A DNA stretch of 64,000 nt. It comes from Paludibaculum fermentans (GTDB lineage: Bacteria > Acidobacteriota > Terriglobia > Bryobacterales > Bryobacteraceae). Location of the stretch: positions 6,277,501 through 6,341,500 of the forward strand of contig NZ_CP063849.1 of the NCBI RefSeq assembly GCF_015277775.1, read 5' to 3'. A program made the position numbers and the translations under genes. The notes under the pieces are model-generated. The model was not told the DNA's origin, ran no database searches, and saw only the letters and a list, made by a program, of their open reading frames with translations. Positions 1-64,000 of this stretch are shown here, in pieces. Positions within the stretch are counted from its first letter, which is position 1. Each line of letters begins with the position of its first letter.

Positions 1-2
1 AC

Positions 3-314
3 CGGCTGCTGGCCGCGTTCGCGCCGGCGCCGTTCCCCGAGGACTATGCCATGCTGGCCGGGTTCACGCACCTGTTTGCGGATCCGACCGGCTATGGAGC
101 GGGCTACTACAGCTACAAGTGGGCGGAGGTGCTCGATGCCGATGCGTTCACCCGCTTCAAGCACGAGGGCCTGTTCTCCCGGGAGACGGGCCGTTCGTTC
201 CGCGACAATATCCTCTCGCGTGGCGACAGTGAAGATCCGGCGGTCCTGTTCCGCGGCTTCATGGGCCGCGATCCGGACCCTGGCGCCCTGCTGACGAGGC
301 TGGGGCTCGTATGA
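3..314 (+). CDS. M3-family oligopeptidase (oligopeptidase A / Dcp type), C-terminal fragment
   Basis: The reading frame is open from the window edge to a TGA at 312-314, giving about 103 residues. The segment around a [14 protein letters not shown] stretch, followed by the [18 protein letters not shown] region, matches the helical C-terminal end of zinc M3 peptidases, which degrade short peptides in the cytoplasm. The HExxH zinc site lies upstream of the window and cannot be checked. The stop codon overlaps the start of the next gene (ATGA), so the two are probably co-transcribed. Family assignment is confident; the exact subfamily (oligopeptidase A or dipeptidyl carboxypeptidase) is not resolved. 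Confidence 0.85.
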
Positions 315-784
315 CCTTTGAGGTCAGGATCATCAATCTCGAGGACGGCCGGGTCGAACAGGGCATGTTCGACACCGTGCCCACCCTTGAGCAGGCCGTA
401 AAGGTAGTCGGCCTGATGCGCGAGTTTCTCTCGACGATGCCGGCGCAGTTCCGGGGTCCGCTGCCTTTCCTGAAGCGCGGGTCGGTGGAGCTGGAATGGG
501 CCTCGGCCACTGGGGCGGTTGCCTTCGCCACACTCTATGAGTCGGGTCAGGCGGCTACGCTTGCTGTGATGGCCTGCGACCCGAAGGGCGAAGCCGGCCA
601 GGGTGTGCTGGGCGGGCTGCAGCAGAGCCTCGGCCTGGGACCGGAGGAGTTCGCGCCGACGGACGGGCCGCTGATGGTGGTTGCCGCGCTGCCGGGCGCT
701 CCAGAGTGGCAGCCCATGCTGCACCTGCTCAATACTTCGCTGGCCGCGGTCTATTTTGCCGCCGTCCTGAAGGACCAGGCCTAA
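311..784 (+). CDS. hypothetical protein, 157 aa
   Basis: A 157-residue soluble protein whose ATG overlaps the stop of the M3 peptidase gene, so translation is probably coupled. I do not recognise the family. It is of mixed alpha/beta character, with a central stretch of small residues (about 60-120) and no signal peptide, membrane segment or Cys/His cluster. Third-position GC bias is normal for the window, and the overlap supports a real gene. Its 3' end overlaps by 4 bases, tail to tail, the end of the convergent gene on the other strand. Function unknown; the context only hints at co-expression with a peptidase. Confidence 0.75.
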
Positions 785-1206
785 CTTCCGATATCGGTGG
801 TGACTTTCCAACTGCCGTCCCGTTGCCTGCGCCAGACGGTGAGATAGCGGCCCTCGTGTTTCACGAGTTCGCCTTGGTCGTCCCGGAAGCTGATCTGGCT
901 GACGCCATAGGTGAAGCCGAGCGTGCCGTCCATTGAAGCTTCAGCGTGGATCGGTTGCCAGCGGATGGAAAACTCCTTGCGCGCGAACATCCCGGAGTAG
1001 AACTCGCGCAGTGCGGCTTTGCCGACAATCTCAGTGGGCCGCTGGTTCAACCGGGCGTCGTCGGCGAAGAAGCTCATCCAGCCGTCGAGCCCCCGGGCGA
1101 GGGTGGCGGAGTCGAAGGCCCGATCGGCCTCCATCAGTTGCTGGGGCACATCGGCCGCCAGCAGCGGCGCCGCACACAACAACAGGGAGAGAACAATAAA
1201 CTTCAT
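781..1206 (-). CDS. secreted SnoaL/DUF4440-like protein
   Basis: A 141-residue protein starting at the ATG at 1206, where a clear signal peptide begins (MKFIVLSLLLCAAPLLAA). The mature part has the NTF2-like layout of DUF4440/SnoaL proteins: a helical start (residues about 20-45), an FADDARLN motif, a GKAALREFYSGMF helix and a final strand pair with RYLTVWRRQRDGSWKV, typical of the family C-terminus. Members are small cone-shaped ligand-binding or catalytic domains; no specific substrate can be assigned. It lies 31 bases downstream of the regulator gene on the same strand and may be the last gene of the ABC/two-component operon. Longer upstream in-frame starts would destroy the signal peptide. 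Confidence 0.82.
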   Translation of the reverse strand: MKFIVLSLLLCAAPLLAADVPQQLMEADRAFDSATLARGLDGWMSFFADDARLNQRPTEIVGKAALREFYSGMFARKEFSIRWQPIHAEASMDGTLGFTYGVSQISFRDDQGELVKHEGRYLTVWRRQRDGSWKVTTDIGS

Positions 1207-1237
1207 GACTACCTCTGACGTTTCAGGTTGGCGGATG

Positions 1238-1843
1238 TCACAGCCAGCCGCGCTGCCGGGCAATGCGCGCCGCATCCACGCGGTTGGCGGCGCCCAGCTT
1301 GCTGATGGCCTCGGACAGATAGTTGCGTACAGTGCCCTCGGACAGGCTGAGTTTGAGCGCAATGTCGGCGGACGAACTACCTTCCCCGGCCAGGCGCAGC
1401 ACCTGCCGTTCGCGTTCGGTGAGTAGATCCTGCTCAGTCCACGCCTCCGCGGCCAGATCGGGGTCGATGGAGCGGCCCCCTGCGTATACGCGGCGGATGG
1501 CCGCGGCCAGCGTCGCGGCCGGCGAGTCCTTCAAGAGGTATCCGCTGACACCGGCCTCAAGAGCGCGGCGCAGGTAGCCAGGCCGTGCAAAGGTCGTCAG
1601 GATGATCACCTTCGCGGCACGCTTCTGCCGGCGGATCTCGGCGGCGAGCTCGAGCCCGGTCATATTGGGCATTTCGATATCGGACAACACCACGTCGGGC
1701 TGAGCCGTCTCGAGCAGCGACAGGGCCTCGGCGCCATCGCGCGCCTGCCCGGTGACTTCCAGATCATGCTCAGTGGAGAGCAGCGCAGCCAGTGCGCCTA
1801 GCACCATGGCCTGGTCTTCGGCGATGAGAATCCGGATGCTCAA
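1238..1843 (-). CDS. NarL/FixJ-family response regulator (DesR-like)
   Basis: A 201-residue two-domain regulator. The receiver domain (1-120) has acidic residues E9/D10, phosphoacceptor D55 in VVLSD, T83/T84 and K105 in GYLLKDS; a LuxR-type helix-turn-helix follows at about 139-195 (LTERERQVLRLAGEG through SEGTVRNYLS). The start is a TTG at 1843 whose bases overlap the stop of the histidine kinase gene (TTGA). This is the only start that gives the expected N-terminus, so it is translationally coupled to the kinase. It is probably phosphorylated by the adjacent DesK-like kinase and controls the neighbouring ABC exporter. The target site was not identified. Confidence 0.9.
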   Translation of the reverse strand: MSIRILIAEDQAMVLGALAALLSTEHDLEVTGQARDGAEALSLLETAQPDVVLSDIEMPNMTGLELAAEIRRQKRAAKVIILTTFARPGYLRRALEAGVSGYLLKDSPAATLAAAIRRVYAGGRSIDPDLAAEAWTEQDLLTERERQVLRLAGEGSSSADIALKLSLSEGTVRNYLSEAISKLGAANRVDAARIARQRGWL

Positions 1844-2928
1844 ACGGCCTCCAGGGGCAATCGGAGCAGTAGGCGCATACCGCTGGATCCGTCGTGTTCC
1901 AGGGTGCCGCCCAACGCCTCGACGCGTTCGCGCATGCCGCTGAGTCCGGCTCCTTCGTTGGCCGTGCCGCCCTGCCCGTCGTCGGCGATCTCCAGTTCGT
2001 ATTGACGCGGGCCCCGGCGCAGAGCCATGCGGCAGCGCGTGGCCCGGGCGTGACGAACAACGTTCGTGCAGGCTTCGCGAATGGCCAATGCCAGCACACC
2101 TTCCTGCGCGGCGGGCAGGGGGCCGCTGCCCAGATCGCACTCCAGTTCGATCCCTGCGGAGCGCAGCGCCTGCCGCGCGCTCTCCACCTCAGCCATCAGG
2201 CCCGCCGACCGGTAACCCCGAACTGCCGCGCGCACCTCAGCCAGCGCTTCCCGTGAAATCCGCTCGACGTCCCGGATCTCGGCGATCGCCCGTTTCGTAT
2301 CGTTCTCGGCCAACCGCGAAGCCAGTTCGGACTTCAGCACGATGACCGATAATGTGTGCCCCAGTAGGTCGTGCAGATCGCGGGCGATGCGTTCCCGTTC
2401 GGCGATCTGGGCCATCCGCGCCAACTCTCCCTGGGTCTGCATCAGGCGCAGCGTCAGGCGCCGCCGCTGGGTGTAGTGCATCACCATCAGTCCGACCAGT
2501 GGGGTGAAGATGGCGGGAGCCGCCCATCTTTGCCAGTGCATTCCGAGCAAGGTGACGGTTGCCAGTTCGATGGCCATCACGATGCCCAGCCCCATCCAGC
2601 CTTTGCGCGGCTCTCCTAATTCCGGCGTGAATGAGGCGGCGTAGACGAAGAACACCAACGCCGCGGAATTCTCCTTCGCGAACACAATGGCCAACAGGCA
2701 GAAGACTCCGATGATTGCCGGCAGTTGCCAGCCGCGCACCCAGAAGCCGCGGAAGTAGGCAGCCAGGAAGACCGCATAAGCCGACAGGGTGGTGACCCAA
2801 TCCCACAAGCCATTGCCGCGAAACGCCGGAGTCAGGAGGAATGGCAGCGAGTACACCAGCCACAAGTAGGGCATCCAGCCCTCCGGAGAATCCGGCGGCA
2901 GAAACGGCGCTTTGAGAGACCTGGGCAT
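1840..2928 (-). CDS. DesK-like sensor histidine kinase (HisKA_3)
   Basis: A 362-residue membrane kinase. Residues 18-152 hold several hydrophobic segments (about five or six membrane spans, little periplasmic sequence), as in intramembrane-sensing kinases. The dimerisation/phosphoacceptor motif ERERIARDLHDLLGH puts the phosphorylated His at 186. The HATPase domain carries an N-box (EACTNVVRHA, about 285-294), G1 box DDGQG at 316-320 and GLSGM at 328-332. The ATG at 2928 lies 5 bases after the permease stop; an upstream extension would run through the permease gene. By analogy with BceS/LnrJ-type systems it may sense the exporter or membrane stress; that is inference. Confidence 0.9.
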   Translation of the reverse strand: MPRSLKAPFLPPDSPEGWMPYLWLVYSLPFLLTPAFRGNGLWDWVTTLSAYAVFLAAYFRGFWVRGWQLPAIIGVFCLLAIVFAKENSAALVFFVYAASFTPELGEPRKGWMGLGIVMAIELATVTLLGMHWQRWAAPAIFTPLVGLMVMHYTQRRRLTLRLMQTQGELARMAQIAERERIARDLHDLLGHTLSVIVLKSELASRLAENDTKRAIAEIRDVERISREALAEVRAAVRGYRSAGLMAEVESARQALRSAGIELECDLGSGPLPAAQEGVLALAIREACTNVVRHARATRCRMALRRGPRQYELEIADDGQGGTANEGAGLSGMRERVEALGGTLEHDGSSGMRLLLRLPLEAV

Positions 2929-2933
2929 ATTTG

Positions 2934-3674
2934 TTATTGGCGCTGGCGGCGCCACGCTCCGGCAGTCAAAGCCAGGAACAGCAGGGCAAATCCCAGCAGG
3001 ACCACCAGATGCCACTCAACGGGCCATGTGGCGCGTCTGCCCACGATTGTACGACCGATCTGCAGCGCATGATAGGTGGGCAGGAAAATGGCCGCCTGCT
3101 GCATCTGCGCGGGCAGGAAGTCGATGGGGAGCCAGAGGCCGGAGCAGATCGCCATGGGCATGCTGATCAGGTTGACCACCGCCGGCGTGGCACTGGCGCT
3201 GGTGAGAGTACCCACCAGCAGGCCCATGCCGCACAAAGGAATGCTGGCGACCAGGACGCAGACGGCTAGCTGCAGCCACTGAGTAGCGCTGAGGCCAACG
3301 TGCCCCAGATACTGGGCCAGCAGCCCGAGCAGCAGCAGAATCGTGAGCGAGAAGGCCATGGCGGCGGCAATCTTGGATACGAAGTACGAGCCCAGCGGCA
3401 TGGGGCTAGCCCGTTTCACCTCTAACCAGCCCAAATTGCGCTCCGTAGAGAGGGTGACGGCGACACCCCACATCGATGCAGCGAGCGCCCCGAACACGGC
3501 GTAGCCGACGAGAATCGACTGCGCCAGGCTCACCGGCGGGACGCGGCCGGTGTTCATGAGGATGCCGAAAAACAGATAGAACAGCGGCGGCAGCAGCAGC
3601 GTGGGTACGGCGAAGCGCGGCGTGCGCAGCAGGGATAGAAATTGGAACTTGGCTTCCAGCCAGTAGGTATTCAT
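2934..3674 (-). CDS. ABC-2 type transporter permease
   Basis: A 246-residue integral membrane protein with six predicted spans: about 20-40, 55-75, 102-125, 138-160, 167-187 and 222-240. The layout and the RNLGWLEVKRASPMPLGSYF loop are typical of ABC-2 permeases (NatB/LnrM/DrrB type). Its ATG overlaps the ATPase stop by 4 bases, so the two subunits are coupled. Such one-ATPase, one-permease exporters usually move lipophilic drugs, peptides or lipids outward. The kinase/regulator pair immediately downstream suggests a self-regulated resistance or envelope-stress pump. Substrate unknown. Confidence 0.9.
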   Translation of the reverse strand: MNTYWLEAKFQFLSLLRTPRFAVPTLLLPPLFYLFFGILMNTGRVPPVSLAQSILVGYAVFGALAASMWGVAVTLSTERNLGWLEVKRASPMPLGSYFVSKIAAAMAFSLTILLLLGLLAQYLGHVGLSATQWLQLAVCVLVASIPLCGMGLLVGTLTSASATPAVVNLISMPMAICSGLWLPIDFLPAQMQQAAIFLPTYHALQIGRTIVGRRATWPVEWHLVVLLGFALLFLALTAGAWRRQRQ

Positions 3675-4552
3675 TGGGCCACCTCCGTCAATGCAAGAAA
3701 CGCTTCTTCCAGGCCGGCGCCCTGGATTTCCACTTCACGAACCCGGGGATCGGCTGTGAGCAGCCTGTGGAGCACGGTGTCGCTGTCGACCGCGGTAAGG
3801 GTGACGCGTCCGCCGGCGCGGGTCACTGATTGCACTCCTTCCAAAGCCCGCAACCGGTCGTCTGCCAGCTCCGTGATGCAGGAGATGCGGCGGGCGCAGA
3901 TGGAGCGCTTGATCTCGGCCGGAGACCCCTCGGCGATGCGGCGGCCCTTGTCGATCACAGCCACATGGTCCGCCAGCACGTCGGCTTCCTCCAGATAGTG
4001 GGTCGTCAACAGCACGCTGCCTCCGCCTGCAACAAAGTGGCGAATGTGCTTCCACAGGCCGCGGCGGCTGTCCACATCCAGGCCGACTGTCGGTTCGTCC
4101 AGCAGCAGCAGGTCCGGCCGGCCGCAAATGGCGAGGGCGAACAATACCCGTTGCCGCTGACCGCCGGAGAGCGAGCCGTACATGCGCCGCTCCAGGCCCT
4201 CCAGCCCAGCCGCCCGGATCGCTTCGCCGGCCGGCAGGGGCTTGGGGTAATAGCTGGAGAAGAGCTCGATGTGCTCGGCCACACGCAGCGTTTCGGGTAC
4301 CTGTCCAGCCTGTAGCATGGCGCCGGTACGCAAACGGCCGGCGCACTGGCGGGGGTCGTGGCCGAAGACGCGTGCCGCGCCCTCGTCAGCCGAAGTCAGG
4401 CCCAGCAGCAGCTTGGTGGCGGTGGTCTTGCCTGCGCCGTTCCGTCCCAGCAGCGCCAGCAGTTGTCCCTGTTCGATTTGGAGATCGAAGCCATCCAGCG
4501 CCGTTACCGGGCCGAATCGCTTCCTGATGTTCCGCAGTTCCGCAATGATCAT
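3671..4552 (-). CDS. ABC transporter ATP-binding protein (drug/peptide exporter type)
   Basis: A 293-residue ATPase. Walker A is GRNGAGKT at 36-43, the signature LSGGQ at 128-132 and Walker B LLLLDEP at 148-154, followed by the switch His in LLTTHYLEEAD. The C-terminal 70 residues resemble the extension of NatA/DrrA-type exporters. I chose the ATG at 4552 (MIIAELRNIRKRFG) because the preceding 26 codons of open frame show no conservation-like features. This is the first gene of a four- or five-gene operon (ATPase, permease, kinase, regulator, SnoaL-like). No obvious promoter box was seen in the 120 bases upstream. Confidence 0.93.
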   Translation of the reverse strand: MIIAELRNIRKRFGPVTALDGFDLQIEQGQLLALLGRNGAGKTTATKLLLGLTSADEGAARVFGHDPRQCAGRLRTGAMLQAGQVPETLRVAEHIELFSSYYPKPLPAGEAIRAAGLEGLERRMYGSLSGGQRQRVLFALAICGRPDLLLLDEPTVGLDVDSRRGLWKHIRHFVAGGGSVLLTTHYLEEADVLADHVAVIDKGRRIAEGSPAEIKRSICARRISCITELADDRLRALEGVQSVTRAGGRVTLTAVDSDTVLHRLLTADPRVREVEIQGAGLEEAFLALTEVAQ

Positions 4553-4633
4553 GACCCATCGTGCGGCGTCCCGCGTGTCCCGGCCAGTGCCGAGTGTCAC
4601 CCCCGGCAGGTGACAAATGTCAGAACGCAATAA

Positions 4634-4657
4634 GGGCCGGAGCGTTGGCCCCGGCCC
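4634..4657 (-). terminator. rho-independent terminator of TonB receptor 1
   Basis: A GC hairpin with a 10-position stem (GGGCCGGAGC against GCCCCGGCCC, one A/C mismatch) and loop GTTG, 23 bases after the receptor stop. It is almost identical to the hairpin after the paralogous receptor at 8688-8711. Flanking T/A bases are weak on both sides, so termination could be partly bidirectional. Confidence 0.7.
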
Positions 4658-4679
4658 TTTCCCTGTCAGTCTTCGCTGC

Positions 4680-7600
4680 CTAGAACGAGTAGCGCAGGCT
4701 GAACTGCAACTGGCGTTGGCTGTCCGCCTTGCTGGTGATCATGCCGAAGGTGGAACTCGTTGGCGTATAGTCCGCGCCGTTCCAGTTCGGGTGATTCAGC
4801 CAGCTGAAGGCTTCGCCGCGCAGCAGCACCCGGTGGCGCTCGTTGATCTGGAAGGTCTTGAAGATGCCGAGATTCCAGTTCTGCACACCCGGGTTGTAGA
4901 TGATGTCACGGTTGGACTGCGTGGTGAACGTGCCCTGGGTGGGCTTGGTGAACATGGCCGCACCGCCGGTGGTGGTGGCGCGGAACCAGTAGATCTTGTC
5001 GCCCGAGTTGAGACGGATGCCCTTCTGGTCGTTAGGTAGGATGGGATCACCATTGACGTCCCAGATCTGCGAACCGCTGCCGCTGCCGACGCCGGCGATG
5101 TCGTCGCCGGTGGCGACCGTGTTCGGAGTGCCGGTCTGGAACTGGGTGACGCCGCTGATCTGCCAACCGCCCGCGATGCCCTTCACCAGACCCCGGCTGT
5201 TCTTGAAGAACGGCAGGGCGTAGATGTAGTTGATCACGGCCAGGTGGCGGGTATCGTTGGTGCAGGGGCCCCACAGGTTGTGGGCATCATAAGTGTTCGG
5301 AACGATGTCGCGCTGGGCGCTGCCGTCGTCCATGCACTTTGAATACGTGTAGGCCAGGCCGAAGCTGAGCCCATTGGCGAAGCGCCGGTTCACGTTGATC
5401 TGGGCGCTGTTGTAGGTCATGTTGGCGTCGTTGAACGTCTCACGGATCGCGCCATAACCGAGATAGGGCCGCTTGGCGTTGATGTTCACGCTGGTGTTGG
5501 TGTAGAGGGAGTTGAGCGGAGCCTGGTTGATGTTCTTCTCCCGCTGGCCGAAGTTGGACCGGCGGCCGACGTAGGCGAGCTCAAGGACCGTGTTGAAGCC
5601 GACTTCCCGCTCGTAGTTGACGTTCCACGTGTAGCTCTGAGGCATGTGGAACTCCTTGGCCTGGGTGGTGACGCTGAGCGGGAAACTTGCCGCCGTACCA
5701 CCGCCAGGGCTATCCACCGAACCGTAGGACACAGAGGCCATCGGCTGCAGCGGCGGGTTGCCGCCCAGGAAGACCGAGTCGCTCACACCCAGTGGCGTGA
5801 CGAACTTGCCGGCGCCCGCGCGCAGAACCTGCTTGGAGGAGATCTGGTAGGCCATGCCGAGGCGGGGCTGGAAGTTGAGGTAATCGATGTTCGAGTAGTA
5901 ACGGGGCTCCTGGCCGCCGCGGAACAGATAGTCGTAGGCGGAGTTGCCGGCGATGTTCACACGACCCTTGGCCGCGTCCGGCCAGCCGTTGCCTGGGATC
6001 ACGATGCCGTTGTAGAGATCGCCGGTGCCGGCTACGGGATTGCCGCTGGCATCGATCGTGACGGCCTTCGAGGTGTCGTAATACTTCGGGTCGAAGATCG
6101 TCATGTTGTTCCACAGCGAGTAGTAAGGCTGGATGATCGAATGGCGGATGCCGTACTCGATCTTCAACTTCGCGTTGACCTTCCAGCTGTCCTGGACGAA
6201 CCACTCCACCATGTGGTGGCGATACGGCGTGAAGCTGCGCTGTCCAATCTCGGCGTAGGTGTCGAAGAGGCCCAGGGCCGCGTTGCCCAATGCGAGGCCG
6301 CTACCGCCTGTGCGGGTGTGGGTGAAGACGAAACGGCCATTCTGATTGTCGGTGCCTCCGGGGACGCCGTTCACGTTGATCTGGTCGTAGTCGTTCTGGC
6401 CGGAGCGTTCAAACATGAAGCCGGCTTTCAGGATGTGGTTGCCGCGAATGTTCGTGATGTTGTTGCTGATGGTGTAGATAGGGCCGGTCGATTGCGAGGG
6501 ATAGGGGCTGCCCGTATAAGTGGAGAAGCCGGTCATATCGATGGCTGGCAGCTTGTTGGGGCGGTCTTTCCCATTCGGATAGATGTAGGCATAGTTGATG
6601 CCGTAGGTCGTCCGGTTGAAGGAGGGCACGTCCTCCATCGCCAGATACACCTGGTCTCGGCTGGCGGTGACCTGGAACTCGTTGACCAGCGTGGGGCTGA
6701 GGGTGCGTGTCCAGTTGATCGAAGAAGTCTGGTTGGGGCGCGTGGTGGTCTTTTTCGTCAACAGCAGGTTTGTGCCCCAAGGATCCGTATCGACGTAGTG
6801 GAACAGCAGGGCGCGGAACTTGATCGAGTCCTTTGAAGTTGGCAGATAGTCGAGGCTCATGCTGTCCTTGCGCTGCTCCGTGGTGGCCAGGGCGACGCTG
6901 TAGAAGTTGGTGCTCGTGCCGACATCGTAATTGGGCAGCGGGAAGACTTGCAGCAGGCCCATGCCGTTGGCGCTCTGCCGGCTCTTGGGGATGATGTTCC
7001 CCGCGAACGGGGCACCGTTGGTGGGGTCATTGATCACACCGACGGTTTTGTAGTTGTAAAACACGTTCGATGAAAGCAGTTCGCTGAAGTCGCCGCCACG
7101 CATTGCTGCTGTCGGGACGGTCTTGGAACCCGCGCTGTCGCGATGGTGGGTAACCCATTCCTGCGACCAGACGAAGAACAGCTTGCTTTTGTCTTCGTTC
7201 CACTTTTTCGGGATGTAGACCGGGCCGCTCAGATTGTAGCCGTACTGGTTGTAGTGGATCGATGGCGCGAAATTCGTGGAGGCGCTGCGGTTGCGGCTCC
7301 AGGTGTTGGCGTCGAATGCCTGGTTGCGGACGTACTCATAAAGCGTGCCGTGAAACTGGTTGGTGCCGCTCTTGCTGACCACGCGCACCTGGCCGCCCGC
7401 TCCGCGGCCGTACTCAGCCGAGTAGGAGGCCGTGAGGATCTGGACCTCTGCAGTCATGTCGAGATCGGCGGAACCGATGGAAGTGCCGTTCGAACGGGTG
7501 CGGACGGCGGGCGCGCCGTCGTACATGATGGCGACATCCTGTGTGCGCGAACCGTTGATCGAGAGGCCCGCCTGGCTCATGCCATAGCTGAAGCTCGACA

Positions 7601-8105
7601 GCATGCTGCCGCTGCGGACACCCGGTTTCAACAGGGCCAGGAAGATCGGGTTGCGGCCGTTGAGCTGCAGATCGCTCAACTGCTTGCCTTCGATCAGCCG
7701 GCCTACCGCGCCGGACTCTGTCTGCAGGGCTGCGGCCGTGGCGGAAACTTCCACAACTTCTGTAGCCGAGCCTACTTGCAGCGTTACGTCGAAACTGGCC
7801 GGCAGGCTGGCGTCGATCTTGTTGTCCTTGGACTCATACTTCTTGAAACCCGCCAGTTCGATAGTCAGTGTGTACATACCTGACGGAATAGTCGGGACTA
7901 CAAAGTTACCTGATTCGTTCGTTTTCGACTCGCGGGTCAAGCCATTAGCTTGATTCTTGAGTACAACTTTCGCGTTAGGAACAACCGCGGATGATGGATC
8001 TCTGACAACTCCACTTGCTGTCGAGTTGTCTGACTGGGGGAATGCACATTGAAGCAGGGTGCAGAGGAGTATGGACGCCATCGCTCCTGAACGTACTCTG
8101 TTCAT
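4680..8105 (-). CDS. TonB-dependent receptor with carboxypeptidase-regulatory domain (Oar-like), paralog 1
   Basis: 1141 residues. Signal peptide 1-24 ending at the SDNSTASG junction; a CarboxypepD_reg/Cna-B-like beta-sandwich at about 27-108 (GVVRDPSSAVVPNAKV, SGNFVVPTIPSGMYTL); a plug region about 120-260 containing LNGRNPIFLALLKPGV and GGQVRVVSKSGTNQFHG; then a very large outer-membrane beta-barrel ending in the aromatic C-terminal strand LRYSF recognised by the BAM complex. Oar-like receptors take up large nutrients (often glycans or peptides) with TonB energy. The start is set by GGAGG 6 bases before the ATG. It is closely similar throughout to the receptor at 8737-12168 and is a tandem paralog. 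No substrate enzyme is adjacent, so the ligand is unknown. Confidence 0.95.
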   Translation of the reverse strand: MNRVRSGAMASILLCTLLQCAFPQSDNSTASGVVRDPSSAVVPNAKVVLKNQANGLTRESKTNESGNFVVPTIPSGMYTLTIELAGFKKYESKDNKIDASLPASFDVTLQVGSATEVVEVSATAAALQTESGAVGRLIEGKQLSDLQLNGRNPIFLALLKPGVRSGSMLSSFSYGMSQAGLSINGSRTQDVAIMYDGAPAVRTRSNGTSIGSADLDMTAEVQILTASYSAEYGRGAGGQVRVVSKSGTNQFHGTLYEYVRNQAFDANTWSRNRSASTNFAPSIHYNQYGYNLSGPVYIPKKWNEDKSKLFFVWSQEWVTHHRDSAGSKTVPTAAMRGGDFSELLSSNVFYNYKTVGVINDPTNGAPFAGNIIPKSRQSANGMGLLQVFPLPNYDVGTSTNFYSVALATTEQRKDSMSLDYLPTSKDSIKFRALLFHYVDTDPWGTNLLLTKKTTTRPNQTSSINWTRTLSPTLVNEFQVTASRDQVYLAMEDVPSFNRTTYGINYAYIYPNGKDRPNKLPAIDMTGFSTYTGSPYPSQSTGPIYTISNNITNIRGNHILKAGFMFERSGQNDYDQINVNGVPGGTDNQNGRFVFTHTRTGGSGLALGNAALGLFDTYAEIGQRSFTPYRHHMVEWFVQDSWKVNAKLKIEYGIRHSIIQPYYSLWNNMTIFDPKYYDTSKAVTIDASGNPVAGTGDLYNGIVIPGNGWPDAAKGRVNIAGNSAYDYLFRGGQEPRYYSNIDYLNFQPRLGMAYQISSKQVLRAGAGKFVTPLGVSDSVFLGGNPPLQPMASVSYGSVDSPGGGTAASFPLSVTTQAKEFHMPQSYTWNVNYEREVGFNTVLELAYVGRRSNFGQREKNINQAPLNSLYTNTSVNINAKRPYLGYGAIRETFNDANMTYNSAQINVNRRFANGLSFGLAYTYSKCMDDGSAQRDIVPNTYDAHNLWGPCTNDTRHLAVINYIYALPFFKNSRGLVKGIAGGWQISGVTQFQTGTPNTVATGDDIAGVGSGSGSQIWDVNGDPILPNDQKGIRLNSGDKIYWFRATTTGGAAMFTKPTQGTFTTQSNRDIIYNPGVQNWNLGIFKTFQINERHRVLLRGEAFSWLNHPNWNGADYTPTSSTFGMITSKADSQRQLQFSLRYSF

Positions 8106-8120
8106 TCTAAACCTCCTGAA

Positions 8121-8136
8121 GCTAGGGCTCCCTAGC
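8121..8136 (-). promoter_or_regulatory. perfect palindrome/hairpin at the 5' end of the receptor 1 transcript
   Basis: GCTAGGGAGCCCTAGC is a perfect 16-base palindrome. It lies directly between the predicted -10 (8144-8149) and the GGAGG at 8112-8116. If transcription starts about 7 bases after the -10, the palindrome is the first element of the mRNA. It could be an operator that blocks polymerase or a 5' stabilising hairpin next to the ribosome site. Confidence 0.5.
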
Positions 8137-8143
8137 TGTTAGG

Positions 8144-8171
8144 ATTATACATTCGCCACTTATTTCCACAA
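8144..8171 (-). promoter_or_regulatory. predicted sigma-70 promoter of TonB receptor 1
   Basis: Reading the minus strand, TTGTGG (8171-8166) is followed after 16 bases by a perfect TATAAT (8149-8144). The start codon of receptor 1 is 39 bases further on. Sigma-70-like consensus in Acidobacteriota is assumed, not shown. Confidence 0.5.
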
Positions 8172-8616
8172 GATGCGGTCTCCCTGTAGTTCTTTCGTTA
8201 TGTGTGTAGTTTGTAATAGAAGCCACTGTGGAACCTGCTGAAAACATTCAGTGGATGCCTTCTTTTGGTTAGCAGGGATTTGCATTATTAACAGATGGCA
8301 AACATTCATAGCAAAGATTTGATGTGGGCTTACAATCGGGGTGAGCGATTTGTAGGAAACTTCAAACAAGACAGCGTAGGCGGGAGCACGCGCCGCCCCG
8401 GTTGAGCGAGATGGGAGTTGCTCGCCTCCGGAATGTAATGCGTGCTACTGAGAGGTCTGCCCAGCGGATCTTGGAAGGGAATCGAGGAACTTGAGGAGGT
8501 ACGATCCGCACCTTACGTGTGGGGAGTGCTCACCGAGGTTGGAAAGAACGGCGGAGAGTGTGCCTCAACTGCCGCCTAAGGGCTGGCCGGTAAGAGTTAG
8601 TGCTACAGATGCCCGG

Positions 8617-8638
8617 CCTCCAGAAGACGAATTGAAGC
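8617..8638 (-). repeat. relic copy of the receptor 2 leader (22 bases, includes GGAGG)
   Basis: On the minus strand this reads as the leader of receptor 2 (12177-12199), including its CTGGAGG ribosome site, with a single T deleted. No ATG or receptor-like frame follows. It sits about 50 bases beyond the terminator of receptor 2, where the leader of a tandemly duplicated gene would be expected. Confidence 0.6.
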
Positions 8639-8687
8639 AATCGCGGACTGGAGTCTTGTTCATACCGTAGCAACCGGCCAACAAAAA

Positions 8688-8711
8688 GGGCCGGAGCGTT
8701 GGCTCCGGCCC
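8688..8711 (-). terminator. rho-independent terminator of TonB receptor 2
   Basis: Perfect 10-bp stem GGGCCGGAGC/GCTCCGGCCC with loop GTTG (CAAC on the minus strand), followed on the minus strand by TTTTT (8687-8683). It starts 25 bases after the receptor 2 stop codon and shares all but one stem base with the receptor 1 terminator. Confidence 0.85.
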
Positions 8712-8736
8712 TTTTCGCAACAACTGAACGGTGCGC

Positions 8737-11700
8737 TTAGAAGCTGTACCGCAGGCTGATCTGCATGTTGCGGCGGTCATCGGTCTTGCCGGTGATCTTG
8801 CCGAACGTGCCGCTGGTCGGGTTGTAATCAGCACCGCCCCAGTTGGGGTGGTTGATGAAGTTGAAGCCTTCCGCGCGGATGAGGAAGCTCTGCTTCTCCG
8901 TGATGGCGAACGACTTGAACACGCCGATGTTCCAGAACTGGATACCGGGGTTGTAGATGAGGCTGCGGAAGTTGCCGGAGACGAACGTCTTGTCGCCGGG
9001 CTTGGCGAAGGCCAGCAGATTGCCGGCGGCGTCGCGTTTGCCGTTGAACCAATAGTTCGGATCACCGGCGTTGGCCATGAATGCCTTCTCACCGTTGCCG
9101 AGCTGCGGGTTGCCAGTGACGTTCCAGATTTGGCTGCCGGAACCAGGGCCGACGCCTGCGAAGTCGTCGCCGGTGGCAACGGTGTTCGGGGTACCGGTCT
9201 GGAACTGGGTGACGCCGCTGATCTTCCAGCCGCCCGCGATGGTCTTGAGGGCGCGGCCGGAGTTCTTGAAGAACGGCAGGTCGTAGATGTAGTTGAGCAC
9301 CCAGACGTGGCGGGTGTCGTTCGTGCAGGGGCCCCAGAGATTGTGGGCGTCGTAAGCGTTGGGCACGATGTCGCGCTGCGCGCTGCCGTCGTCCATGCAC
9401 TTGGAGAGCGTGTAGCCCAAGCCGTAGCTGAGGCCATTGCTGAAGCGGCGGTTGACGCCAATCTGAAGACTGTTGTACTTCATGTTGGCATCGTTGAAGG
9501 TCTCGCGGATGGGGCCGTAGCCGAGGTACGGACGGAGGGCGTTGACGTTGATGCCCACGTTGTTCTGAACAGCGCCCAGGGCGGCCTGGTTGATGTTCTT
9601 TTCACGCTGGCCAAACAGACCACGACGGCCGACGTAAGAAACGTCGAGAACCGTGTTGAAGCCGATTTCGCGCTCCACGGTCAGGTTCCACGTGTAGGAC
9701 TGAGGCATATGGAACACCTTGGCCTGCGTCGTGACGCTGATCGGGAAGCTCGCCAGGGAGCCGCCGCCCGGGTTGTCCACCAGGCCGGTGGGAATCGAGG
9801 CGATGGGCTGCAGCGGGGGGTTGCCACCGAGGAACACCGAGTCGCTGACGCCGAGGCGCGTCGTATACTTGCCGGCGCCGCCGCGGATCACGGTCTTGGG
9901 GTTCAGCGAGTAAGCGACACCAATGCGGGGCTGGAAGTTGCCGTAGTCGATATTGGAGTAGTACTTCGGCTCCTGACCGCCACGGAACAGGTATTGCAGC
10001 GACGCGTCGGTCGCGGCGGGCACACGGCCCTTGGCGGAATCCGGCCAGCTGCTGCCCGGAATCACGATGCCGTTGTAGGGATCGCCGCTGCCGGCAATCG
10101 GGTTGCCCGTCCTCAGATCGACAGTGACAGCCTTCGACTTGTCGTAGTACTTGGGGTCGAACACCGTCATGTTGCCCCACAGTGAGGAGTAGGGGATCAC
10201 GATGGTGTGGCGGACGCCCAACTCGATCTTCAACTTGTCGGTGGCTTTCCAGGAATCCTGGACGAACCATTCGTACATGTTGCCGCGGTAGGGAGTGAAG
10301 CTGCGGGTGCCGATTTCAGCGTAGTTGTTGAACAGGCCGAGAGCCGCGTCGCCGAGGCCCACGCCGGAGCCGCCGGAACGGGTATTGCTGAACTCGAAGC
10401 GGCCATTCTGATTGTTGGTTCCGCCAGGGACGCCGTTGACGTTGATCTGGTCGTAATCGTTCTGACCCGCACGTTCAAACGCGAAGCCCGCTTTGATGGT
10501 GTGGTTGTTCAGAATCTTCGTGATGTTGTTGCTGATCGAGTAGATCGGGCCCGTGGAGTTCGAGGGGTACGGGGTACCGGTGTACTCGCTGAAGCCAGGG
10601 ATGGCCACGGCGGGCAGCTTGTTGGGACGGTCCTTGCCGGCGGGGTAGACGTACGGATAGTTGATGCCGTAGGTCGTACGGTTGAAGGCCGGCGTGTCCG
10701 TCATGCGGATGAACACCTGGTCGCGGCTGGCCGTGATCAGGGTTTCGTTGATCAGCGTCGGGCTGAAGCTATGCGTCCAGTTCAGCGAAGACGTCTGGTT
10801 GGGACGATCGAAGGTCTGCTGGGCCAGTGCGAAGCCCGTGGGGAAGGGGGAGACATCCAGGTAGTGGAAGAGCATTCCACGGAACTTGATGGAGTCCTTC
10901 TGGGTAGGCAGGAAGTCGATCCCGATGCTGTCCTTGCGCTGGTCGGTGGGGTGGCCGCCGACGCCATACCAGTTGTTGGCGCCCTGGGGCACCGCGAGGT
11001 TGGCGGCCGGGAACACCGCGAGCAGCGCCATGCCGTTCGCGCTCTGCCGGTTCTTGGGGACGATGTTGCCGGCAAATGGAGCGTTGCCGTTGGCGGGGTC
11101 CTTAACGATCTGTGCGGAGCCGAAGAAGGCCGTGGGCACCAGCAGTTCGCTGAAGTCGCCAGCCTTCATCTTAGCGGTCGGCACAACCTTCAGGGTTGTG
11201 TCTTCGCGGCGATGCTTGGTCCATTCTTGCGACCAGGTGAAGAACAGCTTGCTGCGGTCCTTATTCAGTTTTCCGGGGACGAAGACCGGTCCGCTGGTGT
11301 TGTAACCAAACTGGTTGAAGCGCAGCGGCGCCACGACGTTCGTGGAGGGGTTGCGATTCCGGGACCAGGTGTTGGCATCGATGGCGGAGTTGCGGAAGTA
11401 CTCGTAGGCGGAACCATGGAACTGGCTGGTGCCGCTCTTGCTGACAACGCGGATCTGGCCGCCGGCCGCACGGCCATATTCGGCGGTGAACGACGCGGTC
11501 ATGATCTGCACTTCAGCGGTCGTGTCGAGATCGGCGGAACCGATGGACGTGCCGTTCGAGCGGGTGCGGACAGCGACAGCGCCATCATAAGTGATGAGGT
11601 TGTCCTGGGTACGCGAACCGTTGATCGAAAGGCCGGCTTGATCCATACCGTAGCTGAAGCCACCCAGGTTAGTGCCGCGCACGCCGGGTTTCAACAGAGC

Positions 11701-12168
11701 CAGGAAGATGGGGTTGCGGCCATTCAACTGGAGATCCGCCAGTTGTCTGCCTTCCACGATGCGGCCGACAGCGCCGGATTCCGTCTGCAGAGCAGCCGCC
11801 GTGGCGGTTACTTCGACGACTTCCGAAGCCTGGCCAACTTGCAGCGCCACATCAAAGCTGGCGGGCAGGTTGGGGTCGACCTTGTTGTCCTTGGATTCAT
11901 ACTTCTTGAAACCGGCCGCCTCGACGGTGAGGGTGTACATGCCGGAAGGGATGGTCGGGATGACGAAGTTGCCGGACTCGTTAGTCTTGACTTCACGAGT
12001 CAGGCCGTTGGCTTGGTTCTTGAGGGTGATCTTGGCGTTAGGTACTACTGCCGAAGATGGGTCGCGGACAACACCGTTTGCGGTGGAGTTGTCCGATTGT
12101 GCGAATGCGCCCAAACTGAGAACGCAAAGAAGCAGTGTCACCACTGCCACAGAACGCACATGGTTCAT
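8737..12168 (-). CDS. TonB-dependent receptor with carboxypeptidase-regulatory domain (Oar-like), paralog 2
   Basis: 1143 residues beginning at the ATG at 12168, where a signal peptide starts (MNHVRSVAVVTLLLCVLSLG, cleavage near AFAQ); GGAGG at 12177-12181 is 8 bases upstream. Domain order equals receptor 1: regulatory beta-sandwich about 26-108, plug about 120-260 (LNGRNPIFLALLKPGVR, GGQIRVVSKSGTSQFHG), large beta-barrel and terminal LRYSF. Likely imports a large ligand across the outer membrane with TonB energy. The two paralogs keep the same length and barrel strands but differ most in extracellular loops, for example around residues 330-430. It has its own promoter region with an inverted repeat and its own terminator. 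Confidence 0.95.
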   Translation of the reverse strand: MNHVRSVAVVTLLLCVLSLGAFAQSDNSTANGVVRDPSSAVVPNAKITLKNQANGLTREVKTNESGNFVIPTIPSGMYTLTVEAAGFKKYESKDNKVDPNLPASFDVALQVGQASEVVEVTATAAALQTESGAVGRIVEGRQLADLQLNGRNPIFLALLKPGVRGTNLGGFSYGMDQAGLSINGSRTQDNLITYDGAVAVRTRSNGTSIGSADLDTTAEVQIMTASFTAEYGRAAGGQIRVVSKSGTSQFHGSAYEYFRNSAIDANTWSRNRNPSTNVVAPLRFNQFGYNTSGPVFVPGKLNKDRSKLFFTWSQEWTKHRREDTTLKVVPTAKMKAGDFSELLVPTAFFGSAQIVKDPANGNAPFAGNIVPKNRQSANGMALLAVFPAANLAVPQGANNWYGVGGHPTDQRKDSIGIDFLPTQKDSIKFRGMLFHYLDVSPFPTGFALAQQTFDRPNQTSSLNWTHSFSPTLINETLITASRDQVFIRMTDTPAFNRTTYGINYPYVYPAGKDRPNKLPAVAIPGFSEYTGTPYPSNSTGPIYSISNNITKILNNHTIKAGFAFERAGQNDYDQINVNGVPGGTNNQNGRFEFSNTRSGGSGVGLGDAALGLFNNYAEIGTRSFTPYRGNMYEWFVQDSWKATDKLKIELGVRHTIVIPYSSLWGNMTVFDPKYYDKSKAVTVDLRTGNPIAGSGDPYNGIVIPGSSWPDSAKGRVPAATDASLQYLFRGGQEPKYYSNIDYGNFQPRIGVAYSLNPKTVIRGGAGKYTTRLGVSDSVFLGGNPPLQPIASIPTGLVDNPGGGSLASFPISVTTQAKVFHMPQSYTWNLTVEREIGFNTVLDVSYVGRRGLFGQREKNINQAALGAVQNNVGINVNALRPYLGYGPIRETFNDANMKYNSLQIGVNRRFSNGLSYGLGYTLSKCMDDGSAQRDIVPNAYDAHNLWGPCTNDTRHVWVLNYIYDLPFFKNSGRALKTIAGGWKISGVTQFQTGTPNTVATGDDFAGVGPGSGSQIWNVTGNPQLGNGEKAFMANAGDPNYWFNGKRDAAGNLLAFAKPGDKTFVSGNFRSLIYNPGIQFWNIGVFKSFAITEKQSFLIRAEGFNFINHPNWGGADYNPTSGTFGKITGKTDDRRNMQISLRYSF

Positions 12169-12176
12169 AAAGCTAA

Positions 12177-12199
12177 CCTCCAGAAGACGAAATTGAAGC
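12177..12199 (-). repeat. receptor 2 leader with ribosome site (parent copy of the 8617-8638 relic)
   Basis: The 23 bases upstream of the receptor 2 ATG, containing GGAGG at the correct distance. Repeated with one deletion at 8617-8638. Confidence 0.6.
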
Positions 12200-12250
12200 T
12201 TGCTAAGTATATCCTTTGGAACTGTCATATAAGGGGAGTGCAATCGCTAC

Positions 12251-12280
12251 CATATCCAAAGATAGATATCAAAGGATATG
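12251..12280. promoter_or_regulatory. inverted repeat CATATCC-N16-GGATATG, possible operator of receptor 2
   Basis: Perfect 7-base arms at 12251-12257 and 12274-12280, centres 23 bases apart (about two helical turns). A third half-site-like ATATCC lies at 12209-12214, overlapping the predicted -10 of receptor 2. The element is AT-rich in a GC-rich region. It could bind a dimeric repressor or activator; the regulator is unknown. Confidence 0.4.
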
Positions 12281-12455
12281 TCTGAATCTGTAACTCAAAT
12301 CGGAATTGACCGTTTCATTCTTCTGGCGGAGTCCTGCCAGACGCCGCCTGCCGCACGCCAGGAAGCCGCTTTCGCTGAATCGTGGCACGTGCTGCGATCT
12401 GGCTCGAAATCTGGACACATGTGAACCGCTTCCAATCTAGGCTTTGCCGTGTCGC

Positions 12456-12484
12456 TTGACTTTCGCTGCGCCGCTGGCATACCT
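12456..12484 (+). promoter_or_regulatory. predicted promoter of the RsbW-like/STAS/LuxR cluster
   Basis: TTGACT (12456-12461), a 17-base spacer and ATACCT (12479-12484), 32 bases before the start codon at 12517. The -35 is a 5/6 match to TTGACA; the -10 is weak. Confidence 0.45.
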
Positions 12485-12516
12485 TAGCGATTTCCCAGCC
12501 ACTCCACGAGAACGCC

Positions 12517-12960
12517 ATGAGCAACCTGGAGAATCCTAAAAACGTGATCGTGGACGAGTACCTCGAATCGAGCTTGGACAGCGTCGATTCCAGCGAGGAA
12601 CGGGCCAAGGTCGCCGCCGAGCAAGTTGGCTTGCCGGAGGACGACGCATATCAGGTTGGTTACGCTGTCAGGGAAGCCATGGTCAACGCAATCGTCCATG
12701 GCAACCGTTACAGCGCAAACAAGCGTGTGCACTTCGTACTAAGCCGTACGGAATCCTCCATCCAGGTTCTGATTGAGGACGAGGGAACGGGCTTCCTGCC
12801 CGAACGCCAGGCCGATCCGCTGGCGGAAGAGAACTTGCTTAGCCAATCAGGCCGCGGCATCATGATCATCCGTTCCTTTGTGGACGAGTTCGTGATTGAG
12901 AAGGCGGAGCACGGCGGTACCCGGGTTGTGCTCCGGAAAACGATTCCTCCGGGAACTTAA
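12517..12960 (+). CDS. RsbW/SpoIIAB-like anti-sigma serine kinase (HATPase_c_2)
   Basis: 147 residues, typical of the family. ATPase motifs: N-box EAMVNAIVHGN (53-63), G1 box DEGTGF (88-93) and G2 box GRGIMII (112-118). Such kinases bind a sigma factor or another partner and phosphorylate a STAS antagonist, which is the next gene (41 bases downstream). The order kinase-then-antagonist is the reverse of the classical rsbV-rsbW order. No sigma factor or PP2C phosphatase is adjacent, so the partner protein must be encoded elsewhere. Cytoplasmic; no membrane segment. Confidence 0.88.
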   Translation: MSNLENPKNVIVDEYLESSLDSVDSSEERAKVAAEQVGLPEDDAYQVGYAVREAMVNAIVHGNRYSANKRVHFVLSRTESSIQVLIEDEGTGFLPERQADPLAEENLLSQSGRGIMIIRSFVDEFVIEKAEHGGTRVVLRKTIPPGT

Positions 12961-13001
12961 TTGCTGTTTGGGACTCCAATTGACGAGGGGGTATTAGAGA
13001 A

Positions 13002-13346
13002 GTGAGTGTAAAACTGACCACGCGCCAGGTTGGTGATGTAACTGTCATCGACGCCGCCGGCCGCATTACGTTGGGTGAGGGATCCTCCACCTTCCGTGAC
13101 TCCATCAAGGATCTGACGACCAAGGGGCACAAGAAGGTGCTGCTCAACCTCGCCGATGTGAGCTACATCGACAGCTCCGGAATCGGTGAGCTGGTGAGCG
13201 GCTTCACGACCGTCTCCAACGCCGGTGGCAACCTGAAGCTGCTGAATCTGACCAAACGAATCCACGATCTTCTGCAGATCACCAAGTTGTACACGATTTT
13301 CGAAGTGTTCGACGACGAAGCAAAGGGACTGGCGAGCTTTAATTAG
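13002..13346 (+). CDS. STAS-domain anti-sigma factor antagonist (RsbV/SpoIIAA-like)
   Basis: 114 residues starting at a GTG. The motif YIDSSGIGEL places the phosphorylatable Ser at 58, directly after D57, the same position as in SpoIIAA. The rest follows the STAS fold: N-terminal strands TTRQVGDVTVIDAAGRI, helix SSTFRDSIKDL, and C-terminal LKLLNLTKRIHDLLQITKL. When unphosphorylated it should sequester the RsbW-like kinase encoded just upstream and so free that kinase's target. The C-terminal end is standard for the family. No ribosome site stronger than AGAGAAG is seen. Confidence 0.92.
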   Translation: MSVKLTTRQVGDVTVIDAAGRITLGEGSSTFRDSIKDLTTKGHKKVLLNLADVSYIDSSGIGELVSGFTTVSNAGGNLKLLNLTKRIHDLLQITKLYTIFEVFDDEAKGLASFN

Positions 13347-13381
13347 CCAAGGCACAGGCCCTCGCTGAGCCGAATCCGGCA

Positions 13382-14050
13382 ATGCCTGCCGCCAAGATCC
13401 GCAGTGTCATCATCGCCGAGGAGCTCGCGCTGTTTCGCGACGGCATCGCCGCGCTGTGCGAGCTCTCCGGCCGTTTTCACGTGGTAGGCTGCACCTCGGA
13501 CGGCGAGCAGGCCTGGAAGCTGCTCGAAGAGAAAACCCCCGACGTCGTCCTTGTTGACCTTCAGATTCCCCAGCTCCATTCCCTCGAAATTGCAAAGCGG
13601 CTGACTGAGCCGGGTGACGGCATGCGCCCGGTACCGACTCGTTGCGTGATCCTGGCAATGCGCCGCGACCGCAAGACCGTGCTTGAGGTGCTGCGAGCCG
13701 GCGCGCAGGGTTATCTGCTGAAAACGAGCACCGGTGCCCAACTCGTCGATTGCCTCGAACAGGTCATTGAAGGGGGCATTTATGTCTCCCCCGCGGTGGA
13801 TGTTCAAAGCCTGTTCGCACCCGAAAAACGTGGCATGGTGGAGGACCCCATCTCACGCCTGAGCGCCAGGGAGTTTCAGGTCTTCTCCCTTCTCGTGGAA
13901 GGGGTTCGCGCCAAAGAAATTGCGGCGCGGCTCCAGCTGAGTCCCAAAACCGTGGATACCTATCGGTCTAATCTGATGAAAAAATTAGACATCCACGACA
14001 TTCCGGGCTTGGTCAAGTTTGCCATTCAGCATCAGATCATCCCCGCCTGA
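13382..14050 (+). CDS. NarL/LuxR-family response regulator with altered acidic pocket
   Basis: 222 residues: receiver domain about 6-125 and LuxR helix-turn-helix about 158-215 (LSAREFQVFSLLVEGVRAKEIAARL, SPKTVDTYRSNLMKKL). Phosphoacceptor D59 (VVLVDLQIP) and K114 (GYLLKTS) are present, but the usual acidic pair is E13-E14 instead of Asp-Asp, and the conserved Ser/Thr is A92. Glu pairs can still bind metal, but loss of the Ser/Thr suggests altered or absent phospho-switching. It starts 35 bases after the STAS gene and no kinase is adjacent. Function in the partner-switch cluster is inferred from proximity only. Confidence 0.88.
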   Translation: MPAAKIRSVIIAEELALFRDGIAALCELSGRFHVVGCTSDGEQAWKLLEEKTPDVVLVDLQIPQLHSLEIAKRLTEPGDGMRPVPTRCVILAMRRDRKTVLEVLRAGAQGYLLKTSTGAQLVDCLEQVIEGGIYVSPAVDVQSLFAPEKRGMVEDPISRLSAREFQVFSLLVEGVRAKEIAARLQLSPKTVDTYRSNLMKKLDIHDIPGLVKFAIQHQIIPA

Positions 14051-14137
14051 CCTGAACTGCAGGTTCCGTTGGAAGGTGGAGCCCGGCGGGTTTGGACCTG
14101 CGTGCTAAAATAAGAGTTTTGCTTACTGGAGTAATCT

Positions 14138-14842
14138 GTGGACCGCGTCACCAGACATGATTTGAAGACCGACAAGTTCGTTGAGGAAGTCGGTCAAACT
14201 GTACATTACGTTGATGAGCACCGCTCCGAGATGATCCGCTACGGCGGCATCGCCTTGGCCGTCATTGTGCTCGCGGCAGGTGGCTGGTTCTTTTACCAGA
14301 GCCGCAAGGCGGAACGCCAGGTTGCCCTGATGCACGCGGTGGAAACCTACAACGCGCCCATCATGCCCACTCCCAGGGATGGCGTCAAGTCGTTCACTGT
14401 GCAGGCGGATAAGGACAAGGCCCTGAGCCAGGAACTGAACGATCTGGCCACGAAATACTCCGGTTCTGAAGAGGCTGCCGCCGCAGTCTACATGCTCGGC
14501 TTGAATGCCGCTGACGCCGCCAAACTCGACGAAGCAGAACGCTACCTGAAGCGCGCGTCTGAAGAGGGCGGCGCCGAGTACGGTTCCCTGGCTAAGTTGT
14601 CACTGGCCCAGTTGTACGCCGGCACCGGCAAGCAGGCTGATGCCGAGAAACTGCTGCGCGGGCTCATCGAGAACCCCACCATGTTCGTCGCCAAGGATCA
14701 GGCGACCCTGGTGCTGGCCCGCATCATCGCGAAAACCAAGCCGGAAGAAGCCAAGAAGCTGCTGGAGCCCCTGCGTACCGTAAATGGCCCGATCAGCCGC
14801 ATTGCCATTCAGGCGATCGCCGAAATCTCTTCGGGGAAGTAA
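14138..14842 (+). CDS. YfgM-like membrane-anchored tetratricopeptide protein
   Basis: 234 residues from a GTG start. A short cytoplasmic N-terminus is followed by one membrane span (about 34-53) and a periplasmic helical TPR-like domain (about 60-230, with repeats such as AAAVYMLGLNAADAAKLDEAE and AEYGSLAKLSLAQLYAGTGK). The architecture fits YfgM, a SecYEG-associated chaperone partner, or the general TPR_21 group. Nine bases separate it from the dGTPase gene. No start other than the GTG at 14138 preserves the short N-terminal tail. Confidence 0.8.
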   Translation: MDRVTRHDLKTDKFVEEVGQTVHYVDEHRSEMIRYGGIALAVIVLAAGGWFFYQSRKAERQVALMHAVETYNAPIMPTPRDGVKSFTVQADKDKALSQELNDLATKYSGSEEAAAAVYMLGLNAADAAKLDEAERYLKRASEEGGAEYGSLAKLSLAQLYAGTGKQADAEKLLRGLIENPTMFVAKDQATLVLARIIAKTKPEEAKKLLEPLRTVNGPISRIAIQAIAEISSGK

Positions 14843-14851
14843 GCTGGAAGG

Positions 14852-15967
14852 GTGAGCCTGGAACGGCTAAGGTACCCGATTGACGCCCTGAGGGGCCGCA
14901 AGTATCCCGAAGCGCCGCATCGCTACCGCAACGAGTTCCAGCGCGACCGCGACCGCATTGTCCATGCCCGCGCCTTTCGCCGCCTAGAGGACAAAACCCA
15001 GGTCTTCGGCGAACGGCTCAGCGATCATTTTCGCAATCGCCTCACACATACGATCGAAGTCTCCCAGATCGCCCGTACCCTTGCTGTTTCCCTGGGCTTG
15101 GCAGAGGACTTTACAGAGGCTCTCGCCCTCGCCCACGACATCGGCCATCCCCCCTTTGCCCATGCCGGAGAAGAGGCCCTGGATCGCTGCATGCGCGCGT
15201 TTGGCGACTCCTTCGATCACAACGTCCACGCCCTCCACATCGTAGAGAGCTTCGAAGTCCGGTATGCCCGGTTCCCCGGTCTCAACCTGACCTTCGAGGT
15301 ACGGGAAGGCATGGTGAAACACTCCCGCGACTTCGCCCCTGGCGAACGTGTTGAGTTCGACGAATACCTGCCCGGCCTGCGGCCGCCCCTCGAGGCGCAA
15401 CTCATTGATCTGGCTGACGAAGTTGCCTATAACAGTGCCGATCTCGATGACGGGTTCTCGGCCGGTCTCTTCAACATGGAGGAGATCGGCGCCGCCCTGC
15501 CGCACTACGCCGAACTGGCAGCGGAAATCCTATACCAGTTTCCCGGCGCACCGGAGAAAGTACGGTTTCAGGAGGTCCTGCGCCGCCTCATCGACCTGCT
15601 GGTGTCGGGTCTCATTGAGGGGACTGCACAGTCTGTGCAGTCGAGCGGCGTTGATTCCGTCGAGGATGTTCGCCGCTACCCTCATCGCCTGGTCACCATG
15701 ACGCAGGCCGCCGCTGACACCAATCGCGGGCTCAAGACGTTCCTTTACGGCCACGTATACTCTTCCCCGGCGCTGGTGGAAGAACGAGTCCGCGCCTGCG
15801 AAGGCATTGAGCGAATGTTCCGGTTCTTCCTCGATCATCCCGATGAGATGCCGGATGGCCATGCCGAGCGCATCGGCCTGATGCCAGCGCACCGCGTCGT
15901 CTGCGACTACATCGCCGGCATGACCGATGGGTTCTTCCGCCGTACCGCGGCCCGCCTGCTGGCCTGA
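14852..15967 (+). CDS. dgt: dGTPase-like HD-domain triphosphohydrolase
   Basis: 371 residues. HD-superfamily metal ligands are visible: H66 in RNRLTHTIEVSQ, H95-D96 in LAHDIGHPPFAHAGEEAL, and FDHNVHALHIVE further on. The N-terminal FQRDRDRIVHARAFRRLEDKTQVF is the classic start of the dGTPase family, which hydrolyses dNTPs to deoxynucleosides and tripolyphosphate. Start GTG at 14852, 9 bases after the upstream stop. Length is typical of the shorter bacterial dGTPase-like group rather than the 505-residue E. coli Dgt. Substrate range is not predictable. Confidence 0.92.
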   Translation: MSLERLRYPIDALRGRKYPEAPHRYRNEFQRDRDRIVHARAFRRLEDKTQVFGERLSDHFRNRLTHTIEVSQIARTLAVSLGLAEDFTEALALAHDIGHPPFAHAGEEALDRCMRAFGDSFDHNVHALHIVESFEVRYARFPGLNLTFEVREGMVKHSRDFAPGERVEFDEYLPGLRPPLEAQLIDLADEVAYNSADLDDGFSAGLFNMEEIGAALPHYAELAAEILYQFPGAPEKVRFQEVLRRLIDLLVSGLIEGTAQSVQSSGVDSVEDVRRYPHRLVTMTQAAADTNRGLKTFLYGHVYSSPALVEERVRACEGIERMFRFFLDHPDEMPDGHAERIGLMPAHRVVCDYIAGMTDGFFRRTAARLLA

Positions 15968-15975
15968 GGCTCTGG

Positions 15976-15997
15976 GGCCGCCCCCGCGCGGGCGGCC
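15976..15997 (+). terminator. GC hairpin after dgt, probable terminator without U-tract
   Basis: Perfect 8-bp stem GGCCGCCC/GGGCGGCC with loop CCGCGC, 8 bases after the dgt stop. No T-run follows, so it may be a weak terminator or an mRNA end-protecting hairpin. Confidence 0.5.
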
Positions 15998-16006
15998 AGG
16001 CTGCCG

Positions 16007-16042
16007 TCCGTTTACACTCCGTTTACCTGACTGCGCTATTCC
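16007..16042 (+). promoter_or_regulatory. GTTTA direct-repeat box plus -10 element, promoter of the PhoB-like regulator operon
   Basis: TCCGTTTAC occurs twice, at 16007-16015 and 16018-16026, exactly 11 bases apart. Nine bases after the second repeat is CTATTC (16036-16041). Direct repeats of 11-base period about 10 bases before a -10 are the signature of PhoB/OmpR-type activation. The same arrangement precedes the exporter gene at 17818. It probably mediates autoregulation. Confidence 0.6.
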
Positions 16043-16081
16043 TCATACTAGGCGCCCTGCTGTGCCGCCGCTTCCGATCCG

Positions 16082-16753
16082 ATGAGCAAAATCCTGGTAG
16101 TCGACGACGATCCGAATATCCGAGAGCTGGTCAGGATCTTCCTGGAGCCGGAAGGCCTCGATGTCTTCGAAGCCTGTGATGGCTACGATGCCCTCGCCCG
16201 GCTCGAAACCGTCAAGGCCGACATGGTCATCCTGGATGTCATGATGCCCAACATGGATGGTTGGGAGCTATGCCGCCGCCTGCGCCTGGCTGGCGACTTT
16301 CCCCTGCTGATCATCACGGCCAAGGGCGAAACCAGCCAGAAGGTGAAGGGCTTTCAGCTGGGCACCGACGACTACCTTGTGAAACCCTTCGAACCCGTGG
16401 AACTCGTGGCCCGTGTCAAGGCTCTACTGAAGCGCTACCGGGTGGCCAGTTCCCAGACGGTGCAGGTCGGCGGCCTGACCATGGATCGCAAGACCCACGA
16501 GGCAGCGATCGCGGGCCGGCCGCTCAACCTACCGCTGAAGGAATTCGAACTTCTGTTCGAGCTGGCGAGCTACGCGGGCAAGACGCTTTCCCGGTCGAAG
16601 CTCATCGAGGATATCTGGGGCTACGACTTCGAGGGCAATGAACGCACCCTCGATGTTCACATCAACCGCCTCCGGGAACGCTTTCCCGAAGCCCAGGCGC
16701 CCTTCCGCATCAAGACCATCCGAGGACTCGGCTACCGCCTGGAGGCAGCCTGA
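16082..16753 (+). CDS. OmpR/PhoB-family response regulator
   Basis: 223 residues. Receiver domain 1-118 with D8-D9, phosphoacceptor D52 (MVILDVMMPNMDG), T79 and K101 (DDYLVKPF), all conserved. Winged-helix DNA-binding domain about 128-222, with the LPLKEFELLFELAS segment and the recognition-helix region GNERTLDVHINRLRERF, ending in IKTIRGLGYRLE. The stop codon overlaps the kinase start (ATGA). It binds direct repeats in this family; the repeated GTTTA element before its own gene and before the downstream exporter is the likely target. Confidence 0.95.
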   Translation: MSKILVVDDDPNIRELVRIFLEPEGLDVFEACDGYDALARLETVKADMVILDVMMPNMDGWELCRRLRLAGDFPLLIITAKGETSQKVKGFQLGTDDYLVKPFEPVELVARVKALLKRYRVASSQTVQVGGLTMDRKTHEAAIAGRPLNLPLKEFELLFELASYAGKTLSRSKLIEDIWGYDFEGNERTLDVHINRLRERFPEAQAPFRIKTIRGLGYRLEAA

Positions 16754-17805
16754 TGAGAAACCGGCTGGCATTCCGCCATTGGTTTCGCGCCTTCGCTTCC
16801 CTGGCGTTCTTCGCCCTCGTTCTGTGCCTGGCCTTCTACATCACCGCCTTCGTCTATGCCCGCACCGGCTGGAAGCCTCACGCCGTGCTGGCCCTGCTGG
16901 TCAATGCCTTCCTCGGAATCATCCTCATGGTCGCCTTGGTGGCCATCGCCGGCACCGTGATTCACAGGCGCCACCGGACGAAGAATCCCCTCTCCGTCAT
17001 TACAGAAGCGCTCGAGCGAATCGCCACGGGCGATTTCACTACCCGGCTGGACGAGAACCTGCGCTCGCACGGAGTGGTGGGCGAGCTGGTGCAGAGCGTG
17101 AACCACATGGCCACTCGTCTCGACGAGATGGAAAAGCTGCGTCAGGAGTTTGTCTCAAATGTGTCGCACGAAATTCAGTCGCCCCTCACCTCCATCCGGG
17201 GCTTTGCGGCTGCCCTGCAGCGGGATAATGTGAGCCTGGAGGACCGTCTCCACTACCTCGAGATCATCGAAGCGGAGAGCCTCCGGCTGTCCAGGTTGAG
17301 TGAGAACCTGCTCAAGCTCGCGTCCCTCGACTCGGAACAGACCCGGCTGGCCCCCACGACCTACCGGCTCGATGTGCAGCTCCGGAACCTGATTCTGGCC
17401 TGCGAAACCCAATGGACCGCCAAGGACATTGAGATGGAGGTAGCGCTCGACGAGGCCGCCATCTCGGCCGACGAAGACCTGCTCAGCCAGGTCTGGATCA
17501 ACCTGATCCACAACAGCATCAAGTTCACCCCGCCCGGAGGCACCATTCACGTCGGCCTGCACCGGAAAGGCGATCGCTGGGAGGTGAGTGTTGCCGATAC
17601 CGGGATCGGCATCGCCGAAGAAGACCTGCCGCGGATCTTCGAGCGGTTCTACAAAGCCGATCCTTCGCGCCGCCACTCCGCCGGAGGCAATGGACTGGGC
17701 CTCGCCATCGCCCAGCGCGTCGTCGAGATCCACAGCGGAGCGATCGCGGTGCGCAGCCAGCCCGGCGCGGGCGCGGAATTCACCGTCAGTCTGCCTGCCG
17801 TGTAA
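16753..17805 (+). CDS. HAMP-containing sensor histidine kinase
   Basis: 350 residues. Two membrane spans (about 14-36 and 43-69) flank only a few residues, so there is almost no periplasmic sensor domain; signal sensing must be within the membrane or through a partner such as the downstream exporter. HAMP about 75-125; HisKA with H139 in SNVSHEIQSPLTSIRG; HATPase with N-box NLIHNSIKF (about 250-258), DTGIGI (282-287) and GNGLGL (312-317). Translationally coupled to the regulator by an ATGA overlap. The phosphoacceptor motif has Gln-Ser (HEIQSP) instead of the common HELRTP. Confidence 0.94.
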   Translation: MRNRLAFRHWFRAFASLAFFALVLCLAFYITAFVYARTGWKPHAVLALLVNAFLGIILMVALVAIAGTVIHRRHRTKNPLSVITEALERIATGDFTTRLDENLRSHGVVGELVQSVNHMATRLDEMEKLRQEFVSNVSHEIQSPLTSIRGFAAALQRDNVSLEDRLHYLEIIEAESLRLSRLSENLLKLASLDSEQTRLAPTTYRLDVQLRNLILACETQWTAKDIEMEVALDEAAISADEDLLSQVWINLIHNSIKFTPPGGTIHVGLHRKGDRWEVSVADTGIGIAEEDLPRIFERFYKADPSRRHSAGGNGLGLAIAQRVVEIHSGAIAVRSQPGAGAEFTVSLPAV

Positions 17806-17817
17806 CATCCCGGCCTT

Positions 17818-17850
17818 GTTTAAATTCAGTTTATGCGCCGCCGCTAATCT
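17818..17850 (+). promoter_or_regulatory. GTTTA direct-repeat box plus -10 element, promoter of the MsbA-like exporter
   Basis: GTTTA at 17818-17822 and 17829-17833, 11 bases apart, then nine bases after GTTTAT the sequence CTAATC (17844-17849). Position for position this matches the box at 16010-16041. The element starts 13 bases after the kinase stop, so the exporter can be transcribed separately but under the same regulator. Confidence 0.6.
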
Positions 17851-17868
17851 GGTTCGCGGAGACCAAAC

Positions 17869-19749
17869 ATGCTGCATCGACCAGGCGCACACCATCCAAA
17901 CCGCTTCGCCGCGCCATCCGAAAATGAACCACCTGTCCAGCTCTCGACTCTTCCGTGGAAACGCCTGCTCGCTTACTTGCAGCCCTATCGGGGACGCATG
18001 GCCGTAGCCATCCTCGCGCTGCTGGGTTCGTCCGCGCTGGGGCTCGCTTTCCCCATGGTGATCGTCCGCCTGCTCGACTCCGCCACACGCACCCACAGCC
18101 TCTCTTCCCTCAACGGACTGGCCCTGCTGCTGCTGGGCATCTTCCTCACCCAGGCCGCGCTGTCGTTCCTCCAGTCCATCATGCTGGCCGTCATCGGCGA
18201 GAACATCGTCTGCGACCTGCGCACCACCCTATACACCCACCTGCACCGCCAGTCACTCGACTTCTACTCGGGACGGCGTGTCGGCGAAATCGTATCCCGA
18301 CTCTCCAGTGACGTGACGCAGATGCGCACCGTTCTGACAAGCAACATCACCTCCCTGCTCAGCCAGAGCGTGTCCCTCATCGGAGCGCTTGTCATCGTTC
18401 TCTCCATCAACATTCAGCTCTCACTGTTCATCCTGGCGCTGGTTCCGCCGCTGGTCCTGCTCGTGGCGTTCTTTGGACGCCGGATCCAGAAGTCCAGCAC
18501 GGGCCTCCAGGATCACCTCGCCGACGCCACCACCGTCGCGGAAGAGGCTCTGCAGGGCATCCGCGTCGTGAAGAGCTTCGGCCAGGAGCAGCACGAGACC
18601 ACCCGTTACGGGGCAGCCGCCCGGAAGGCGCTCTCGGCCTCCCTGCGCATGGCCTTCCTTCACTCTTCCTTCTCCTCGGTGATGATGTTCCTGGGCTTCG
18701 GCACCATCTCCGCCATCATGTGGTACGGCGGGCGCGAAGTGATCGCCGGACGCCTCTCCCTCGCTATGATCAACGGCTTCCTGATGTACGGCATCATGAT
18801 CGCCGGCAGTCTCGGCGGCCTCGCCGGTCTCTACGCCCAGTTCCGTGCGGCCATCGGCGGTGTCCAGCGTGTCTTTGAAATCCTCGACCTCCATCCCACC
18901 GTGCAGGACACGCCGGGCGCCGTAACCCTCACCGGCACGCAGGGCCACCTCCGCTTCGACAACGTGACGTTCCACTACGAACCCAATGTGCCGGTCATCA
19001 AGGGCATTATGCTCGATATCCAACCGGGCGAGATCCTGGCTCTGGTCGGCCCCAGCGGAGCAGGCAAGAGCACGCTGTTCAACCTCATCCCGCGCTTCTA
19101 CGATCCAGCCGGCGGCAGCGTCCAGCTCGATGGCCGCGACCTGCGCTCCGTCACCCAGCACAGCCTGCGCGAACAGATGGCCCTGGTACCGCAGGAGACC
19201 ATGCTCTTTGGCGGGACCATCCGCGAGAACATTCTGTACGGACGGCTGGGCGCCACGGAAGAGCAGATGATCGCGGCGGCCCGCTCCGCCAACGCCCACG
19301 ATTTCATCATGGAGTTCCCCCAGCAGTACGAAACGGTGGTCGGCGAACGCGGAGCCAAACTCAGCGGCGGCCAGCGCCAACGCATCGCCGTGGCCCGTGC
19401 CCTTCTCAAGAACCCCCGCATCCTGCTGTTGGACGAGGCAACCAGCTCGCTCGACAACGACTCGGAAGGCCTCGTGCAGCAGGCGCTCAATCACCTGATG
19501 CAGGGGCGCACCACCGTGATCATCGCCCATCGCCTCAGCACCATCAAGGTGGCCCATCGCATCGCCGTCATGGACGGCGGCCGCATCGTGGAGCTAGGCA
19601 CCCACCGCGAACTCATGGCCCTCGATGGTCTGTACGCCCACCTCTACTCGATGCAGTTTCCGGACAGTTCCGTGGCCACCCCGCCCCATCACTCAGAAGT
19701 CCGCAGGATGCCGCCAGCCAGCATTCTGGCCCCCGCCGCAGCCGATTAA
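17869..19749 (+). CDS. ABC exporter, fused membrane and ATPase domains (MsbA-like)
   Basis: 626 residues. Type-I exporter transmembrane domain about 40-330 (six spans), nucleotide-binding domain about 360-600. Walker A GPSGAGKST starts near residue 394, the Q-loop is VPQETMLFGG, LSGGQRQRIAVARALL lies near 498 and Walker B LLLDEATSSLD near 521. Works as a homodimer and moves lipids, lipid-linked sugars or hydrophobic drugs outward. The N-terminal 25 residues are unlike the family but no later start preserves the first elbow helix. It lies 63 bases downstream of the kinase with its own GTTTA box. The C-terminal 30 residues after the ATPase are Pro/Ala-rich. Confidence 0.93.
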   Translation: MLHRPGAHHPNRFAAPSENEPPVQLSTLPWKRLLAYLQPYRGRMAVAILALLGSSALGLAFPMVIVRLLDSATRTHSLSSLNGLALLLLGIFLTQAALSFLQSIMLAVIGENIVCDLRTTLYTHLHRQSLDFYSGRRVGEIVSRLSSDVTQMRTVLTSNITSLLSQSVSLIGALVIVLSINIQLSLFILALVPPLVLLVAFFGRRIQKSSTGLQDHLADATTVAEEALQGIRVVKSFGQEQHETTRYGAAARKALSASLRMAFLHSSFSSVMMFLGFGTISAIMWYGGREVIAGRLSLAMINGFLMYGIMIAGSLGGLAGLYAQFRAAIGGVQRVFEILDLHPTVQDTPGAVTLTGTQGHLRFDNVTFHYEPNVPVIKGIMLDIQPGEILALVGPSGAGKSTLFNLIPRFYDPAGGSVQLDGRDLRSVTQHSLREQMALVPQETMLFGGTIRENILYGRLGATEEQMIAAARSANAHDFIMEFPQQYETVVGERGAKLSGGQRQRIAVARALLKNPRILLLDEATSSLDNDSEGLVQQALNHLMQGRTTVIIAHRLSTIKVAHRIAVMDGGRIVELGTHRELMALDGLYAHLYSMQFPDSSVATPPHHSEVRRMPPASILAPAAAD

Positions 19750-19777
19750 AGGCGGCAGCCCGGCTTCTCGCAGGATC

Positions 19778-20539
19778 TTACCCTTGAAAACCCACAAGAT
19801 TCTGCTTCAGGTGCTCGACCGATCGCGTCCCCGCCAGAATCGCCCCGTCAAAGGGTGTCGCCTGGATGGCCGCGAAACACTCACGGATCGCCTGGTTCCG
19901 GTCCTCCGCCTGCAGCAGTTCCCCTTCCGCGAATGGGCGGTTGGTGAACAGCAGACGCCCGGTTTCCCGAGCCCGTGCAATCGCCGGCCGCATCGCCTGG
20001 TTCCGCCGGTTGTAAGGAATCTGCAGGATCTGGAACAACTCGTTCGTGCAGGCGATCTCCACCGACTCCAGATCCTTCACGCTGGCGCCCACCACCTTGA
20101 CCCCTGCTGCCTTGGCCGCTTCCAGGGCCTTGATCGTGCCGGGCGCCCGCAGCACCTCCGGAGTGCTCCGGTGCACCTGCAGGATGTCGATCCGCCCCAG
20201 CCGCCGGAAACTCTCTTCCAGGCTCGCCATCAGCGCATCGTAGCTGTGGTCGAGCACTGTCTGGTTTGTCTCGAAGTCCCAGGACTCTCCGAACTTCGTG
20301 GCCACCACCAGCGAATCGCGCTGCTCCGCCGTCAACTGCATCAGAAACGCGCCGAACCTGGGTTCGCTCCACGCGTACGAGGGTGCTGTGTCGAAGATCC
20401 GGACCCCGGCTTCATACGCACCGTTCAGGAACTCCTCCGCCTGTTCATCGTCCGGCACGGGCGATGGTTTGAAGCCCCAGGCCCGGCCGATCTCCAGCAA
20501 GCCCAGCCCGAACTGCAACCCTGTCCACGGCACACTCAT
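19778..20539 (-). CDS. aldo/keto reductase family protein
   Basis: 253 residues starting at the ATG at 20539 (MSVPWTGLQFGLGLLEIG). The AKR catalytic tetrad is visible as D50 and Y55 (FDTAPSYAWSE), K82 (VVATKFG) and H123 (LQVHRS). It is shorter than classical AKRs (about 300-330 aa), with reduced loops. NAD(P)H-dependent carbonyl reduction is expected; substrate unknown. The start overlaps the stop of the upstream 52-codon gene (ATGA), so the small protein and the reductase form a coupled pair. Convergent with the MsbA-like exporter. Confidence 0.88.
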   Translation of the reverse strand: MSVPWTGLQFGLGLLEIGRAWGFKPSPVPDDEQAEEFLNGAYEAGVRIFDTAPSYAWSEPRFGAFLMQLTAEQRDSLVVATKFGESWDFETNQTVLDHSYDALMASLEESFRRLGRIDILQVHRSTPEVLRAPGTIKALEAAKAAGVKVVGASVKDLESVEIACTNELFQILQIPYNRRNQAMRPAIARARETGRLLFTNRPFAEGELLQAEDRNQAIRECFAAIQATPFDGAILAGTRSVEHLKQNLVGFQG

Positions 20540-20694
20540 TCGGCCGTATGCTCCAGCAGATTCGAGACTTCCGCTTTCCTTACGCCATACACGCGTTTCA
20601 GCACGCGGCACAGCTCCTCGGCAAAGCGCTGCGGGTGTTCGCTCTCGTCCAGATCGACTTCGATCTTGATGTAGACATCGATGTTCTTCATCAT
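20536..20694 (-). CDS. small conserved-looking protein, 52 aa
   Basis: A 52-residue protein (start ATG 20694 or 20691) with a strand-helix pattern: NIDVYIKIEVDLDE followed by helix HPQRFAEELCRVLKRVYG and strand KAEVSNLLE. It could be a small ferredoxin-like or ACT-like alpha/beta domain; no family is recognised with certainty. Its stop overlaps the start of the aldo/keto reductase (ATGA). Start-to-start distance to the divergent Cys-rich gene is only 25 bases. Longer in-frame extension upstream is antisense to that gene and is rejected. Confidence 0.65.
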   Translation of the reverse strand: MMKNIDVYIKIEVDLDESEHPQRFAEELCRVLKRVYGVRKAEVSNLLEHTAE

Positions 20695-20719
20695 TCGGAT
20701 GGTACGATAAATCGGACGG

Positions 20720-21343
20720 ATGGAACGCGTAACCTGCCATTTGTGCGAGTCGCGGCCCCCGCGCCGGTCCTGCCCCGCCTTGATGAAAGACATCTGCGCG
20801 GTCTGCTGTGGGACTGAGCGGGAGCAGACGATCGACTGCCCCCTGGATTGCGAGTATCTGCGTGAGGCGCGCAGCCACGAGAAACCGCCTGAGGTCGATC
20901 CCAAGACTCTGCCCCACCCTGAGATCGAACTCACCGATAAGTTCATGGAAGAGCAGCAGCCCCTGGCCATCGTCACCGGCCGCCTGCTGCTGGTTTCCGC
21001 CCTGGAAACCCCTGGCGCCAACGACTTTGACATGCGCGACGCCCTCGACGCCCTGGTCCGCACCTACAAGATCGCCGATAGCGGCCTAGTCTACGAGACC
21101 CGGCCCGTCAACGGCATCGCTGCCGCCTTGTCTGACCGGTTCCAGCGCGAAGTCCACGAATTCCGCGAACACGTAGCCGAGCGTGGCGGCTCGCATACCG
21201 TCCGCGACAAGGATCTGCTGGGCGTGCTGGTCTTCTGGCAGCGCACCGAATGGCAGACGAACAATGGGCGCCGCAAGAGCCGCGCTTTCATCGAGTCGCT
21301 CTACGGCCTGCTGCCCCCACCCCCGGAGGAAGCGCAAGCTTGA
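20720..21343 (+). CDS. Cys-rich zinc-ribbon-like protein of unknown function, 207 aa
   Basis: The N-terminal 45 residues carry seven to eight Cys in a CHLC...C...ICAVCCG...DCPLDCEYL pattern, which suggests one or two metal sites (zinc or Fe-S). The remaining 160 residues are helical and without membrane segments, with charged helices such as RFQREVHEFREHV near 130-145. I recall similar proteins with a CPA...ICxxCCGT...IDCPSDC motif in Acidobacteria, but no function is known to me. The gene overlaps the TTG start of the ferredoxin-NADP reductase-like gene, so the two are coupled: a metal-cluster protein next to a flavin reductase could be an electron-transfer pair (inference). Confidence 0.75.
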   Translation: MERVTCHLCESRPPRRSCPALMKDICAVCCGTEREQTIDCPLDCEYLREARSHEKPPEVDPKTLPHPEIELTDKFMEEQQPLAIVTGRLLLVSALETPGANDFDMRDALDALVRTYKIADSGLVYETRPVNGIAAALSDRFQREVHEFREHVAERGGSHTVRDKDLLGVLVFWQRTEWQTNNGRRKSRAFIESLYGLLPPPPEEAQA

Positions 21344-22029
21344 AAGCCCGTCTTGTCGAGTCCGTTGAAATCGCGCCGGAGGTCCGCCACTTCACCTTCG
21401 CCGTCGATCTGTTGGAAACGCTGGACTTCACCCCCGGACAGTTCGTCAGCTTCAGCCGCGACGTCCTGGGTAAGTCCATTACCCGGGCCTATTCCATCGC
21501 CTCGGCGCCCTCCGGCAACCGCTTCGAATTGTGCCTGAATCGTGTCCAGGACGGCCGCCTCTCGCCGTGGCTGTTCGAGATGAAGCCGGACGACACCATT
21601 GAGATGAGCGGCCCGCTCGGCTACTTCGTACCGAAAGCCCCGCTGCGCGACGCCGTCTTTGTCGCCACCGGAACCGGCGTGGCTCCGTTTCGTTCGTTCC
21701 TCCGCTGGCCGCCCGTCTTCGCCGCTTCCACCAGCCTGGCGCTTCTCTTTGGAACCCGCTCGGAAGAGGGCATCCTGTACCGCCGGGAGTTCGAGGAACT
21801 TACCGCCAACCGGCCTGGATTCCGTTACTTGCCGACGCTTACACGCCCCGGGACGGGCTGGGCTGGCCGCGCCGGCCGCGTCCAGGCGCATCTGGATGAA
21901 GCGCTGGGCGGGCGGAATGACATTGATGTCTACGTTTGCGGCCTCAAGGCCATGGTCGACGATGTCCGCACCCTCCTCAAATCGAAAGGATTTGACCGGA
22001 AGCAGATCATCGTCGAGAAATACGATTAA
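21340..22029 (+). CDS. ferredoxin-NADP reductase-like FAD/NAD(P)-binding oxidoreductase
   Basis: 229 residues starting at TTG 21340, which overlaps the preceding stop (TTGA) and has GGAGGA at 21324-21329. FAD-binding barrel about 1-97 with the flavin motif RAYSIASAP (49-57) and GPLGYF; NAD-binding domain about 100-229 with GTGVAPFRSFL (111-121) and the CGLKAMV segment near 200. Family members pass electrons between NAD(P)H and ferredoxin, flavodoxin or an oxygenase partner. No iron-sulfur domain is fused. The TTG start is chosen because upstream in-frame sequence is antisense-like and not conserved-looking. Confidence 0.9.
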   Translation: MKARLVESVEIAPEVRHFTFAVDLLETLDFTPGQFVSFSRDVLGKSITRAYSIASAPSGNRFELCLNRVQDGRLSPWLFEMKPDDTIEMSGPLGYFVPKAPLRDAVFVATGTGVAPFRSFLRWPPVFAASTSLALLFGTRSEEGILYRREFEELTANRPGFRYLPTLTRPGTGWAGRAGRVQAHLDEALGGRNDIDVYVCGLKAMVDDVRTLLKSKGFDRKQIIVEKYD

Positions 22030-22039
22030 AATCAATCTC

Positions 22040-22312
22040 ATGGAATCCCCTGCAACCAGGTGGGCGATGCTGCTGACCGGTGCGGCCATCGTCTTCGGAG
22101 TCACGGTCGCAATCGGTCTGCGTCTGCTGCCTGAGCCGCGTTCGGAAACCGACTACCTCGTCGTTGGATCCATCGCCACTTTTGTGTCCCTGGGCGTCCT
22201 CTTCGCGGTCCTCATCGCGACCTGGGTTAAGTCCCCTGAAATCTTCTTCAAGCGCCGCAAAAAGGAGCCAGACGACCTCCAACCGCCGGCCGACTCCACT
22301 CCCGACGCCTAA
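22040..22312 (+). CDS. small two-span membrane protein, 90 aa
   Basis: 90 residues with two hydrophobic spans (about 10-32 and 42-66) and a charged C-terminal tail (SPEIFFKRRKKEPDDLQPP) that is probably cytoplasmic. I do not recognise a family. It starts 10 bases after the reductase stop and continues the same transcription unit, so it may anchor or accompany the reductase. Earlier in-frame starts lie inside the reductase gene in another frame and are rejected. Confidence 0.7.
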   Translation: MESPATRWAMLLTGAAIVFGVTVAIGLRLLPEPRSETDYLVVGSIATFVSLGVLFAVLIATWVKSPEIFFKRRKKEPDDLQPPADSTPDA

Positions 22313-22346
22313 TCTTTACTTTGTTGATAGGCTTTGTGGCCATATG

Positions 22347-22361
22347 CTAGCCTGAGGCTAG
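22347..22361 (+). promoter_or_regulatory. small hairpin in the SUMT gene leader
   Basis: CTAGCC-TGA-GGCTAG, a 6-bp stem ending 7 bases before the start codon at 22369. It may fold at the translation start or be an operator. The 56-base gap is too short for a cobalamin riboswitch. Confidence 0.35.
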
Positions 22362-22368
22362 TTCCTGC

Positions 22369-23154
22369 ATGAGCACCATCCACATCGTCGGAGCCGGACC
22401 CGGTCGCGCCGACCTCCTCACGGTCCGCGCTGCCCGCATCCTTGCCCGCGCCGACGCCGTGCTCTACGACCGGTTGGTTTCCCGCGAAGTTCTCGAACTG
22501 ATCAGCCCCGCCGCGGAACTCCATGATGTCGGAAAGGCAGAGGGCCGCCAGGAAGAGATCCAGGGCCACATTCTGGACCTGCTGGAAGACTGCGGCCGCC
22601 GCCACGAAACCGTGGTCCGCCTGAAGGGCGGCGACCCCATGGTCTTCGGCCGGGGTGGAGAGGAATGGCGCTGGCTGGTCGCCCGCGGTTGGAACGTGGA
22701 AGTCACGCCCGGCCTCAGTTCCGCCATCTCTGTCCCCGAACTGGCTGGAATTCCAGTCACTTACCGCGGCATCGCCGGCGGCTTCGCGGTCGTCACCGGA
22801 CACCGCCACCCCGCCGCGTGTCAGGAGTGGGCGGCCTATGCCCATGTCGACACCCTGGTCGTGCTGATGGGTGTCGGGCGCCGCGCTGAGATCGCGGACT
22901 GCCTCATTGCCGCCGGACGCGACGGCGATACTCCGGTCGCTTTTGTGGAGAATGGCTCCACGGCCAGGCAGCGGGTCGTGGTGACAACGCTGCGCGAGGC
23001 CGGTACCTGCGAGGTCAATTCTCCCGCCGTGATGGTGATTGGAGAAGTGGTGAACCTGCGCGGCCAGCTAATTCAACCGGCGCACTTCAACGCGGCCGTA
23101 GATCTCACGAGTCTGCTGCAGGTTGGCGAAGCTCACACCCGGCAGTCTTGCTGA
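22369..23154 (+). CDS. cobA: uroporphyrinogen-III C-methyltransferase (SUMT)
   Basis: 261 residues. SAM-dependent methyltransferase that makes precorrin-2 for siroheme or cobalamin. Family motifs: VGAGPGRADLLTVRAARILARADAVLYDRLVS at the N-terminus (7 onward), LKGGDPMVFGRGGEE near 85, and VTPGLSSAISVPELAGIPVTYRG near 112-135. The last 25 or so residues extend past the usual family end and lie antisense to the 3' end of the PfkB gene (87-base overlap). No other siroheme or B12 gene is adjacent. Confidence 0.93.
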   Translation: MSTIHIVGAGPGRADLLTVRAARILARADAVLYDRLVSREVLELISPAAELHDVGKAEGRQEEIQGHILDLLEDCGRRHETVVRLKGGDPMVFGRGGEEWRWLVARGWNVEVTPGLSSAISVPELAGIPVTYRGIAGGFAVVTGHRHPAACQEWAAYAHVDTLVVLMGVGRRAEIADCLIAAGRDGDTPVAFVENGSTARQRVVVTTLREAGTCEVNSPAVMVIGEVVNLRGQLIQPAHFNAAVDLTSLLQVGEAHTRQSC

Positions 23155-24000
23155 CGCCGTACCAGCCGCCACGCCCCACCTCAGCGCATCCATGGCTTCC
23201 TTGCCATCGTGTGCAGCCCAGGCGTAGGCTGCGGCCAGCGCATCGCCCGCGCCGATAGGACACAGCGCGTCGATCCGCGGCGGCACCGCCTCCCAGATGG
23301 ACCCATCCTCGAACGCGCCCAGCGCACCACGCGCACCCAGGGACAGAATCACGTTCTTCGCGCCCATGCCCCGGATCCGCTCAGCAGCTTCCTGGAAGTG
23401 GTTGCGCGTCAGCAAAGCGCGATTCAGCAACCGCTCCGCTTCCGGTTGATTCGGAGTCACTACGGTCGGTCCCTGCTCCAGCGCCGCTTCCACCGCTTCG
23501 CCATCCGTGTCCAGCAGCGTCTTCACGCCCAACTTCGAAGCTGCTTGGATCAGCCTCGCATAAAATTCAGCAGGCACCCCGGGCGGCACGCTGCCGCACA
23601 GCAGCAGCCAGGTCGCCTCTTTCATCCTGTGCCGCACGGTCTTTTCCAGCCTGGACAACTCCGGCTGGCTCAGCGCCGGACCGTGTTCATTCAATTTGAT
23701 CGCCAGACCGTTCTTATCCGCGATCGTGAAATTCGTCCGGATCTCGTGCCGTACCCGCACGAACTCGCACGGAAACTCGGCCTGGCTCAGGAACCCTTCC
23801 AGTAGCTTGCCCGACTTGCCGCCACAGATCGCAATGGCCAGCGTCGGCCCACCATAGCTGTGGATCACGCTGGACGCGTTAATGCCTCGGCCTCCGGCCG
23901 ATTCCCGGGTCGACAGGATGTAGGCCCGGTCTTCGAAGACCAGGCGATCGACGGCAACGTTGCGGTCTATAGCTGGATTCGCGGTGAGGGTGAGGATCAA
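23068..24000 (-). CDS. PfkB-family sugar kinase (1-phosphofructokinase/LacC type)
   Basis: 310 residues from a TTG start at 24000 (MILTLTANPAIDRNV, the usual N-terminus of the 1-phosphofructokinase/tagatose-6-phosphate kinase branch). Substrate region SAGGRGINASSVIHSYGG near 34-51; catalytic and anion-hole motif GAGDAL at 250-255 with D253 as base. It phosphorylates a sugar phosphate with ATP in the cytoplasm. There is no PTS or aldolase neighbour to fix the substrate. The start codon is 46 bases from the divergent EamA gene start, so the two promoters must overlap. Its 3' end overlaps cobA by 87 bases on the opposite strand. Confidence 0.9.
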   Translation of the reverse strand: MILTLTANPAIDRNVAVDRLVFEDRAYILSTRESAGGRGINASSVIHSYGGPTLAIAICGGKSGKLLEGFLSQAEFPCEFVRVRHEIRTNFTIADKNGLAIKLNEHGPALSQPELSRLEKTVRHRMKEATWLLLCGSVPPGVPAEFYARLIQAASKLGVKTLLDTDGEAVEAALEQGPTVVTPNQPEAERLLNRALLTRNHFQEAAERIRGMGAKNVILSLGARGALGAFEDGSIWEAVPPRIDALCPIGAGDALAAAYAWAAHDGKEAMDALRWGVAAGTASARLPGVSFANLQQTREIYGRVEVRRLN

Positions 24001-24046
24001 ACCATCAGTTTATCGGAGTCTGACATCCGGATGCTACGCTAACTAT

Positions 24047-24949
24047 TTGAGGAATCACCCCCAGTTCACTGCCTACGCCGCTCTTGCGTCCGTATGCTTT
24101 TTCTGGGGCACCACCTACCTCGGCATCCGCATGGCGCTGGAGACTTTTCCGCCCGCCTTGCTGGTCGCCGTGCGCTTCACCCTCTCCGGCTCCATCCTGC
24201 TCATCGGAGCCCTGTTCATGGGCGCGCACATCCCGCGCGGCCGCGAACTGGCCCGCAGCGCCGGCAACGGGATCCTGCTGGTAGGCCTGGGCACCGGCGG
24301 CCTGGTTTGGGCCGAAACGATGATCCCCAGCGGCCTCGCCGCCCTCATCATCACCATTTCGCCCTTCTGGATGGTCGGTCTCGACGCCCTGATGCCGCCC
24401 CGCACGCCGCTGCACGGGCCTACCCTCGCCGGTATGGCCATCGGCTTAGGCGGAGCCGCGCTACTGGTCGGGCCCGGCGCCATGGCCGGCGGAGCCGCGG
24501 GCCAGCATCTCATCCTGGGCTTCTGCATCCTCCAGGTCGGCTGCCTGTCGTGGTCTTTGGGTTCGATGCTGCAGCGCCGCCAGGAGACCAAGGCTCATCC
24601 CATCGTGTCCGGAGGCGTACAGCAACTCGCCGCCGGCTTAGCCTTCATCCCGGTGGCTTTGTTCCTGCAAGGACCCGTGCACTGGTCGACCCGAGGGATC
24701 TCGGCCACACTCTACCTGGTGACCTTCGGGTCCATCATCGGCTACTCCAGCTACGTGTTCGCGCTCGACCGCCTACCCGTCGCGATGGTCTCGCTTTACA
24801 ACTATTTGAATCCGCTGGTGGCCGTCTTCCTGGGTTGGGTCTTTTACCGCGAGTCCTTCGGCCTCCGTGAAGCCGCGGCGATGCTCATCATTTTCACAGG
24901 CGTGGCAGTAGTGAAACACGCCGAGGCGCGGCGCAGGAAACTGGCTTAG
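24047..24949 (+). CDS. EamA/DMT-family transporter
   Basis: 300 residues with ten membrane spans arranged as two EamA repeats (about 10-140 and 155-290). Motifs include FFWGTTYLGIRMALE in the first span and the GSIIGYSSYVFALDRLPVAMVSLYNYLNPLVAVFLGWV stretch of the last helices, where the Pro and Asn are typical. Drug/metabolite exporters of this group often export amino acids or purines; the substrate is unknown. I chose TTG at 24047 because it gives the expected short N-terminus; an in-frame start further upstream would extend into the divergent pfkB region. Confidence 0.88.
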   Translation: MRNHPQFTAYAALASVCFFWGTTYLGIRMALETFPPALLVAVRFTLSGSILLIGALFMGAHIPRGRELARSAGNGILLVGLGTGGLVWAETMIPSGLAALIITISPFWMVGLDALMPPRTPLHGPTLAGMAIGLGGAALLVGPGAMAGGAAGQHLILGFCILQVGCLSWSLGSMLQRRQETKAHPIVSGGVQQLAAGLAFIPVALFLQGPVHWSTRGISATLYLVTFGSIIGYSSYVFALDRLPVAMVSLYNYLNPLVAVFLGWVFYRESFGLREAAAMLIIFTGVAVVKHAEARRRKLA

Positions 24950-25626
24950 GCTTTCCGGTTCTGGCCGAACTTGGCACACAATGCGCCGCCGACGGAACAC
25001 AGCACGGTGAGCAGGAAGAACTGCAGAATCAGCGTGAACACGATGGACAAGCCGAAGGTGGCCGGATCGTTCATCACCTTTTGAAGTTGGTTTGCGGCGT
25101 CGGGCGACAGGCCCAACCCGGCGGCGCTGTCCTTGTAGGCCTTCATGAGCTCATCGCTGCCGGCCAGGGCCGCCATGCCCAGCGTGAAGAATACGGTCGT
25201 GATGACAAAGGTGAACACGCCGGTGATCCAGCCCATCCGCGCGCCATTGGCGACCGTGATGCCCGCGCCGGTTCTACGCCGGTAGAGAAACACCGCGTAG
25301 TATCCGCCGCCACACAAAACAAGCGGCATCATGATCGGCCCCGCAACCACTGCGGAAAGCGTCATCAGCAGCTGAACGATGGCCGCCGCCAGAAACCCGA
25401 CGCGCACGGCAATCCCGTTGTGAAAGTTGATTTCAGCCGGGCCTGTGGGCGCAAGCGGAACGACAATCTCGGGCTGGACAGCAGGCGCTTCTTCGGCCTG
25501 GACCTCGCCAGCAGCCGGTTCCGGCGCTTCCGCCACACCGATGTCGTCTCGCAGCGGGCGGCCACAGCGGTGACAAAATTGAGATTCCGGCAGGAGCTTC
25601 GCTCCGCAGGTGCAGTAGCCTTCCAC
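24946..25626 (-). CDS. zinc-ribbon plus four-span membrane protein
   Basis: 226 residues if it starts at GTG 25626 (alternative TTG 25662 adds 12). The N-terminus is a zinc ribbon (CTCG...FCHRCGRPL), followed by an acidic Pro/Ala/Glu linker (about 30-70) and four hydrophobic segments between about 72 and 220. This architecture is common among uncharacterised bacterial membrane proteins (DUF4190-like or YIP1-like groups); no function is assigned. The GTG start is preferred because the metal site then begins within five residues, as usual. Overlaps the EamA gene end by 4 bases, tail to tail. Confidence 0.75.
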   Translation of the reverse strand: MEGYCTCGAKLLPESQFCHRCGRPLRDDIGVAEAPEPAAGEVQAEEAPAVQPEIVVPLAPTGPAEINFHNGIAVRVGFLAAAIVQLLMTLSAVVAGPIMMPLVLCGGGYYAVFLYRRRTGAGITVANGARMGWITGVFTFVITTVFFTLGMAALAGSDELMKAYKDSAAGLGLSPDAANQLQKVMNDPATFGLSIVFTLILQFFLLTVLCSVGGALCAKFGQNRKA

Positions 25627-25728
25627 ATTATCAGTGTCCCGTAGTATCGATAGCAGCCGCAAGGCGGGCTTTATACTGAGGCTAGGCCCGGCCCATGCCG
25701 GGGCTCAATCCCTGGGAATGGAGAGTTG

Positions 25729-26658
25729 ATGGCTGGACATACGATCCTGGTTCTGAATAGCCCAACAGCCCGGCATCTGACGCTGCTGGACCGCCTGCCG
25801 CCCGGTTGCCGCATCGTGGCCGGCGACAGCGCCGAAGCGTTCGTCAATGCCACTCCGGAGGCCGACATCCTGCTGGTCGGGGCGGTCAGCCGTGAGCTCG
25901 TCGAACAGGTCTGGTCCATGGCGCCGCGCGTCCAGTGGGTTCATTCCTTGTGGGCCGGCCTCGAGACCCTGCTCTTCCCGGCTCTCATCGAGAGCGACGT
26001 CAGCCTCACCAATGGCCGCGGCGTCTTTGCCCGCTCCCTGGGCGAGTTCGCCATCGCCGGCATGCTCTGGTTCGCCAAGGATATCCGCCGTATGCGGCGC
26101 CAGCAGCGGGAACGCCGCTGGGAGAAGTTCACCATCACGGAACTCCATGGCGCATCGCTCGGCATCATCGGCCACGGTTCCATCGGCCGCGCTGTCGCTT
26201 CCCTCGCCAACGCCTTCGGCATGCACGTTCACGGTATCGGCCGCCGTCACACCCGCGAGGAGTTCGAAAACATCCTCCAACGGTCTGACTATCTGCTGGT
26301 CGGGGCGCCGCTGACACCCGACACCCGCGGCATGATCGGCGAAACCGAGCTGCGCATGATGCAGCCGGAATCCGTGCTCATCAATCTGGGTCGCGGACCC
26401 GTCATTGAAGAACCCGCCCTGCTCCACGCCCTGCGCGAAAACTGGATCCGCGGCGCTGTCCTCGACGTGTTCGACGAGGAGCCGCTCCCCGAGGACCACC
26501 CGCTCTGGGCACTGGACAATGTCCTGCTCTCCCCGCACTGCTCCGACAACACAGCCACCTGGCTCAACGATGCGATGGAGCTCTTCCTCGAGAACTACAC
26601 ACTCTTTGCCCAAGGCGAACCATTGAAGAACATCAGCGACAAGAAGGCGGGCTACTGA
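25729..26658 (+). CDS. D-2-hydroxyacid dehydrogenase family protein
   Basis: 309 residues. NAD-binding GHGSIG at 148-153, catalytic R222 (INLGRGPVIEE), E250/E251 (DVFDEEPLP) and H270 (SPHCSDNT). The active-site set of the phosphoglycerate/glyoxylate dehydrogenase superfamily is therefore complete. It reduces a 2-keto acid or oxidises a D-2-hydroxy acid. Start ATG 25729, with GGAGAG just upstream. The stop overlaps the next start (a single shared A), so it is coupled to the PLP enzyme. Shorter than SerA and without an ACT domain. Confidence 0.92.
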   Translation: MAGHTILVLNSPTARHLTLLDRLPPGCRIVAGDSAEAFVNATPEADILLVGAVSRELVEQVWSMAPRVQWVHSLWAGLETLLFPALIESDVSLTNGRGVFARSLGEFAIAGMLWFAKDIRRMRRQQRERRWEKFTITELHGASLGIIGHGSIGRAVASLANAFGMHVHGIGRRHTREEFENILQRSDYLLVGAPLTPDTRGMIGETELRMMQPESVLINLGRGPVIEEPALLHALRENWIRGAVLDVFDEEPLPEDHPLWALDNVLLSPHCSDNTATWLNDAMELFLENYTLFAQGEPLKNISDKKAGY

Positions 26659-27608
26659 TGTCCGCCATCACCATCGACGACATCCGCGCGGCCTCGGCCC
26701 GCATCGCGCCGATCGCGCAGAAGACCCCCATCTGGACCTCGCGCAGCTTCGACGAGCGCGCTGGAGCCGAGGTCTTCTTCAAGTGCGAGAACCTCCAGAA
26801 AGGCGGCGCCTTCAAGATCCGCGGCGCGGCCAACTTCCTCTATTCGATGACGCCCGAGCAGCGCGCCAAGGGCGTGGTGGGCTTCTCGTCCGGCAACCAT
26901 GCCCAGGCCGTGGCCATCGCCGCCCGCATCCTGGGCGTGCAGGCCACGCTCATCATGCCCGACGATGCGCCCAAGTCCAAACTGGCGGCCACGCGAGCCA
27001 ATGGCGCCACCGTCATCACCTACGACCGTCTCAAGGAATCCCGCGAAGCCATCGGCCGCAGAATCTCCGAGGAGACCGGAGCCATGCTCGTGCCGCCCTT
27101 CGATCACCCCTGGATCGTCGCCGGAGCCGGCACATGCGCCCTGGAGATCATGGAGCAGGTCCCGTCGCTGGACGCCCTGGTCGTCTGTCTCGGAGGCGGC
27201 GGCCTCCTGTCCGGCTCCGCGGTAGCCGCCAAGGCGATCAACCCCTCCATTCGCGTCTTCGGAGTGGAGCCCGAGTTGGGCAACGACTACTGGCTGTCGC
27301 GCCGTGAAGGCAAACCCGTGGAAATCTCTTCGCCCCTCACCATCGCCGACGGCCTGCGCACCACCAAGCCCGGAGCGTTGAACTTCCCCATCATCCAGGA
27401 GCTGGTGGAAGACGTCCTCCTCGTCACGGAAGACGAGATCAAGGAGACCACGAAGTTCGTGATGACGAGAATGAAGCTGGTAGTGGAACCCAGCGGCGTA
27501 GTGGGCGCCTCGGCCGTCCTCCACAAGAAGCTGCCCCCCGGCCTGAACCGAGTAGCCGTGATCCTCAGCGGCGGTAATGTAGATCTGGAGGTGCTCGCCA
27601 CGTTATGA
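26658..27608 (+). CDS. threonine/serine dehydratase or serine-racemase-like PLP enzyme
   Basis: 316 residues, fold-type II PLP enzyme. Schiff-base Lys is K53 in KGGAFKIRGA, the substrate loop SGNHAQAVA follows at about 77, and the phosphate-binding GGGGLLSG is near 177. The C-terminal SGGNVDLEVL is characteristic of the serine racemase/threo-3-hydroxyaspartate dehydratase subgroup. No C-terminal regulatory ACT domain, so it is catabolic or racemase-type rather than biosynthetic IlvA. Sits between the hydroxyacid dehydrogenase and a methyltransferase, all overlapping. Exact substrate not decided. Confidence 0.92.
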   Translation: MSAITIDDIRAASARIAPIAQKTPIWTSRSFDERAGAEVFFKCENLQKGGAFKIRGAANFLYSMTPEQRAKGVVGFSSGNHAQAVAIAARILGVQATLIMPDDAPKSKLAATRANGATVITYDRLKESREAIGRRISEETGAMLVPPFDHPWIVAGAGTCALEIMEQVPSLDALVVCLGGGGLLSGSAVAAKAINPSIRVFGVEPELGNDYWLSRREGKPVEISSPLTIADGLRTTKPGALNFPIIQELVEDVLLVTEDEIKETTKFVMTRMKLVVEPSGVVGASAVLHKKLPPGLNRVAVILSGGNVDLEVLATL

Positions 27609-28294
27609 AAGTCCGTCCCCCGGTGACGGCCGCCGTCCGCTTCCGCGAAAAGGCCGCCGAACTCAAGGAGCTTCCACTCGACCAGGTCTTCACCACCATC
27701 CACGACACCAATCTCTGGGGCGCGGAAGAGTCCGTCTCTGGGCTAGGCTCGGAGGATTCGGCTACACTGCGCTTGCGCACCGAACTCCCTAAGCTTCTGG
27801 CGGAGCTTCGAGCCGGGACCTTCCTCGACATCCCCTGCGGCGACTTCGGCTGGCTCAGCAAAGCCGACCTGCCCGTCCAGCGCTATATCGGAGCGGATCT
27901 TGTCGAAACCCTCGTCCAGGCCAACCGCACAAAGTTTGCCGGCCAGCCCGGCAGGGAGTTCTACAAACTCGACCTGTGCAGCGACCCGCTCCCGCAAGTC
28001 GACGTCGTCTTCTGCCGCGACTGCCTGGTTCACCTCTCGCTCGCGAACATCCGGCACGCCATCGACAACCTCAAGCGCAGCGGCTCCACCTGGCTGCTAA
28101 CCACCACGTTTCTGGAATGCGAGCGCAACGAGGACATTCAGAACGGCGACTGGCGCATGTTGAATTTCGAGGTGGCCCCTTTCCATTGGCCGGCTCCGGC
28201 CAGGTTTCTTGTGGAAGGTTGCACGGAGGCAGGCGGCGGCTACGAGGACAAGGCGCTCGGTCTCTGGAAACTGGCCGATCTCCAAAGCGCCTGA
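27605..28294 (+). CDS. class I SAM-dependent methyltransferase
   Basis: 229 residues. Motif I FLDIPCGDFGWL near residues 73-84, acidic motif II IGADLVETLV near 95 and post-II VDVVFCRDCLVHLS near 132-145; the rest is the usual Rossmann-like fold. The N-terminal HDTNLWGAEESVSGLGS segment is typical of a small group of uncharacterised methyltransferases often found near glycosylation or modification genes. Substrate unknown. ATG overlaps the upstream stop by 4 bases, so it is translated with the PLP enzyme. Confidence 0.85.
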   Translation: MKVRPPVTAAVRFREKAAELKELPLDQVFTTIHDTNLWGAEESVSGLGSEDSATLRLRTELPKLLAELRAGTFLDIPCGDFGWLSKADLPVQRYIGADLVETLVQANRTKFAGQPGREFYKLDLCSDPLPQVDVVFCRDCLVHLSLANIRHAIDNLKRSGSTWLLTTTFLECERNEDIQNGDWRMLNFEVAPFHWPAPARFLVEGCTEAGGGYEDKALGLWKLADLQSA

Positions 28295-28319
28295 CGGCAT
28301 CGATCGGTAGACACACGAA

Positions 28320-28343
28320 AGGGCCGGTCCTGGAACCGGCCCT
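28320..28343 (-). terminator. terminator of the uvrA-mtnA operon
   Basis: 9-bp perfect stem AGGGCCGGT/ACCGGCCCT, loop of six, 22 bases after the last stop of the minus-strand operon and followed on that strand by TTTC. It may also serve the convergent plus-strand operon. Confidence 0.7.
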
Positions 28344-28364
28344 GACAAACCAACGTGTATCGAT

Positions 28365-28904
28365 CTACTTCTTCTTTGCGGGCGCCGCGGCCGGGGCCCC
28401 ACCCATCGCCTTGTCGATCACGGCATACAGCCCGTCACCTTCAAAGATCGCCTTCAGTGACTCATCATAGACGAGGTCTGACCGGACGATGCCCTGCGCA
28501 TCCACCACCAGCAGCGTAGGCAGGTTGATGCTCGGATTCTGCGGAGTGATCTTCAGCATCGCCGCCGTCGCCTGGCCGAAGTCGAACAGCACCGGATTCG
28601 TCACCTTGTACTTGGCAATGTAGGCCGAGACGCGCGTCGGATCGTCTGGCGGATTCACGATGGATAGCACGGCAATCTTGTCGCCATACTTCGCCTTCAC
28701 CCGCTCCAGCGTCCGCGACAGCGTCTGGCAGTGCGGACAATCGGTCTTCATGATGTCGATCAGCAGTACCTTGCCGCGGAAATCGAGCACGTCGTAGTAC
28801 TTGCCCGTCGCATCGGCGAGCGTGAAGCTGGCCACCCGCTTGCCGCTCAAAGGCCCGGCGAGGGCGCTCACCGCGAGCACGAAGAAGAGTAGAAGTTTTT
28901 TCAT
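28365..28904 (-). CDS. secreted thioredoxin-fold protein (TlpA/AhpC-TSA like)
   Basis: 179 residues with a signal peptide (MKKLLLFFVLAVSALAG) and a thioredoxin fold whose active site is CPHC (DIMKTDCPHCQTLSRTL, near residue 57). A cis-Pro follows in SINLPTLLVVD. CPHC is the DsbA-type dipeptide, but the fold order is TlpA-like. It likely reduces or oxidises periplasmic disulfides. The C-terminus is Ala/Pro/Lys-rich (APAAAPAKKK). Last gene of the minus-strand operon, 3 bases after the mtnA stop. Confidence 0.88.
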   Translation of the reverse strand: MKKLLLFFVLAVSALAGPLSGKRVASFTLADATGKYYDVLDFRGKVLLIDIMKTDCPHCQTLSRTLERVKAKYGDKIAVLSIVNPPDDPTRVSAYIAKYKVTNPVLFDFGQATAAMLKITPQNPSINLPTLLVVDAQGIVRSDLVYDESLKAIFEGDGLYAVIDKAMGGAPAAAPAKKK

Positions 28905-28907
28905 GTG

Positions 28908-29936
28908 TTATTCCTGGGCCAGCCTCGGCAGGCTCTCCTCATAGGGTGGACGTGCGACGCCCTTTTCTGTGATGATCCCCGTCACATATCGATTCGGAGT
29001 CACGTCAAAGGCCGGATTCTCAACCTGCGTATTCTCGGGCGCCACCGGCACGCCGAACACTTCCGTCACTTCCGTCGAAGGCCGCTGTTCAATTGGAATC
29101 TGGTCGCCGTGGTCCAAGGTCAGGTCCAGTGTCGAGATCGGGGCCGCCACATAGAACGGGACGCCGTTCTCCTTCGCCAGCACCGCCACGCCGTAGGTGC
29201 CCACCTTGTTCGCCACGTCGCCGTTGCGCGCGATGCGGTCGGCGCCCACCACGACACAGCCGATGCGGCCGCTCTTCAGGAAGTGGCCCGCCATGTTGTC
29301 CGTGATCAGCTTCACCGGGATGTTGTCCTGCTGCAACTCCCACACCGTCAGCCGCGCGCCCTGCAGGAACGGCCGCGTCTCGTCGGCGAAGACGTCGATG
29401 TTCTTGCCCGCGTTCACCGCCGCCCGGATCACACCCAGCGCCGTGCCGAAGCCCGCTGTTGCCAGCGCACCGGCATTGCAGTGCGTCAGCACCGTCTTCC
29501 CGTCCGGAACCAGCGGAGCCCCATGCGCGCCAATCGCCTCGTTGATCGCGATGTCCTCGAGGTAGACCAGCTTCGCCTCTTTCACCATCGCCTCGCGCAG
29601 CGCCTCGATCGGCTGGCCCTGCATCGATGTGTAGAGCTTCTTCATCCGGTCAATCGCCCAGAACAGATTCACAGCCGTGGGCCGCGTCGCCGCCAGGGTC
29701 GAGCAGATGACTTCGAACTCAGCGTCCAACTGCGCCGGATCGGCTTTGAGCACGCCCAGGGCGACACCCATGGCCGCCGCCACGCCAATCGCCGGAGCGC
29801 CGCGGATCACCATCGTCTTGATGGCGTGCGCCATCTCTTCGTACGTGGTGCAGGTGACAAACTCCTCCACCCTCGGCAGCCGCGTCTGGTCAATCATCAC
29901 CACGCCGGCATCGGTCCATTGAATGGTCTCGACCAT
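28908..29936 (-). CDS. mtnA: S-methyl-5-thioribose-1-phosphate isomerase
   Basis: 342 residues, normal for MtnA. Substrate-binding [13 protein letters not shown] near 45-57, catalytic C153 ([18 protein letters not shown]) and D240 ([22 protein letters not shown]). It converts MTR-1-P to MTRu-1-P in the methionine salvage pathway, which recycles the methylthioadenosine released by polyamine synthesis. Start ATG 29936 shares one base with the stop of the CPBP gene. No other salvage gene (mtnP, B, C, D) is nearby. Confidence 0.94.
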
Positions 29937-30676
29937 TAGGAGAACAGTTCCTTCCTTTGAAGCAGGAATCCCGCGAAAAACGTAAGGTTGTAGGTGGCAT
30001 GGACGAGAGTCGACGCAGCCGTCGAGCCCGTGCGTTGCCGCGTGTAACCAAAAACTGAGGATGCGAGCACCAGCAGCGCGATGTGCTGCCAGGTCCACGA
30101 ATACTGCGGCCCGTGCAGCAGCGCGAACGGCAGGCTGCTCAGCACAATCCCCGCGGCCACCCCAAAGGTCCGCACCATCAGCGGCTGCAGGAACCCACGG
30201 AAGATCAGCTCTTCCGCCAGCGGACCCAGGGTGGTGGCAAAGAATCCCACAAGCAGGATCGACATCCGCCCATGCAGCAGCTTCTCAATCGAATTGTCGG
30301 TGACGGGAGTGTTCAACACCTGGCCCAGCACGGCAACCATGACTACCAGCAGCGGACCGGCAAGAATCGTGAGACCCATGCGCGGCCAGGGGACTTTCCA
30401 CCCCAGCGAACGCCAGAAGGGTTCGTCGTACCGCGTCTTCAGCAGCAGGATCAGCACTCCAAACCACAGCGCGTAAGCCACAAACTGCAGCGTGATCGCC
30501 TTCACCGCATCGCTGGGCGGAGCGGAGGCCAGCGAAAACAAGCCCTTGCTCAGCAGCGCAGACAGAAAGAGACACGGCACGGCCAGAGTGAATATCAGCG
30601 CTGCGTCGATCCACGACCAGAACGGATGCTTGGGGCGCGGGCCGTCTTCCGCGAAAATGGAGCCCGGCTGCGTCAT
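29936..30676 (-). CDS. CPBP-family intramembrane metalloprotease (CAAX prenyl protease-like)
   Basis: 246 residues, about seven or eight membrane spans. Catalytic motif EELIFRG (E155-E156, R160), then FALLHGP with H188, and a later HATYN motif; together these are the CPBP (Abi/Rce1) active site. In bacteria such proteases process or confer immunity to small peptides. The start overlaps the stop of the deoxyhypusine-synthase-like gene (ATGA). Part of the uvrA-mtnA operon. Confidence 0.9.
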
Positions 30677-31632
30677 GACTGCTTCTCGATCAACAGCGCA
30701 GCCAGCAGAGGGATCATGATCTCGTGATGCCCCGTAATGGCATACCCTTGCCCGCCTCTTTGCGCGTGCGGCCGGCTCACGACGTTGACGCGCGGCCGGT
30801 AGTGCTGCAGAAAATCGAAGTTCGCCGTCGTGAACTCGCCCAGCGGATAACCGAGGTTCCGCACCACCGAAACGGCTTTCAGGAACACTTCGGGCAGCAC
30901 CACCGCGCTGCCGATGTTCAGGTACGCGCCGCCGTCATTCAGCGTCCGTACCAGTGAACAGAACAGCCGGAAGTCGTGATGCGTGGCCGCCCCGATCGCG
31001 GCTCCATCCGCCGCCGGATGGGTATGCGGAGTGTCCGTTCCCACGGCCACATGCACCGTCACGGGAATCGACCGCTTCCACGCCTGGTACAGCAGGCACG
31101 CATCGGCATATTGCGATTTGACGATATGTTCCAGGTGCGCGCCCAGCGCCTCGCCCATCCCAATGCCCTGCTCGGCCGCCGCCCGGATTGCCAGGTTCAT
31201 CTCGCGGCCGGTCTCTTCAGCCGACCCGAACCGCCCGTCCGGCAGCACGTCTTCCACCTCTTCCGACGTGCACCCGGCAATGCCGATTTCGAAGTCATGA
31301 ATCGACGCCGCGCCATTCATGACGATGCCGCTCACAAAGCCACGATCCATCAAATCAATGAAAACAGGCGCCAGGCCGCACTTGATGACGTGCCCGCCAA
31401 TACCCCACAGGATGCCGCGTTCGCGCACCCGCGCCTGTTCCAGCGCCGCCACGACACCGCGTAGCGAGTCTGCTGCCAGCAGCTTCGGCAACCGGTCCAA
31501 CCAGGCGTTCAGCCCGCTGCCCGCCATGTGCGGCACGGCCATATGCTCGTGGCGCACCTTGCCGCCGCGCGCTTCAATCGGTACGGTGGAAAGTCCTTGG
31601 AACTCTAAGGGTTGGTGGCTGTATTTCGTCAA
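30673..31632 (-). CDS. deoxyhypusine-synthase-like protein (tentative)
   Basis: 319 residues from a TTG at 31632, 10 bases after the uvrA stop. The central GGHVIKCGL, VMNGAASIHDFEIG and TSEEVEDVLPDGRFG segments and the later GGAYLNIGSAVVLPEVFLKAV stretch recall the NAD-binding core of deoxyhypusine synthase-related bacterial proteins. The active-site Lys motif of true deoxyhypusine synthases is not evident, so the reaction may differ; bacterial members use polyamines or are uncharacterised. It stands next to mtnA, which recycles a by-product of polyamine synthesis. The family call is from memory and is moderate confidence. Confidence 0.6.
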   Translation of the reverse strand: MTKYSHQPLEFQGLSTVPIEARGGKVRHEHMAVPHMAGSGLNAWLDRLPKLLAADSLRGVVAALEQARVRERGILWGIGGHVIKCGLAPVFIDLMDRGFVSGIVMNGAASIHDFEIGIAGCTSEEVEDVLPDGRFGSAEETGREMNLAIRAAAEQGIGMGEALGAHLEHIVKSQYADACLLYQAWKRSIPVTVHVAVGTDTPHTHPAADGAAIGAATHHDFRLFCSLVRTLNDGGAYLNIGSAVVLPEVFLKAVSVVRNLGYPLGEFTTANFDFLQHYRPRVNVVSRPHAQRGGQGYAITGHHEIMIPLLAALLIEKQS

Positions 31633-31642
31633 TTCGGGTACT

Positions 31643-34413
<2,771 letters not shown>

Positions 34414-34417
<4 letters not shown>

Positions 34418-34632
34418 TGCGGAGTCTTACTATTGTCCCGCATACGGCCGGTCTGCTGTTCGAACTTCCTTTTGGCCCAATTGAGCAGCCGCCGGATGGG
34501 AGGGAAGTAGTCGGCGAGGATCACCAGGCCCGGGATCAGGAACACCCACCCCGGCATAATGGGCAGGATCAGCCCGAGAATGCCAAGCAGGACTAATCCA
34601 AACCCGGAGAGGATGCGCAGGAGTTTGGCCAA
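34414..34632 (-). CDS. PGPGW-family small membrane protein
   Basis: 72 residues from a TTG at 34632. One or two hydrophobic segments (about 5-45) containing [17 protein letters not shown], the Pro-Gly-Trp signature of the PGPGW putative transmembrane family; the C-terminal part is basic and probably cytoplasmic. Function unknown. Its stop overlaps the uvrA start, so it heads the operon. No other in-frame start is available. Confidence 0.75.
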
Positions 34633-34704
34633 GGAAGCAGTTTCAGTTTAGCATCCACCTGTCGAAAGATCGCCGAATTGGAATAAGTTTGCATCCGCCG
34701 CGGC

Positions 34705-35361
34705 TCAATGCGCGCGCGGCAAAACATACAACCACACCGCCACGAAGTGGCATGCGCTGCCCGCCAGCACGAACAGGTGCCACACGGCGTGGGCGTACTT
34801 CCGGCGCCAGGTATAGAACACGACGCCCAGCGTGTACGACAAGCCTCCGGCCAGCAACCAGAGGAACCCGCCCCACGGCAGCGCCGCCAGCAGCGGCTTG
34901 ATCGCCACCACTGCCACCCAGCCCATCAGCAGGTAGACCGAGGTGGAGAGGATCTCCATCCTGCCGGTGAAGAAGCATTTGAACCCGATGCCCAGCACCG
35001 CCAGGCCCCAAACCACGCCAAACAAAGCCCAGCCCCAGGGCCCGCGCAGTGTGACCAGCAGAAACGGCGTGTAGGTCCCCGCGATGAGCAGGTAAATCGA
35101 GATGTGGTCGAAAACGCGGAAGATCCGCTTGGCCCGGCCGTTGGTCAGCGCGTGGTAGAGGGTGGAAGACAGGTAAAGCAGAATCAGGCTGGAGCCGTAC
35201 ACGGCGCAGGCCACCACCTGCCGCCCGGTGCCGCGGCTCGCCGCCGCCGCCACCATCATTACGAGAGCCGCCACACTCAGCAGGGCGCCCAGCCCGTGCG
35301 TCAGGCTGTTGGCGATCTCCTCGCCTGCCGTGAGAACCGCGTCCTCTCCTGTTCGAGAGAT
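34705..35361 (-). CDS. hemolysin III/PAQR-family membrane protein, start codon atypical
   Basis: The conserved start of the family, EEIANSLTHGLGALLS, is encoded at about 35322-35275 and is followed by seven membrane spans with SSTLYHAL, the DHISIYLLIAGTYTPF signature and the final AHAVWHLFVLAGSACHF. No ATG, GTG or TTG lies between the in-frame TGA at 35380-35382 and the GTG at 35274, which would delete the first conserved helix. The best-placed start is an ATC at 35361-35359, 5 bases after a GGGGAGG (35367-35373), giving 218 residues, the normal family length. Alternatives: GTG 35274 (189 residues) or a truncated/disrupted N-terminus. Function: PAQR-like membrane protein, possibly lipid hydrolase. 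Confidence 0.75.
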   Translation of the reverse strand: MSRTGEDAVLTAGEEIANSLTHGLGALLSVAALVMMVAAAASRGTGRQVVACAVYGSSLILLYLSSTLYHALTNGRAKRIFRVFDHISIYLLIAGTYTPFLLVTLRGPWGWALFGVVWGLAVLGIGFKCFFTGRMEILSTSVYLLMGWVAVVAIKPLLAALPWGGFLWLLAGGLSYTLGVVFYTWRRKYAHAVWHLFVLAGSACHFVAVWLYVLPRAH

Positions 35362-35366
35362 GCTTG

Positions 35367-35373
35367 CCTCCCC
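35367..35373 (-). promoter_or_regulatory. strong ribosome site before the atypical hemolysin III start
   Basis: GGGGAGG on the minus strand, 5 bases before ATC at 35361. A second purine run, AGGAG, lies just before the ATG at 35400 whose frame is closed after six codons by the TGA at 35380-35382. Confidence 0.4.
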
Positions 35374-35446
35374 GGGGCCTCACGCCCCTGTCTCTATCAT
35401 CCCTCTCCTGAGGCCCTCGGGAACCGGTTCTCCCCTCGGGGAGCAC

Positions 35447-36844
35447 TCATATCGCCTGTTTCTTCCACCGGCCCCGCCGGAACACCATCACCCCCACCAC
35501 CGCGAGGACAGATTCCGCGGCCGGCACTGCCCAAAACGCGCCTACCGCGCCGAATTGCAGGTGGATCGCCAGGAACCACGCCAGGGGGATCTGAAACATC
35601 CAGTAGCAGGCCAGATTCACGATCGTCGGGGTTACGGTGTCGCCTGCCCCATTCAGCGCCTGGACCATGACCATTCCGTACGCATAGAACACGTATCCGT
35701 AGCTGATGATGCGCAGGCACTGCGCCCCATATCGCACCACGTCCGGCTCTGTGGAAAAGAATCGGATCATCGGTTCCGGGAAGAGGATGCAGGCCAGGCC
35801 CACCAACCCCAGGAAACACATGTTGTAGAGCCCGGTACGCCACACAGCCTGCTCCGCCCGGTCCGGTTCGCGGGCCCCCAGGTTCTGGCCCACCAGGGTC
35901 GCTGCCGCATTGGCCAGGCCCCACGATGGCAAGAGTGTGAAGACGATCACCCGGATGGCGATCGTATACCCGGCCAGCGCCGCGCTGCCCGACTTCGCGA
36001 TCACCGTCACCAGCCCCACCCAGCTTGCATGGGCAATGAGGAACTGCAGCATGCCCGTGGCGGAGATCCGCGACAGGCGCCGCAGAATCGCGAAGTCCAC
36101 TCGCACCTGCGCCCAGGTCACCGCGACCCGGCCGCGCCCGCGGAAGAGCACGATCAACTGCAGCACGACGCCGAACGACCGGCTGATGGACGTCGCCACC
36201 GAAGCGCCCGTGATGCCCAACTCCGGAAATGGGCCCAGCCCGTAAATCAGGCAGGGATCCAGCACCATGTTCAACAGGTTCGCCGCCCACAGCACGCGCA
36301 TCGCGATAGCCGCATCGCCCGCTCCGCGGAAGATTGCGTTCATCAGGAACAGCAGCATGATGCTTGGCGAAGAGCCCAGCATGATCGCTGTGTAACGGTG
36401 CGTCGACTCCACCACGATCGGCTCTCCGCCAATCAGGCGCAGCAGGTTGCTGGAATAGAGGATGCCCGGCACCGCCGTGAGCAGGGACAGAAACAGCCCC
36501 AGAATGATCGCCTGGACGGCCGCCACCGCCGCGCCATCCGGATCCTTCTCTCCGGTCCGCCGGGCGACCATGGCCGTGGTGGCCATGCCCACCCCCATCG
36601 CCACGGCATACAGCACGGTGAGCATCGTCTCAGTGAGACCGACACCCGCCACGGCATGCTCGCCCAGCCGCGCCACCCAGAAGATGTTCACGATGCCGAA
36701 GAGCGACTCCATGCACATCTCCAGCACCATGGGCACGGCCAGAAGGAGAATAGCGCGCGAAAGCGGCTCGCTGGTATAGTCGCGCTCCGCGCCGGCTACG
36801 GCGTCGCGGATGTCACGCCACAGCGAATTGGACCCCTGGGCCAT
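35447..36844 (-). CDS. MATE-family efflux transporter
   Basis: 465 residues with 12 membrane spans in two MatE halves (about 28-225 and 250-460). The first helix carries AVPMVLEMCMESLFGIVNIFWVARLG, a characteristic MATE start, and the second half GLANAAATLVGQNLGAREPDRAEQAVW. Na+- or H+-driven export of cationic drugs or metabolites across the inner membrane. The N-terminal 27 residues are hydrophilic. Its stop lies 86 bases from the hemolysin III start region on the same strand; no shared promoter was identified. Confidence 0.93.
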   Translation of the reverse strand: MAQGSNSLWRDIRDAVAGAERDYTSEPLSRAILLLAVPMVLEMCMESLFGIVNIFWVARLGEHAVAGVGLTETMLTVLYAVAMGVGMATTAMVARRTGEKDPDGAAVAAVQAIILGLFLSLLTAVPGILYSSNLLRLIGGEPIVVESTHRYTAIMLGSSPSIMLLFLMNAIFRGAGDAAIAMRVLWAANLLNMVLDPCLIYGLGPFPELGITGASVATSISRSFGVVLQLIVLFRGRGRVAVTWAQVRVDFAILRRLSRISATGMLQFLIAHASWVGLVTVIAKSGSAALAGYTIAIRVIVFTLLPSWGLANAAATLVGQNLGAREPDRAEQAVWRTGLYNMCFLGLVGLACILFPEPMIRFFSTEPDVVRYGAQCLRIISYGYVFYAYGMVMVQALNGAGDTVTPTIVNLACYWMFQIPLAWFLAIHLQFGAVGAFWAVPAAESVLAVVGVMVFRRGRWKKQAI

Positions 36845-37018
36845 CCTTCCAGTCTACCGGCCGGGCACCGCGAAAATACTACATCTCGGTAAATTGCCAG
36901 GTCATCTCTTACTTCATCAGGAGTTCGGCCCACAGAAGCCCCTGCGCTCAGGCGTGCCCGCCGTCAGGTCCACGACCGCTCCGGCAACGAACGTCATTTC
37001 CATGAGGAGACCCGCGAC

Positions 37019-39409
37019 ATGCATCGGTTCCACTGGCTCGATACGCTGTTCCGGGACCTCCGCCATGCCGCGCGTGGCCTCCGGCGCCGGCCGGCGTTTG
37101 TCGCCACGGCGCTTGCCTCCCTGGCTCTGGGCATCGGCGTAAATAGCGCCATCTTCAGCGTGGTGGACGCGGCCCTTCTCCAACCCCTGCCCATTCCGGA
37201 CTCCGGCCGCCTGGTGATGGTCAAGGAGTTCAAAGGCTCGGAAAGCTCAGGCGGCAACCCGCGGCGTCTGCACGACTGGGCCACCCAGGTGGACGCCTTC
37301 TCGGCCGCGGCCGCCTTCTACGGTGAAACGGGCATCTGGCAATCGAACGGCGGCCCGGTGCGCCTGCAGCTGGTGCGGACCTTCGGCGACATCTTCCCGG
37401 TGCTGTCGGTCACTCCGGCCCTGGGCCGGGCGTTCACACCCGACGAATCCAAGGGCTTGGGCGCTCCGGTCGCCCTGCTGAGCGATGCCGCCTGGCGCCG
37501 CCACTTCAGCGCGGATCGCAAAATGCTAAACCGCTCTATCACACTGAGCGGTACGCAGTTCACCATCATCGGCGTGATGCCGCCCGGCCTCCAGTACCCG
37601 GAAGATGCCGACTTCTGGGCGCCCGGTCCGGTTGACGTGCAGAATGCCAGCCGGCAGGCGGGTTTCCTCGATACCATTGGCCGCCTGAAGGCCGGAGTAT
37701 CGCTGCAACTCGCACAAAGTACGGTAGATGTTGTATCGGAACGGCTTCGTCAACAATATCCTGCCACCGACAAGGATCTACACGCCCGAGTCGTGTTTCT
37801 CCAGGATGAAGTGGCCGGTGAAGCGCGAACCCCCTTGCTGGTCCTTCTGGGCGCCGCAGGATTCGTCCTGCTGCTCACCTGCGTCAATCTGGCGAACCTG
37901 CTGCTGGCCCGGGCGGGGGAACGCGCCCGCGAAGCTTCCATCCGGGCCGCCCTGGGCGCCGGCCGCGCCGGCCTGGTCAGGCTCTTCCTGTTGGAAAGCG
38001 GACTACTCGCGGTCGCCGGAGCCGGCCTGTCCCTGCTGGCTGCCATGTTCGGTATCGATATCCTCAAAACCCTGCTGCCCCAGGACTTGCCGCGCCTCGC
38101 CGGCGCCTCCCTCGATGCTCGCGTCCTCGCCTTCACCGCCCTGCTGGCCCTGACCTGCGCCCTGTTCTTTGGACTCGCTCCGGCCTGGCGCGCCTCGCGC
38201 ATCAACTTCGCCGCCGGCCTGAAGGAAGGCGGACCCGGCGGCGCCGCCGTGCGCCGCGACTCCTGGTTCCGCGGCCTGCTGGTTGTGGTGCAGGTGAGCC
38301 TGTCCGTCATCCTGGTTGTGGGCGCGGCCCTGCTGACCATCACCTTCCGCGAACTGCGCCAGACACCCCTCGGTTTCCGGCCCGATCACGTCCTCACCGT
38401 GATGGTCGAACAGCCTTGGAACACCGCCAAGCCGGAGATCGACCGCTTCCAGAACGCGCTGCTGGAAAGGTTTCGCGCGCTGCCCGGCGTCCGCATTGCC
38501 GGCTTTGCAGACCGCCTGCCCCTGGAGGGCGGATCCCAGACCGGCCCCGTCCAGATCCAGGGCCGCACCCTGCCGCCCACCCTCGCCTCGGCTCCGGCCG
38601 GCCATCGCGCCTATGGCGGAGATTACTTTCAGGCCATGAACATCCCCCTGCTGCAGGGCTCCTGGCCGGCCCGCAAAGACCAGGTGCTGATCAACCGCAC
38701 CTTTGCCGCGCGCTACCTGGCGGGTGTCGATCCCATCGGTCAACACGTCACGTTCGACCGCAAGAACCCGAAGTGGCTGGAAGTGGCCGGTGTGGTCGGC
38801 GATATCCGCAAGAACGTGGAGAAAAGCCCCGACGCCGAGGTCTATGCCGACATGTCCACCGTCTACTGGCCCATGGCGCGCTATGCCCTGCGCGCTCAAG
38901 GGGATCCGGCGGCATTGGCGAGGGCCGTCCGCGGTCAGATCTACGCTGTCGATCTGTCCTTCATCCCTTCGGCCATCCGGACGATGGACGAGGGCATCGA
39001 CCGCTCGGTCGCCAGCCAGCGGACCCGGGCTTCGCTCATCGGCGGATTCGCCCTGGCCGCCCTGCTGCTGGCTTGTGTAGGCATTTACGGGCTGCTGGCC
39101 GGCGAAGTCGCCCAGCGCCGGCAGGAGTTCGGGCTGCGCATCGCGCTGGGCGCGCGGCCGGCGGATATCTTTTCGCTTACCATGTGGCGCGGCCTGCGGC
39201 TGGCCGTGATCGGGCTGGTGCTAGGGCTGGGCGGAGCCTACGCCCTCAGCGGGGCACTGAGTTCCATGCTCTACGGTGTGCAACCCGGGAACCCCCTGGT
39301 CTACGCGGCTGGCTGCGGCGCCGCCCTGGCTGCGGCTACCCTCGCCTGCCTATTGCCCGCGCGCCGGGCGGTCCGCACCGACCCCATTTCTTCGCTGCGT
39401 CACGAATAG
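37019..39409 (+). CDS. ABC transporter permease, acidobacterial duplicated orphan type (MacB/FtsX)
   Basis: 796 residues: an N-terminal prefix (LDTLFRDLRHAARGLRRRPAF), span at about 28-48 (LASLALGIGVNSAIFSVVDAALLQPLP), MacB-like periplasmic domain about 55-260, FtsX domain with three or four spans about 270-420, a second periplasmic domain about 440-660, and a C-terminal FtsX domain about 670-796. These permeases are abundant in Acidobacteriota and usually lack an ATPase gene beside them, as here. Probably works with a MacB-type ATPase encoded elsewhere or in mechanotransmission-like export. Ribosome site GAGGAG, 9 bases before ATG. Confidence 0.93.
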   Translation: MHRFHWLDTLFRDLRHAARGLRRRPAFVATALASLALGIGVNSAIFSVVDAALLQPLPIPDSGRLVMVKEFKGSESSGGNPRRLHDWATQVDAFSAAAAFYGETGIWQSNGGPVRLQLVRTFGDIFPVLSVTPALGRAFTPDESKGLGAPVALLSDAAWRRHFSADRKMLNRSITLSGTQFTIIGVMPPGLQYPEDADFWAPGPVDVQNASRQAGFLDTIGRLKAGVSLQLAQSTVDVVSERLRQQYPATDKDLHARVVFLQDEVAGEARTPLLVLLGAAGFVLLLTCVNLANLLLARAGERAREASIRAALGAGRAGLVRLFLLESGLLAVAGAGLSLLAAMFGIDILKTLLPQDLPRLAGASLDARVLAFTALLALTCALFFGLAPAWRASRINFAAGLKEGGPGGAAVRRDSWFRGLLVVVQVSLSVILVVGAALLTITFRELRQTPLGFRPDHVLTVMVEQPWNTAKPEIDRFQNALLERFRALPGVRIAGFADRLPLEGGSQTGPVQIQGRTLPPTLASAPAGHRAYGGDYFQAMNIPLLQGSWPARKDQVLINRTFAARYLAGVDPIGQHVTFDRKNPKWLEVAGVVGDIRKNVEKSPDAEVYADMSTVYWPMARYALRAQGDPAALARAVRGQIYAVDLSFIPSAIRTMDEGIDRSVASQRTRASLIGGFALAALLLACVGIYGLLAGEVAQRRQEFGLRIALGARPADIFSLTMWRGLRLAVIGLVLGLGGAYALSGALSSMLYGVQPGNPLVYAAGCGAALAAATLACLLPARRAVRTDPISSLRHE

Positions 39410-39449
39410 GACCAGAGCGCTCGCTACAATGGAGATTCCTCCATTTCCT

Positions 39450-41099
39450 ATGCGCATCGCTCTCTGCCAGATCAATAACACCGTCGGTGATCTTGCTGGC
39501 AACTCGGCGCTGATCCAGCGCTTCGCCCGCCAGGCCGCCGAGGCGGGCGCCGAATTGGCTGTCTTTCCGGAACTCGCCCTCACCGGCTACCCGCCTCGCG
39601 ATCTGGTGGAGAAGCCTTCCTTTCTCGAACGCACCGCCGAAGCGCTGACGGAACTCGTCGACGCCACACGCCATCTGCCGCTGGGCCTCATCGTCGGCTA
39701 TGTCGGCCGTGCCCCGGCCGGTTCCGCGCGCCGCGCCACCAACTCGGCTGCCCTCATCGAAGGCGGCCGCGTCCTCTTCCGGCAGACCAAGATGCTGCTG
39801 CCCACCTACGACGTCTTCGACGAGTGGCGCAATTTTCAGCCGGCCGAGAAGCAGGAAATCGTTGAGTTCCGCGGCACGCGCATCGCCCTCACCATCTGTG
39901 AGGACGCCTGGAACGACAAGCAGTTCTGGGAGCGGCCGCTTTATAAGAACGATCCCGTCGAGGCGCTGGTCCGCCAGGGTGCGCAGATCGTCATCTCGAT
40001 CAACGGCTCGCCCTACGACACCGCCAAACGCGCGGTGCGCCGCCAGATGTTCTCCGCCATGGCCCTGCGCTACGGCCTGCCGCACGTCTACGTAAACATG
40101 GTGGGCGGCAATGATCAACTGGTCTTCGACGGCTCCAGCTTTGCGATGGACTCCGCCGGCGCCGTGATCTCCTCGCTGAAGTCGTTCGAGGAAGACATGG
40201 TCCTCTTTGAAAGCGAGGGCTGCACCGGCGAACTCCACGATACGCACCCCAGCGAGACCAGCGCGGTCTACGACGCCCTGGTGCTGGGCACGCGCGACTA
40301 TCTGCGCAAGTGCGGTTTTAAAGGAGTCCTGCTGGGCCTCAGCGGCGGCATCGACTCCACGCTGGTGGCCTGCGTCGCCGCCGATGCCGTGGGTAAGGAG
40401 AACGTCGTGGGTGTGGGCATGCCCGGCCCGTACTCCTCCGATCACAGCGTGAAGGACGCCCGCGACCTCGCCGAAAACCTCGGCATCCGCTTCGAGATGG
40501 CGCCCATCACCAGCGCCTACGACGAGGTGCTGCGTTCGCTCGATCCCATCTTCCAGGGCGCACGCCGCGACGTGACGGAAGAGAACGTCCAGGCCCGCCT
40601 CCGCGGCCTGACGCTGATGGCGCTTTCGAACAAGTGGGGCGCGCTGGTGCTGACGACGGGCAACAAGAGCGAGATCGCTGTAGGCTACTGCACGCTCTAT
40701 GGCGACATGTGCGGCGGCTTGGCCGTGATCAGCGACGTCCCCAAAACGATGGTCTACGAGCTGTGCCGCGAAGTGAACCGGCGCAAGGGGCCCGTAATCC
40801 CGGAGAGCGTCTTTACCAAGCCGCCTTCGGCCGAACTGCGGCCCGACCAGAAGGACTCCGATTCGCTGCCCGAATACGATGTGCTCGACCGCATTCTCAA
40901 GGCCTATGTCGAGGAGTTGAAGCCGCCCGCGCTCATCGCCTCCGAACAGAACGTGCCGATGGAGCTGGTGCGCGACATCGTCAACAAAGTCGACCGCAAC
41001 GAGTACAAACGCCAGCAGGCCGCGCCCGGCTTGAGGGTCACGTCAAAAGCCTTCGGCATCGGGCGCCGGTTCCCCATCGCACAGAGGTTTTTCGAATGA
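39450..41099 (+). CDS. nadE: glutamine-dependent NAD+ synthetase
   Basis: 549 residues. N-terminal nitrilase-type glutaminase with E41 (FPELALTGYPP), K114 (RQTKMLLPTYDVFDE) and C150 (ALTICEDAWND); C-terminal synthetase with P-loop SGGIDS at 298-303 and the ALSNKWGALVLTTGNKSEIAVGYCTLYGDMCGG stretch binding NaAD/ATP. Catalyses the last step of NAD biosynthesis using Gln. Start chosen at ATG 39450 (MRIALCQINNTVGD); ATG 39429 is an alternative with seven extra residues. A -10-like TACAAT (39425-39430) overlaps that alternative, favouring the later start. Confidence 0.95.
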   Translation: MRIALCQINNTVGDLAGNSALIQRFARQAAEAGAELAVFPELALTGYPPRDLVEKPSFLERTAEALTELVDATRHLPLGLIVGYVGRAPAGSARRATNSAALIEGGRVLFRQTKMLLPTYDVFDEWRNFQPAEKQEIVEFRGTRIALTICEDAWNDKQFWERPLYKNDPVEALVRQGAQIVISINGSPYDTAKRAVRRQMFSAMALRYGLPHVYVNMVGGNDQLVFDGSSFAMDSAGAVISSLKSFEEDMVLFESEGCTGELHDTHPSETSAVYDALVLGTRDYLRKCGFKGVLLGLSGGIDSTLVACVAADAVGKENVVGVGMPGPYSSDHSVKDARDLAENLGIRFEMAPITSAYDEVLRSLDPIFQGARRDVTEENVQARLRGLTLMALSNKWGALVLTTGNKSEIAVGYCTLYGDMCGGLAVISDVPKTMVYELCREVNRRKGPVIPESVFTKPPSAELRPDQKDSDSLPEYDVLDRILKAYVEELKPPALIASEQNVPMELVRDIVNKVDRNEYKRQQAAPGLRVTSKAFGIGRRFPIAQRFFE

Positions 41100-43360
41100 G
41101 AATGCCCATCCGCATCGCCGTGTTCGCAGGTGCGCTGGCCGCCGCCGGAGCGCTGATCTCGCAGACCGGTGATCCGCGCCGCGTGGGCCCCACCATGAAT
41201 GGCGGCTTCCTGCTGAACACCGGCTGGCTGCTGAAGCCCGCGGGCCGCCAGGTGCCGCTCCAGACGCTGCCCATGGCCTCGGCACTGTCGCCCAGCGGCA
41301 AATTTCTCGTCATCCTGCAGGCCGGCGCGCAGCCGCCTTCGGTGAGCCTGCATGACCCCGCCACGCTGGCTGAACTCGATCGCCTCGCGCTGCCCGACGC
41401 CTGGCTGGGCCTCAGCTTCGCGCCCGTGGGCGATGTCTTTTATGTGAGCGGCGGCTCCACCGCCACGGTGTTCGAGATCGGCATCAGCCCGACGGCGAAG
41501 CTCGAGATGCGGCGCCAGTTCGCGCTGGTGCCCGAGGACAAACGGAAGGCGACAGATCTGATCGGCGATGTCACGCTCTCGCCGAATGGCCGGCTCATCT
41601 ACGCCGCCGCGGTGCTGCGCAACTCGATCTTCGTGATCAACCCGCAGTCCGGCATGGTGATCGAGGAGTGGAAGACGGGCCAACGCCCCTACCGCATTCT
41701 GTTCCACTCCGACGGCGCCTCTTTCTACGTCTCGGGTTGGGGCGACGGCTCCATTTATCATCACAACGCGACCAGCGGCGAGATCCTGGCGCGCTACCCT
41801 GTTGGCCCGCAGCCCATGGACATGGTGTGGCGCGACAAGGCTCCGGAGGTCGAGCAGGGCGAGGCGCCGCCACAGTTCAAATCGCGCCTCTTCGTGGCCC
41901 TGGCCGGCGCGAACAACGTGGCCGTCTTCGGAGTCACTGAGAACAAGACCATGTTCCGCGTGGATTCCATCTACGCCGCCCTGGCGCCCAACAACCAGCC
42001 CATCGGCATGACGCCCAGTGCGCTCGCTCTTTCCGAGGACGAGGATAGGCTGTACATCGTCTGCTCAGACGCCAACGTCGTGGCGCAGGTGGCCATCGCC
42101 GGCAAACGCGGCATGGTGGAAGGTCTTATCCCAACGGGTGCGTACCCCACCTCGGCGCGCGTGTTGAAAGACCGGAATCTGCTGGTGTTGAACGGACGCG
42201 CCCCGCGCGGCGGCGGCAGCGCTTCGATCATGCCCGACCCCACGCCCGAGCAGATGGAAGCCTACGGCAAGACGGCGCTCGAGTCCTCCGCCTATCACGT
42301 GCAGGATGAGTTCCGGAACCCGCTGCCCATGGGCCACGCGCTGTTCCGCAACGAGACGGTGAAGCCGCCCATCCAGCATGTGATCTACGTGCTGAAAGAG
42401 GGCCGGACCTATGACGAGATCCTGGGCGACGTCGACGGCGGCAAGGGCAATCCGGCCAACGCCGTCTTTGGGGAAGACGTAACACCGAACCATCACAAGC
42501 TGGCGCGAGAGTACGCGCTGCTGGACAACTTCTATGTCACCGGCGACAGCGCCGCGGCGGGCTTGAGTTGGAGCACCGCCGCGCTGGCTCCGCCATTCCT
42601 GCAATTGCTGGGACCCGGCGCCGATGCGGGCCGCCGCAAACTGGACGCGTTGGAGGGCGGCGAACGCGCGGCCCAGCCGCCGGCCGGCTATCTGTGGTCG
42701 AACGCCATGCAACGGCGTCTCTCGGTCCGCAACTACGGCATGTCGGTTACGAACATCGAGCCGGCGCCCGCCAGTGGGGTCCAGGTTTCCGCCGTGAAGG
42801 AGCCTTCGCTGATGCAGGCCACCAACAAGGCCTATCGCGGCGCCGATGCCCGCTACCGCGACACCGAGCGAGTCAAGGTCTTCCTGAAGGATCTCGCCGA
42901 GGCGGAGACCACGAGCACCCTGCCGGAGTTGATGATCCTGCGTTTGAACAACGACCGCACCGCCGGCTCGGCTTCGAAGCTGCCCACGCCCAAGGCCGCC
43001 GTGGCCGACAACGACGCCGCGCTGGGTCAACTGGTGGCGGCCGTGAGCCGCAGCCGCTTCTGGGCGTCCACCGTGATCTTCGTGGTCGAGACCTCAACGC
43101 AGGGTGGCCCGGATCATATCGATCCGCACCGCGCTCCGGCGTTCGTCATCTCGCCCTATACGCGCAACCGCGGCATCGATTCGACGATGTATAACTCCAT
43201 GTCCGTGCTGCGCTCCATTGAGGCCGTACTGGGCATGGTTCCAATGACCATGCACGACGCGGGCGGACCGGTGATGCGCGCTCCCTTCCTGGCGTCGCCG
43301 GATACCGCGGCCTACGGAGCCGTCGGGCCCAGGCAGAACCTGGAAGAGCGCAACCCCTAG
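41096..43360 (+). CDS. secreted YncE-like beta-propeller fused to a phosphoesterase/alkaline-phosphatase-like domain
   Basis: 754 residues. Signal peptide about 1-22 (RMPIRIAVFAGALAAAGALIS); a YVTN-type seven-bladed propeller about 60-410 (PNGRLIYAAAVLRNSIFVINPQSG, DNDVVAQVAIAG-like blades); then a phosphoesterase-family domain starting at HVIYVLKEGRTYDEILGD, where the nucleophile loop lies, with FGEDVTPNHHKLAREYALLDNFYVTGDS and a late HIDPHRAPAFVISPYTRN metal region. Secreted or periplasmic phosphomonoesterase/phospholipase role is plausible. ATG overlaps the nadE stop (ATGA), an unusual partner for a cytosolic NAD enzyme. Confidence 0.85.
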   Translation: MRMPIRIAVFAGALAAAGALISQTGDPRRVGPTMNGGFLLNTGWLLKPAGRQVPLQTLPMASALSPSGKFLVILQAGAQPPSVSLHDPATLAELDRLALPDAWLGLSFAPVGDVFYVSGGSTATVFEIGISPTAKLEMRRQFALVPEDKRKATDLIGDVTLSPNGRLIYAAAVLRNSIFVINPQSGMVIEEWKTGQRPYRILFHSDGASFYVSGWGDGSIYHHNATSGEILARYPVGPQPMDMVWRDKAPEVEQGEAPPQFKSRLFVALAGANNVAVFGVTENKTMFRVDSIYAALAPNNQPIGMTPSALALSEDEDRLYIVCSDANVVAQVAIAGKRGMVEGLIPTGAYPTSARVLKDRNLLVLNGRAPRGGGSASIMPDPTPEQMEAYGKTALESSAYHVQDEFRNPLPMGHALFRNETVKPPIQHVIYVLKEGRTYDEILGDVDGGKGNPANAVFGEDVTPNHHKLAREYALLDNFYVTGDSAAAGLSWSTAALAPPFLQLLGPGADAGRRKLDALEGGERAAQPPAGYLWSNAMQRRLSVRNYGMSVTNIEPAPASGVQVSAVKEPSLMQATNKAYRGADARYRDTERVKVFLKDLAEAETTSTLPELMILRLNNDRTAGSASKLPTPKAAVADNDAALGQLVAAVSRSRFWASTVIFVVETSTQGGPDHIDPHRAPAFVISPYTRNRGIDSTMYNSMSVLRSIEAVLGMVPMTMHDAGGPVMRAPFLASPDTAAYGAVGPRQNLEERNP

Positions 43361-43377
43361 CCGTTTCGGAAGTATCG

Positions 43378-45525
43378 ATGCCGCACACCTACCTCGTCTT
43401 CGTCTGGCACATGCACCAGCCCTTCTACAAGGATCTGGCCACGGGCGAATACCAGTTGCCGTGGACGCGCATGCATGCGTTGAAGGACTACTACGGCATG
43501 GTGGAGATGCTGGAGGAGTTCCCGTCGATCCGCCAGACATTCAACCTGGTGCCGTCGATGATGGTGCAGATCGAGGAGTACGCCAAGGGCGAGGCGCTGG
43601 ACCCGTTCCTGCATCGCGCGCTCAAGCCGGCCGAGGAGCTGACGGACAGCGAGCAGGAGTTCATCCTCAAGTATTTCTTCCAGGCCAACCCGTCGCGCAT
43701 GGTCTACCGTTATAGCCGCTACGGCGAGCTCTACGATGCGTGGCGCGCGGCCGAAGGCAATGTGGAGCGCCTGCGGCGCAGCCTGGGCGCTCCGGGCATG
43801 CGCGACCTGCAGGTGCTGTCGCAGCTGGCCTGGTTCGACGAGATCTTCCAGGAGAACGATCCCGAGGTCCGGCAACTGAACGAGAAAGGCCGCGACTTCA
43901 CATTGGAAGACCAGGCCCTGATGGGCCGCAAGCAGTTGGAGATCATCGGCCACGTGCTGCCGGCTTACCGGCGCATGGCGCTGAAGGGCCAGGTGGAGCT
44001 CTCCGTCACGCCCTACTATCACCCCATCCTGCCGCTGCTGTGCGATTCGAACATCGCGCTGCAGTCGCACCCCGGAGTGCCGCTGCCGCGGCGCTTCCAA
44101 TATCCCGGCGACGCGCGCCTGCAGGTTCATAAGGCTCTCGATTACGCCGAAGAGAAGCTCGGTTTCCGCCCGCAGGGCATGTGGCCGTCCGAAGGCTCAG
44201 TCTCCGACGAAGTGCTGGCCCTCGCCTACGACGAAGGTGTCCGCTGGATGGCCACCGACAACGGCGTGCTGGGCGCGACCCTGAGTTCGCTGGCCGGGGT
44301 CCGCGAGACCTACCGGCCCTATGTCTGGAAGCAGGATGGCCGCGAGATGCGGATGATCTTCCGCGACCACTTCCTCAGCGACCTGATTGGCTTCGTCTAT
44401 TCGCGCATGGACGCCCGCGCGGCCGCGCATCACTTCCTGGACCGCATCCGCGAGAATGCCCGCGTGCTGCACAACGAGGGGCGTGACGCGATGGTGCCGG
44501 TCATCCTCGACGGCGAGAACGCGTGGGAGCACTTCGATCACAATGGCCGGCCCTTCCTGAAAGAGCTCTACCGGCTGATCTCGGAGGATCCCGGCCTCTC
44601 CGCCGTCACGGTGAGTGAAGCGCTGGAGCGGATTCCAGCCACCGAATTGCCACGCATCCACCCGGGCTCGTGGATCAATGCGAACTACGACATCTGGATC
44701 GGCGCCGAGGAAGACAACCAGGCCTGGGAGTATCTGCTGGATGCGCGCCAGACCTACGACCGCGTAGTCAACGGCCCGGAGGGCGCCGCTCTCAGTGAGG
44801 CCGGCAAGGCGATGGCGCTGGAAGAGTTGCTGATCGCCGAGGGCAGCGACTGGTGCTGGTGGTATGGTCCGCAGCACCATTCCGAGAACCGCCCCGAGTT
44901 CGACAAGTTGTTCCGCGACCACCTGGCGCACGTTTACCGGGCCTTGGAACTGTCGCCGCCGGAGCATCTGTCGCGCACGATCCTGCGCATCGCCACGCCT
45001 GCCTATCAGCAGCCGCCCAGCGGCCTGATCTCCCCGCGCATCGACGGCGAAATCTCGTCTTACTTCGAGTGGATGGGCTCCGGCATCTACAGCCCGGATC
45101 ACCGCCAGGGGGCCATGCACGGGCGCGACAACGCCGTGCGCGAGGTCCGTTATGGAAGCGACGGGCAAAAACTGTTCCTGCGTGTGGATCTCGAGCAGCA
45201 GAAGCCGGGCGCGCTGGCCGGGCTGGAGGTCCGTGTCATTGTGAAGTCGGTTCGCCATGAGAGTGAACTCCACGCCACGCTGCTGGAGAACGGCGCAAAG
45301 GGCACCGTGGTCAGGTCGACGCGCAAACGGACCCTGGGCGCTGAAGTATCCTGTGCCTATTCGCAGATTTTTGAGATGAGTGTGGACCTGCTGAGCATGG
45401 GCGGCCGGTCCGCCGAGATGATCCAGTTGCAGATGTCGCTCTGGCGCGACGGGCTGCCGCTGGAAGCCGCACCGGCGCAGGGCTGGCTGGAATTAGTTCC
45501 TTCCGAGCCGTCTGACTGGGAGTAA
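43378..45525 (+). CDS. glycoside hydrolase family 57 protein
   Basis: 715 residues. GH57 conserved regions: HMHQPF at 11-16, the nucleophile Glu at 272 (MWPSEGSVS), the acid/base Asp at 378 (VILDGENAWEH), and the NYDIWIGAEEDN block near 435. The family contains alpha-amylases, 4-alpha-glucanotransferases and branching enzymes that act on alpha-glucans with retention; specificity is not decided. The C-terminal about 200 residues (after 550) form a beta-rich appended domain. No signal peptide, so it probably acts on intracellular glycogen. Start 17 bases after the upstream gene. Confidence 0.92.
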   Translation: MPHTYLVFVWHMHQPFYKDLATGEYQLPWTRMHALKDYYGMVEMLEEFPSIRQTFNLVPSMMVQIEEYAKGEALDPFLHRALKPAEELTDSEQEFILKYFFQANPSRMVYRYSRYGELYDAWRAAEGNVERLRRSLGAPGMRDLQVLSQLAWFDEIFQENDPEVRQLNEKGRDFTLEDQALMGRKQLEIIGHVLPAYRRMALKGQVELSVTPYYHPILPLLCDSNIALQSHPGVPLPRRFQYPGDARLQVHKALDYAEEKLGFRPQGMWPSEGSVSDEVLALAYDEGVRWMATDNGVLGATLSSLAGVRETYRPYVWKQDGREMRMIFRDHFLSDLIGFVYSRMDARAAAHHFLDRIRENARVLHNEGRDAMVPVILDGENAWEHFDHNGRPFLKELYRLISEDPGLSAVTVSEALERIPATELPRIHPGSWINANYDIWIGAEEDNQAWEYLLDARQTYDRVVNGPEGAALSEAGKAMALEELLIAEGSDWCWWYGPQHHSENRPEFDKLFRDHLAHVYRALELSPPEHLSRTILRIATPAYQQPPSGLISPRIDGEISSYFEWMGSGIYSPDHRQGAMHGRDNAVREVRYGSDGQKLFLRVDLEQQKPGALAGLEVRVIVKSVRHESELHATLLENGAKGTVVRSTRKRTLGAEVSCAYSQIFEMSVDLLSMGGRSAEMIQLQMSLWRDGLPLEAAPAQGWLELVPSEPSDWE

Positions 45526-45563
45526 CCTTCAATCCGTTTGCCGTCTGGAAAGTGAGGAGCCCG

Positions 45564-47828
45564 ATGAGATTTTCCGCTCTCGTTGCGTTGGCGTGCGCGC
45601 CGGTTTGGGGCCAGGCGATCACACCGCGCCTGCCGGAAGCGCTGGATGCCCAGTTGAAGCGCATTTTCCTGAAGGACGACTTCAGCGCGAAGACGTTCCG
45701 CCAGGCCCGCTGGGTGGAGAGCGGAGCCGCCTACACCACGCTGGAAGGGGGTGGCGGCGAGGACGACAGCAAGACCGGGCCCCGGGACATTGTGCGCTAC
45801 GACACCGCGACCGGGGAACGCAGCATCCTGGTGGCGGCCACCGCCCTGAAGCCCGCTCCGGATGCCGCGCCGCTCTCGATTCGCGACTACACCTGGTCGG
45901 CCGACGGTCAGCGGCTGCTCATCTTTACCAACACCAAGCGCGTCTGGCGGCAGAATACACGGGGCGACTATTGGGTGTGGGAGCGGGCCAGCGGAGCGCT
46001 GCGGAAGCTGGGCGGCGCCGTGGCTCCGTCGTCGTTGATGTTCGCGAAGTTCTCGCCCGACGGCGGGCGCGTCGCCTATGTCCACAACAACAACATCTAT
46101 GTGGAGGACCTGCGCACCAGCGCGGCGACACAATTGACGTCGGATGGTTCGGCCACGACGATCAACGGCACGTCGGATTGGGTCTATGAGGAAGAGTTCG
46201 CCGTGCGCGACGGCTTCCGCTGGAGCCCGGATGGCAAGTCGATCGCCTACTGGCAGTTCGACACCACCGGCGTCGGCGAGTTCACGCTGATCAACAACAC
46301 CGACGGGCTATACCCGCGGCTGATCCGCATCCCTTATCCCAAGTCCGGCACAAAGAACTCGGCCGTGCGTGTGGGCGTGGTGCCCGCCAAGGGCGGCGCA
46401 ACGAAATGGATGGATGTGCCCGGCGATTCACGCGAGCAGTACATCGCCCGCGTGGAGTGGAGCCCTGATTCGAAGCAGGTGGCCCTGCAGCACCTGAACC
46501 GGCAGCAGAACCGCAACGACCTGCTGCTGGCCGATGCGGCGACGGGCAAGACCGAGCGGGCCTTTCGGGATGAGGACCAGGCCTGGGTGGATGTCGTTGA
46601 CGATTTTCACTGGGTGGATGGCGGCGGGCAGTTCACGTGGCTGAGCGAGCGCGGCGGTTGGCGGCAGGCGTGGATCGTGTCGCGCGATGGGCAGTCGAGC
46701 CGGGCCGTGACTCCGGTGGGCGCCGACGTGGTGCGTTTCCTGCGGCTGGATGACCAGGAGCAGTGGATCTACTACATCGCCTCGCCCGACAACGCCACGC
46801 AGCGCTATCTGTGGCGGATGCGGCTGAACGGGCAAGGCAAGCCGGAGCGCCTGACGCCGGCCAATCAGCCCGGCACGCATAGTTACTCCATCGCGCCGAA
46901 CGGCCGCTGGGCGTTCCATACGTGGTCTTCCTTCGACCGGCCGCCGCTGACGGAGCTGGTCAGCCTGCCCGAGCATAAGGCGGTACGCACATTGGAGGAC
47001 AACGCGGAGTTGCGGCAGGCCGTCGCGCCCACGCTGGAGAACCGCTCGGAGTTCTTCGAGGTGAAGGGCGCCAACGGAGTCGCGATGAACGGCTGGATGA
47101 TCAAGCCGCGCGGGTTCGACGCGTCGAAGAAGTATCCCGTGCTGGTGCACGTGTATGGCGAGCCGGCCGGCACCACCGTGAATGACGCCTGGAGCGGGAG
47201 CCGCGAGATGTTCCACCGCGCGCTGGCGGAGGCGGGCTACGTCGTCGTGAGCTTCGACAACCGGGGTACGCCGGCGCCCAAGGGGCGTGATTGGCGCAAG
47301 GTGGTCTACGGCGAGGTGGGTGTGGCGTCGTCGGAAGACCAGACCGCGGCGTTGCGCGCCCTGATGGCCGAGCGGCGCTACTTGGATCCCGAACGGACCG
47401 CCGTGTGGGGCTGGAGCGGCGGAGGTTCGAACACGCTGAACCTGATGTTCCGTTCGCCGGATGTCTACAAGACGGGCATGTCCGTGGCGCCGGTGCCCGA
47501 CCAGGAGCTCTACGACACCATCTACCAGGAACGCTACATGGGTGTGCCGCAGACGAACAAGGCGGGCTACGACCGGGGGTCGCCCATCCGTTTCGCCGAA
47601 GGGCTGAAGGGGAACCTGCTGATCGTCCACGGGACGGGCGACGACAACGTGCACTATCAGGGGTTGGAGCGGCTCATCAACCGGCTGGTGGAGTTGGGGA
47701 AGCCGTTCGACATGATGGCCTACCCGAACCGGTCACACGCGATTTCGGAAGGCGAAGGTACGTCGTACCACATCTACGGCCTGCTGGCCCGGTATCTGTG
47801 GCAGCACGTGCCGGCGGGCGGCAAGTAG
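45564..47828 (+). CDS. S9B dipeptidyl peptidase IV
   Basis: 754 residues with a signal peptide (MRFSALVALACAPVWGQA). DPP-IV-type propeller about 50-480 and C-terminal alpha/beta-hydrolase with catalytic Ser618 (GWSGGGSNTLN), Asp near 693 (HGTGDDNVHYQG) and His near 725 (NRSHAISEG). The nucleophile elbow has Gly where most S9B enzymes have Tyr (GWSYGG), which could change activity. Exported; releases Xaa-Pro dipeptides. Start ATG 45564 has GAGGAG upstream; GTG 45552 would add four residues. Confidence 0.93.
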   Translation: MRFSALVALACAPVWGQAITPRLPEALDAQLKRIFLKDDFSAKTFRQARWVESGAAYTTLEGGGGEDDSKTGPRDIVRYDTATGERSILVAATALKPAPDAAPLSIRDYTWSADGQRLLIFTNTKRVWRQNTRGDYWVWERASGALRKLGGAVAPSSLMFAKFSPDGGRVAYVHNNNIYVEDLRTSAATQLTSDGSATTINGTSDWVYEEEFAVRDGFRWSPDGKSIAYWQFDTTGVGEFTLINNTDGLYPRLIRIPYPKSGTKNSAVRVGVVPAKGGATKWMDVPGDSREQYIARVEWSPDSKQVALQHLNRQQNRNDLLLADAATGKTERAFRDEDQAWVDVVDDFHWVDGGGQFTWLSERGGWRQAWIVSRDGQSSRAVTPVGADVVRFLRLDDQEQWIYYIASPDNATQRYLWRMRLNGQGKPERLTPANQPGTHSYSIAPNGRWAFHTWSSFDRPPLTELVSLPEHKAVRTLEDNAELRQAVAPTLENRSEFFEVKGANGVAMNGWMIKPRGFDASKKYPVLVHVYGEPAGTTVNDAWSGSREMFHRALAEAGYVVVSFDNRGTPAPKGRDWRKVVYGEVGVASSEDQTAALRALMAERRYLDPERTAVWGWSGGGSNTLNLMFRSPDVYKTGMSVAPVPDQELYDTIYQERYMGVPQTNKAGYDRGSPIRFAEGLKGNLLIVHGTGDDNVHYQGLERLINRLVELGKPFDMMAYPNRSHAISEGEGTSYHIYGLLARYLWQHVPAGGK

Positions 47829-48187
47829 GCGGGTGCGTTGACGGTCCTCACCGCGCAGCGAACCGCGACTGGCAAGGAGCGGGCCACGGACGCCAGCGCA
47901 TCTTCAATGGAGTCCCCACGACCGTGCCGGCCGCCAAACCGAAGGAACCCGCAAATTGAGCCGCGAATGTAAATGAGCGGATAGCCGCCGACAAGCCCCC
48001 CACCGGCACTCTCACGACCCTTCGCCAGCGTACCCTTCAGCGGGGCGGAGGAGCGTCAACAGAGCTTGGTTTTGCATCGCCGGTGCCACGATGGCATGGA
48101 TCGCCTTCGCGGATGCCTTCCCGTTGGAGGCTCTCTGCGGCGTGGAAGAAGGTCCTGTCGCCGGCCTACCCGCCAATTCGCTGGTTG
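47829..48187. other. 359-base gap between DPP-IV and asparaginase; nothing identified
   Basis: The gap lies between the stop of the S9B peptidase and the stop of the convergent asparaginase gene. No frame has coding character, and I see no terminator hairpin with a T-run, tRNA or repeat. GC-rich. A frame from inside DPP-IV runs on to 47959 but is a shadow. Confidence 0.6.
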
Positions 48188-49171
48188 CTAATACGCGCCG
48201 TCTTCCATCAGGCGACGGATCTCCCCAGCGTCCCGGGTGCGGCCGAGCGCGAGCATGAGCTTGATGCGGGCTTTCGCCGGGTTCAGGGTGCCGGCCAGTA
48301 GGACTCCGCGTTGGCGCAGATCGTGGCCGCTTCCGCTATAGGCGTAGGTGTCGAGGATTCTGCCGTGGGCGCAGCGCGAGGCGACGACAACCGGGAGTCC
48401 CCCATCCAATGCCCGCTGGATGCCGGGCACTGCGGCAGGCGGTACGTTGCCTCGGCCGGTTCCCTCGATCACCAGGCCCTGGGCGCCTTGTTCGCGCGCG
48501 TAGTCGACGAAGCGGCTGTCCGCGCCGGCATACATGGTGACGATGTCCACGCGGGTCTCCCAGGCAGGAGTCGCGATGGTGGGGCGTATGGCCAGTTGGC
48601 GCCCGAACAGGACGCGGTCGTCGTCGACCATTCCCAGCGGGCCGAAGAGCGGGCTCTGGAACGTATCCAGCTGCTGCGTACTGGTTTTGGTCACCTCGGA
48701 CGCGGCGTGAATCATCTGGTTCAGCACCACGAAGACACCCTGATTGCGGGCCTGCGGTTGGAGGACCGTGCGCTGCGCGGCGCGCAGATTCGCCGGACCG
48801 TCGTAGCCGAGCTCCGAACTGTTCCGGATGGCGCCGACAAAGGCCACGGGCTTCGGGCTGGTATGGCGCAGGTCCAGCAGGTAGGCGGTCTCTTCCAGGG
48901 TGTCCGTGCCGTGCGTGACGACGATGCCGTCGATCTCCGGACGGGCGATTTGCTGGGCGATCAGCTCGGACAATGCCCACATGCGGTCCGGTGTCATGTG
49001 CGGCCCGGGAAAGCGCCCGAAGTCGATCACTTCCAGGTCGGCGAAGGTGCGGAGACCAGGATCGTAGGCCAGGATCTCTTCGCCGCTGAGAGCCGGCACC
49101 GCCCCGCCGGTTGCGGGGTCGAAGCGCATGGAGATGGTCCCACCTGTGAAGACAAACAGAACGCGTGGCAT
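48188..49171 (-). CDS. L-asparaginase, cytoplasmic
   Basis: 327 residues, no signal peptide. Catalytic residues are visible at the standard positions: T12 (TGGTISM), T89-D90 (VVTHGTDTLEET) and K162 (SEVTKTSTQ). Hydrolyses Asn to Asp and ammonia; some relatives also take Gln. C-terminal tail is regular for bacterial type I/II enzymes. Divergent from the next gene with 90 bases between starts, so the two share a promoter region. Confidence 0.94.
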   Translation of the reverse strand: MPRVLFVFTGGTISMRFDPATGGAVPALSGEEILAYDPGLRTFADLEVIDFGRFPGPHMTPDRMWALSELIAQQIARPEIDGIVVTHGTDTLEETAYLLDLRHTSPKPVAFVGAIRNSSELGYDGPANLRAAQRTVLQPQARNQGVFVVLNQMIHAASEVTKTSTQQLDTFQSPLFGPLGMVDDDRVLFGRQLAIRPTIATPAWETRVDIVTMYAGADSRFVDYAREQGAQGLVIEGTGRGNVPPAAVPGIQRALDGGLPVVVASRCAHGRILDTYAYSGSGHDLRQRGVLLAGTLNPAKARIKLMLALGRTRDAGEIRRLMEDGAY

Positions 49172-49261
49172 TACTGTTTATTGTGGAGGAGAAGCGGAGA
49201 AGGCTGCGAGGCTGCTGCTGGCGGGCACTCTGTTCCTCCGTGGGAGGAGAATGACGCTGAG

Positions 49262-49702
49262 ATGTCTGAACTCAACGCCGAACTCACGGCTCTGTTCCGG
49301 AAAGCCCTGTTTGACGAGTACCCGGAATGGCTCACGTATCTGAAGGATCCGCCCCAGGGTGCGGCGAATGAGACGCTCGAAGTCGAGATCCCTCAAGCCG
49401 GCACCGGCCGGGCCCTGCTTCTGATGACAGGCGGCGAGGAGATTACGCTTGGCTTCGATGCCTGGCACACGCACCTTGGCCCGTTCCTGGGGCTGAGCAT
49501 CGAGGAGTCGGTGGAAGACGCGATGATGATGATCCGCGCCTTCGTGAACGAAGAAACGGTTGTCGCCATCAGCTACCTGGATGGAGTGTGGCAAGAATCT
49601 AGCTTCCACTACCGCGTCGCGCCGGGCGAACGAAACCCGCTCTGGATCACCAAGGTCTTTTCGTGGCGGCAAACCTACGATGCGGCAGTTGAACCCGCGT
49701 GA
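49262..49702 (+). CDS. hypothetical protein, 146 aa
   Basis: 146 residues from ATG 49262, with GGAGGAG eleven bases upstream. Mixed alpha/beta, Trp/Glu-rich, with FRKALFDEYPEWLTYL at the start and the final GERNPLWITKVFSWRQTY. Not recognised; it resembles generic small immunity/SMI1-like or DUF proteins only by length. No membrane span or metal motif. Transcribed divergently from the asparaginase gene. Function unknown. Confidence 0.7.
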   Translation: MSELNAELTALFRKALFDEYPEWLTYLKDPPQGAANETLEVEIPQAGTGRALLLMTGGEEITLGFDAWHTHLGPFLGLSIEESVEDAMMMIRAFVNEETVVAISYLDGVWQESSFHYRVAPGERNPLWITKVFSWRQTYDAAVEPA

Positions 49703-49801
49703 GTCGTGGGCGGGTGACTTCCTTCCTTGGGCCAACGGGTTCGCAGGCACAGGCGCGCCGGCGGAGTTGTGCCGCCGGGCACCCATGCTGATTTGAGAGG
49801 A

Positions 49802-50623
49802 TCAGCGGCTGATCGCGCCGAGACTGACGCCGGCTGCGGCTACGGCTCCGCCCACCACAGCCAGTCCGATCTTTGTGCCGTGGCTGATGCCCGAGGCCGC
49901 TTTGGCCGTTGTGGACGATCCCGCGGCTCCTTCCAGGCGCGTGGCCTGCGTCACATCCAGGATTTGATGGTCGGAACCTTGTTTTGGCATGCCCGCCACG
50001 CTGATGCGATGACCGACATCCCCGGCCAGATTCCTGCCAACCAACTCCACCTGGACGTTCGTCACTTCATCGGTGAGAAAGAACCGGTCACCGCGCTTCT
50101 CCAGCTTGCCGGTCACTTTTGAAAGGGGATCCGCGGCAGGAGCCGGCTCAAACGACAGTGCGGCGCCAGGATTGACGCGCGCTAACAGGATGCCTTCTTG
50201 ATTGGAAACAGAAACCACTCCGTTGGTAGCTCCGACCGCCACCTGGCCCTGCCTCACTTCCACTTTGGCTTGCGCACCCGCGGCCGGTGCTACGGTGTAG
50301 CCCGCAGCCTGTACACGGTAGCCCGCTCCGGCTGAGATTGCCGCCTGGCCAGACTGCAGCACCAACCGGTCTGCATAGACTTCGGCCAGGCTGGCTGGTC
50401 CCAGCGAGCCACGCATGCCGTTTTGCAGCACGATGCGGCCCGGCGTTTCCGCGGTCTTGACGACCGATCCGCTGGAAAGCGGTGCGATGCCCGCCGCCAA
50501 CGCGTGGTCTACGTCCATGCTGCCCTGTGAGATCGCCTGCCCGATCACCGCCTCCGCCGCCTGTGCGCCCAGCGCCAGAAGCAGCGTCATCCCGATCGAT
50601 CCAAATGCTTGTTTCCCGTTCAC
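49802..50623 (-). CDS. FecR-like secreted protein, 273 aa
   Basis: Starts at GTG 50623 with an export signal (MNGKQAFGSIGMTLLLALGAQAAEA). The middle part contains FecR-like beta segments (LVLQSGQAAISAGAGYRVQAAGYTVAP, QGQVAVGATNGVVSVSNQEG) and a C-terminal hydrophobic segment (TKIGLAVVGGAVAAAGVSLG) that should anchor it. Such proteins are often found beside exopolysaccharide genes in Acidobacteriota. It faces away from the adjacent polysaccharide genes across an 81-base divergent promoter region. Function is not known. Confidence 0.75.
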   Translation of the reverse strand: MNGKQAFGSIGMTLLLALGAQAAEAVIGQAISQGSMDVDHALAAGIAPLSSGSVVKTAETPGRIVLQNGMRGSLGPASLAEVYADRLVLQSGQAAISAGAGYRVQAAGYTVAPAAGAQAKVEVRQGQVAVGATNGVVSVSNQEGILLARVNPGAALSFEPAPAADPLSKVTGKLEKRGDRFFLTDEVTNVQVELVGRNLAGDVGHRISVAGMPKQGSDHQILDVTQATRLEGAAGSSTTAKAASGISHGTKIGLAVVGGAVAAAGVSLGAISR

Positions 50624-50704
50624 TTTCTCGAGCCTTCCTACACAAAGAGGTGGATTTCCGCGAAAGATTTTCTCAGCCGCGCCCACTACACATATCGGCG
50701 AGCT

Positions 50705-51946
50705 ATGAACAAAGTGAGTCGATTTGCGCCGTTCTTGCTGCTGCTGGTGTTTGCGGCGGCCGCGGAGCTACATGTCCAGCGCGCCTGGGCGGAGTGGCAG
50801 TGGCGGCGGGCCCACTCCTCTCGAGCGGCGGAGCAATCCTGCCACTTCGTGGACGGGAATCCTGATTGCTGGCGGGCCGCTGCTCGGCTCCGCGAACAGG
50901 AGGGCGGCGACGCGCTGCCGTTGTGGCTGCGCAGCCTGGAGCTCGACCCGCGCAACGCCGAGGCGGCCATCGCTTCAGCATTGCCTTTGGAATCAGCGGG
51001 AAAGGCGCCAGAAGCGGAGAGCCTGCTGCTGCGTGGCGCGGAGCTGAACCATCTCTGGCAGCCTCGTTGGAGCCTGGCCCTGTTCTACGCGCGGCAAGGG
51101 AGGAGACCGGAGTTTTGGCGCTGGACCAGCGAGGCCTTTGACCGTTCGTATTGGGACCACACGGCGATGTTCCGGCAGTGCTCGGCTCAGGGTGGGACGG
51201 CCGCCTTCCTGTTGCGGGAAATCCTGCCGGCCCGGCTCGATCTGCGGCTGGCCCTGCTGAGCTATCAGGCCAGTCAACCGGCGGACGGCCAGCTTCGCCC
51301 GGTGGCGGAGGCGGTGGTGGAATGCGCACGGCCGGACGAGGCGGGCGAGGCGCTTCCCGTGTTGGTCGATGCGATCGGCGGACTGGCCGGATCGGGCCGG
51401 CCCGAGGATGCGTTCCGCGTCTGGATGTCCATGTGCCGAAAGAACCTGGTTCGGTATGCAGCGCCGACGGTGGACGCTCCGGTGACGAATCCGGAGCTGC
51501 GGGCCCCGTTTCTCGGCAGCGGGTTCGACTGGCAGGCGCCGGCGGCCAACGGTATCTCGAGCCTCGTGTTGACCGGCGGACATGGCATGCGATTTACCTT
51601 GACGGGCTCACAGCCGCGGGAGACCGTCCTACTACAGCAGTGGTTGTTCCTGCGCGGGGGCAGGACCTGGTGCCTGACTGTGGACGCGCGCACGCAAGGC
51701 ATTGATTCGGCGGACTCGGCGCTGTATTGGCGGATCCTTGACGCCGAAACGTCGCTGCCTTACGAAGCCGACAGGGTGCCTCTCCATGGGGACGAGTGGG
51801 CGACCACGCGGCTCCGCTATCGGGGTCCGCCAGGTGACAGGCTGGTGCGGCTGGCCCTGGTGGCGGCATGCAGGCCGGGCCGCATCCGGATGCAGGGCGA
51901 CGTCTCGTTGCGGCGCGTGGAGCTGCGAGCGGAGCCCCAGCCATGA
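50705..51946 (+). CDS. membrane-anchored TPR-like protein with C-terminal jelly-roll domain, 413 aa
   Basis: Signal anchor at residues 3-22 (KVSRFAPFLLLLVFAAAAEL). Residues about 50-260 are helical and TPR-like (DPRNAEAAIASALPLESAGKAPEAE); residues about 280-410 are beta-rich, ending in GDVSLRRVELRAE, and look like a carbohydrate-binding jelly-roll fold. Uncharacterised. Stop overlaps the start of the O-antigen ligase-like gene (ATGA), so it is translated with the polymerase and probably works in the same glycan pathway, perhaps as a periplasmic accessory. Confidence 0.75.
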   Translation: MNKVSRFAPFLLLLVFAAAAELHVQRAWAEWQWRRAHSSRAAEQSCHFVDGNPDCWRAAARLREQEGGDALPLWLRSLELDPRNAEAAIASALPLESAGKAPEAESLLLRGAELNHLWQPRWSLALFYARQGRRPEFWRWTSEAFDRSYWDHTAMFRQCSAQGGTAAFLLREILPARLDLRLALLSYQASQPADGQLRPVAEAVVECARPDEAGEALPVLVDAIGGLAGSGRPEDAFRVWMSMCRKNLVRYAAPTVDAPVTNPELRAPFLGSGFDWQAPAANGISSLVLTGGHGMRFTLTGSQPRETVLLQQWLFLRGGRTWCLTVDARTQGIDSADSALYWRILDAETSLPYEADRVPLHGDEWATTRLRYRGPPGDRLVRLALVAACRPGRIRMQGDVSLRRVELRAEPQP

Positions 51947-53082
51947 GTACAGCCCTATTCCTTTGTTTGGCTTGGGGGATCCTCACGCTATGGGTGCGCG
52001 ACCGGTGGGCGGTGGCGTCGTTCCAGAGCTTGGCCTTGCTGCTGGCGGCGGCCTGTCTTGTCGACGCGTGGAAGGCCGGCCGGCAACCGCGTTGGCATCC
52101 GCTGCTTTGGCCGTTGGCGGCGGTGCCCTGCTGGGGGCTCTGTCAGCTGGCCGCCGGTTGGAGCGTGGATCCATGGAATACGTCGGAAGCCGTACTGATC
52201 TGGACCGGACACCTGGCCGTGGCGTTCGTAGCCGTACAATTGGCCGGCGAAACGCGGCGCTTCCGGTTACTCTTTGCGGTCTTCGGGACCGTGCTGGCCC
52301 TGGAGGCAATGCTGCAGTGCTGGACTGCCGGCGGCACGGTATTCTGGCTGTTCGACAGCGGCTACACCGAGCGCGTCTTTGGACCCTTTGTCTATCACAA
52401 CAAGTTTGCACAGTTTGTCGAACTGGTCCTGCCGGTAGTCCTGTTTCAGTCGCTGAAGGATCGCAATCGGGCGCCGCTATGGTTTGCAGCGGCGGCCCTG
52501 TTGTTCGGCGGGATCCTGGCGAGCGCCTCGCGGTCGGGCCTGTTGATGGGTTTGTTGGAATTGGGTTTGTTGTTGGCTACGGCTTACATCTCCGGCACCG
52601 CACGTGGCAAGGTGCTGGTTTGGTCCGGTGTTTCGCTGGCTTTGCTGGCGGTAGCAGGGGGGCTTCTGGCTGGTTGGTCGGGGATGCTGGAGCGGGTGAC
52701 CGGACTGGATCCGCGGATGGACTTAAGGCTGCCCATCTGGAAGTCGACGCTGGCGATGATTCGTGAGCGGCCGGCCACCGGATTTGGCCTCGGCAGTTTT
52801 CCGATTGCTTATCCCGCCTATGCCGATATGGATATCGGGTTGATCGTGAACACGGCGCATCAGGACTGGCTGCAATGGGCCGCCGAAGGCGGAGTGCCCA
52901 TGCTGCTGGCGATGCTCTGGTTCACAGGGATGGCGGCGCCGCGGCTGCTGCGGTCGCTGTGGGGCGTCGGCGCCCTGGTGGTGCTCGTGCACGGGTTGAT
53001 GGACTATCCCATGCATCAGAATCCGGCCTTCGCCTCGCTGCTGATTGCCGTGGTTGTGCTGGCCGTCACCTCCAATGATTAG
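51943..53082 (+). CDS. O-antigen ligase/polymerase-family membrane protein (Wzy-like)
   Basis: 379 residues, about eleven membrane spans. The large periplasmic loop contains VYHNKFAQFVELVLPVVLF and RERPATGFGLGSFPIAYPAYADM, followed by AHQDWLQWAAEGGVPMLL, the typical Wzy_C motif with a His near 305. Ligases of this type join undecaprenyl-linked repeat units to lipid A-core or polymerise them. Starts with the ATGA overlap of the jelly-roll gene; upstream extension is antisense-like and rejected. Confidence 0.88.
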   Translation: MSTALFLCLAWGILTLWVRDRWAVASFQSLALLLAAACLVDAWKAGRQPRWHPLLWPLAAVPCWGLCQLAAGWSVDPWNTSEAVLIWTGHLAVAFVAVQLAGETRRFRLLFAVFGTVLALEAMLQCWTAGGTVFWLFDSGYTERVFGPFVYHNKFAQFVELVLPVVLFQSLKDRNRAPLWFAAAALLFGGILASASRSGLLMGLLELGLLLATAYISGTARGKVLVWSGVSLALLAVAGGLLAGWSGMLERVTGLDPRMDLRLPIWKSTLAMIRERPATGFGLGSFPIAYPAYADMDIGLIVNTAHQDWLQWAAEGGVPMLLAMLWFTGMAAPRLLRSLWGVGALVVLVHGLMDYPMHQNPAFASLLIAVVVLAVTSND

Positions 53083-53096
53083 AAGGGGTTGCGGAT

Positions 53097-53324
53097 ATGC
53101 TGTCGATTCCGGTTTCGGCCTGGGTGGCGCGCGTTCTCAGGCTATGCTGCCCGCAGTGCGGCGGGCTTGATATCCGCAGGATGCACCGCAGGGGCGTCCT
53201 GGATCAGGTCTTCACCGCCCTGGGCGGCCGGCCCTACCGCTGCCGGGACTGTGACCGCCACTTCCACGGGTGGCCATCTATCCGCGCCCTATCACCCCAA
53301 ACCAGCGTGCGCTTCTCTCAGTAA
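53097..53324 (+). CDS. small double CxxC zinc-ribbon-like protein, 75 aa
   Basis: 75 residues with two CxxC pairs (CCPQCGG near 17-23 and YRCRDCDRHFHG near 47-58), spaced like a zinc ribbon. The N-terminal 15 residues are hydrophobic-basic. Family unknown. It begins 14 bases after the polymerase and its last 7 bases overlap, tail to tail, the convergent sugar-phosphate transferase gene. AAGGGG is a plausible ribosome site. Confidence 0.6.
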   Translation: MLSIPVSAWVARVLRLCCPQCGGLDIRRMHRRGVLDQVFTALGGRPYRCRDCDRHFHGWPSIRALSPQTSVRFSQ

Positions 53325-54757
53325 GCACCTTCACCGGTGAGGACCACCTTGACGGTTCGGCACAGGATGTAGAGGTCCAGCCAGACCGACCAGTTCCGGA
53401 CGTAGTACTCAACGTAGCCCAGGCGTTGGGCGTAGGTTGTGTTGTTGCGGCCGGAGACCTGCCACAGCCCGGTGAGGCCAGGGCGGGTCCTCTTATACAG
53501 TTGATAGCAAGCGCCATAGCGAGGCATCTCGTGCTCAAGAATGGGGCGCGGGCCCACCAGGCTCATCTCTCCGCGGATGACGTTCCAAAGTTGAGGAAGT
53601 TCGTCGAGGCTGGTGCGGCGGAGCCAGCGGCCCATCCAGGTGATGCGGGGGTCGTTCCTTAGTTTGCTTTCCCGTTCATATTCGGCCCGGAGTTCCGGTG
53701 ACTGGTCCAGATGTTGACGCAGGACCTCGGTCGCGCCGACCACCATGGTGCGGAATTTCCAGGCGCGGAAGCGGCGGCCATTCTCACCGATCCTTGGGCT
53801 GGCGTAGAAGACCGGGCCCGAGGAACCGAGACAGATGGCCACCACGACCAGGACGAGCAAGGGAAGTATCAGAAGCCCGCCGCCTATGGCCAGAGTCAGG
53901 TCGCAGATGCGCTTAAAGAGACGAGGGGCCGGGCACATCAGGCGGTGGCTGACTTCGACCCCGAGCACGCCGGCCAGATCCCGGGTGGCGGCGTCGAGGC
54001 TGGAGATGCCAAATAGGCCCGGCAGAATCAGGACGTGCCGGTACGGCCAGAGGTAGCGCTCAATGAGGGCGGTCAGTTCCGAGCCCGAAGCCTGGGGCAT
54101 GGCCAGGATGGCGTAGGTTGCTCCGGTTTCGGCGGCGAGGGCCGGAGCCAACTCCAGCCCGCCTGTGATCTGCGACGGAACATCGGTTGAGGCCCCTGGG
54201 GCCGCATCGAGCACGGCTACCACCTTGAAGCCGAGAGACGGCCGGTTGGCGAGGGCGACAGCCAGGTTTCGGCCTGCATCACCGGAGCCGAGGATCACCG
54301 CGCGAGCGCCCAGGCAGCCCGCCTTACCCAGCAGGTAGCGCGCCAACTGACGCAGCAAGGGACTGACCAACATGGTGAGGATCCAGGCCAGCAGCAAGGC
54401 CAGGCGGGAGTACGAGACCGCATCGCGCTGGAAGAAGGTTGCCGCGGCCAGGCACAGAAACGTGAACGTGGCCGCCTGGCAGAGGCCGCGCAGTTCGGCG
54501 ACCGGATTGAGCCCGCGGGCAGGGTACATTCCGGCCATTCCAAGTGAGAGCGGGTGCAGCAGCGCCATGGGGATGAGCTTCAGGTAGAAGCCTAAGTCGT
54601 AGGGGCCGGCGATCCAGTAGCGGAGCAGGATGGCCAGGCTGGCCGCGGACAGGATCGCTGCGATGTCGAGCAGGATCATGGCGCAGTCGGCGGCCCAGAG
54701 AGAATCGGGGCGCCGCGCGGCGGCCGGCCGGTCGAAGGCGAGGATGGTGCTGCTCAT
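53318..54757 (-). CDS. exopolysaccharide polyprenyl-glycosylphosphotransferase (WbaP/WcaJ type)
   Basis: 479 residues. N-terminal half has four or five membrane spans and a Rossmann-like CoA-binding-like domain (AVILGSGDAGRNLAVAL); the C-terminal catalytic domain has the usual span (DLTLAIGGGLLILPLLVLVVV) and FYASPRIGENGRRFRAWKFRTM, SKLRNDPRITWMGRWLRRTSLDELPQLWNVIRGEMSLVGPRP. Transfers a sugar-1-phosphate from UDP-sugar to undecaprenyl phosphate, the first step of repeat-unit assembly. Start ATG 54757 overlaps the stop of the upstream glycosyltransferase. Confidence 0.93.
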   Translation of the reverse strand: MSSTILAFDRPAAARRPDSLWAADCAMILLDIAAILSAASLAILLRYWIAGPYDLGFYLKLIPMALLHPLSLGMAGMYPARGLNPVAELRGLCQAATFTFLCLAAATFFQRDAVSYSRLALLLAWILTMLVSPLLRQLARYLLGKAGCLGARAVILGSGDAGRNLAVALANRPSLGFKVVAVLDAAPGASTDVPSQITGGLELAPALAAETGATYAILAMPQASGSELTALIERYLWPYRHVLILPGLFGISSLDAATRDLAGVLGVEVSHRLMCPAPRLFKRICDLTLAIGGGLLILPLLVLVVVAICLGSSGPVFYASPRIGENGRRFRAWKFRTMVVGATEVLRQHLDQSPELRAEYERESKLRNDPRITWMGRWLRRTSLDELPQLWNVIRGEMSLVGPRPILEHEMPRYGACYQLYKRTRPGLTGLWQVSGRNNTTYAQRLGYVEYYVRNWSVWLDLYILCRTVKVVLTGEGAY

Positions 54758-55893
54758 GAGCCCACCTGCAGCGGGCCGCATTCCTCCTCCGGCGCGTGTG
54801 TTGCCGAGTGGAACACCTGGAGAAAGTTGTCCCGGAAGGACTGGATGCTGAAGCGGAGGGCGTTGCGGCGGATGTGGTGCGAATCCCAGCGGGCCGTACG
54901 AGCCTCAAAGCGGCCAACGGTTTCGCGGAGCGACTCCGCCGTCGGCTGGCGGAAGAAGAGTCCTGTTTGCTCGTCGACGACGATATCGAGCGCTCCGCCG
55001 CGGCCGTAACAGATGGCCGGTGTTCCACACGCCTGCGCTTCGGCCAGGACGATTCCAAAGTCCTCTTCGGCCGCAAACACGAACGCACGGGCATGTTGCA
55101 TCAACTGCCGCAGCGATGACCGGGGCACCGGTCCCAACAGTTCCACGTTGGTGGGTGCAGCCCGGCGATAGCGGTCCAGATCCGGACCATCACCAGCAAC
55201 CAGCAGGCGGCGTCCGGGCATTTGACGAAAGGCATCGAGCAGCAGGCCGATGCGCTTATAGGGGACCAGGCGGGAAGCCGTGAAGTAATAACTGCGCTTA
55301 TCGTCCGAGAGGGTGTAGTACTCCGTATCCACTGGGGGGTAGACAACAACGGAATCGCGGCTATAGACACGCCGGATGCGGCCGGCGATGAAGTTGGAGT
55401 TGGCGACGAAGCGGTCGACTCCATGGGCCGTGCGGACGTCCCAGAGGCGGAGGTAGTGCAGGATGCCGATGGCGGCCGCTCGACGAATCCCGTGGGTGAG
55501 GCCGGCCTCGCGGAGGTATTCGTGCTGAAGGTCCCAGGCGTAGCGCAGCGGAGTGTGGCAGTAGCAGATGTGAATTTGACCGGGGGCGCTCAGGACGCCC
55601 TTCGCCACGGCGTGCGAGCTGGAAAGGATGACGTCATAGCCGGAGAGGTCGATGGTCTCCACAGCCATAGGCATGAGCGGCAGATAGTGGCGAACCAGGC
55701 GGCGGGCCCAGGGCAGGTTCTGGATGAATGTCGTGGTGGGCGTCTTTCCGGCGAGGAAGGCGCGCTGTGCGTCGGGTATGAAGTCGGCGACAAAGTGGAG
55801 GTCCGCCTGTGGGAATAGGGCGATGAGCTGCTCGACTACGCGTTCCGAGCCGGCGTAGCCGACTGACCAGTCGTGCACGATGGCGACCTTCAC
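54754..55893 (-). CDS. glycosyltransferase family 4 (group 1)
   Basis: 379 residues from a GTG at 55893. GT-B fold: N-domain with VAIVHDWSVGYAGSERVVEQL (G-rich loop), C-domain with FTASRLVPYKRIGLLLDAF and the EDFGIVLAEAQACGTPAI nucleotide-binding E-x7-E motif. Retaining transfer of a sugar from a nucleotide-sugar to the growing repeat unit on the inner membrane. Donor and linkage unknown. Coupled to its neighbours by GTGA/ATGA overlaps in a five-gene minus-strand operon. Confidence 0.92.
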   Translation of the reverse strand: MKVAIVHDWSVGYAGSERVVEQLIALFPQADLHFVADFIPDAQRAFLAGKTPTTTFIQNLPWARRLVRHYLPLMPMAVETIDLSGYDVILSSSHAVAKGVLSAPGQIHICYCHTPLRYAWDLQHEYLREAGLTHGIRRAAAIGILHYLRLWDVRTAHGVDRFVANSNFIAGRIRRVYSRDSVVVYPPVDTEYYTLSDDKRSYYFTASRLVPYKRIGLLLDAFRQMPGRRLLVAGDGPDLDRYRRAAPTNVELLGPVPRSSLRQLMQHARAFVFAAEEDFGIVLAEAQACGTPAICYGRGGALDIVVDEQTGLFFRQPTAESLRETVGRFEARTARWDSHHIRRNALRFSIQSFRDNFLQVFHSATHAPEEECGPLQVGS

Positions 55894-57026
55894 GGGTGGA
55901 CCTCAGCAGACAGCCGCGCGGGCTGCTCGATCGCCGTCAGTTCCCGATAGAGCGCGGCATAAGCGCCGATGGTGCCGGAGACGGGGAACCGGCGGGCGAT
56001 GGCGGCATGCGCCTGAAGAGCAAGCCGGGTCCGCCGGGATTCATCCTGCGCGAGGAGCCGGATCGACTCGGCGGCGGCGGCCAGATCTCCTGGCGCGAAT
56101 AGAACCCCATTCACTCCGTCCTCTACGACATCGACATTGCCCATCACTCGCGAGACGACGGGGATGACTCCGTGGGCCATTGCCTCAAGCAAGGCGAGCG
56201 ACATTCCCTCCCAGCGGGCAGTGGAGAGGAAGAGCGAGGCTACGGAGAGTTCCTGGCGGCAGTCCGGCAAGGTGCCCAGCAGCCGGACTTCGGAGTTCAG
56301 GCCCCGGCGGCGGATCTCGGCTTCGACCGCGGGGCGCAGGGGGCCGTCGCCCACAATGCGTAGTTGAAAACCGGCGTGACCCATGCGGCGGGCGCAAAGG
56401 TCGGCCACCCGGATCAGGGCCAGCGGGTTCTTCTGCGGCTCCAGGCGGTTGATGGCGACGATGCGGAGCGGGCCACCCGTGGCGCGGGCGGGCGGAGCCT
56501 GCGGGCACAGTACACCATTGGGAACAACGCTGAGACGGCCGCGGAGCAGCGGGACTCCGATTCCAATACGGGCGGCCTCAGATGCAGAAACGGCGATCCC
56601 GGCTGTGGTGAACGGAGCGAGCAGGTTTTCGATGCCCCGGTGGATCAGGCCCGAGCAGCCGCGCGGATAGTAGCCATGGAACGTGTGGAGGCATGGCCTG
56701 CCAAGCCAGACAGCAAGCAGGCGGGCGTAGAGGCCGCCGCCAAAGCCGTGGGCATGGATCAGATGGATGGACGCCTGCCCGGCGAAGCGAACGAGACTGG
56801 TGAGGACCTGGGGGTGGAAGCTCCGTCTGGGGATGGCGATCAGCGACCCGGCGCCGAGCAACGTGCGCCAGCGGTCCCAATAGGGCGGGTCCGCCGGGCA
56901 GGCGACGTAGTGACGAAGATCCGGTGGGCTGCCGGCGATCAACTGCCGAATCACTTCCGGGCCGCCGCCGGTATCGGCACGGGCCGTGATGTGGAGGATG
57001 TTCAGCGGCTCATTGAGCGGCGGCAT
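55890..57026 (-). CDS. glycosyltransferase family 4
   Basis: 378 residues. NILHITARADTGGGPEVIRQL at the N-terminus is the acceptor-side GG loop; C-domain LRIVAINRLEPQKNPLALIRVADL and the donor motif EGMSLALLEAMAHGVIPVVSRVMGN are typical. Acts after the initiating transferase in repeat-unit assembly. Start ATG 57026; overlaps the downstream gene start by 4 bases and the upstream gene by 17. Confidence 0.92.
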   Translation of the reverse strand: MPPLNEPLNILHITARADTGGGPEVIRQLIAGSPPDLRHYVACPADPPYWDRWRTLLGAGSLIAIPRRSFHPQVLTSLVRFAGQASIHLIHAHGFGGGLYARLLAVWLGRPCLHTFHGYYPRGCSGLIHRGIENLLAPFTTAGIAVSASEAARIGIGVPLLRGRLSVVPNGVLCPQAPPARATGGPLRIVAINRLEPQKNPLALIRVADLCARRMGHAGFQLRIVGDGPLRPAVEAEIRRRGLNSEVRLLGTLPDCRQELSVASLFLSTARWEGMSLALLEAMAHGVIPVVSRVMGNVDVVEDGVNGVLFAPGDLAAAAESIRLLAQDESRRTRLALQAHAAIARRFPVSGTIGAYAALYRELTAIEQPARLSAEVHP

Positions 57027-58155
57027 GAGGAACTCCGTAGAGCAATTCGAGGTGGCGGACGCTCTGCTCGATGGCCAGCGGCGTCTTCTTCAAGCTGGCC
57101 ACGCGCTGTGCGGGGCCTTCTGCGACGACGAACTCACGCAGTTGCAGGATCCGGGCGGCCCACTCCGCCGGAGTACGGTCCAGGGATAGCACCTCGTTCG
57201 AGTGGGGGAATAAGTTGGCTTCGCGTGTGATCGTGCCGGAGAAAACGCAGGGCAAGCCGGCGGCCTGCGCTTCGATGAGTGCCAGCGGTAGCCCTTCGTG
57301 CAGGGATGGGAAGAGAAAGCAGTCCATGACGTTGGTGAGAAGTTCGGGCACATCGGGCCGGCTGCGTAAGATAGTGGTCCGGTTCGCCAGGCCATACCTG
57401 GCGATCGCGGATTCGACAGCCGTGCGCAGTTTCCCGTCGCCCACAAAGAGGAAGTGGCAGCGAGGGTCGAGGTCTCTCAAGCTGGCCGCGATCTGGAGCA
57501 GGAAGCTGTGGTTTTTCTGGGGCTCCATCCTGCCCACATGGCCGATGACCCATCGATCGGAAGGAATACCCAGCTCCGCGCGCAGGGAGGGGTTTGAACG
57601 GGCGCAGTCGAAACGATCGAAGTCGAAACCGTAGGGCAGGATCTGGAAGCGCGAGTCGCGGCGCCAGGCGGGGCCGAAGAGAGAGGGCGCGGCGAGCTCG
57701 CTGCAGGACAGTCCGCGCGTGGCGTGGAGGCGAATGAGGCGGCGCATCACGGCGCGGTATGTGAAGCGTGGCAGGTTGGGGAGGCTGTCGTTGCCGGAGG
57801 TGTCGTTGTGGCAATGCGCGATGCGCGCCGGAATGCCCAGTGAGCGGGCGACGGCGAGGATGACCCCGCTGATCTGATGTTCGTGGCTATGGATCACGTC
57901 GAACGGGCCGGCCTGCTGAAGACAGCGCGCCAAGGCGAGCGGATAGGCCGGCGAAAGCTTCGAGCAGCCGATGCGCACCATCCGGCAGCCGCGGTCCAGC
58001 AGTTCACGATCGTAGTCGGCCTCGTGTTCGGCATGGACGCAGAAGGTGAACTCGAAGCGGCGCGGGTCCAGGCGGCGCACGACATTCATGAGCCAGGTTT
58101 CTATGCCGGCGCGGCGCATGCAGCCGACGACTTGGGCGATGGCTATGGGCCGCAT
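57010..58155 (-). CDS. glycosyltransferase family 4
   Basis: 381 residues. VVGCMRRAGIETWLMNVVRRL N-terminal loop, VIGHVGRMEPQKNHSFLLQIA donor-side segment and EGLPLALIEAQAAGLPCVFS donor motif identify a GT-B retaining enzyme of the same group as its two neighbours. Its 3' end overlaps the next gene by 17 bases. Substrate unknown. The three genes are divergent relatives rather than recent copies. Confidence 0.92.
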   Translation of the reverse strand: MRPIAIAQVVGCMRRAGIETWLMNVVRRLDPRRFEFTFCVHAEHEADYDRELLDRGCRMVRIGCSKLSPAYPLALARCLQQAGPFDVIHSHEHQISGVILAVARSLGIPARIAHCHNDTSGNDSLPNLPRFTYRAVMRRLIRLHATRGLSCSELAAPSLFGPAWRRDSRFQILPYGFDFDRFDCARSNPSLRAELGIPSDRWVIGHVGRMEPQKNHSFLLQIAASLRDLDPRCHFLFVGDGKLRTAVESAIARYGLANRTTILRSRPDVPELLTNVMDCFLFPSLHEGLPLALIEAQAAGLPCVFSGTITREANLFPHSNEVLSLDRTPAEWAARILQLREFVVAEGPAQRVASLKKTPLAIEQSVRHLELLYGVPHAAAQ

Positions 58156-58161
58156 TGCGTT

Positions 58162-59199
58162 TTAGGCGGGTTGACGGAGCAGATCCCAGGAGTTGCGGAA
58201 GACGCGTTTAACGGCGTTTTCCGACCACCACAAGCGCAGGGCTGCTTGCGCGGCAGGCGCCGGCAGGGCGAGCAGCAGCCGCCAGGCCTGACGCTGTACT
58301 GACGAAGGCAAGGCGGAGAGGTAATCCGCCGCACCGGGTTCCCGGGTGAAGAGCCGGTGGGCCAATTGGAGATGGGCGGACTCAATGTCGCGCCAGGGCG
58401 CACTATCCGGCAGGAAGCCATGCTGCGCCAGGACAAAGGCACGGCGATCGGCCCAGAGCTGTTCGAGGAACTCGAAGTTGCTCTCCAGGGCGGCCAGCGT
58501 GCAGGGGCCGCTGAGGCCGGTCAGGTTGGCGCCATGAATACGGTAGAGCGAAAGCGGCCAGTGGATAGCGGACACGGGCGCCAGCAGGGCGGCGCGGTCC
58601 TGGGCAATCTTGTCGGCGCAGCGCCGGAAGTGGACAGGCAGGGGGAAGATGCGGCGCGCCACTTCAGCATGGAAGGTGAGGCCCGAACAGGGCGGCAGGC
58701 CAGGTTCGCGGCCGGACAGGATCGAGGGTGCAAGCCAGCCGGAATCGAGACGCCGCGGGTGGATAGGCTTCAGCAATTGTCCGCCGGCATGGACGGCGCG
58801 AACCAGGTGGGTAACCATCCCCACCTGCTGAGTGACATAGAAGCGGTCGACGACGGCTTGCAGACGGCCAGGCAGCCACTCGTCATCGGAGTCCAACAGT
58901 GCGACGAGCTCGCCGCGCACGCCGCCGAATGCTGTGTTTAAGGCCGATGCCATACCCGCATTGGCCTGGGTGACGAGCCGAATGCGCGCATGCCGGCTTG
59001 CATAGGCGGCGATGATCGCCCGTGAGTCGTCGCTGGAACCGTCGTCGCAGACGATGGCCTCCCAGTGCGGATATGTCTGCGCGAGCAAGCTCTCCAGGGC
59101 ACGGCCCAGCCAGCGCTCGTAGTTGTGATTGGCCACCAGCACGGACACCAAGGGCCGGGCGTGCAGGCGCGAAACGGTGAACGGATTCATCTGTAACAT
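58162..59199 (-). CDS. glycosyltransferase family 2
   Basis: 345 residues. GT-A fold: VSVLVANHNYERWLGRALESLL, VCDDGSSDDS and the DXD-type ALLDSDDEW metal motif near 90-100. Inverting transfer from a nucleotide sugar in the cytoplasm. It is the first gene of the minus-strand operon (7 bases before the next), transcribed from the promoter region at 59200 upward. ATG 59199 or 59190 possible; no clear ribosome site before either. Confidence 0.92.
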   Translation of the reverse strand: MLQMNPFTVSRLHARPLVSVLVANHNYERWLGRALESLLAQTYPHWEAIVCDDGSSDDSRAIIAAYASRHARIRLVTQANAGMASALNTAFGGVRGELVALLDSDDEWLPGRLQAVVDRFYVTQQVGMVTHLVRAVHAGGQLLKPIHPRRLDSGWLAPSILSGREPGLPPCSGLTFHAEVARRIFPLPVHFRRCADKIAQDRAALLAPVSAIHWPLSLYRIHGANLTGLSGPCTLAALESNFEFLEQLWADRRAFVLAQHGFLPDSAPWRDIESAHLQLAHRLFTREPGAADYLSALPSSVQRQAWRLLLALPAPAAQAALRLWWSENAVKRVFRNSWDLLRQPA

Positions 59200-59667
59200 C
59201 CAAGACCGAGGGGCCCGGAGGCCGCTCTGGAAGGTAGTGGTTTGAGGAGGAGATTTCGCTCCGGGAAGTTACGGAATCAGAAGTTCGAGTCAGCCTTCAC
59301 GAGTTCCTTATGGGTCCCATAGGAGTTCCTGATGACTTCCTAACGCGTTGCAGGACAGTATGAAAGGGTGCTTTGCAGTGGACGGGACAAGTCAAACGAT
59401 GGGCTGCTGCGAATGGAGAAGGTTGGTTCGTTCATGAGTCCCTCATGAGAGGAATGAATCGACACCATTGATAGCTCTCATAAAAAGTCTCGATTTGTCA
59501 CAGGGGTGGAAAGCCGACATACTCACTAAAACCCGGTTGATTCCTGTCTTTCGCGCGGCCACGACCTACCGCCGCGGTGGCACCCGGGACAGCGCACGGC
59601 TTCATCTCCCTCGTCAGGAATGCCGGTGTGGCATCGATCCGCAAGCACATCAAGAAACAACATAGCC
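59200..59667. other. 468-base divergent control region between the glycosyltransferase operon and the porin gene
   Basis: No gene. It contains GAGTTCCT-like direct repeats at 59301, 59323 and 59334, a TATGGG-T-CCCATA palindrome at 59309-59321 nested between the first two, and a CATGAG-TCC-CTCATG hairpin at 59433-59447. Remaining sequence 59450-59667 is unremarkable. The density of symmetric elements suggests regulator binding. Confidence 0.55.
59301..59341. promoter_or_regulatory. phased GAGTTCCT repeats with a central palindrome
   Basis: GAGTTCCT at 59301-59308 and 59323-59330, and GACTTCCT at 59334-59341: offsets 22 and 11 bases, that is, whole helical turns. The palindrome TATGGGTCCCATA sits between copies one and two. 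Confidence 0.45.
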
Positions 59668-60822
59668 ATGCGTAACTACGGAATTCTCTGCTCACTGACT
59701 CTCTGCCTGAGCACCTATGCCTTCGCTCAAGACCAAGGCGCTCAAGCCCCGACAACGCCTCCGGCAGCGGCGCCGGCGGATGCACCACCGCCCACGGCGT
59801 GGACCTACAAGGGGTTCAGCGCAAGCGGTTATGTGGACGTTTACTACAACCAGAATGAGAACAACCCCTCCTCGCGCTTCTCGCAGGTTCAGGCGTTGAA
59901 CATCACTGCGAACAAGTTCAGCTTGAACAGCGCGACAGCATCTTTCAGTTATGATGCGAATCCGATCGGATTCCGTGTGGATGTCGGCGACGGGCGGACG
60001 TACGATTCGTTCTACCTGAGCGAGCCAAAGCACACTGACTGGTCCCGGCACCTGCTGAATGCCTATGTCACCTTGAAGCCGAAGGGCTGGAAAGGCGTCA
60101 CGGTGGACTTCGGAAAGTTCGTTACTTCGGCAGGCGCTGAGGTGACGGAGAGTCACCTGAATTGGAATTATTCGCGTTCGCTGCTGTTCGCGTTCGGCCC
60201 CTACTATCACACGGGCCTTCGGGTGACGGTGCCGGTGACACCGACGTGGTCGGTGGGCGGACAGGCCGTGACTGGCTGGAACCTGATGCGCGATAACAAC
60301 TCGGGCAAGACGTACGGCTTTACCAGCCTAAATACCCTCAAGAAGGTGGTAGTTGCCAACAACTACTACACCGGGCCGGAGAACAACAACACGAACAAGG
60401 GTTGGCGGAATTTCTACGATCTGGCCGTGACGGTGACGGCGACGGACAAGATTTCGGCCTACTACAACCTGGACATCGGCAACAGCAAGTACGCAGGTGG
60501 CGGTTCGGGCACGTTCTGGGGCATGGCGTCGGCCGCGCGGTTTGCACTGACGAAGCACCTCGCTGTGTCGCCTCGCATTGAGTATTACAGCGACAAGGAC
60601 GGTTTCTGGACGGGCACTCCGCAGGCGTTCAAGGAGTTCACTGGCACTGGGGAATGGAAGTTCAACGAGAGCTTTATCGCGAGGATCGAGTACCGCAGGG
60701 ACTGGTCGGATCAACCGTTCTTCCAGGTGGGGCAGATCCCCGGGGCGTCGAAGCATCAGACGATGATCACGGCTGGATTCATGATGGTGCTGAAGCCGGG
60801 TATGTTCAGCTTCTCGAAGTAA
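59668..60822 (+). CDS. outer-membrane beta-barrel porin (OmpL-like/BBP2)
   Basis: 384 residues. Signal peptide MRNYGILCSLTLCLSTYAFA, then a Pro/Ala linker (about 22-40) and an amphipathic beta-barrel (about 45-384) with strand pattern GFSASGYVDVYYNQNENN, KFSLNSATASFSYDANP and a C-terminal MMVLKPGMFSFSK. Matches the BBP2/OmpL-like porin type of Acidobacteria. Start ATG 59668 because it gives the signal peptide; the earlier ATG at 59620 does not. Forms a diffusion pore; selectivity unknown. Confidence 0.85.
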   Translation: MRNYGILCSLTLCLSTYAFAQDQGAQAPTTPPAAAPADAPPPTAWTYKGFSASGYVDVYYNQNENNPSSRFSQVQALNITANKFSLNSATASFSYDANPIGFRVDVGDGRTYDSFYLSEPKHTDWSRHLLNAYVTLKPKGWKGVTVDFGKFVTSAGAEVTESHLNWNYSRSLLFAFGPYYHTGLRVTVPVTPTWSVGGQAVTGWNLMRDNNSGKTYGFTSLNTLKKVVVANNYYTGPENNNTNKGWRNFYDLAVTVTATDKISAYYNLDIGNSKYAGGGSGTFWGMASAARFALTKHLAVSPRIEYYSDKDGFWTGTPQAFKEFTGTGEWKFNESFIARIEYRRDWSDQPFFQVGQIPGASKHQTMITAGFMMVLKPGMFSFSK

Positions 60823-60867
60823 GCAGCCTGATACCTACGTGCGAGCGCCGGTGATATAGGCCGGCGG

Positions 60868-60897
60868 ACAGGGCTCCCGTCCCAGAGGGAGCCCTGT
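60868..60897 (+). terminator. rho-independent terminator of the porin gene
   Basis: 11-bp perfect stem ACAGGGCTCCC/GGGAGCCCTGT, loop GTCCCAGA, followed by TTCTTG, 45 bases after the stop. Weak T-tract but strong stem. Confidence 0.8.
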
Positions 60898-61109
60898 TTC
60901 TTGTGGGGAAGCCCAGTGTGGGCTGGCCGGCCATTTGGCGCTGCATTTGTAGCGAGTCTTACGTGAGACAGCGCCGTGAGGCTTCTGTTTGGCGTCAGAC
61001 CGCGAGCCAGGACAGTTAGCGAACCAACATTGAGGGCGGTTTGCCTGAGCCCTCCTGAACCGGATGGAAGCGGTTTTTTGCCGCTTTGTTCCAATTACTA
61101 TGGAACAGA

Positions 61110-64000
61110 ATGCGAATTGGGTCATGCTGCTCGATAGTGTTGTGCGTACTGGTGTGCGGATTCCCGGTTGCCGCTGAGCCGGGGTCGAAGGGTTCGTCCC
61201 GCTCTTCCCTCTTGCCGTTAGCGTTTGAGCCTGAGCCCCACCAGGTGGGCGGAGCCTCCGGATTCGTCACGCGCGCGGGTGAACAGGTGATTCGGGTTTC
61301 CGGTTGGGAGCTGGAGATCAATTCAGGGGTGAAGGAGCCCGTTCGCATCCAGTTTGCAGGCGCCCGGCGGACGGCACGGCCTGAAGCGCTGCAGCCTCTG
61401 CCCGGCAAAGTGAACTACCTGTTGGGGGTGGATCGAGCGAAGTGGCGCACGAATGTGCCCACCTGGCAACGCGTCCGTTATCGCGACGTGTATCCGGGCA
61501 TCGATCTCGAATACTACGGAAACCAGCGAAACGTCGAGTACGATCTGGTGCTGCAGCCCGGGGCGGATCCGAAACAACTGCGGATTCGGGTTGATGGGGC
61601 TTCGTCGACGCGGGTGTCCAAATCAGGCGACCTGCTGATCGGGACAGAGCACGGCGAGATGGTCCAGCACCGTCCGGTGGTCTACCAGGAATATGGCGGA
61701 GCGAGAAGGCCGGTGAAGGCGGAGTACCGGCGTGTGGCCAACCACGAGTATGCATTTGCGGTGAGTGACTATGATGCGCGCCGGAAGCTGGTCATCGACC
61801 CCGTGGTGACCTTCACGGCGTCGTTCGGCACGTCGGGCGCGACGCCCGTGGCTGTGGGGCGGGATGCGCAGGGGAATGCGTATCTTTCAGGGAACACGAG
61901 CTCGAGCTCATTCCCGCTGACGCCCGGAGCCTACCAGACGGTTTCCGGTTTTCGACTCACCGGCTTCGTCACCAAGCTGAACCCGGGCGGGGATGTGATG
62001 CTGTATTCCACCTACGTGAGCGGGCGCATAGACGGGATGGCTGTGGATGCGGCCGGACACGCGTACGTGACGGGCAGGCTCCAGGATCGATCCGCGCCGG
62101 GCTATGCCGGCTGCGGCCCGGAGCCGAACGGATTCGTGGTGAAGTTGGGCCGGCGCGGGGATTCGGCGGAGTATGCGTCCTGTCTTCCGGAAATGACGCC
62201 CACCGCCATCGCGTTGGACGAAACAGGGGCCGCGTATGTGGCCGGCTCTACCACCTCGCCGCGACTGGCTGTGACGCCGGGTGCGGCGCAAGCGCGATCC
62301 GGGAATGGGGCGACCCTGGGGTCGGATGGATTTGCCGGGAAGCTGAAAGCGGACGGTCAGCAGTTCGAGTACCTGACGTATCTCGGCGGAAGTGCCGATG
62401 ACGCGATCCAGGCCATTGCCGTCGACAAAGCCGGGCAAGCTTACGTGACAGGCTGGACCAAGTCGCCTGACTTTCCCGTGGCGCAGGCCCGGCAGTGGGA
62501 ACCTGGCGGCGGGGTGTTGATGCGAAGCGAGGATGCCGCTGCCAACTGGCGGAGAGCGGAGAGCGGCTTGCCGGTGGCACCGTCGCTCCTGGTAGCTCAC
62601 CCTAACGCGGCGGGTGTGGTGCTGGCGGTTCTCCAGGATCCCGGCGACGGAATCTACCGGTTGTATAAGACGGTGGATGGCGGTGCGGCCTGGTTTCCGT
62701 ATGCGCCCATTCCGGTCCAGCCGGCGGCCGTTCTCTTCGACACCAAGGACGATTCCATCCTCTATCTGGTTGCCGCGGGCACACTCTACAGAACCACGAA
62801 CGGCGGCGCGAACTGGCAGCCGATCCGGCTGCCGAACTCGAGTGCGGACGTGAGCCTGACAGCCGGCCGGCAGGGCTCTACTCTTTACTTCCTGGCGCTG
62901 GGTACGCTGTGGCGCAGCCGGGACGCCGGAGATACGTGGTCCGCCCTGAATGCCCTGGGGCATGGCGTGAATCAGGTGGCGGTGGATGCGGTGAACGAGC
63001 AGGGTTTGTACGTGCTTGGCGGCGACACTTTGCTCAAGAGCGCAGATAGCGGTACGACCTGGGCTGAGGTTGGCAAGGATGCGCGCATCGCGGGTTCAAA
63101 GCTGCTGGTTGCGGCCGGAAATCCATCGATCCTTTACGCGTCCGGCGCGTCGACTTACCTCAGTGAGGACGGCGGGAAGAACTGGACACTGGCGCTGAAT
63201 GCCGGGGTTTCCGCCATCGACTCAGGGGATCCTCATACGGCGTACCAGATCACCTCGCAGGGCCTCTACCGGATCCGGTTCGAGGGGGGCGCGGCCACTT
63301 CGAGCCTTGTGCTGTCCGGCAAGATACGGTCGCTGCAAATGGACGCAGGCACTTCGTCCCGTGTGTATGTATCGGCGCCGCCCGCATGGGATGCGTTTCT
63401 GACCAAGATCAACTCTGACGGCTCGGCTTGGGTTTATTCCACCTATTTCGGAGGGACCGGGTTCGATGTGGGCCGGTCGCTGGCCGTGGATGTGGATGGG
63501 AACGTGACGATGGTTGGCTCGACAAACTCGACGAACCTGCCTACGACCGAATCCGGGCCGCAGAGAATTTTCGGCGGTGCTCTTTCTGCGTGGAGCGAGG
63601 CGGGCGCTGACCTTGGTGCGGGCGCGGCTCCGGATGCGTTCGTGGCGCAGTTTGACAGCTCAGGCCAGACTCTGCGGTTCGGCACGTATCTGGGTGGGAC
63701 GCTGCAGGAGGACGGCCTGGGTGTCACGATGGACTGGCAAGGCACGATCTACGCGATGGGCACGGCGCGATCAGCGGAGTTCCCTTTCAGCGCGGATAGT
63801 GCAAAGCCACGCGGAGAGCCCGGACTGGCCGGGAGCATCGCCGGGACATTCCTGGCGCGTATCGACGGATCGGAACCAGCGATGGACTACCGCGGGTACT
63901 TCGAGAACTTTGCATCGGCTCTTGCCGTGGATGCGGCGGATCAGGTGCTGTTGGCCAGCTTGACACGGACCTTCGAACAGGGCCAGGCCACGTCCGCGGA
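61110..64000 (+). CDS. SBBP-repeat beta-propeller secreted protein with nested BNR-type repeats, partial
   Basis: Open from ATG 61110 to the window end (more than 963 codons). A signal peptide (MRIGSCCSIVLCVLVCGFPV) precedes an N-terminal domain with KVNYLLGVDRAKWRTNVPTW and RYRDVYPGIDLEYYGN, which leads SBBP proteins of Solibacter-type bacteria. SBBP repeats (about 230-460: GNAYLSGNTSSSSFPLTPGAYQT, YLTYLGGSADDAIQAIAVD) are interrupted at about 467-750 by WRR/NWxPI-type BNR or sortilin-like repeats (YRTTNGGANWQPI), then resume (DAFLTKINSDGSAWVYSTYFGG). Exported, function unknown, probably binding or adhesive. The C-terminus and any sorting signal are outside the window. Confidence 0.88.
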   Translation, partial: MRIGSCCSIVLCVLVCGFPVAAEPGSKGSSRSSLLPLAFEPEPHQVGGASGFVTRAGEQVIRVSGWELEINSGVKEPVRIQFAGARRTARPEALQPLPGKVNYLLGVDRAKWRTNVPTWQRVRYRDVYPGIDLEYYGNQRNVEYDLVLQPGADPKQLRIRVDGASSTRVSKSGDLLIGTEHGEMVQHRPVVYQEYGGARRPVKAEYRRVANHEYAFAVSDYDARRKLVIDPVVTFTASFGTSGATPVAVGRDAQGNAYLSGNTSSSSFPLTPGAYQTVSGFRLTGFVTKLNPGGDVMLYSTYVSGRIDGMAVDAAGHAYVTGRLQDRSAPGYAGCGPEPNGFVVKLGRRGDSAEYASCLPEMTPTAIALDETGAAYVAGSTTSPRLAVTPGAAQARSGNGATLGSDGFAGKLKADGQQFEYLTYLGGSADDAIQAIAVDKAGQAYVTGWTKSPDFPVAQARQWEPGGGVLMRSEDAAANWRRAESGLPVAPSLLVAHPNAAGVVLAVLQDPGDGIYRLYKTVDGGAAWFPYAPIPVQPAAVLFDTKDDSILYLVAAGTLYRTTNGGANWQPIRLPNSSADVSLTAGRQGSTLYFLALGTLWRSRDAGDTWSALNALGHGVNQVAVDAVNEQGLYVLGGDTLLKSADSGTTWAEVGKDARIAGSKLLVAAGNPSILYASGASTYLSEDGGKNWTLALNAGVSAIDSGDPHTAYQITSQGLYRIRFEGGAATSSLVLSGKIRSLQMDAGTSSRVYVSAPPAWDAFLTKINSDGSAWVYSTYFGGTGFDVGRSLAVDVDGNVTMVGSTNSTNLPTTESGPQRIFGGALSAWSEAGADLGAGAAPDAFVAQFDSSGQTLRFGTYLGGTLQEDGLGVTMDWQGTIYAMGTARSAEFPFSADSAKPRGEPGLAGSIAGTFLARIDGSEPAMDYRGYFENFASALAVDAADQVLLASLTRTFEQGQATSA

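Follow-up and report, generated by a model that had tools for sequence, protein, structure and literature searches.

Matching direct-repeat boxes precede a probable HssR/HitR-type two-component operon and an ABCB-type exporter gene in Paludibaculum fermentans

The window analyzed here is a stretch of 64,000 nucleotides from Paludibaculum fermentans (NZ_CP063849.1), whose whole genome of 9.53 Mb is designated G000. A response regulator gene, a sensor histidine kinase gene and an exporter gene lie on its plus strand, together with two promoter boxes, as follows.

16010..16025, plus strand: operator 1, direct repeat GTTTA-CACTCC-GTTTA upstream of the regulator gene (exact match; retained in congeners G002 and G006)
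16037..16042, plus strand: predicted -10 element TATTCC, 11 bases past operator 1 (column conservation in 69 boxes, and position)
16082..16753, plus strand: response regulator gene (Pfam Response_reg and Trans_reg_C; Asp52 as presumed phosphosite, Asn195 in the predicted recognition helix)
16753..17805, plus strand: sensor histidine kinase gene, intramembrane-sensing layout (Pfam HAMP, HisKA and HATPase_c; hydropathy scan)
17818..17833, plus strand: operator 2, direct repeat GTTTA-AATTCA-GTTTA upstream of the exporter gene (exact match; retained in G002 and G006)
17845..17850, plus strand: predicted -10 element TAATCT, 11 bases past operator 2 (column conservation in 69 boxes, and position)
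17869..19749, plus strand: ABCB-type (P-glycoprotein/MsbA-like) half-exporter gene, 626 amino acids (Pfam ABC_membrane and ABC_tran)

A preliminary description of this DNA had placed GTTTA at 16010, 16021, 17818 and 17829, with CTATTC or CTAATC nine bases past GTTTAY, and all of these elements were found as described. Beside the module, at 12517-14050 of the window, the frame at 12517-12960 resembles by eye an anti-sigma-type ATPase, that at 13002-13346 a STAS-type antagonist and that at 13382-14050 a NarL-type response regulator.

With up to three mismatches allowed, the combined pattern GTTTA-N6-GTTTAY-N9-CTAWTC matched the window twice, where shuffled sequence averaged 0.04 matches, and the scan of the whole 9.53 Mb returned two exact matches and none for the reversed pattern. 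The genome has a two-site set of boxes, and this near-private set agrees with the earlier proposal that the regulator and the exporter are linked targets. The bare core GTTTA-N6-GTTTA showed no excess genome-wide (three matches against four for the reversed control), which is what could be said for reading the boxes as chance repeats; the third core match (G000:C1:5614508) is itself taken as chance, because it lies antisense within a long open frame and has no -10 element. When the 17-base box was relaxed to three mismatches, 29+34 matches were obtained in G000 against 42+52 for the reversed control, so degenerate sites are indistinguishable from noise, and a larger site set in this genome was dropped. 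With box and -10 element combined at up to two mismatches, G000 retains just its two known sites, and the control gives one match in G002 and one in G006.

Kinase matches at E <= 1e-50 were present in 4 of 61 genomes, namely the source genome itself, its congeners G002 (84%) and G006 (73%), and G009 from another genus (37%); the genus thus has carriers in three of its nine genomes, and of the remaining six several are incomplete. Both congeners that were aligned with the window, G002 and G006, keep the genes and both boxes, and most inner letters of the boxes are conserved where much of the flanking spacer has diverged. G006 has a further strict site (N11 + TACTCT) upstream of a gene whose translation looks, by eye, like a SAM-methyltransferase, so the site set is not always private. 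Another box in G006 (G006:C3:1673251, locus L020), followed by N12 and TATTCT, lies upstream of a gene that resembles, again by eye, a TolC-type outer-membrane protein.

Across 396 genomes of the acidobacterial phylum, the strict box matched in two (the source genome and G134), with two control matches as well; the strict pattern misses operator 1 because the -10 element of that operator ends in C. The G134 site, GTTTATGTTTGGTTTA, looks like chance, and a phylum-wide acidobacterial feature is unsupported. In the regulator tree, which is mainly Bacillota, the acidobacterial rows make up a single cluster, next to one Paenibacillaceae MAG row and then Chloroflexota. This placement, together with the patchy presence of the kinase in the genus and the scarcity of the strict box in the phylum, makes it likely that the module was transferred into the lineage of P. 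fermentans.

To cover distant relatives, one genome per species was scanned for the regulator, and the best 80 of 570 confirmed candidate loci (67-90% identity; 665 kb in all; L051 being congener G002) were retained, from Acidobacteriota, Chloroflexota and Bacillota. Exact GTTTA-N6-GTTTA occurs 69 times in 57 of these best 80 loci, 67 times on the strand of the regulator, counts that are not independent because many of the loci are closely related. In the same 665 kb, the reversed pattern matched once, spacers of 2-5 and 7-12 bases gave 0-5 matches each, and 20 Markov simulations gave 0-2; the six-base spacer of the distant boxes is mostly AATTCA. Allowing near matches adds 14 loci, for a site in 71 of the best 80; of the nine loci lacking one, seven carry a GTTCA-type box followed by a -10 element, and L115 and L128 have no box of either type. 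A scan of 14 whole genomes with the strict box plus -10 element yielded 25 matches in 12 of them and none for the control. Judged by the downstream gene, three of the 25 sites look like chance (L132, L136, L153), and one (L142) precedes a gene without assignment. As to whether the motif falls at random in coding sequence, one of 66 scored distant boxes (L123) was flagged inside a longer open frame.

The position of the -10 element was examined in 69 boxes, comprising the 67 on the regulator's strand in the best 80 of 570 loci and the two of the window. In these, base 27 is T in 69/69, base 28 is A in 68/69 and base 32 is T in 64/69, which defines a -10 element TANNNT 11 bases after the second repeat, although that of operator 1 ends in C, not T. 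The box geometry and the fixed -10 element are thus plain from the alignment. The fixed distance asserted in the preliminary description stands, and its exact frame does not: the element is better placed one base to the right, as TATTCC and TAATCT. Since the boxes, with the -10 element at its fixed place, recur beside orthologous regulators of three phyla, and the box changes together with residue 195 of the regulator (see below), the reading as chance repeats is hardly credible.

Downstream frames were scored for 66 of the 67 plus-strand boxes of the best 80 of 570 loci. The following gene is a regulator in 30 cases, an ABCB exporter in 23, a DrrA-type ABC ATPase in 3, a DHA2 MFS transporter in 3 and an MFS-like fragment in 1. 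The other six boxes precede two diacylglycerol-glucosyltransferase-like genes and one each of a beta-lactamase-family hydrolase, an alpha/beta hydrolase, an FAD monooxygenase and an unnamed gene; the names at L062, L107 and L093 were given by similarity or by eye. The 67th box, the third site of L094, is followed by an ABCB exporter on a longer sequence (L154). Gene order varies between box-regulator-kinase-box-exporter and box-exporter-regulator-kinase. In the loci sampled, the regulator-operator pair persists from phylum to phylum and the sensors and pumps are swapped.

Several of these loci deserve individual description. In an Anaerolineaceae MAG (L094:5890-8700, with L140, L149 and L154), three boxes stand in series on the same strand before an alpha/beta hydrolase, an FAD monooxygenase and an ABCB exporter, resembling a small detoxification cluster under one regulator; the monooxygenase matches a rifampin-monooxygenase model below its cut-off. 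At L091 (+2357) and L103 (-3072 from the regulator), boxes precede diacylglycerol-glucosyltransferase-like genes, that is, membrane-lipid enzymes rather than pumps, and the kinases of these two loci have about six hydrophobic stretches and share the box. At L066:5931-6554 (and L142), a box lies upstream of a 208-aa protein without a match in Pfam (threshold 0.001) or NCBIfam (threshold 1e-20).

The regulator belongs to the OmpR/PhoB superfamily (Pfam Response_reg 105.9 bits, Trans_reg_C 81.5 bits). The boxes had been described as PhoB-like, and the 11-bp repeats at a fixed distance from the -10 element were confirmed; that the regulator is a PhoB is rejected by its family score (201.5 bits against a cut-off of 296.2, NCBIfam TIGR02154), the closest characterized regulators being HssR and HitR. 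Identity reaches 48.2% with a Listeria HssR-type regulator and 42.5%, over 99% of the length, with the annotated S. aureus HssR, and the regulator and the HssR-type regulators are related on the tree, on long branches. In Listeria, the regulator and kinase lie directly upstream of an ABC permease/ATPase pair in a record without hss or hrt names; this is the order that excerpts of PMC6305404 report for hssRS-hrtAB, and lmo2583 is given as an HssR homologue in excerpts of PMC3001719. Upstream of the HrtBA-type pump, the Listeria spacer reads ATTCACATTCCGTTTA, followed by 11 bases and TAAACT, a box with the geometry of those in the window; in Priestia it reads ATTCACACTCCGTTCA, followed by 11 bases and TATGCT. 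According to excerpts of PMC6305404, which print no letters, four point changes in the Listeria hrtAB promoter repeat abolish heme induction, and by our reading the mutated repeat is the one identified here.

Compared with HssRS-HrtBA, then, the module shares a regulator 42-48% identical, the Listeria order regulator-kinase-box-pump, and the 11-bp repeat, 11 bases and -10 element. It differs in that the outside domain of HssS is large, the HrtBA pump is MacB-like, HssR has Lys at residue 195, and the HssRS-HrtBA box is mostly GTTCA-type (mixed GTTTA/GTTCA in Listeria) as against GTTTA in the window. For HitRS-HitPQ of Bacillus anthracis, which responds to envelope stress, excerpts of PMC3968170 describe HssRS as the nearest two-component system in its host and an HssR-like repeat before hitPQRS. 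The likeness to HitRS-HitPQ extends, as far as excerpted accounts describe that system, to a regulator of the HssR kind, a repeat before the transporter and two-component genes, and an intramembrane-sensing kinase whose outside loop is very short and whose helices are similarly placed. The HitRS-HitPQ transporter, in contrast, is predicted to be an ABC system made of two genes, where the window encodes an ABCB half-exporter, and the HitR operator was compared by description only. With positions matched through a fixed numbering offset, all six residues checked among those named as functional in HitR appear identical in the regulator, and four of the five named for HitS are present in the kinase, HitS Thr118 being Ala. 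The enterobacterial PhoP box TGTTTA-N5-TGTTTA (excerpts of PMC4832192) comes close in both half-site letters and period, but its regulator belongs to a different subgroup. The papers on HssR and HitR cited here concern Gram-positive pathogens, and among the full-text matches listed by our literature search no account of the present module appeared, although one in other words or outside that listing is possible. Two plasmid records look like misfiled chromosomal sequence: NZ_CP117981.1, a 4.7-kb S. aureus 'plasmid' that carries mqo and two small genes besides hssRS, and NZ_CP030101.1, a 2.9-Mb Listeria 'plasmid'.

The kinase has an intramembrane-sensing layout. Its hydrophobic stretches span residues 16-34 and 45-63 with about 10 residues between them, alongside a HAMP domain and His139 (hydropathy scan), so that the earlier picture of a sensor with almost no periplasmic part is upheld; the loop lies within the 25 residues that excerpts of PMC7790381 set for intramembrane-sensing kinases of the HitRS type. 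HitS itself is described there as intramembrane-sensing, with a 15-residue loop, and as answering envelope-acting compounds. HssS, by contrast, has its His at 248-249 and stretches near 8-27 and 163-183, and excerpts of PMC11237747 report for it an outside domain of 133 residues, a response to membrane heme, and constitutive activity of the form without that domain; the kinase of the window has no such large domain. Among 79 kinases read from the best 80 of 570 loci, 66 have the short form, two have about six hydrophobic stretches, two lack an H-box and nine have a longer N-terminal part of a size fit for an outside domain.

These observations bear directly on whether the module is a diderm HssRS, with a kinase that senses heme and an exporter that removes heme or porphyrin. 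The kinship of the regulator to HssR and the agreement of the box geometry with the Listeria pump promoter would suit such a role, but the HssS outside domain is missing, the pump is a single ABC_membrane plus ABC_tran protein rather than a MacB-like permease with a separate ATPase, and the partners of related regulators vary. That variety, which includes multidrug-type pumps, an FAD monooxygenase and glycolipid-synthase-like enzymes, fits a general role in chemical or envelope stress better than heme alone. On testing, both the sensor domain and the type of pump proved different, and the module is therefore set apart from HssRS itself; heme sensing, kept only as a rival since the HssS-type domain is missing, seems quite improbable.

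The exporter had been described as MsbA-like, with lipid export as one possible function. MsbA-related models are indeed its best family matches, which would suit a second MsbA in a lipid A or lipid flippase circuit whose kinase senses lipid load, but the scores stay below cut-off (MsbA_rel, 585.2 of 780.4 bits; MsbA, TIGR02203, 508.3 of 602 bits). Another gene of the genome scores higher on the MsbA model (554.4 bits), likewise below cut-off. However, no gene of this genome passes 602 bits, and the neighbours of that higher-scoring gene, yicC, gmk and coaBC, are not lipid A genes. Within the best 80 of 570 loci, identity to the exporter of the window is 61-89% in acidobacterial and some Chloroflexota loci and about 34-38% in those Paenibacillaceae loci that have one, and Chloroflexota exporters 61-66% identical have their own box. 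Chloroflexota are as a rule not known to have lipid A. The sub-cut-off score, the higher-scoring gene elsewhere and the boxed Chloroflexota exporters disfavour a lipid-export role, and lipid A flippase was set aside as the leading role; we consider a circuit of this kind very improbable.

A further alternative is a flux sensor similar to Bce-like modules (BceRSAB), in which the exporter itself would be the sensory partner of the kinase. An intramembrane-sensing kinase adjoins an ABC transporter here, as in those modules (PMC3023708), but a Bce-type permease with a large outside loop is absent, the architecture being ABCB only. The regulator-box pair is also found beside MFS pumps and ABC transporters of unrelated type, which leaves no single pump as a constant partner, and we judge this arrangement unlikely.

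We favour, with a probability of roughly 0.7, a two-component system of the HssR/HitR kind that responds to membrane stress and whose almost private targets are its own operon and the ABCB exporter. Having almost no outside part, the kinase would use its two helices to sense a signal located at or within the membrane and would phosphorylate Asp52 of the regulator, as in related families. By analogy with HssR, HitR and PhoB, the phosphorylated regulator would then bind the 11-bp direct repeats head-to-tail and recruit RNA polymerase to the -10 element eleven bases downstream. Operator 1 would provide self-activation of the regulator/kinase operon, and operator 2 activation of the exporter, which would probably clear a hydrophobic toxicant from the membrane. 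We infer the binding, activation, autoregulation, membrane-stress signal and toxicant export from sequence and from these relatives.

The letters of the operator vary together with one residue of the regulator. Residue 195 (DVHI-x-RLR) lies within helix 187-200, the predicted recognition helix (AlphaFold2; 27 sequences, mean pLDDT 81, pTM 0.55), and in the best 80 of 570 loci it is Asn in 64, Lys in 10, Arg in 3 and Ser in 3. When half-sites of these loci were scanned with any base allowed at the fourth place, the ten Lys loci read C in both halves at 10/10 sites, and the Asn loci read T in both at 63/69 (the rest being three TC, one CT, one AT and one TA). Ser loci gave three TT and two CT sites, one Arg locus (L073) reads GTTCA twice and the other two Arg loci have no site; a single site overall lay on the opposite strand. 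All regulator columns were then compared with box class in 55 TT and 13 CC rows, leaving out 17 of the 85 rows, whose box was of another class, missing or classed from background knowledge, and with the classes of the window, Listeria, Priestia and Alkalihalophilus assigned by hand. Among these rows, which are related to one another, residue 195 is the sole column without overlap between classes (Asn 53 and Ser 2 for TT; Lys 12 and Arg 1 for CC), the next best being 186. The Listeria regulator, outside this rule, has Lys195 yet a mixed CT box.

With residue 195 masked, the tree still shows the label strongly clustered, and many of its forks are weak. Because no more than two changes for Asn and one for Lys are demanded by its well-supported branches, the change of residue 195 and box may have been a single event. 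Direct base contact by residue 195 is plausible: in a K. pneumoniae PmrA-DNA model, His195, which aligns here with residue 195, contacts bases specifically (excerpts of PMC3973317), whereas in M. tuberculosis PhoP the aligned residue is not among the base contacts listed in excerpts of PMC4832192 and its neighbour is.

The same operator grammar, an 11-bp repeat, 11 bases and a -10 element, precedes exporters in three phyla among the loci sampled, and because it shows almost no background, pump genes can be assigned to sensors from sequence. More tentatively, and with somewhat less than even confidence, the loci suggest a transferable sensor-exporter cassette of Bacillota, Chloroflexota and Acidobacteriota, in which the regulator-operator pair is frozen, kinases and pumps are exchanged, and specificity would depend largely on residue 195, with Asn195 reading GTTTA and Lys195, as in HssR, reading GTTCA. 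If true, this would be a natural one-residue, one-base operator switch that could insulate the cassette from HssR-type systems. Since a single column of the protein varies in step with a single base of the DNA, residue 195 offers a clean test of how operator specificity changes in OmpR-type regulators.
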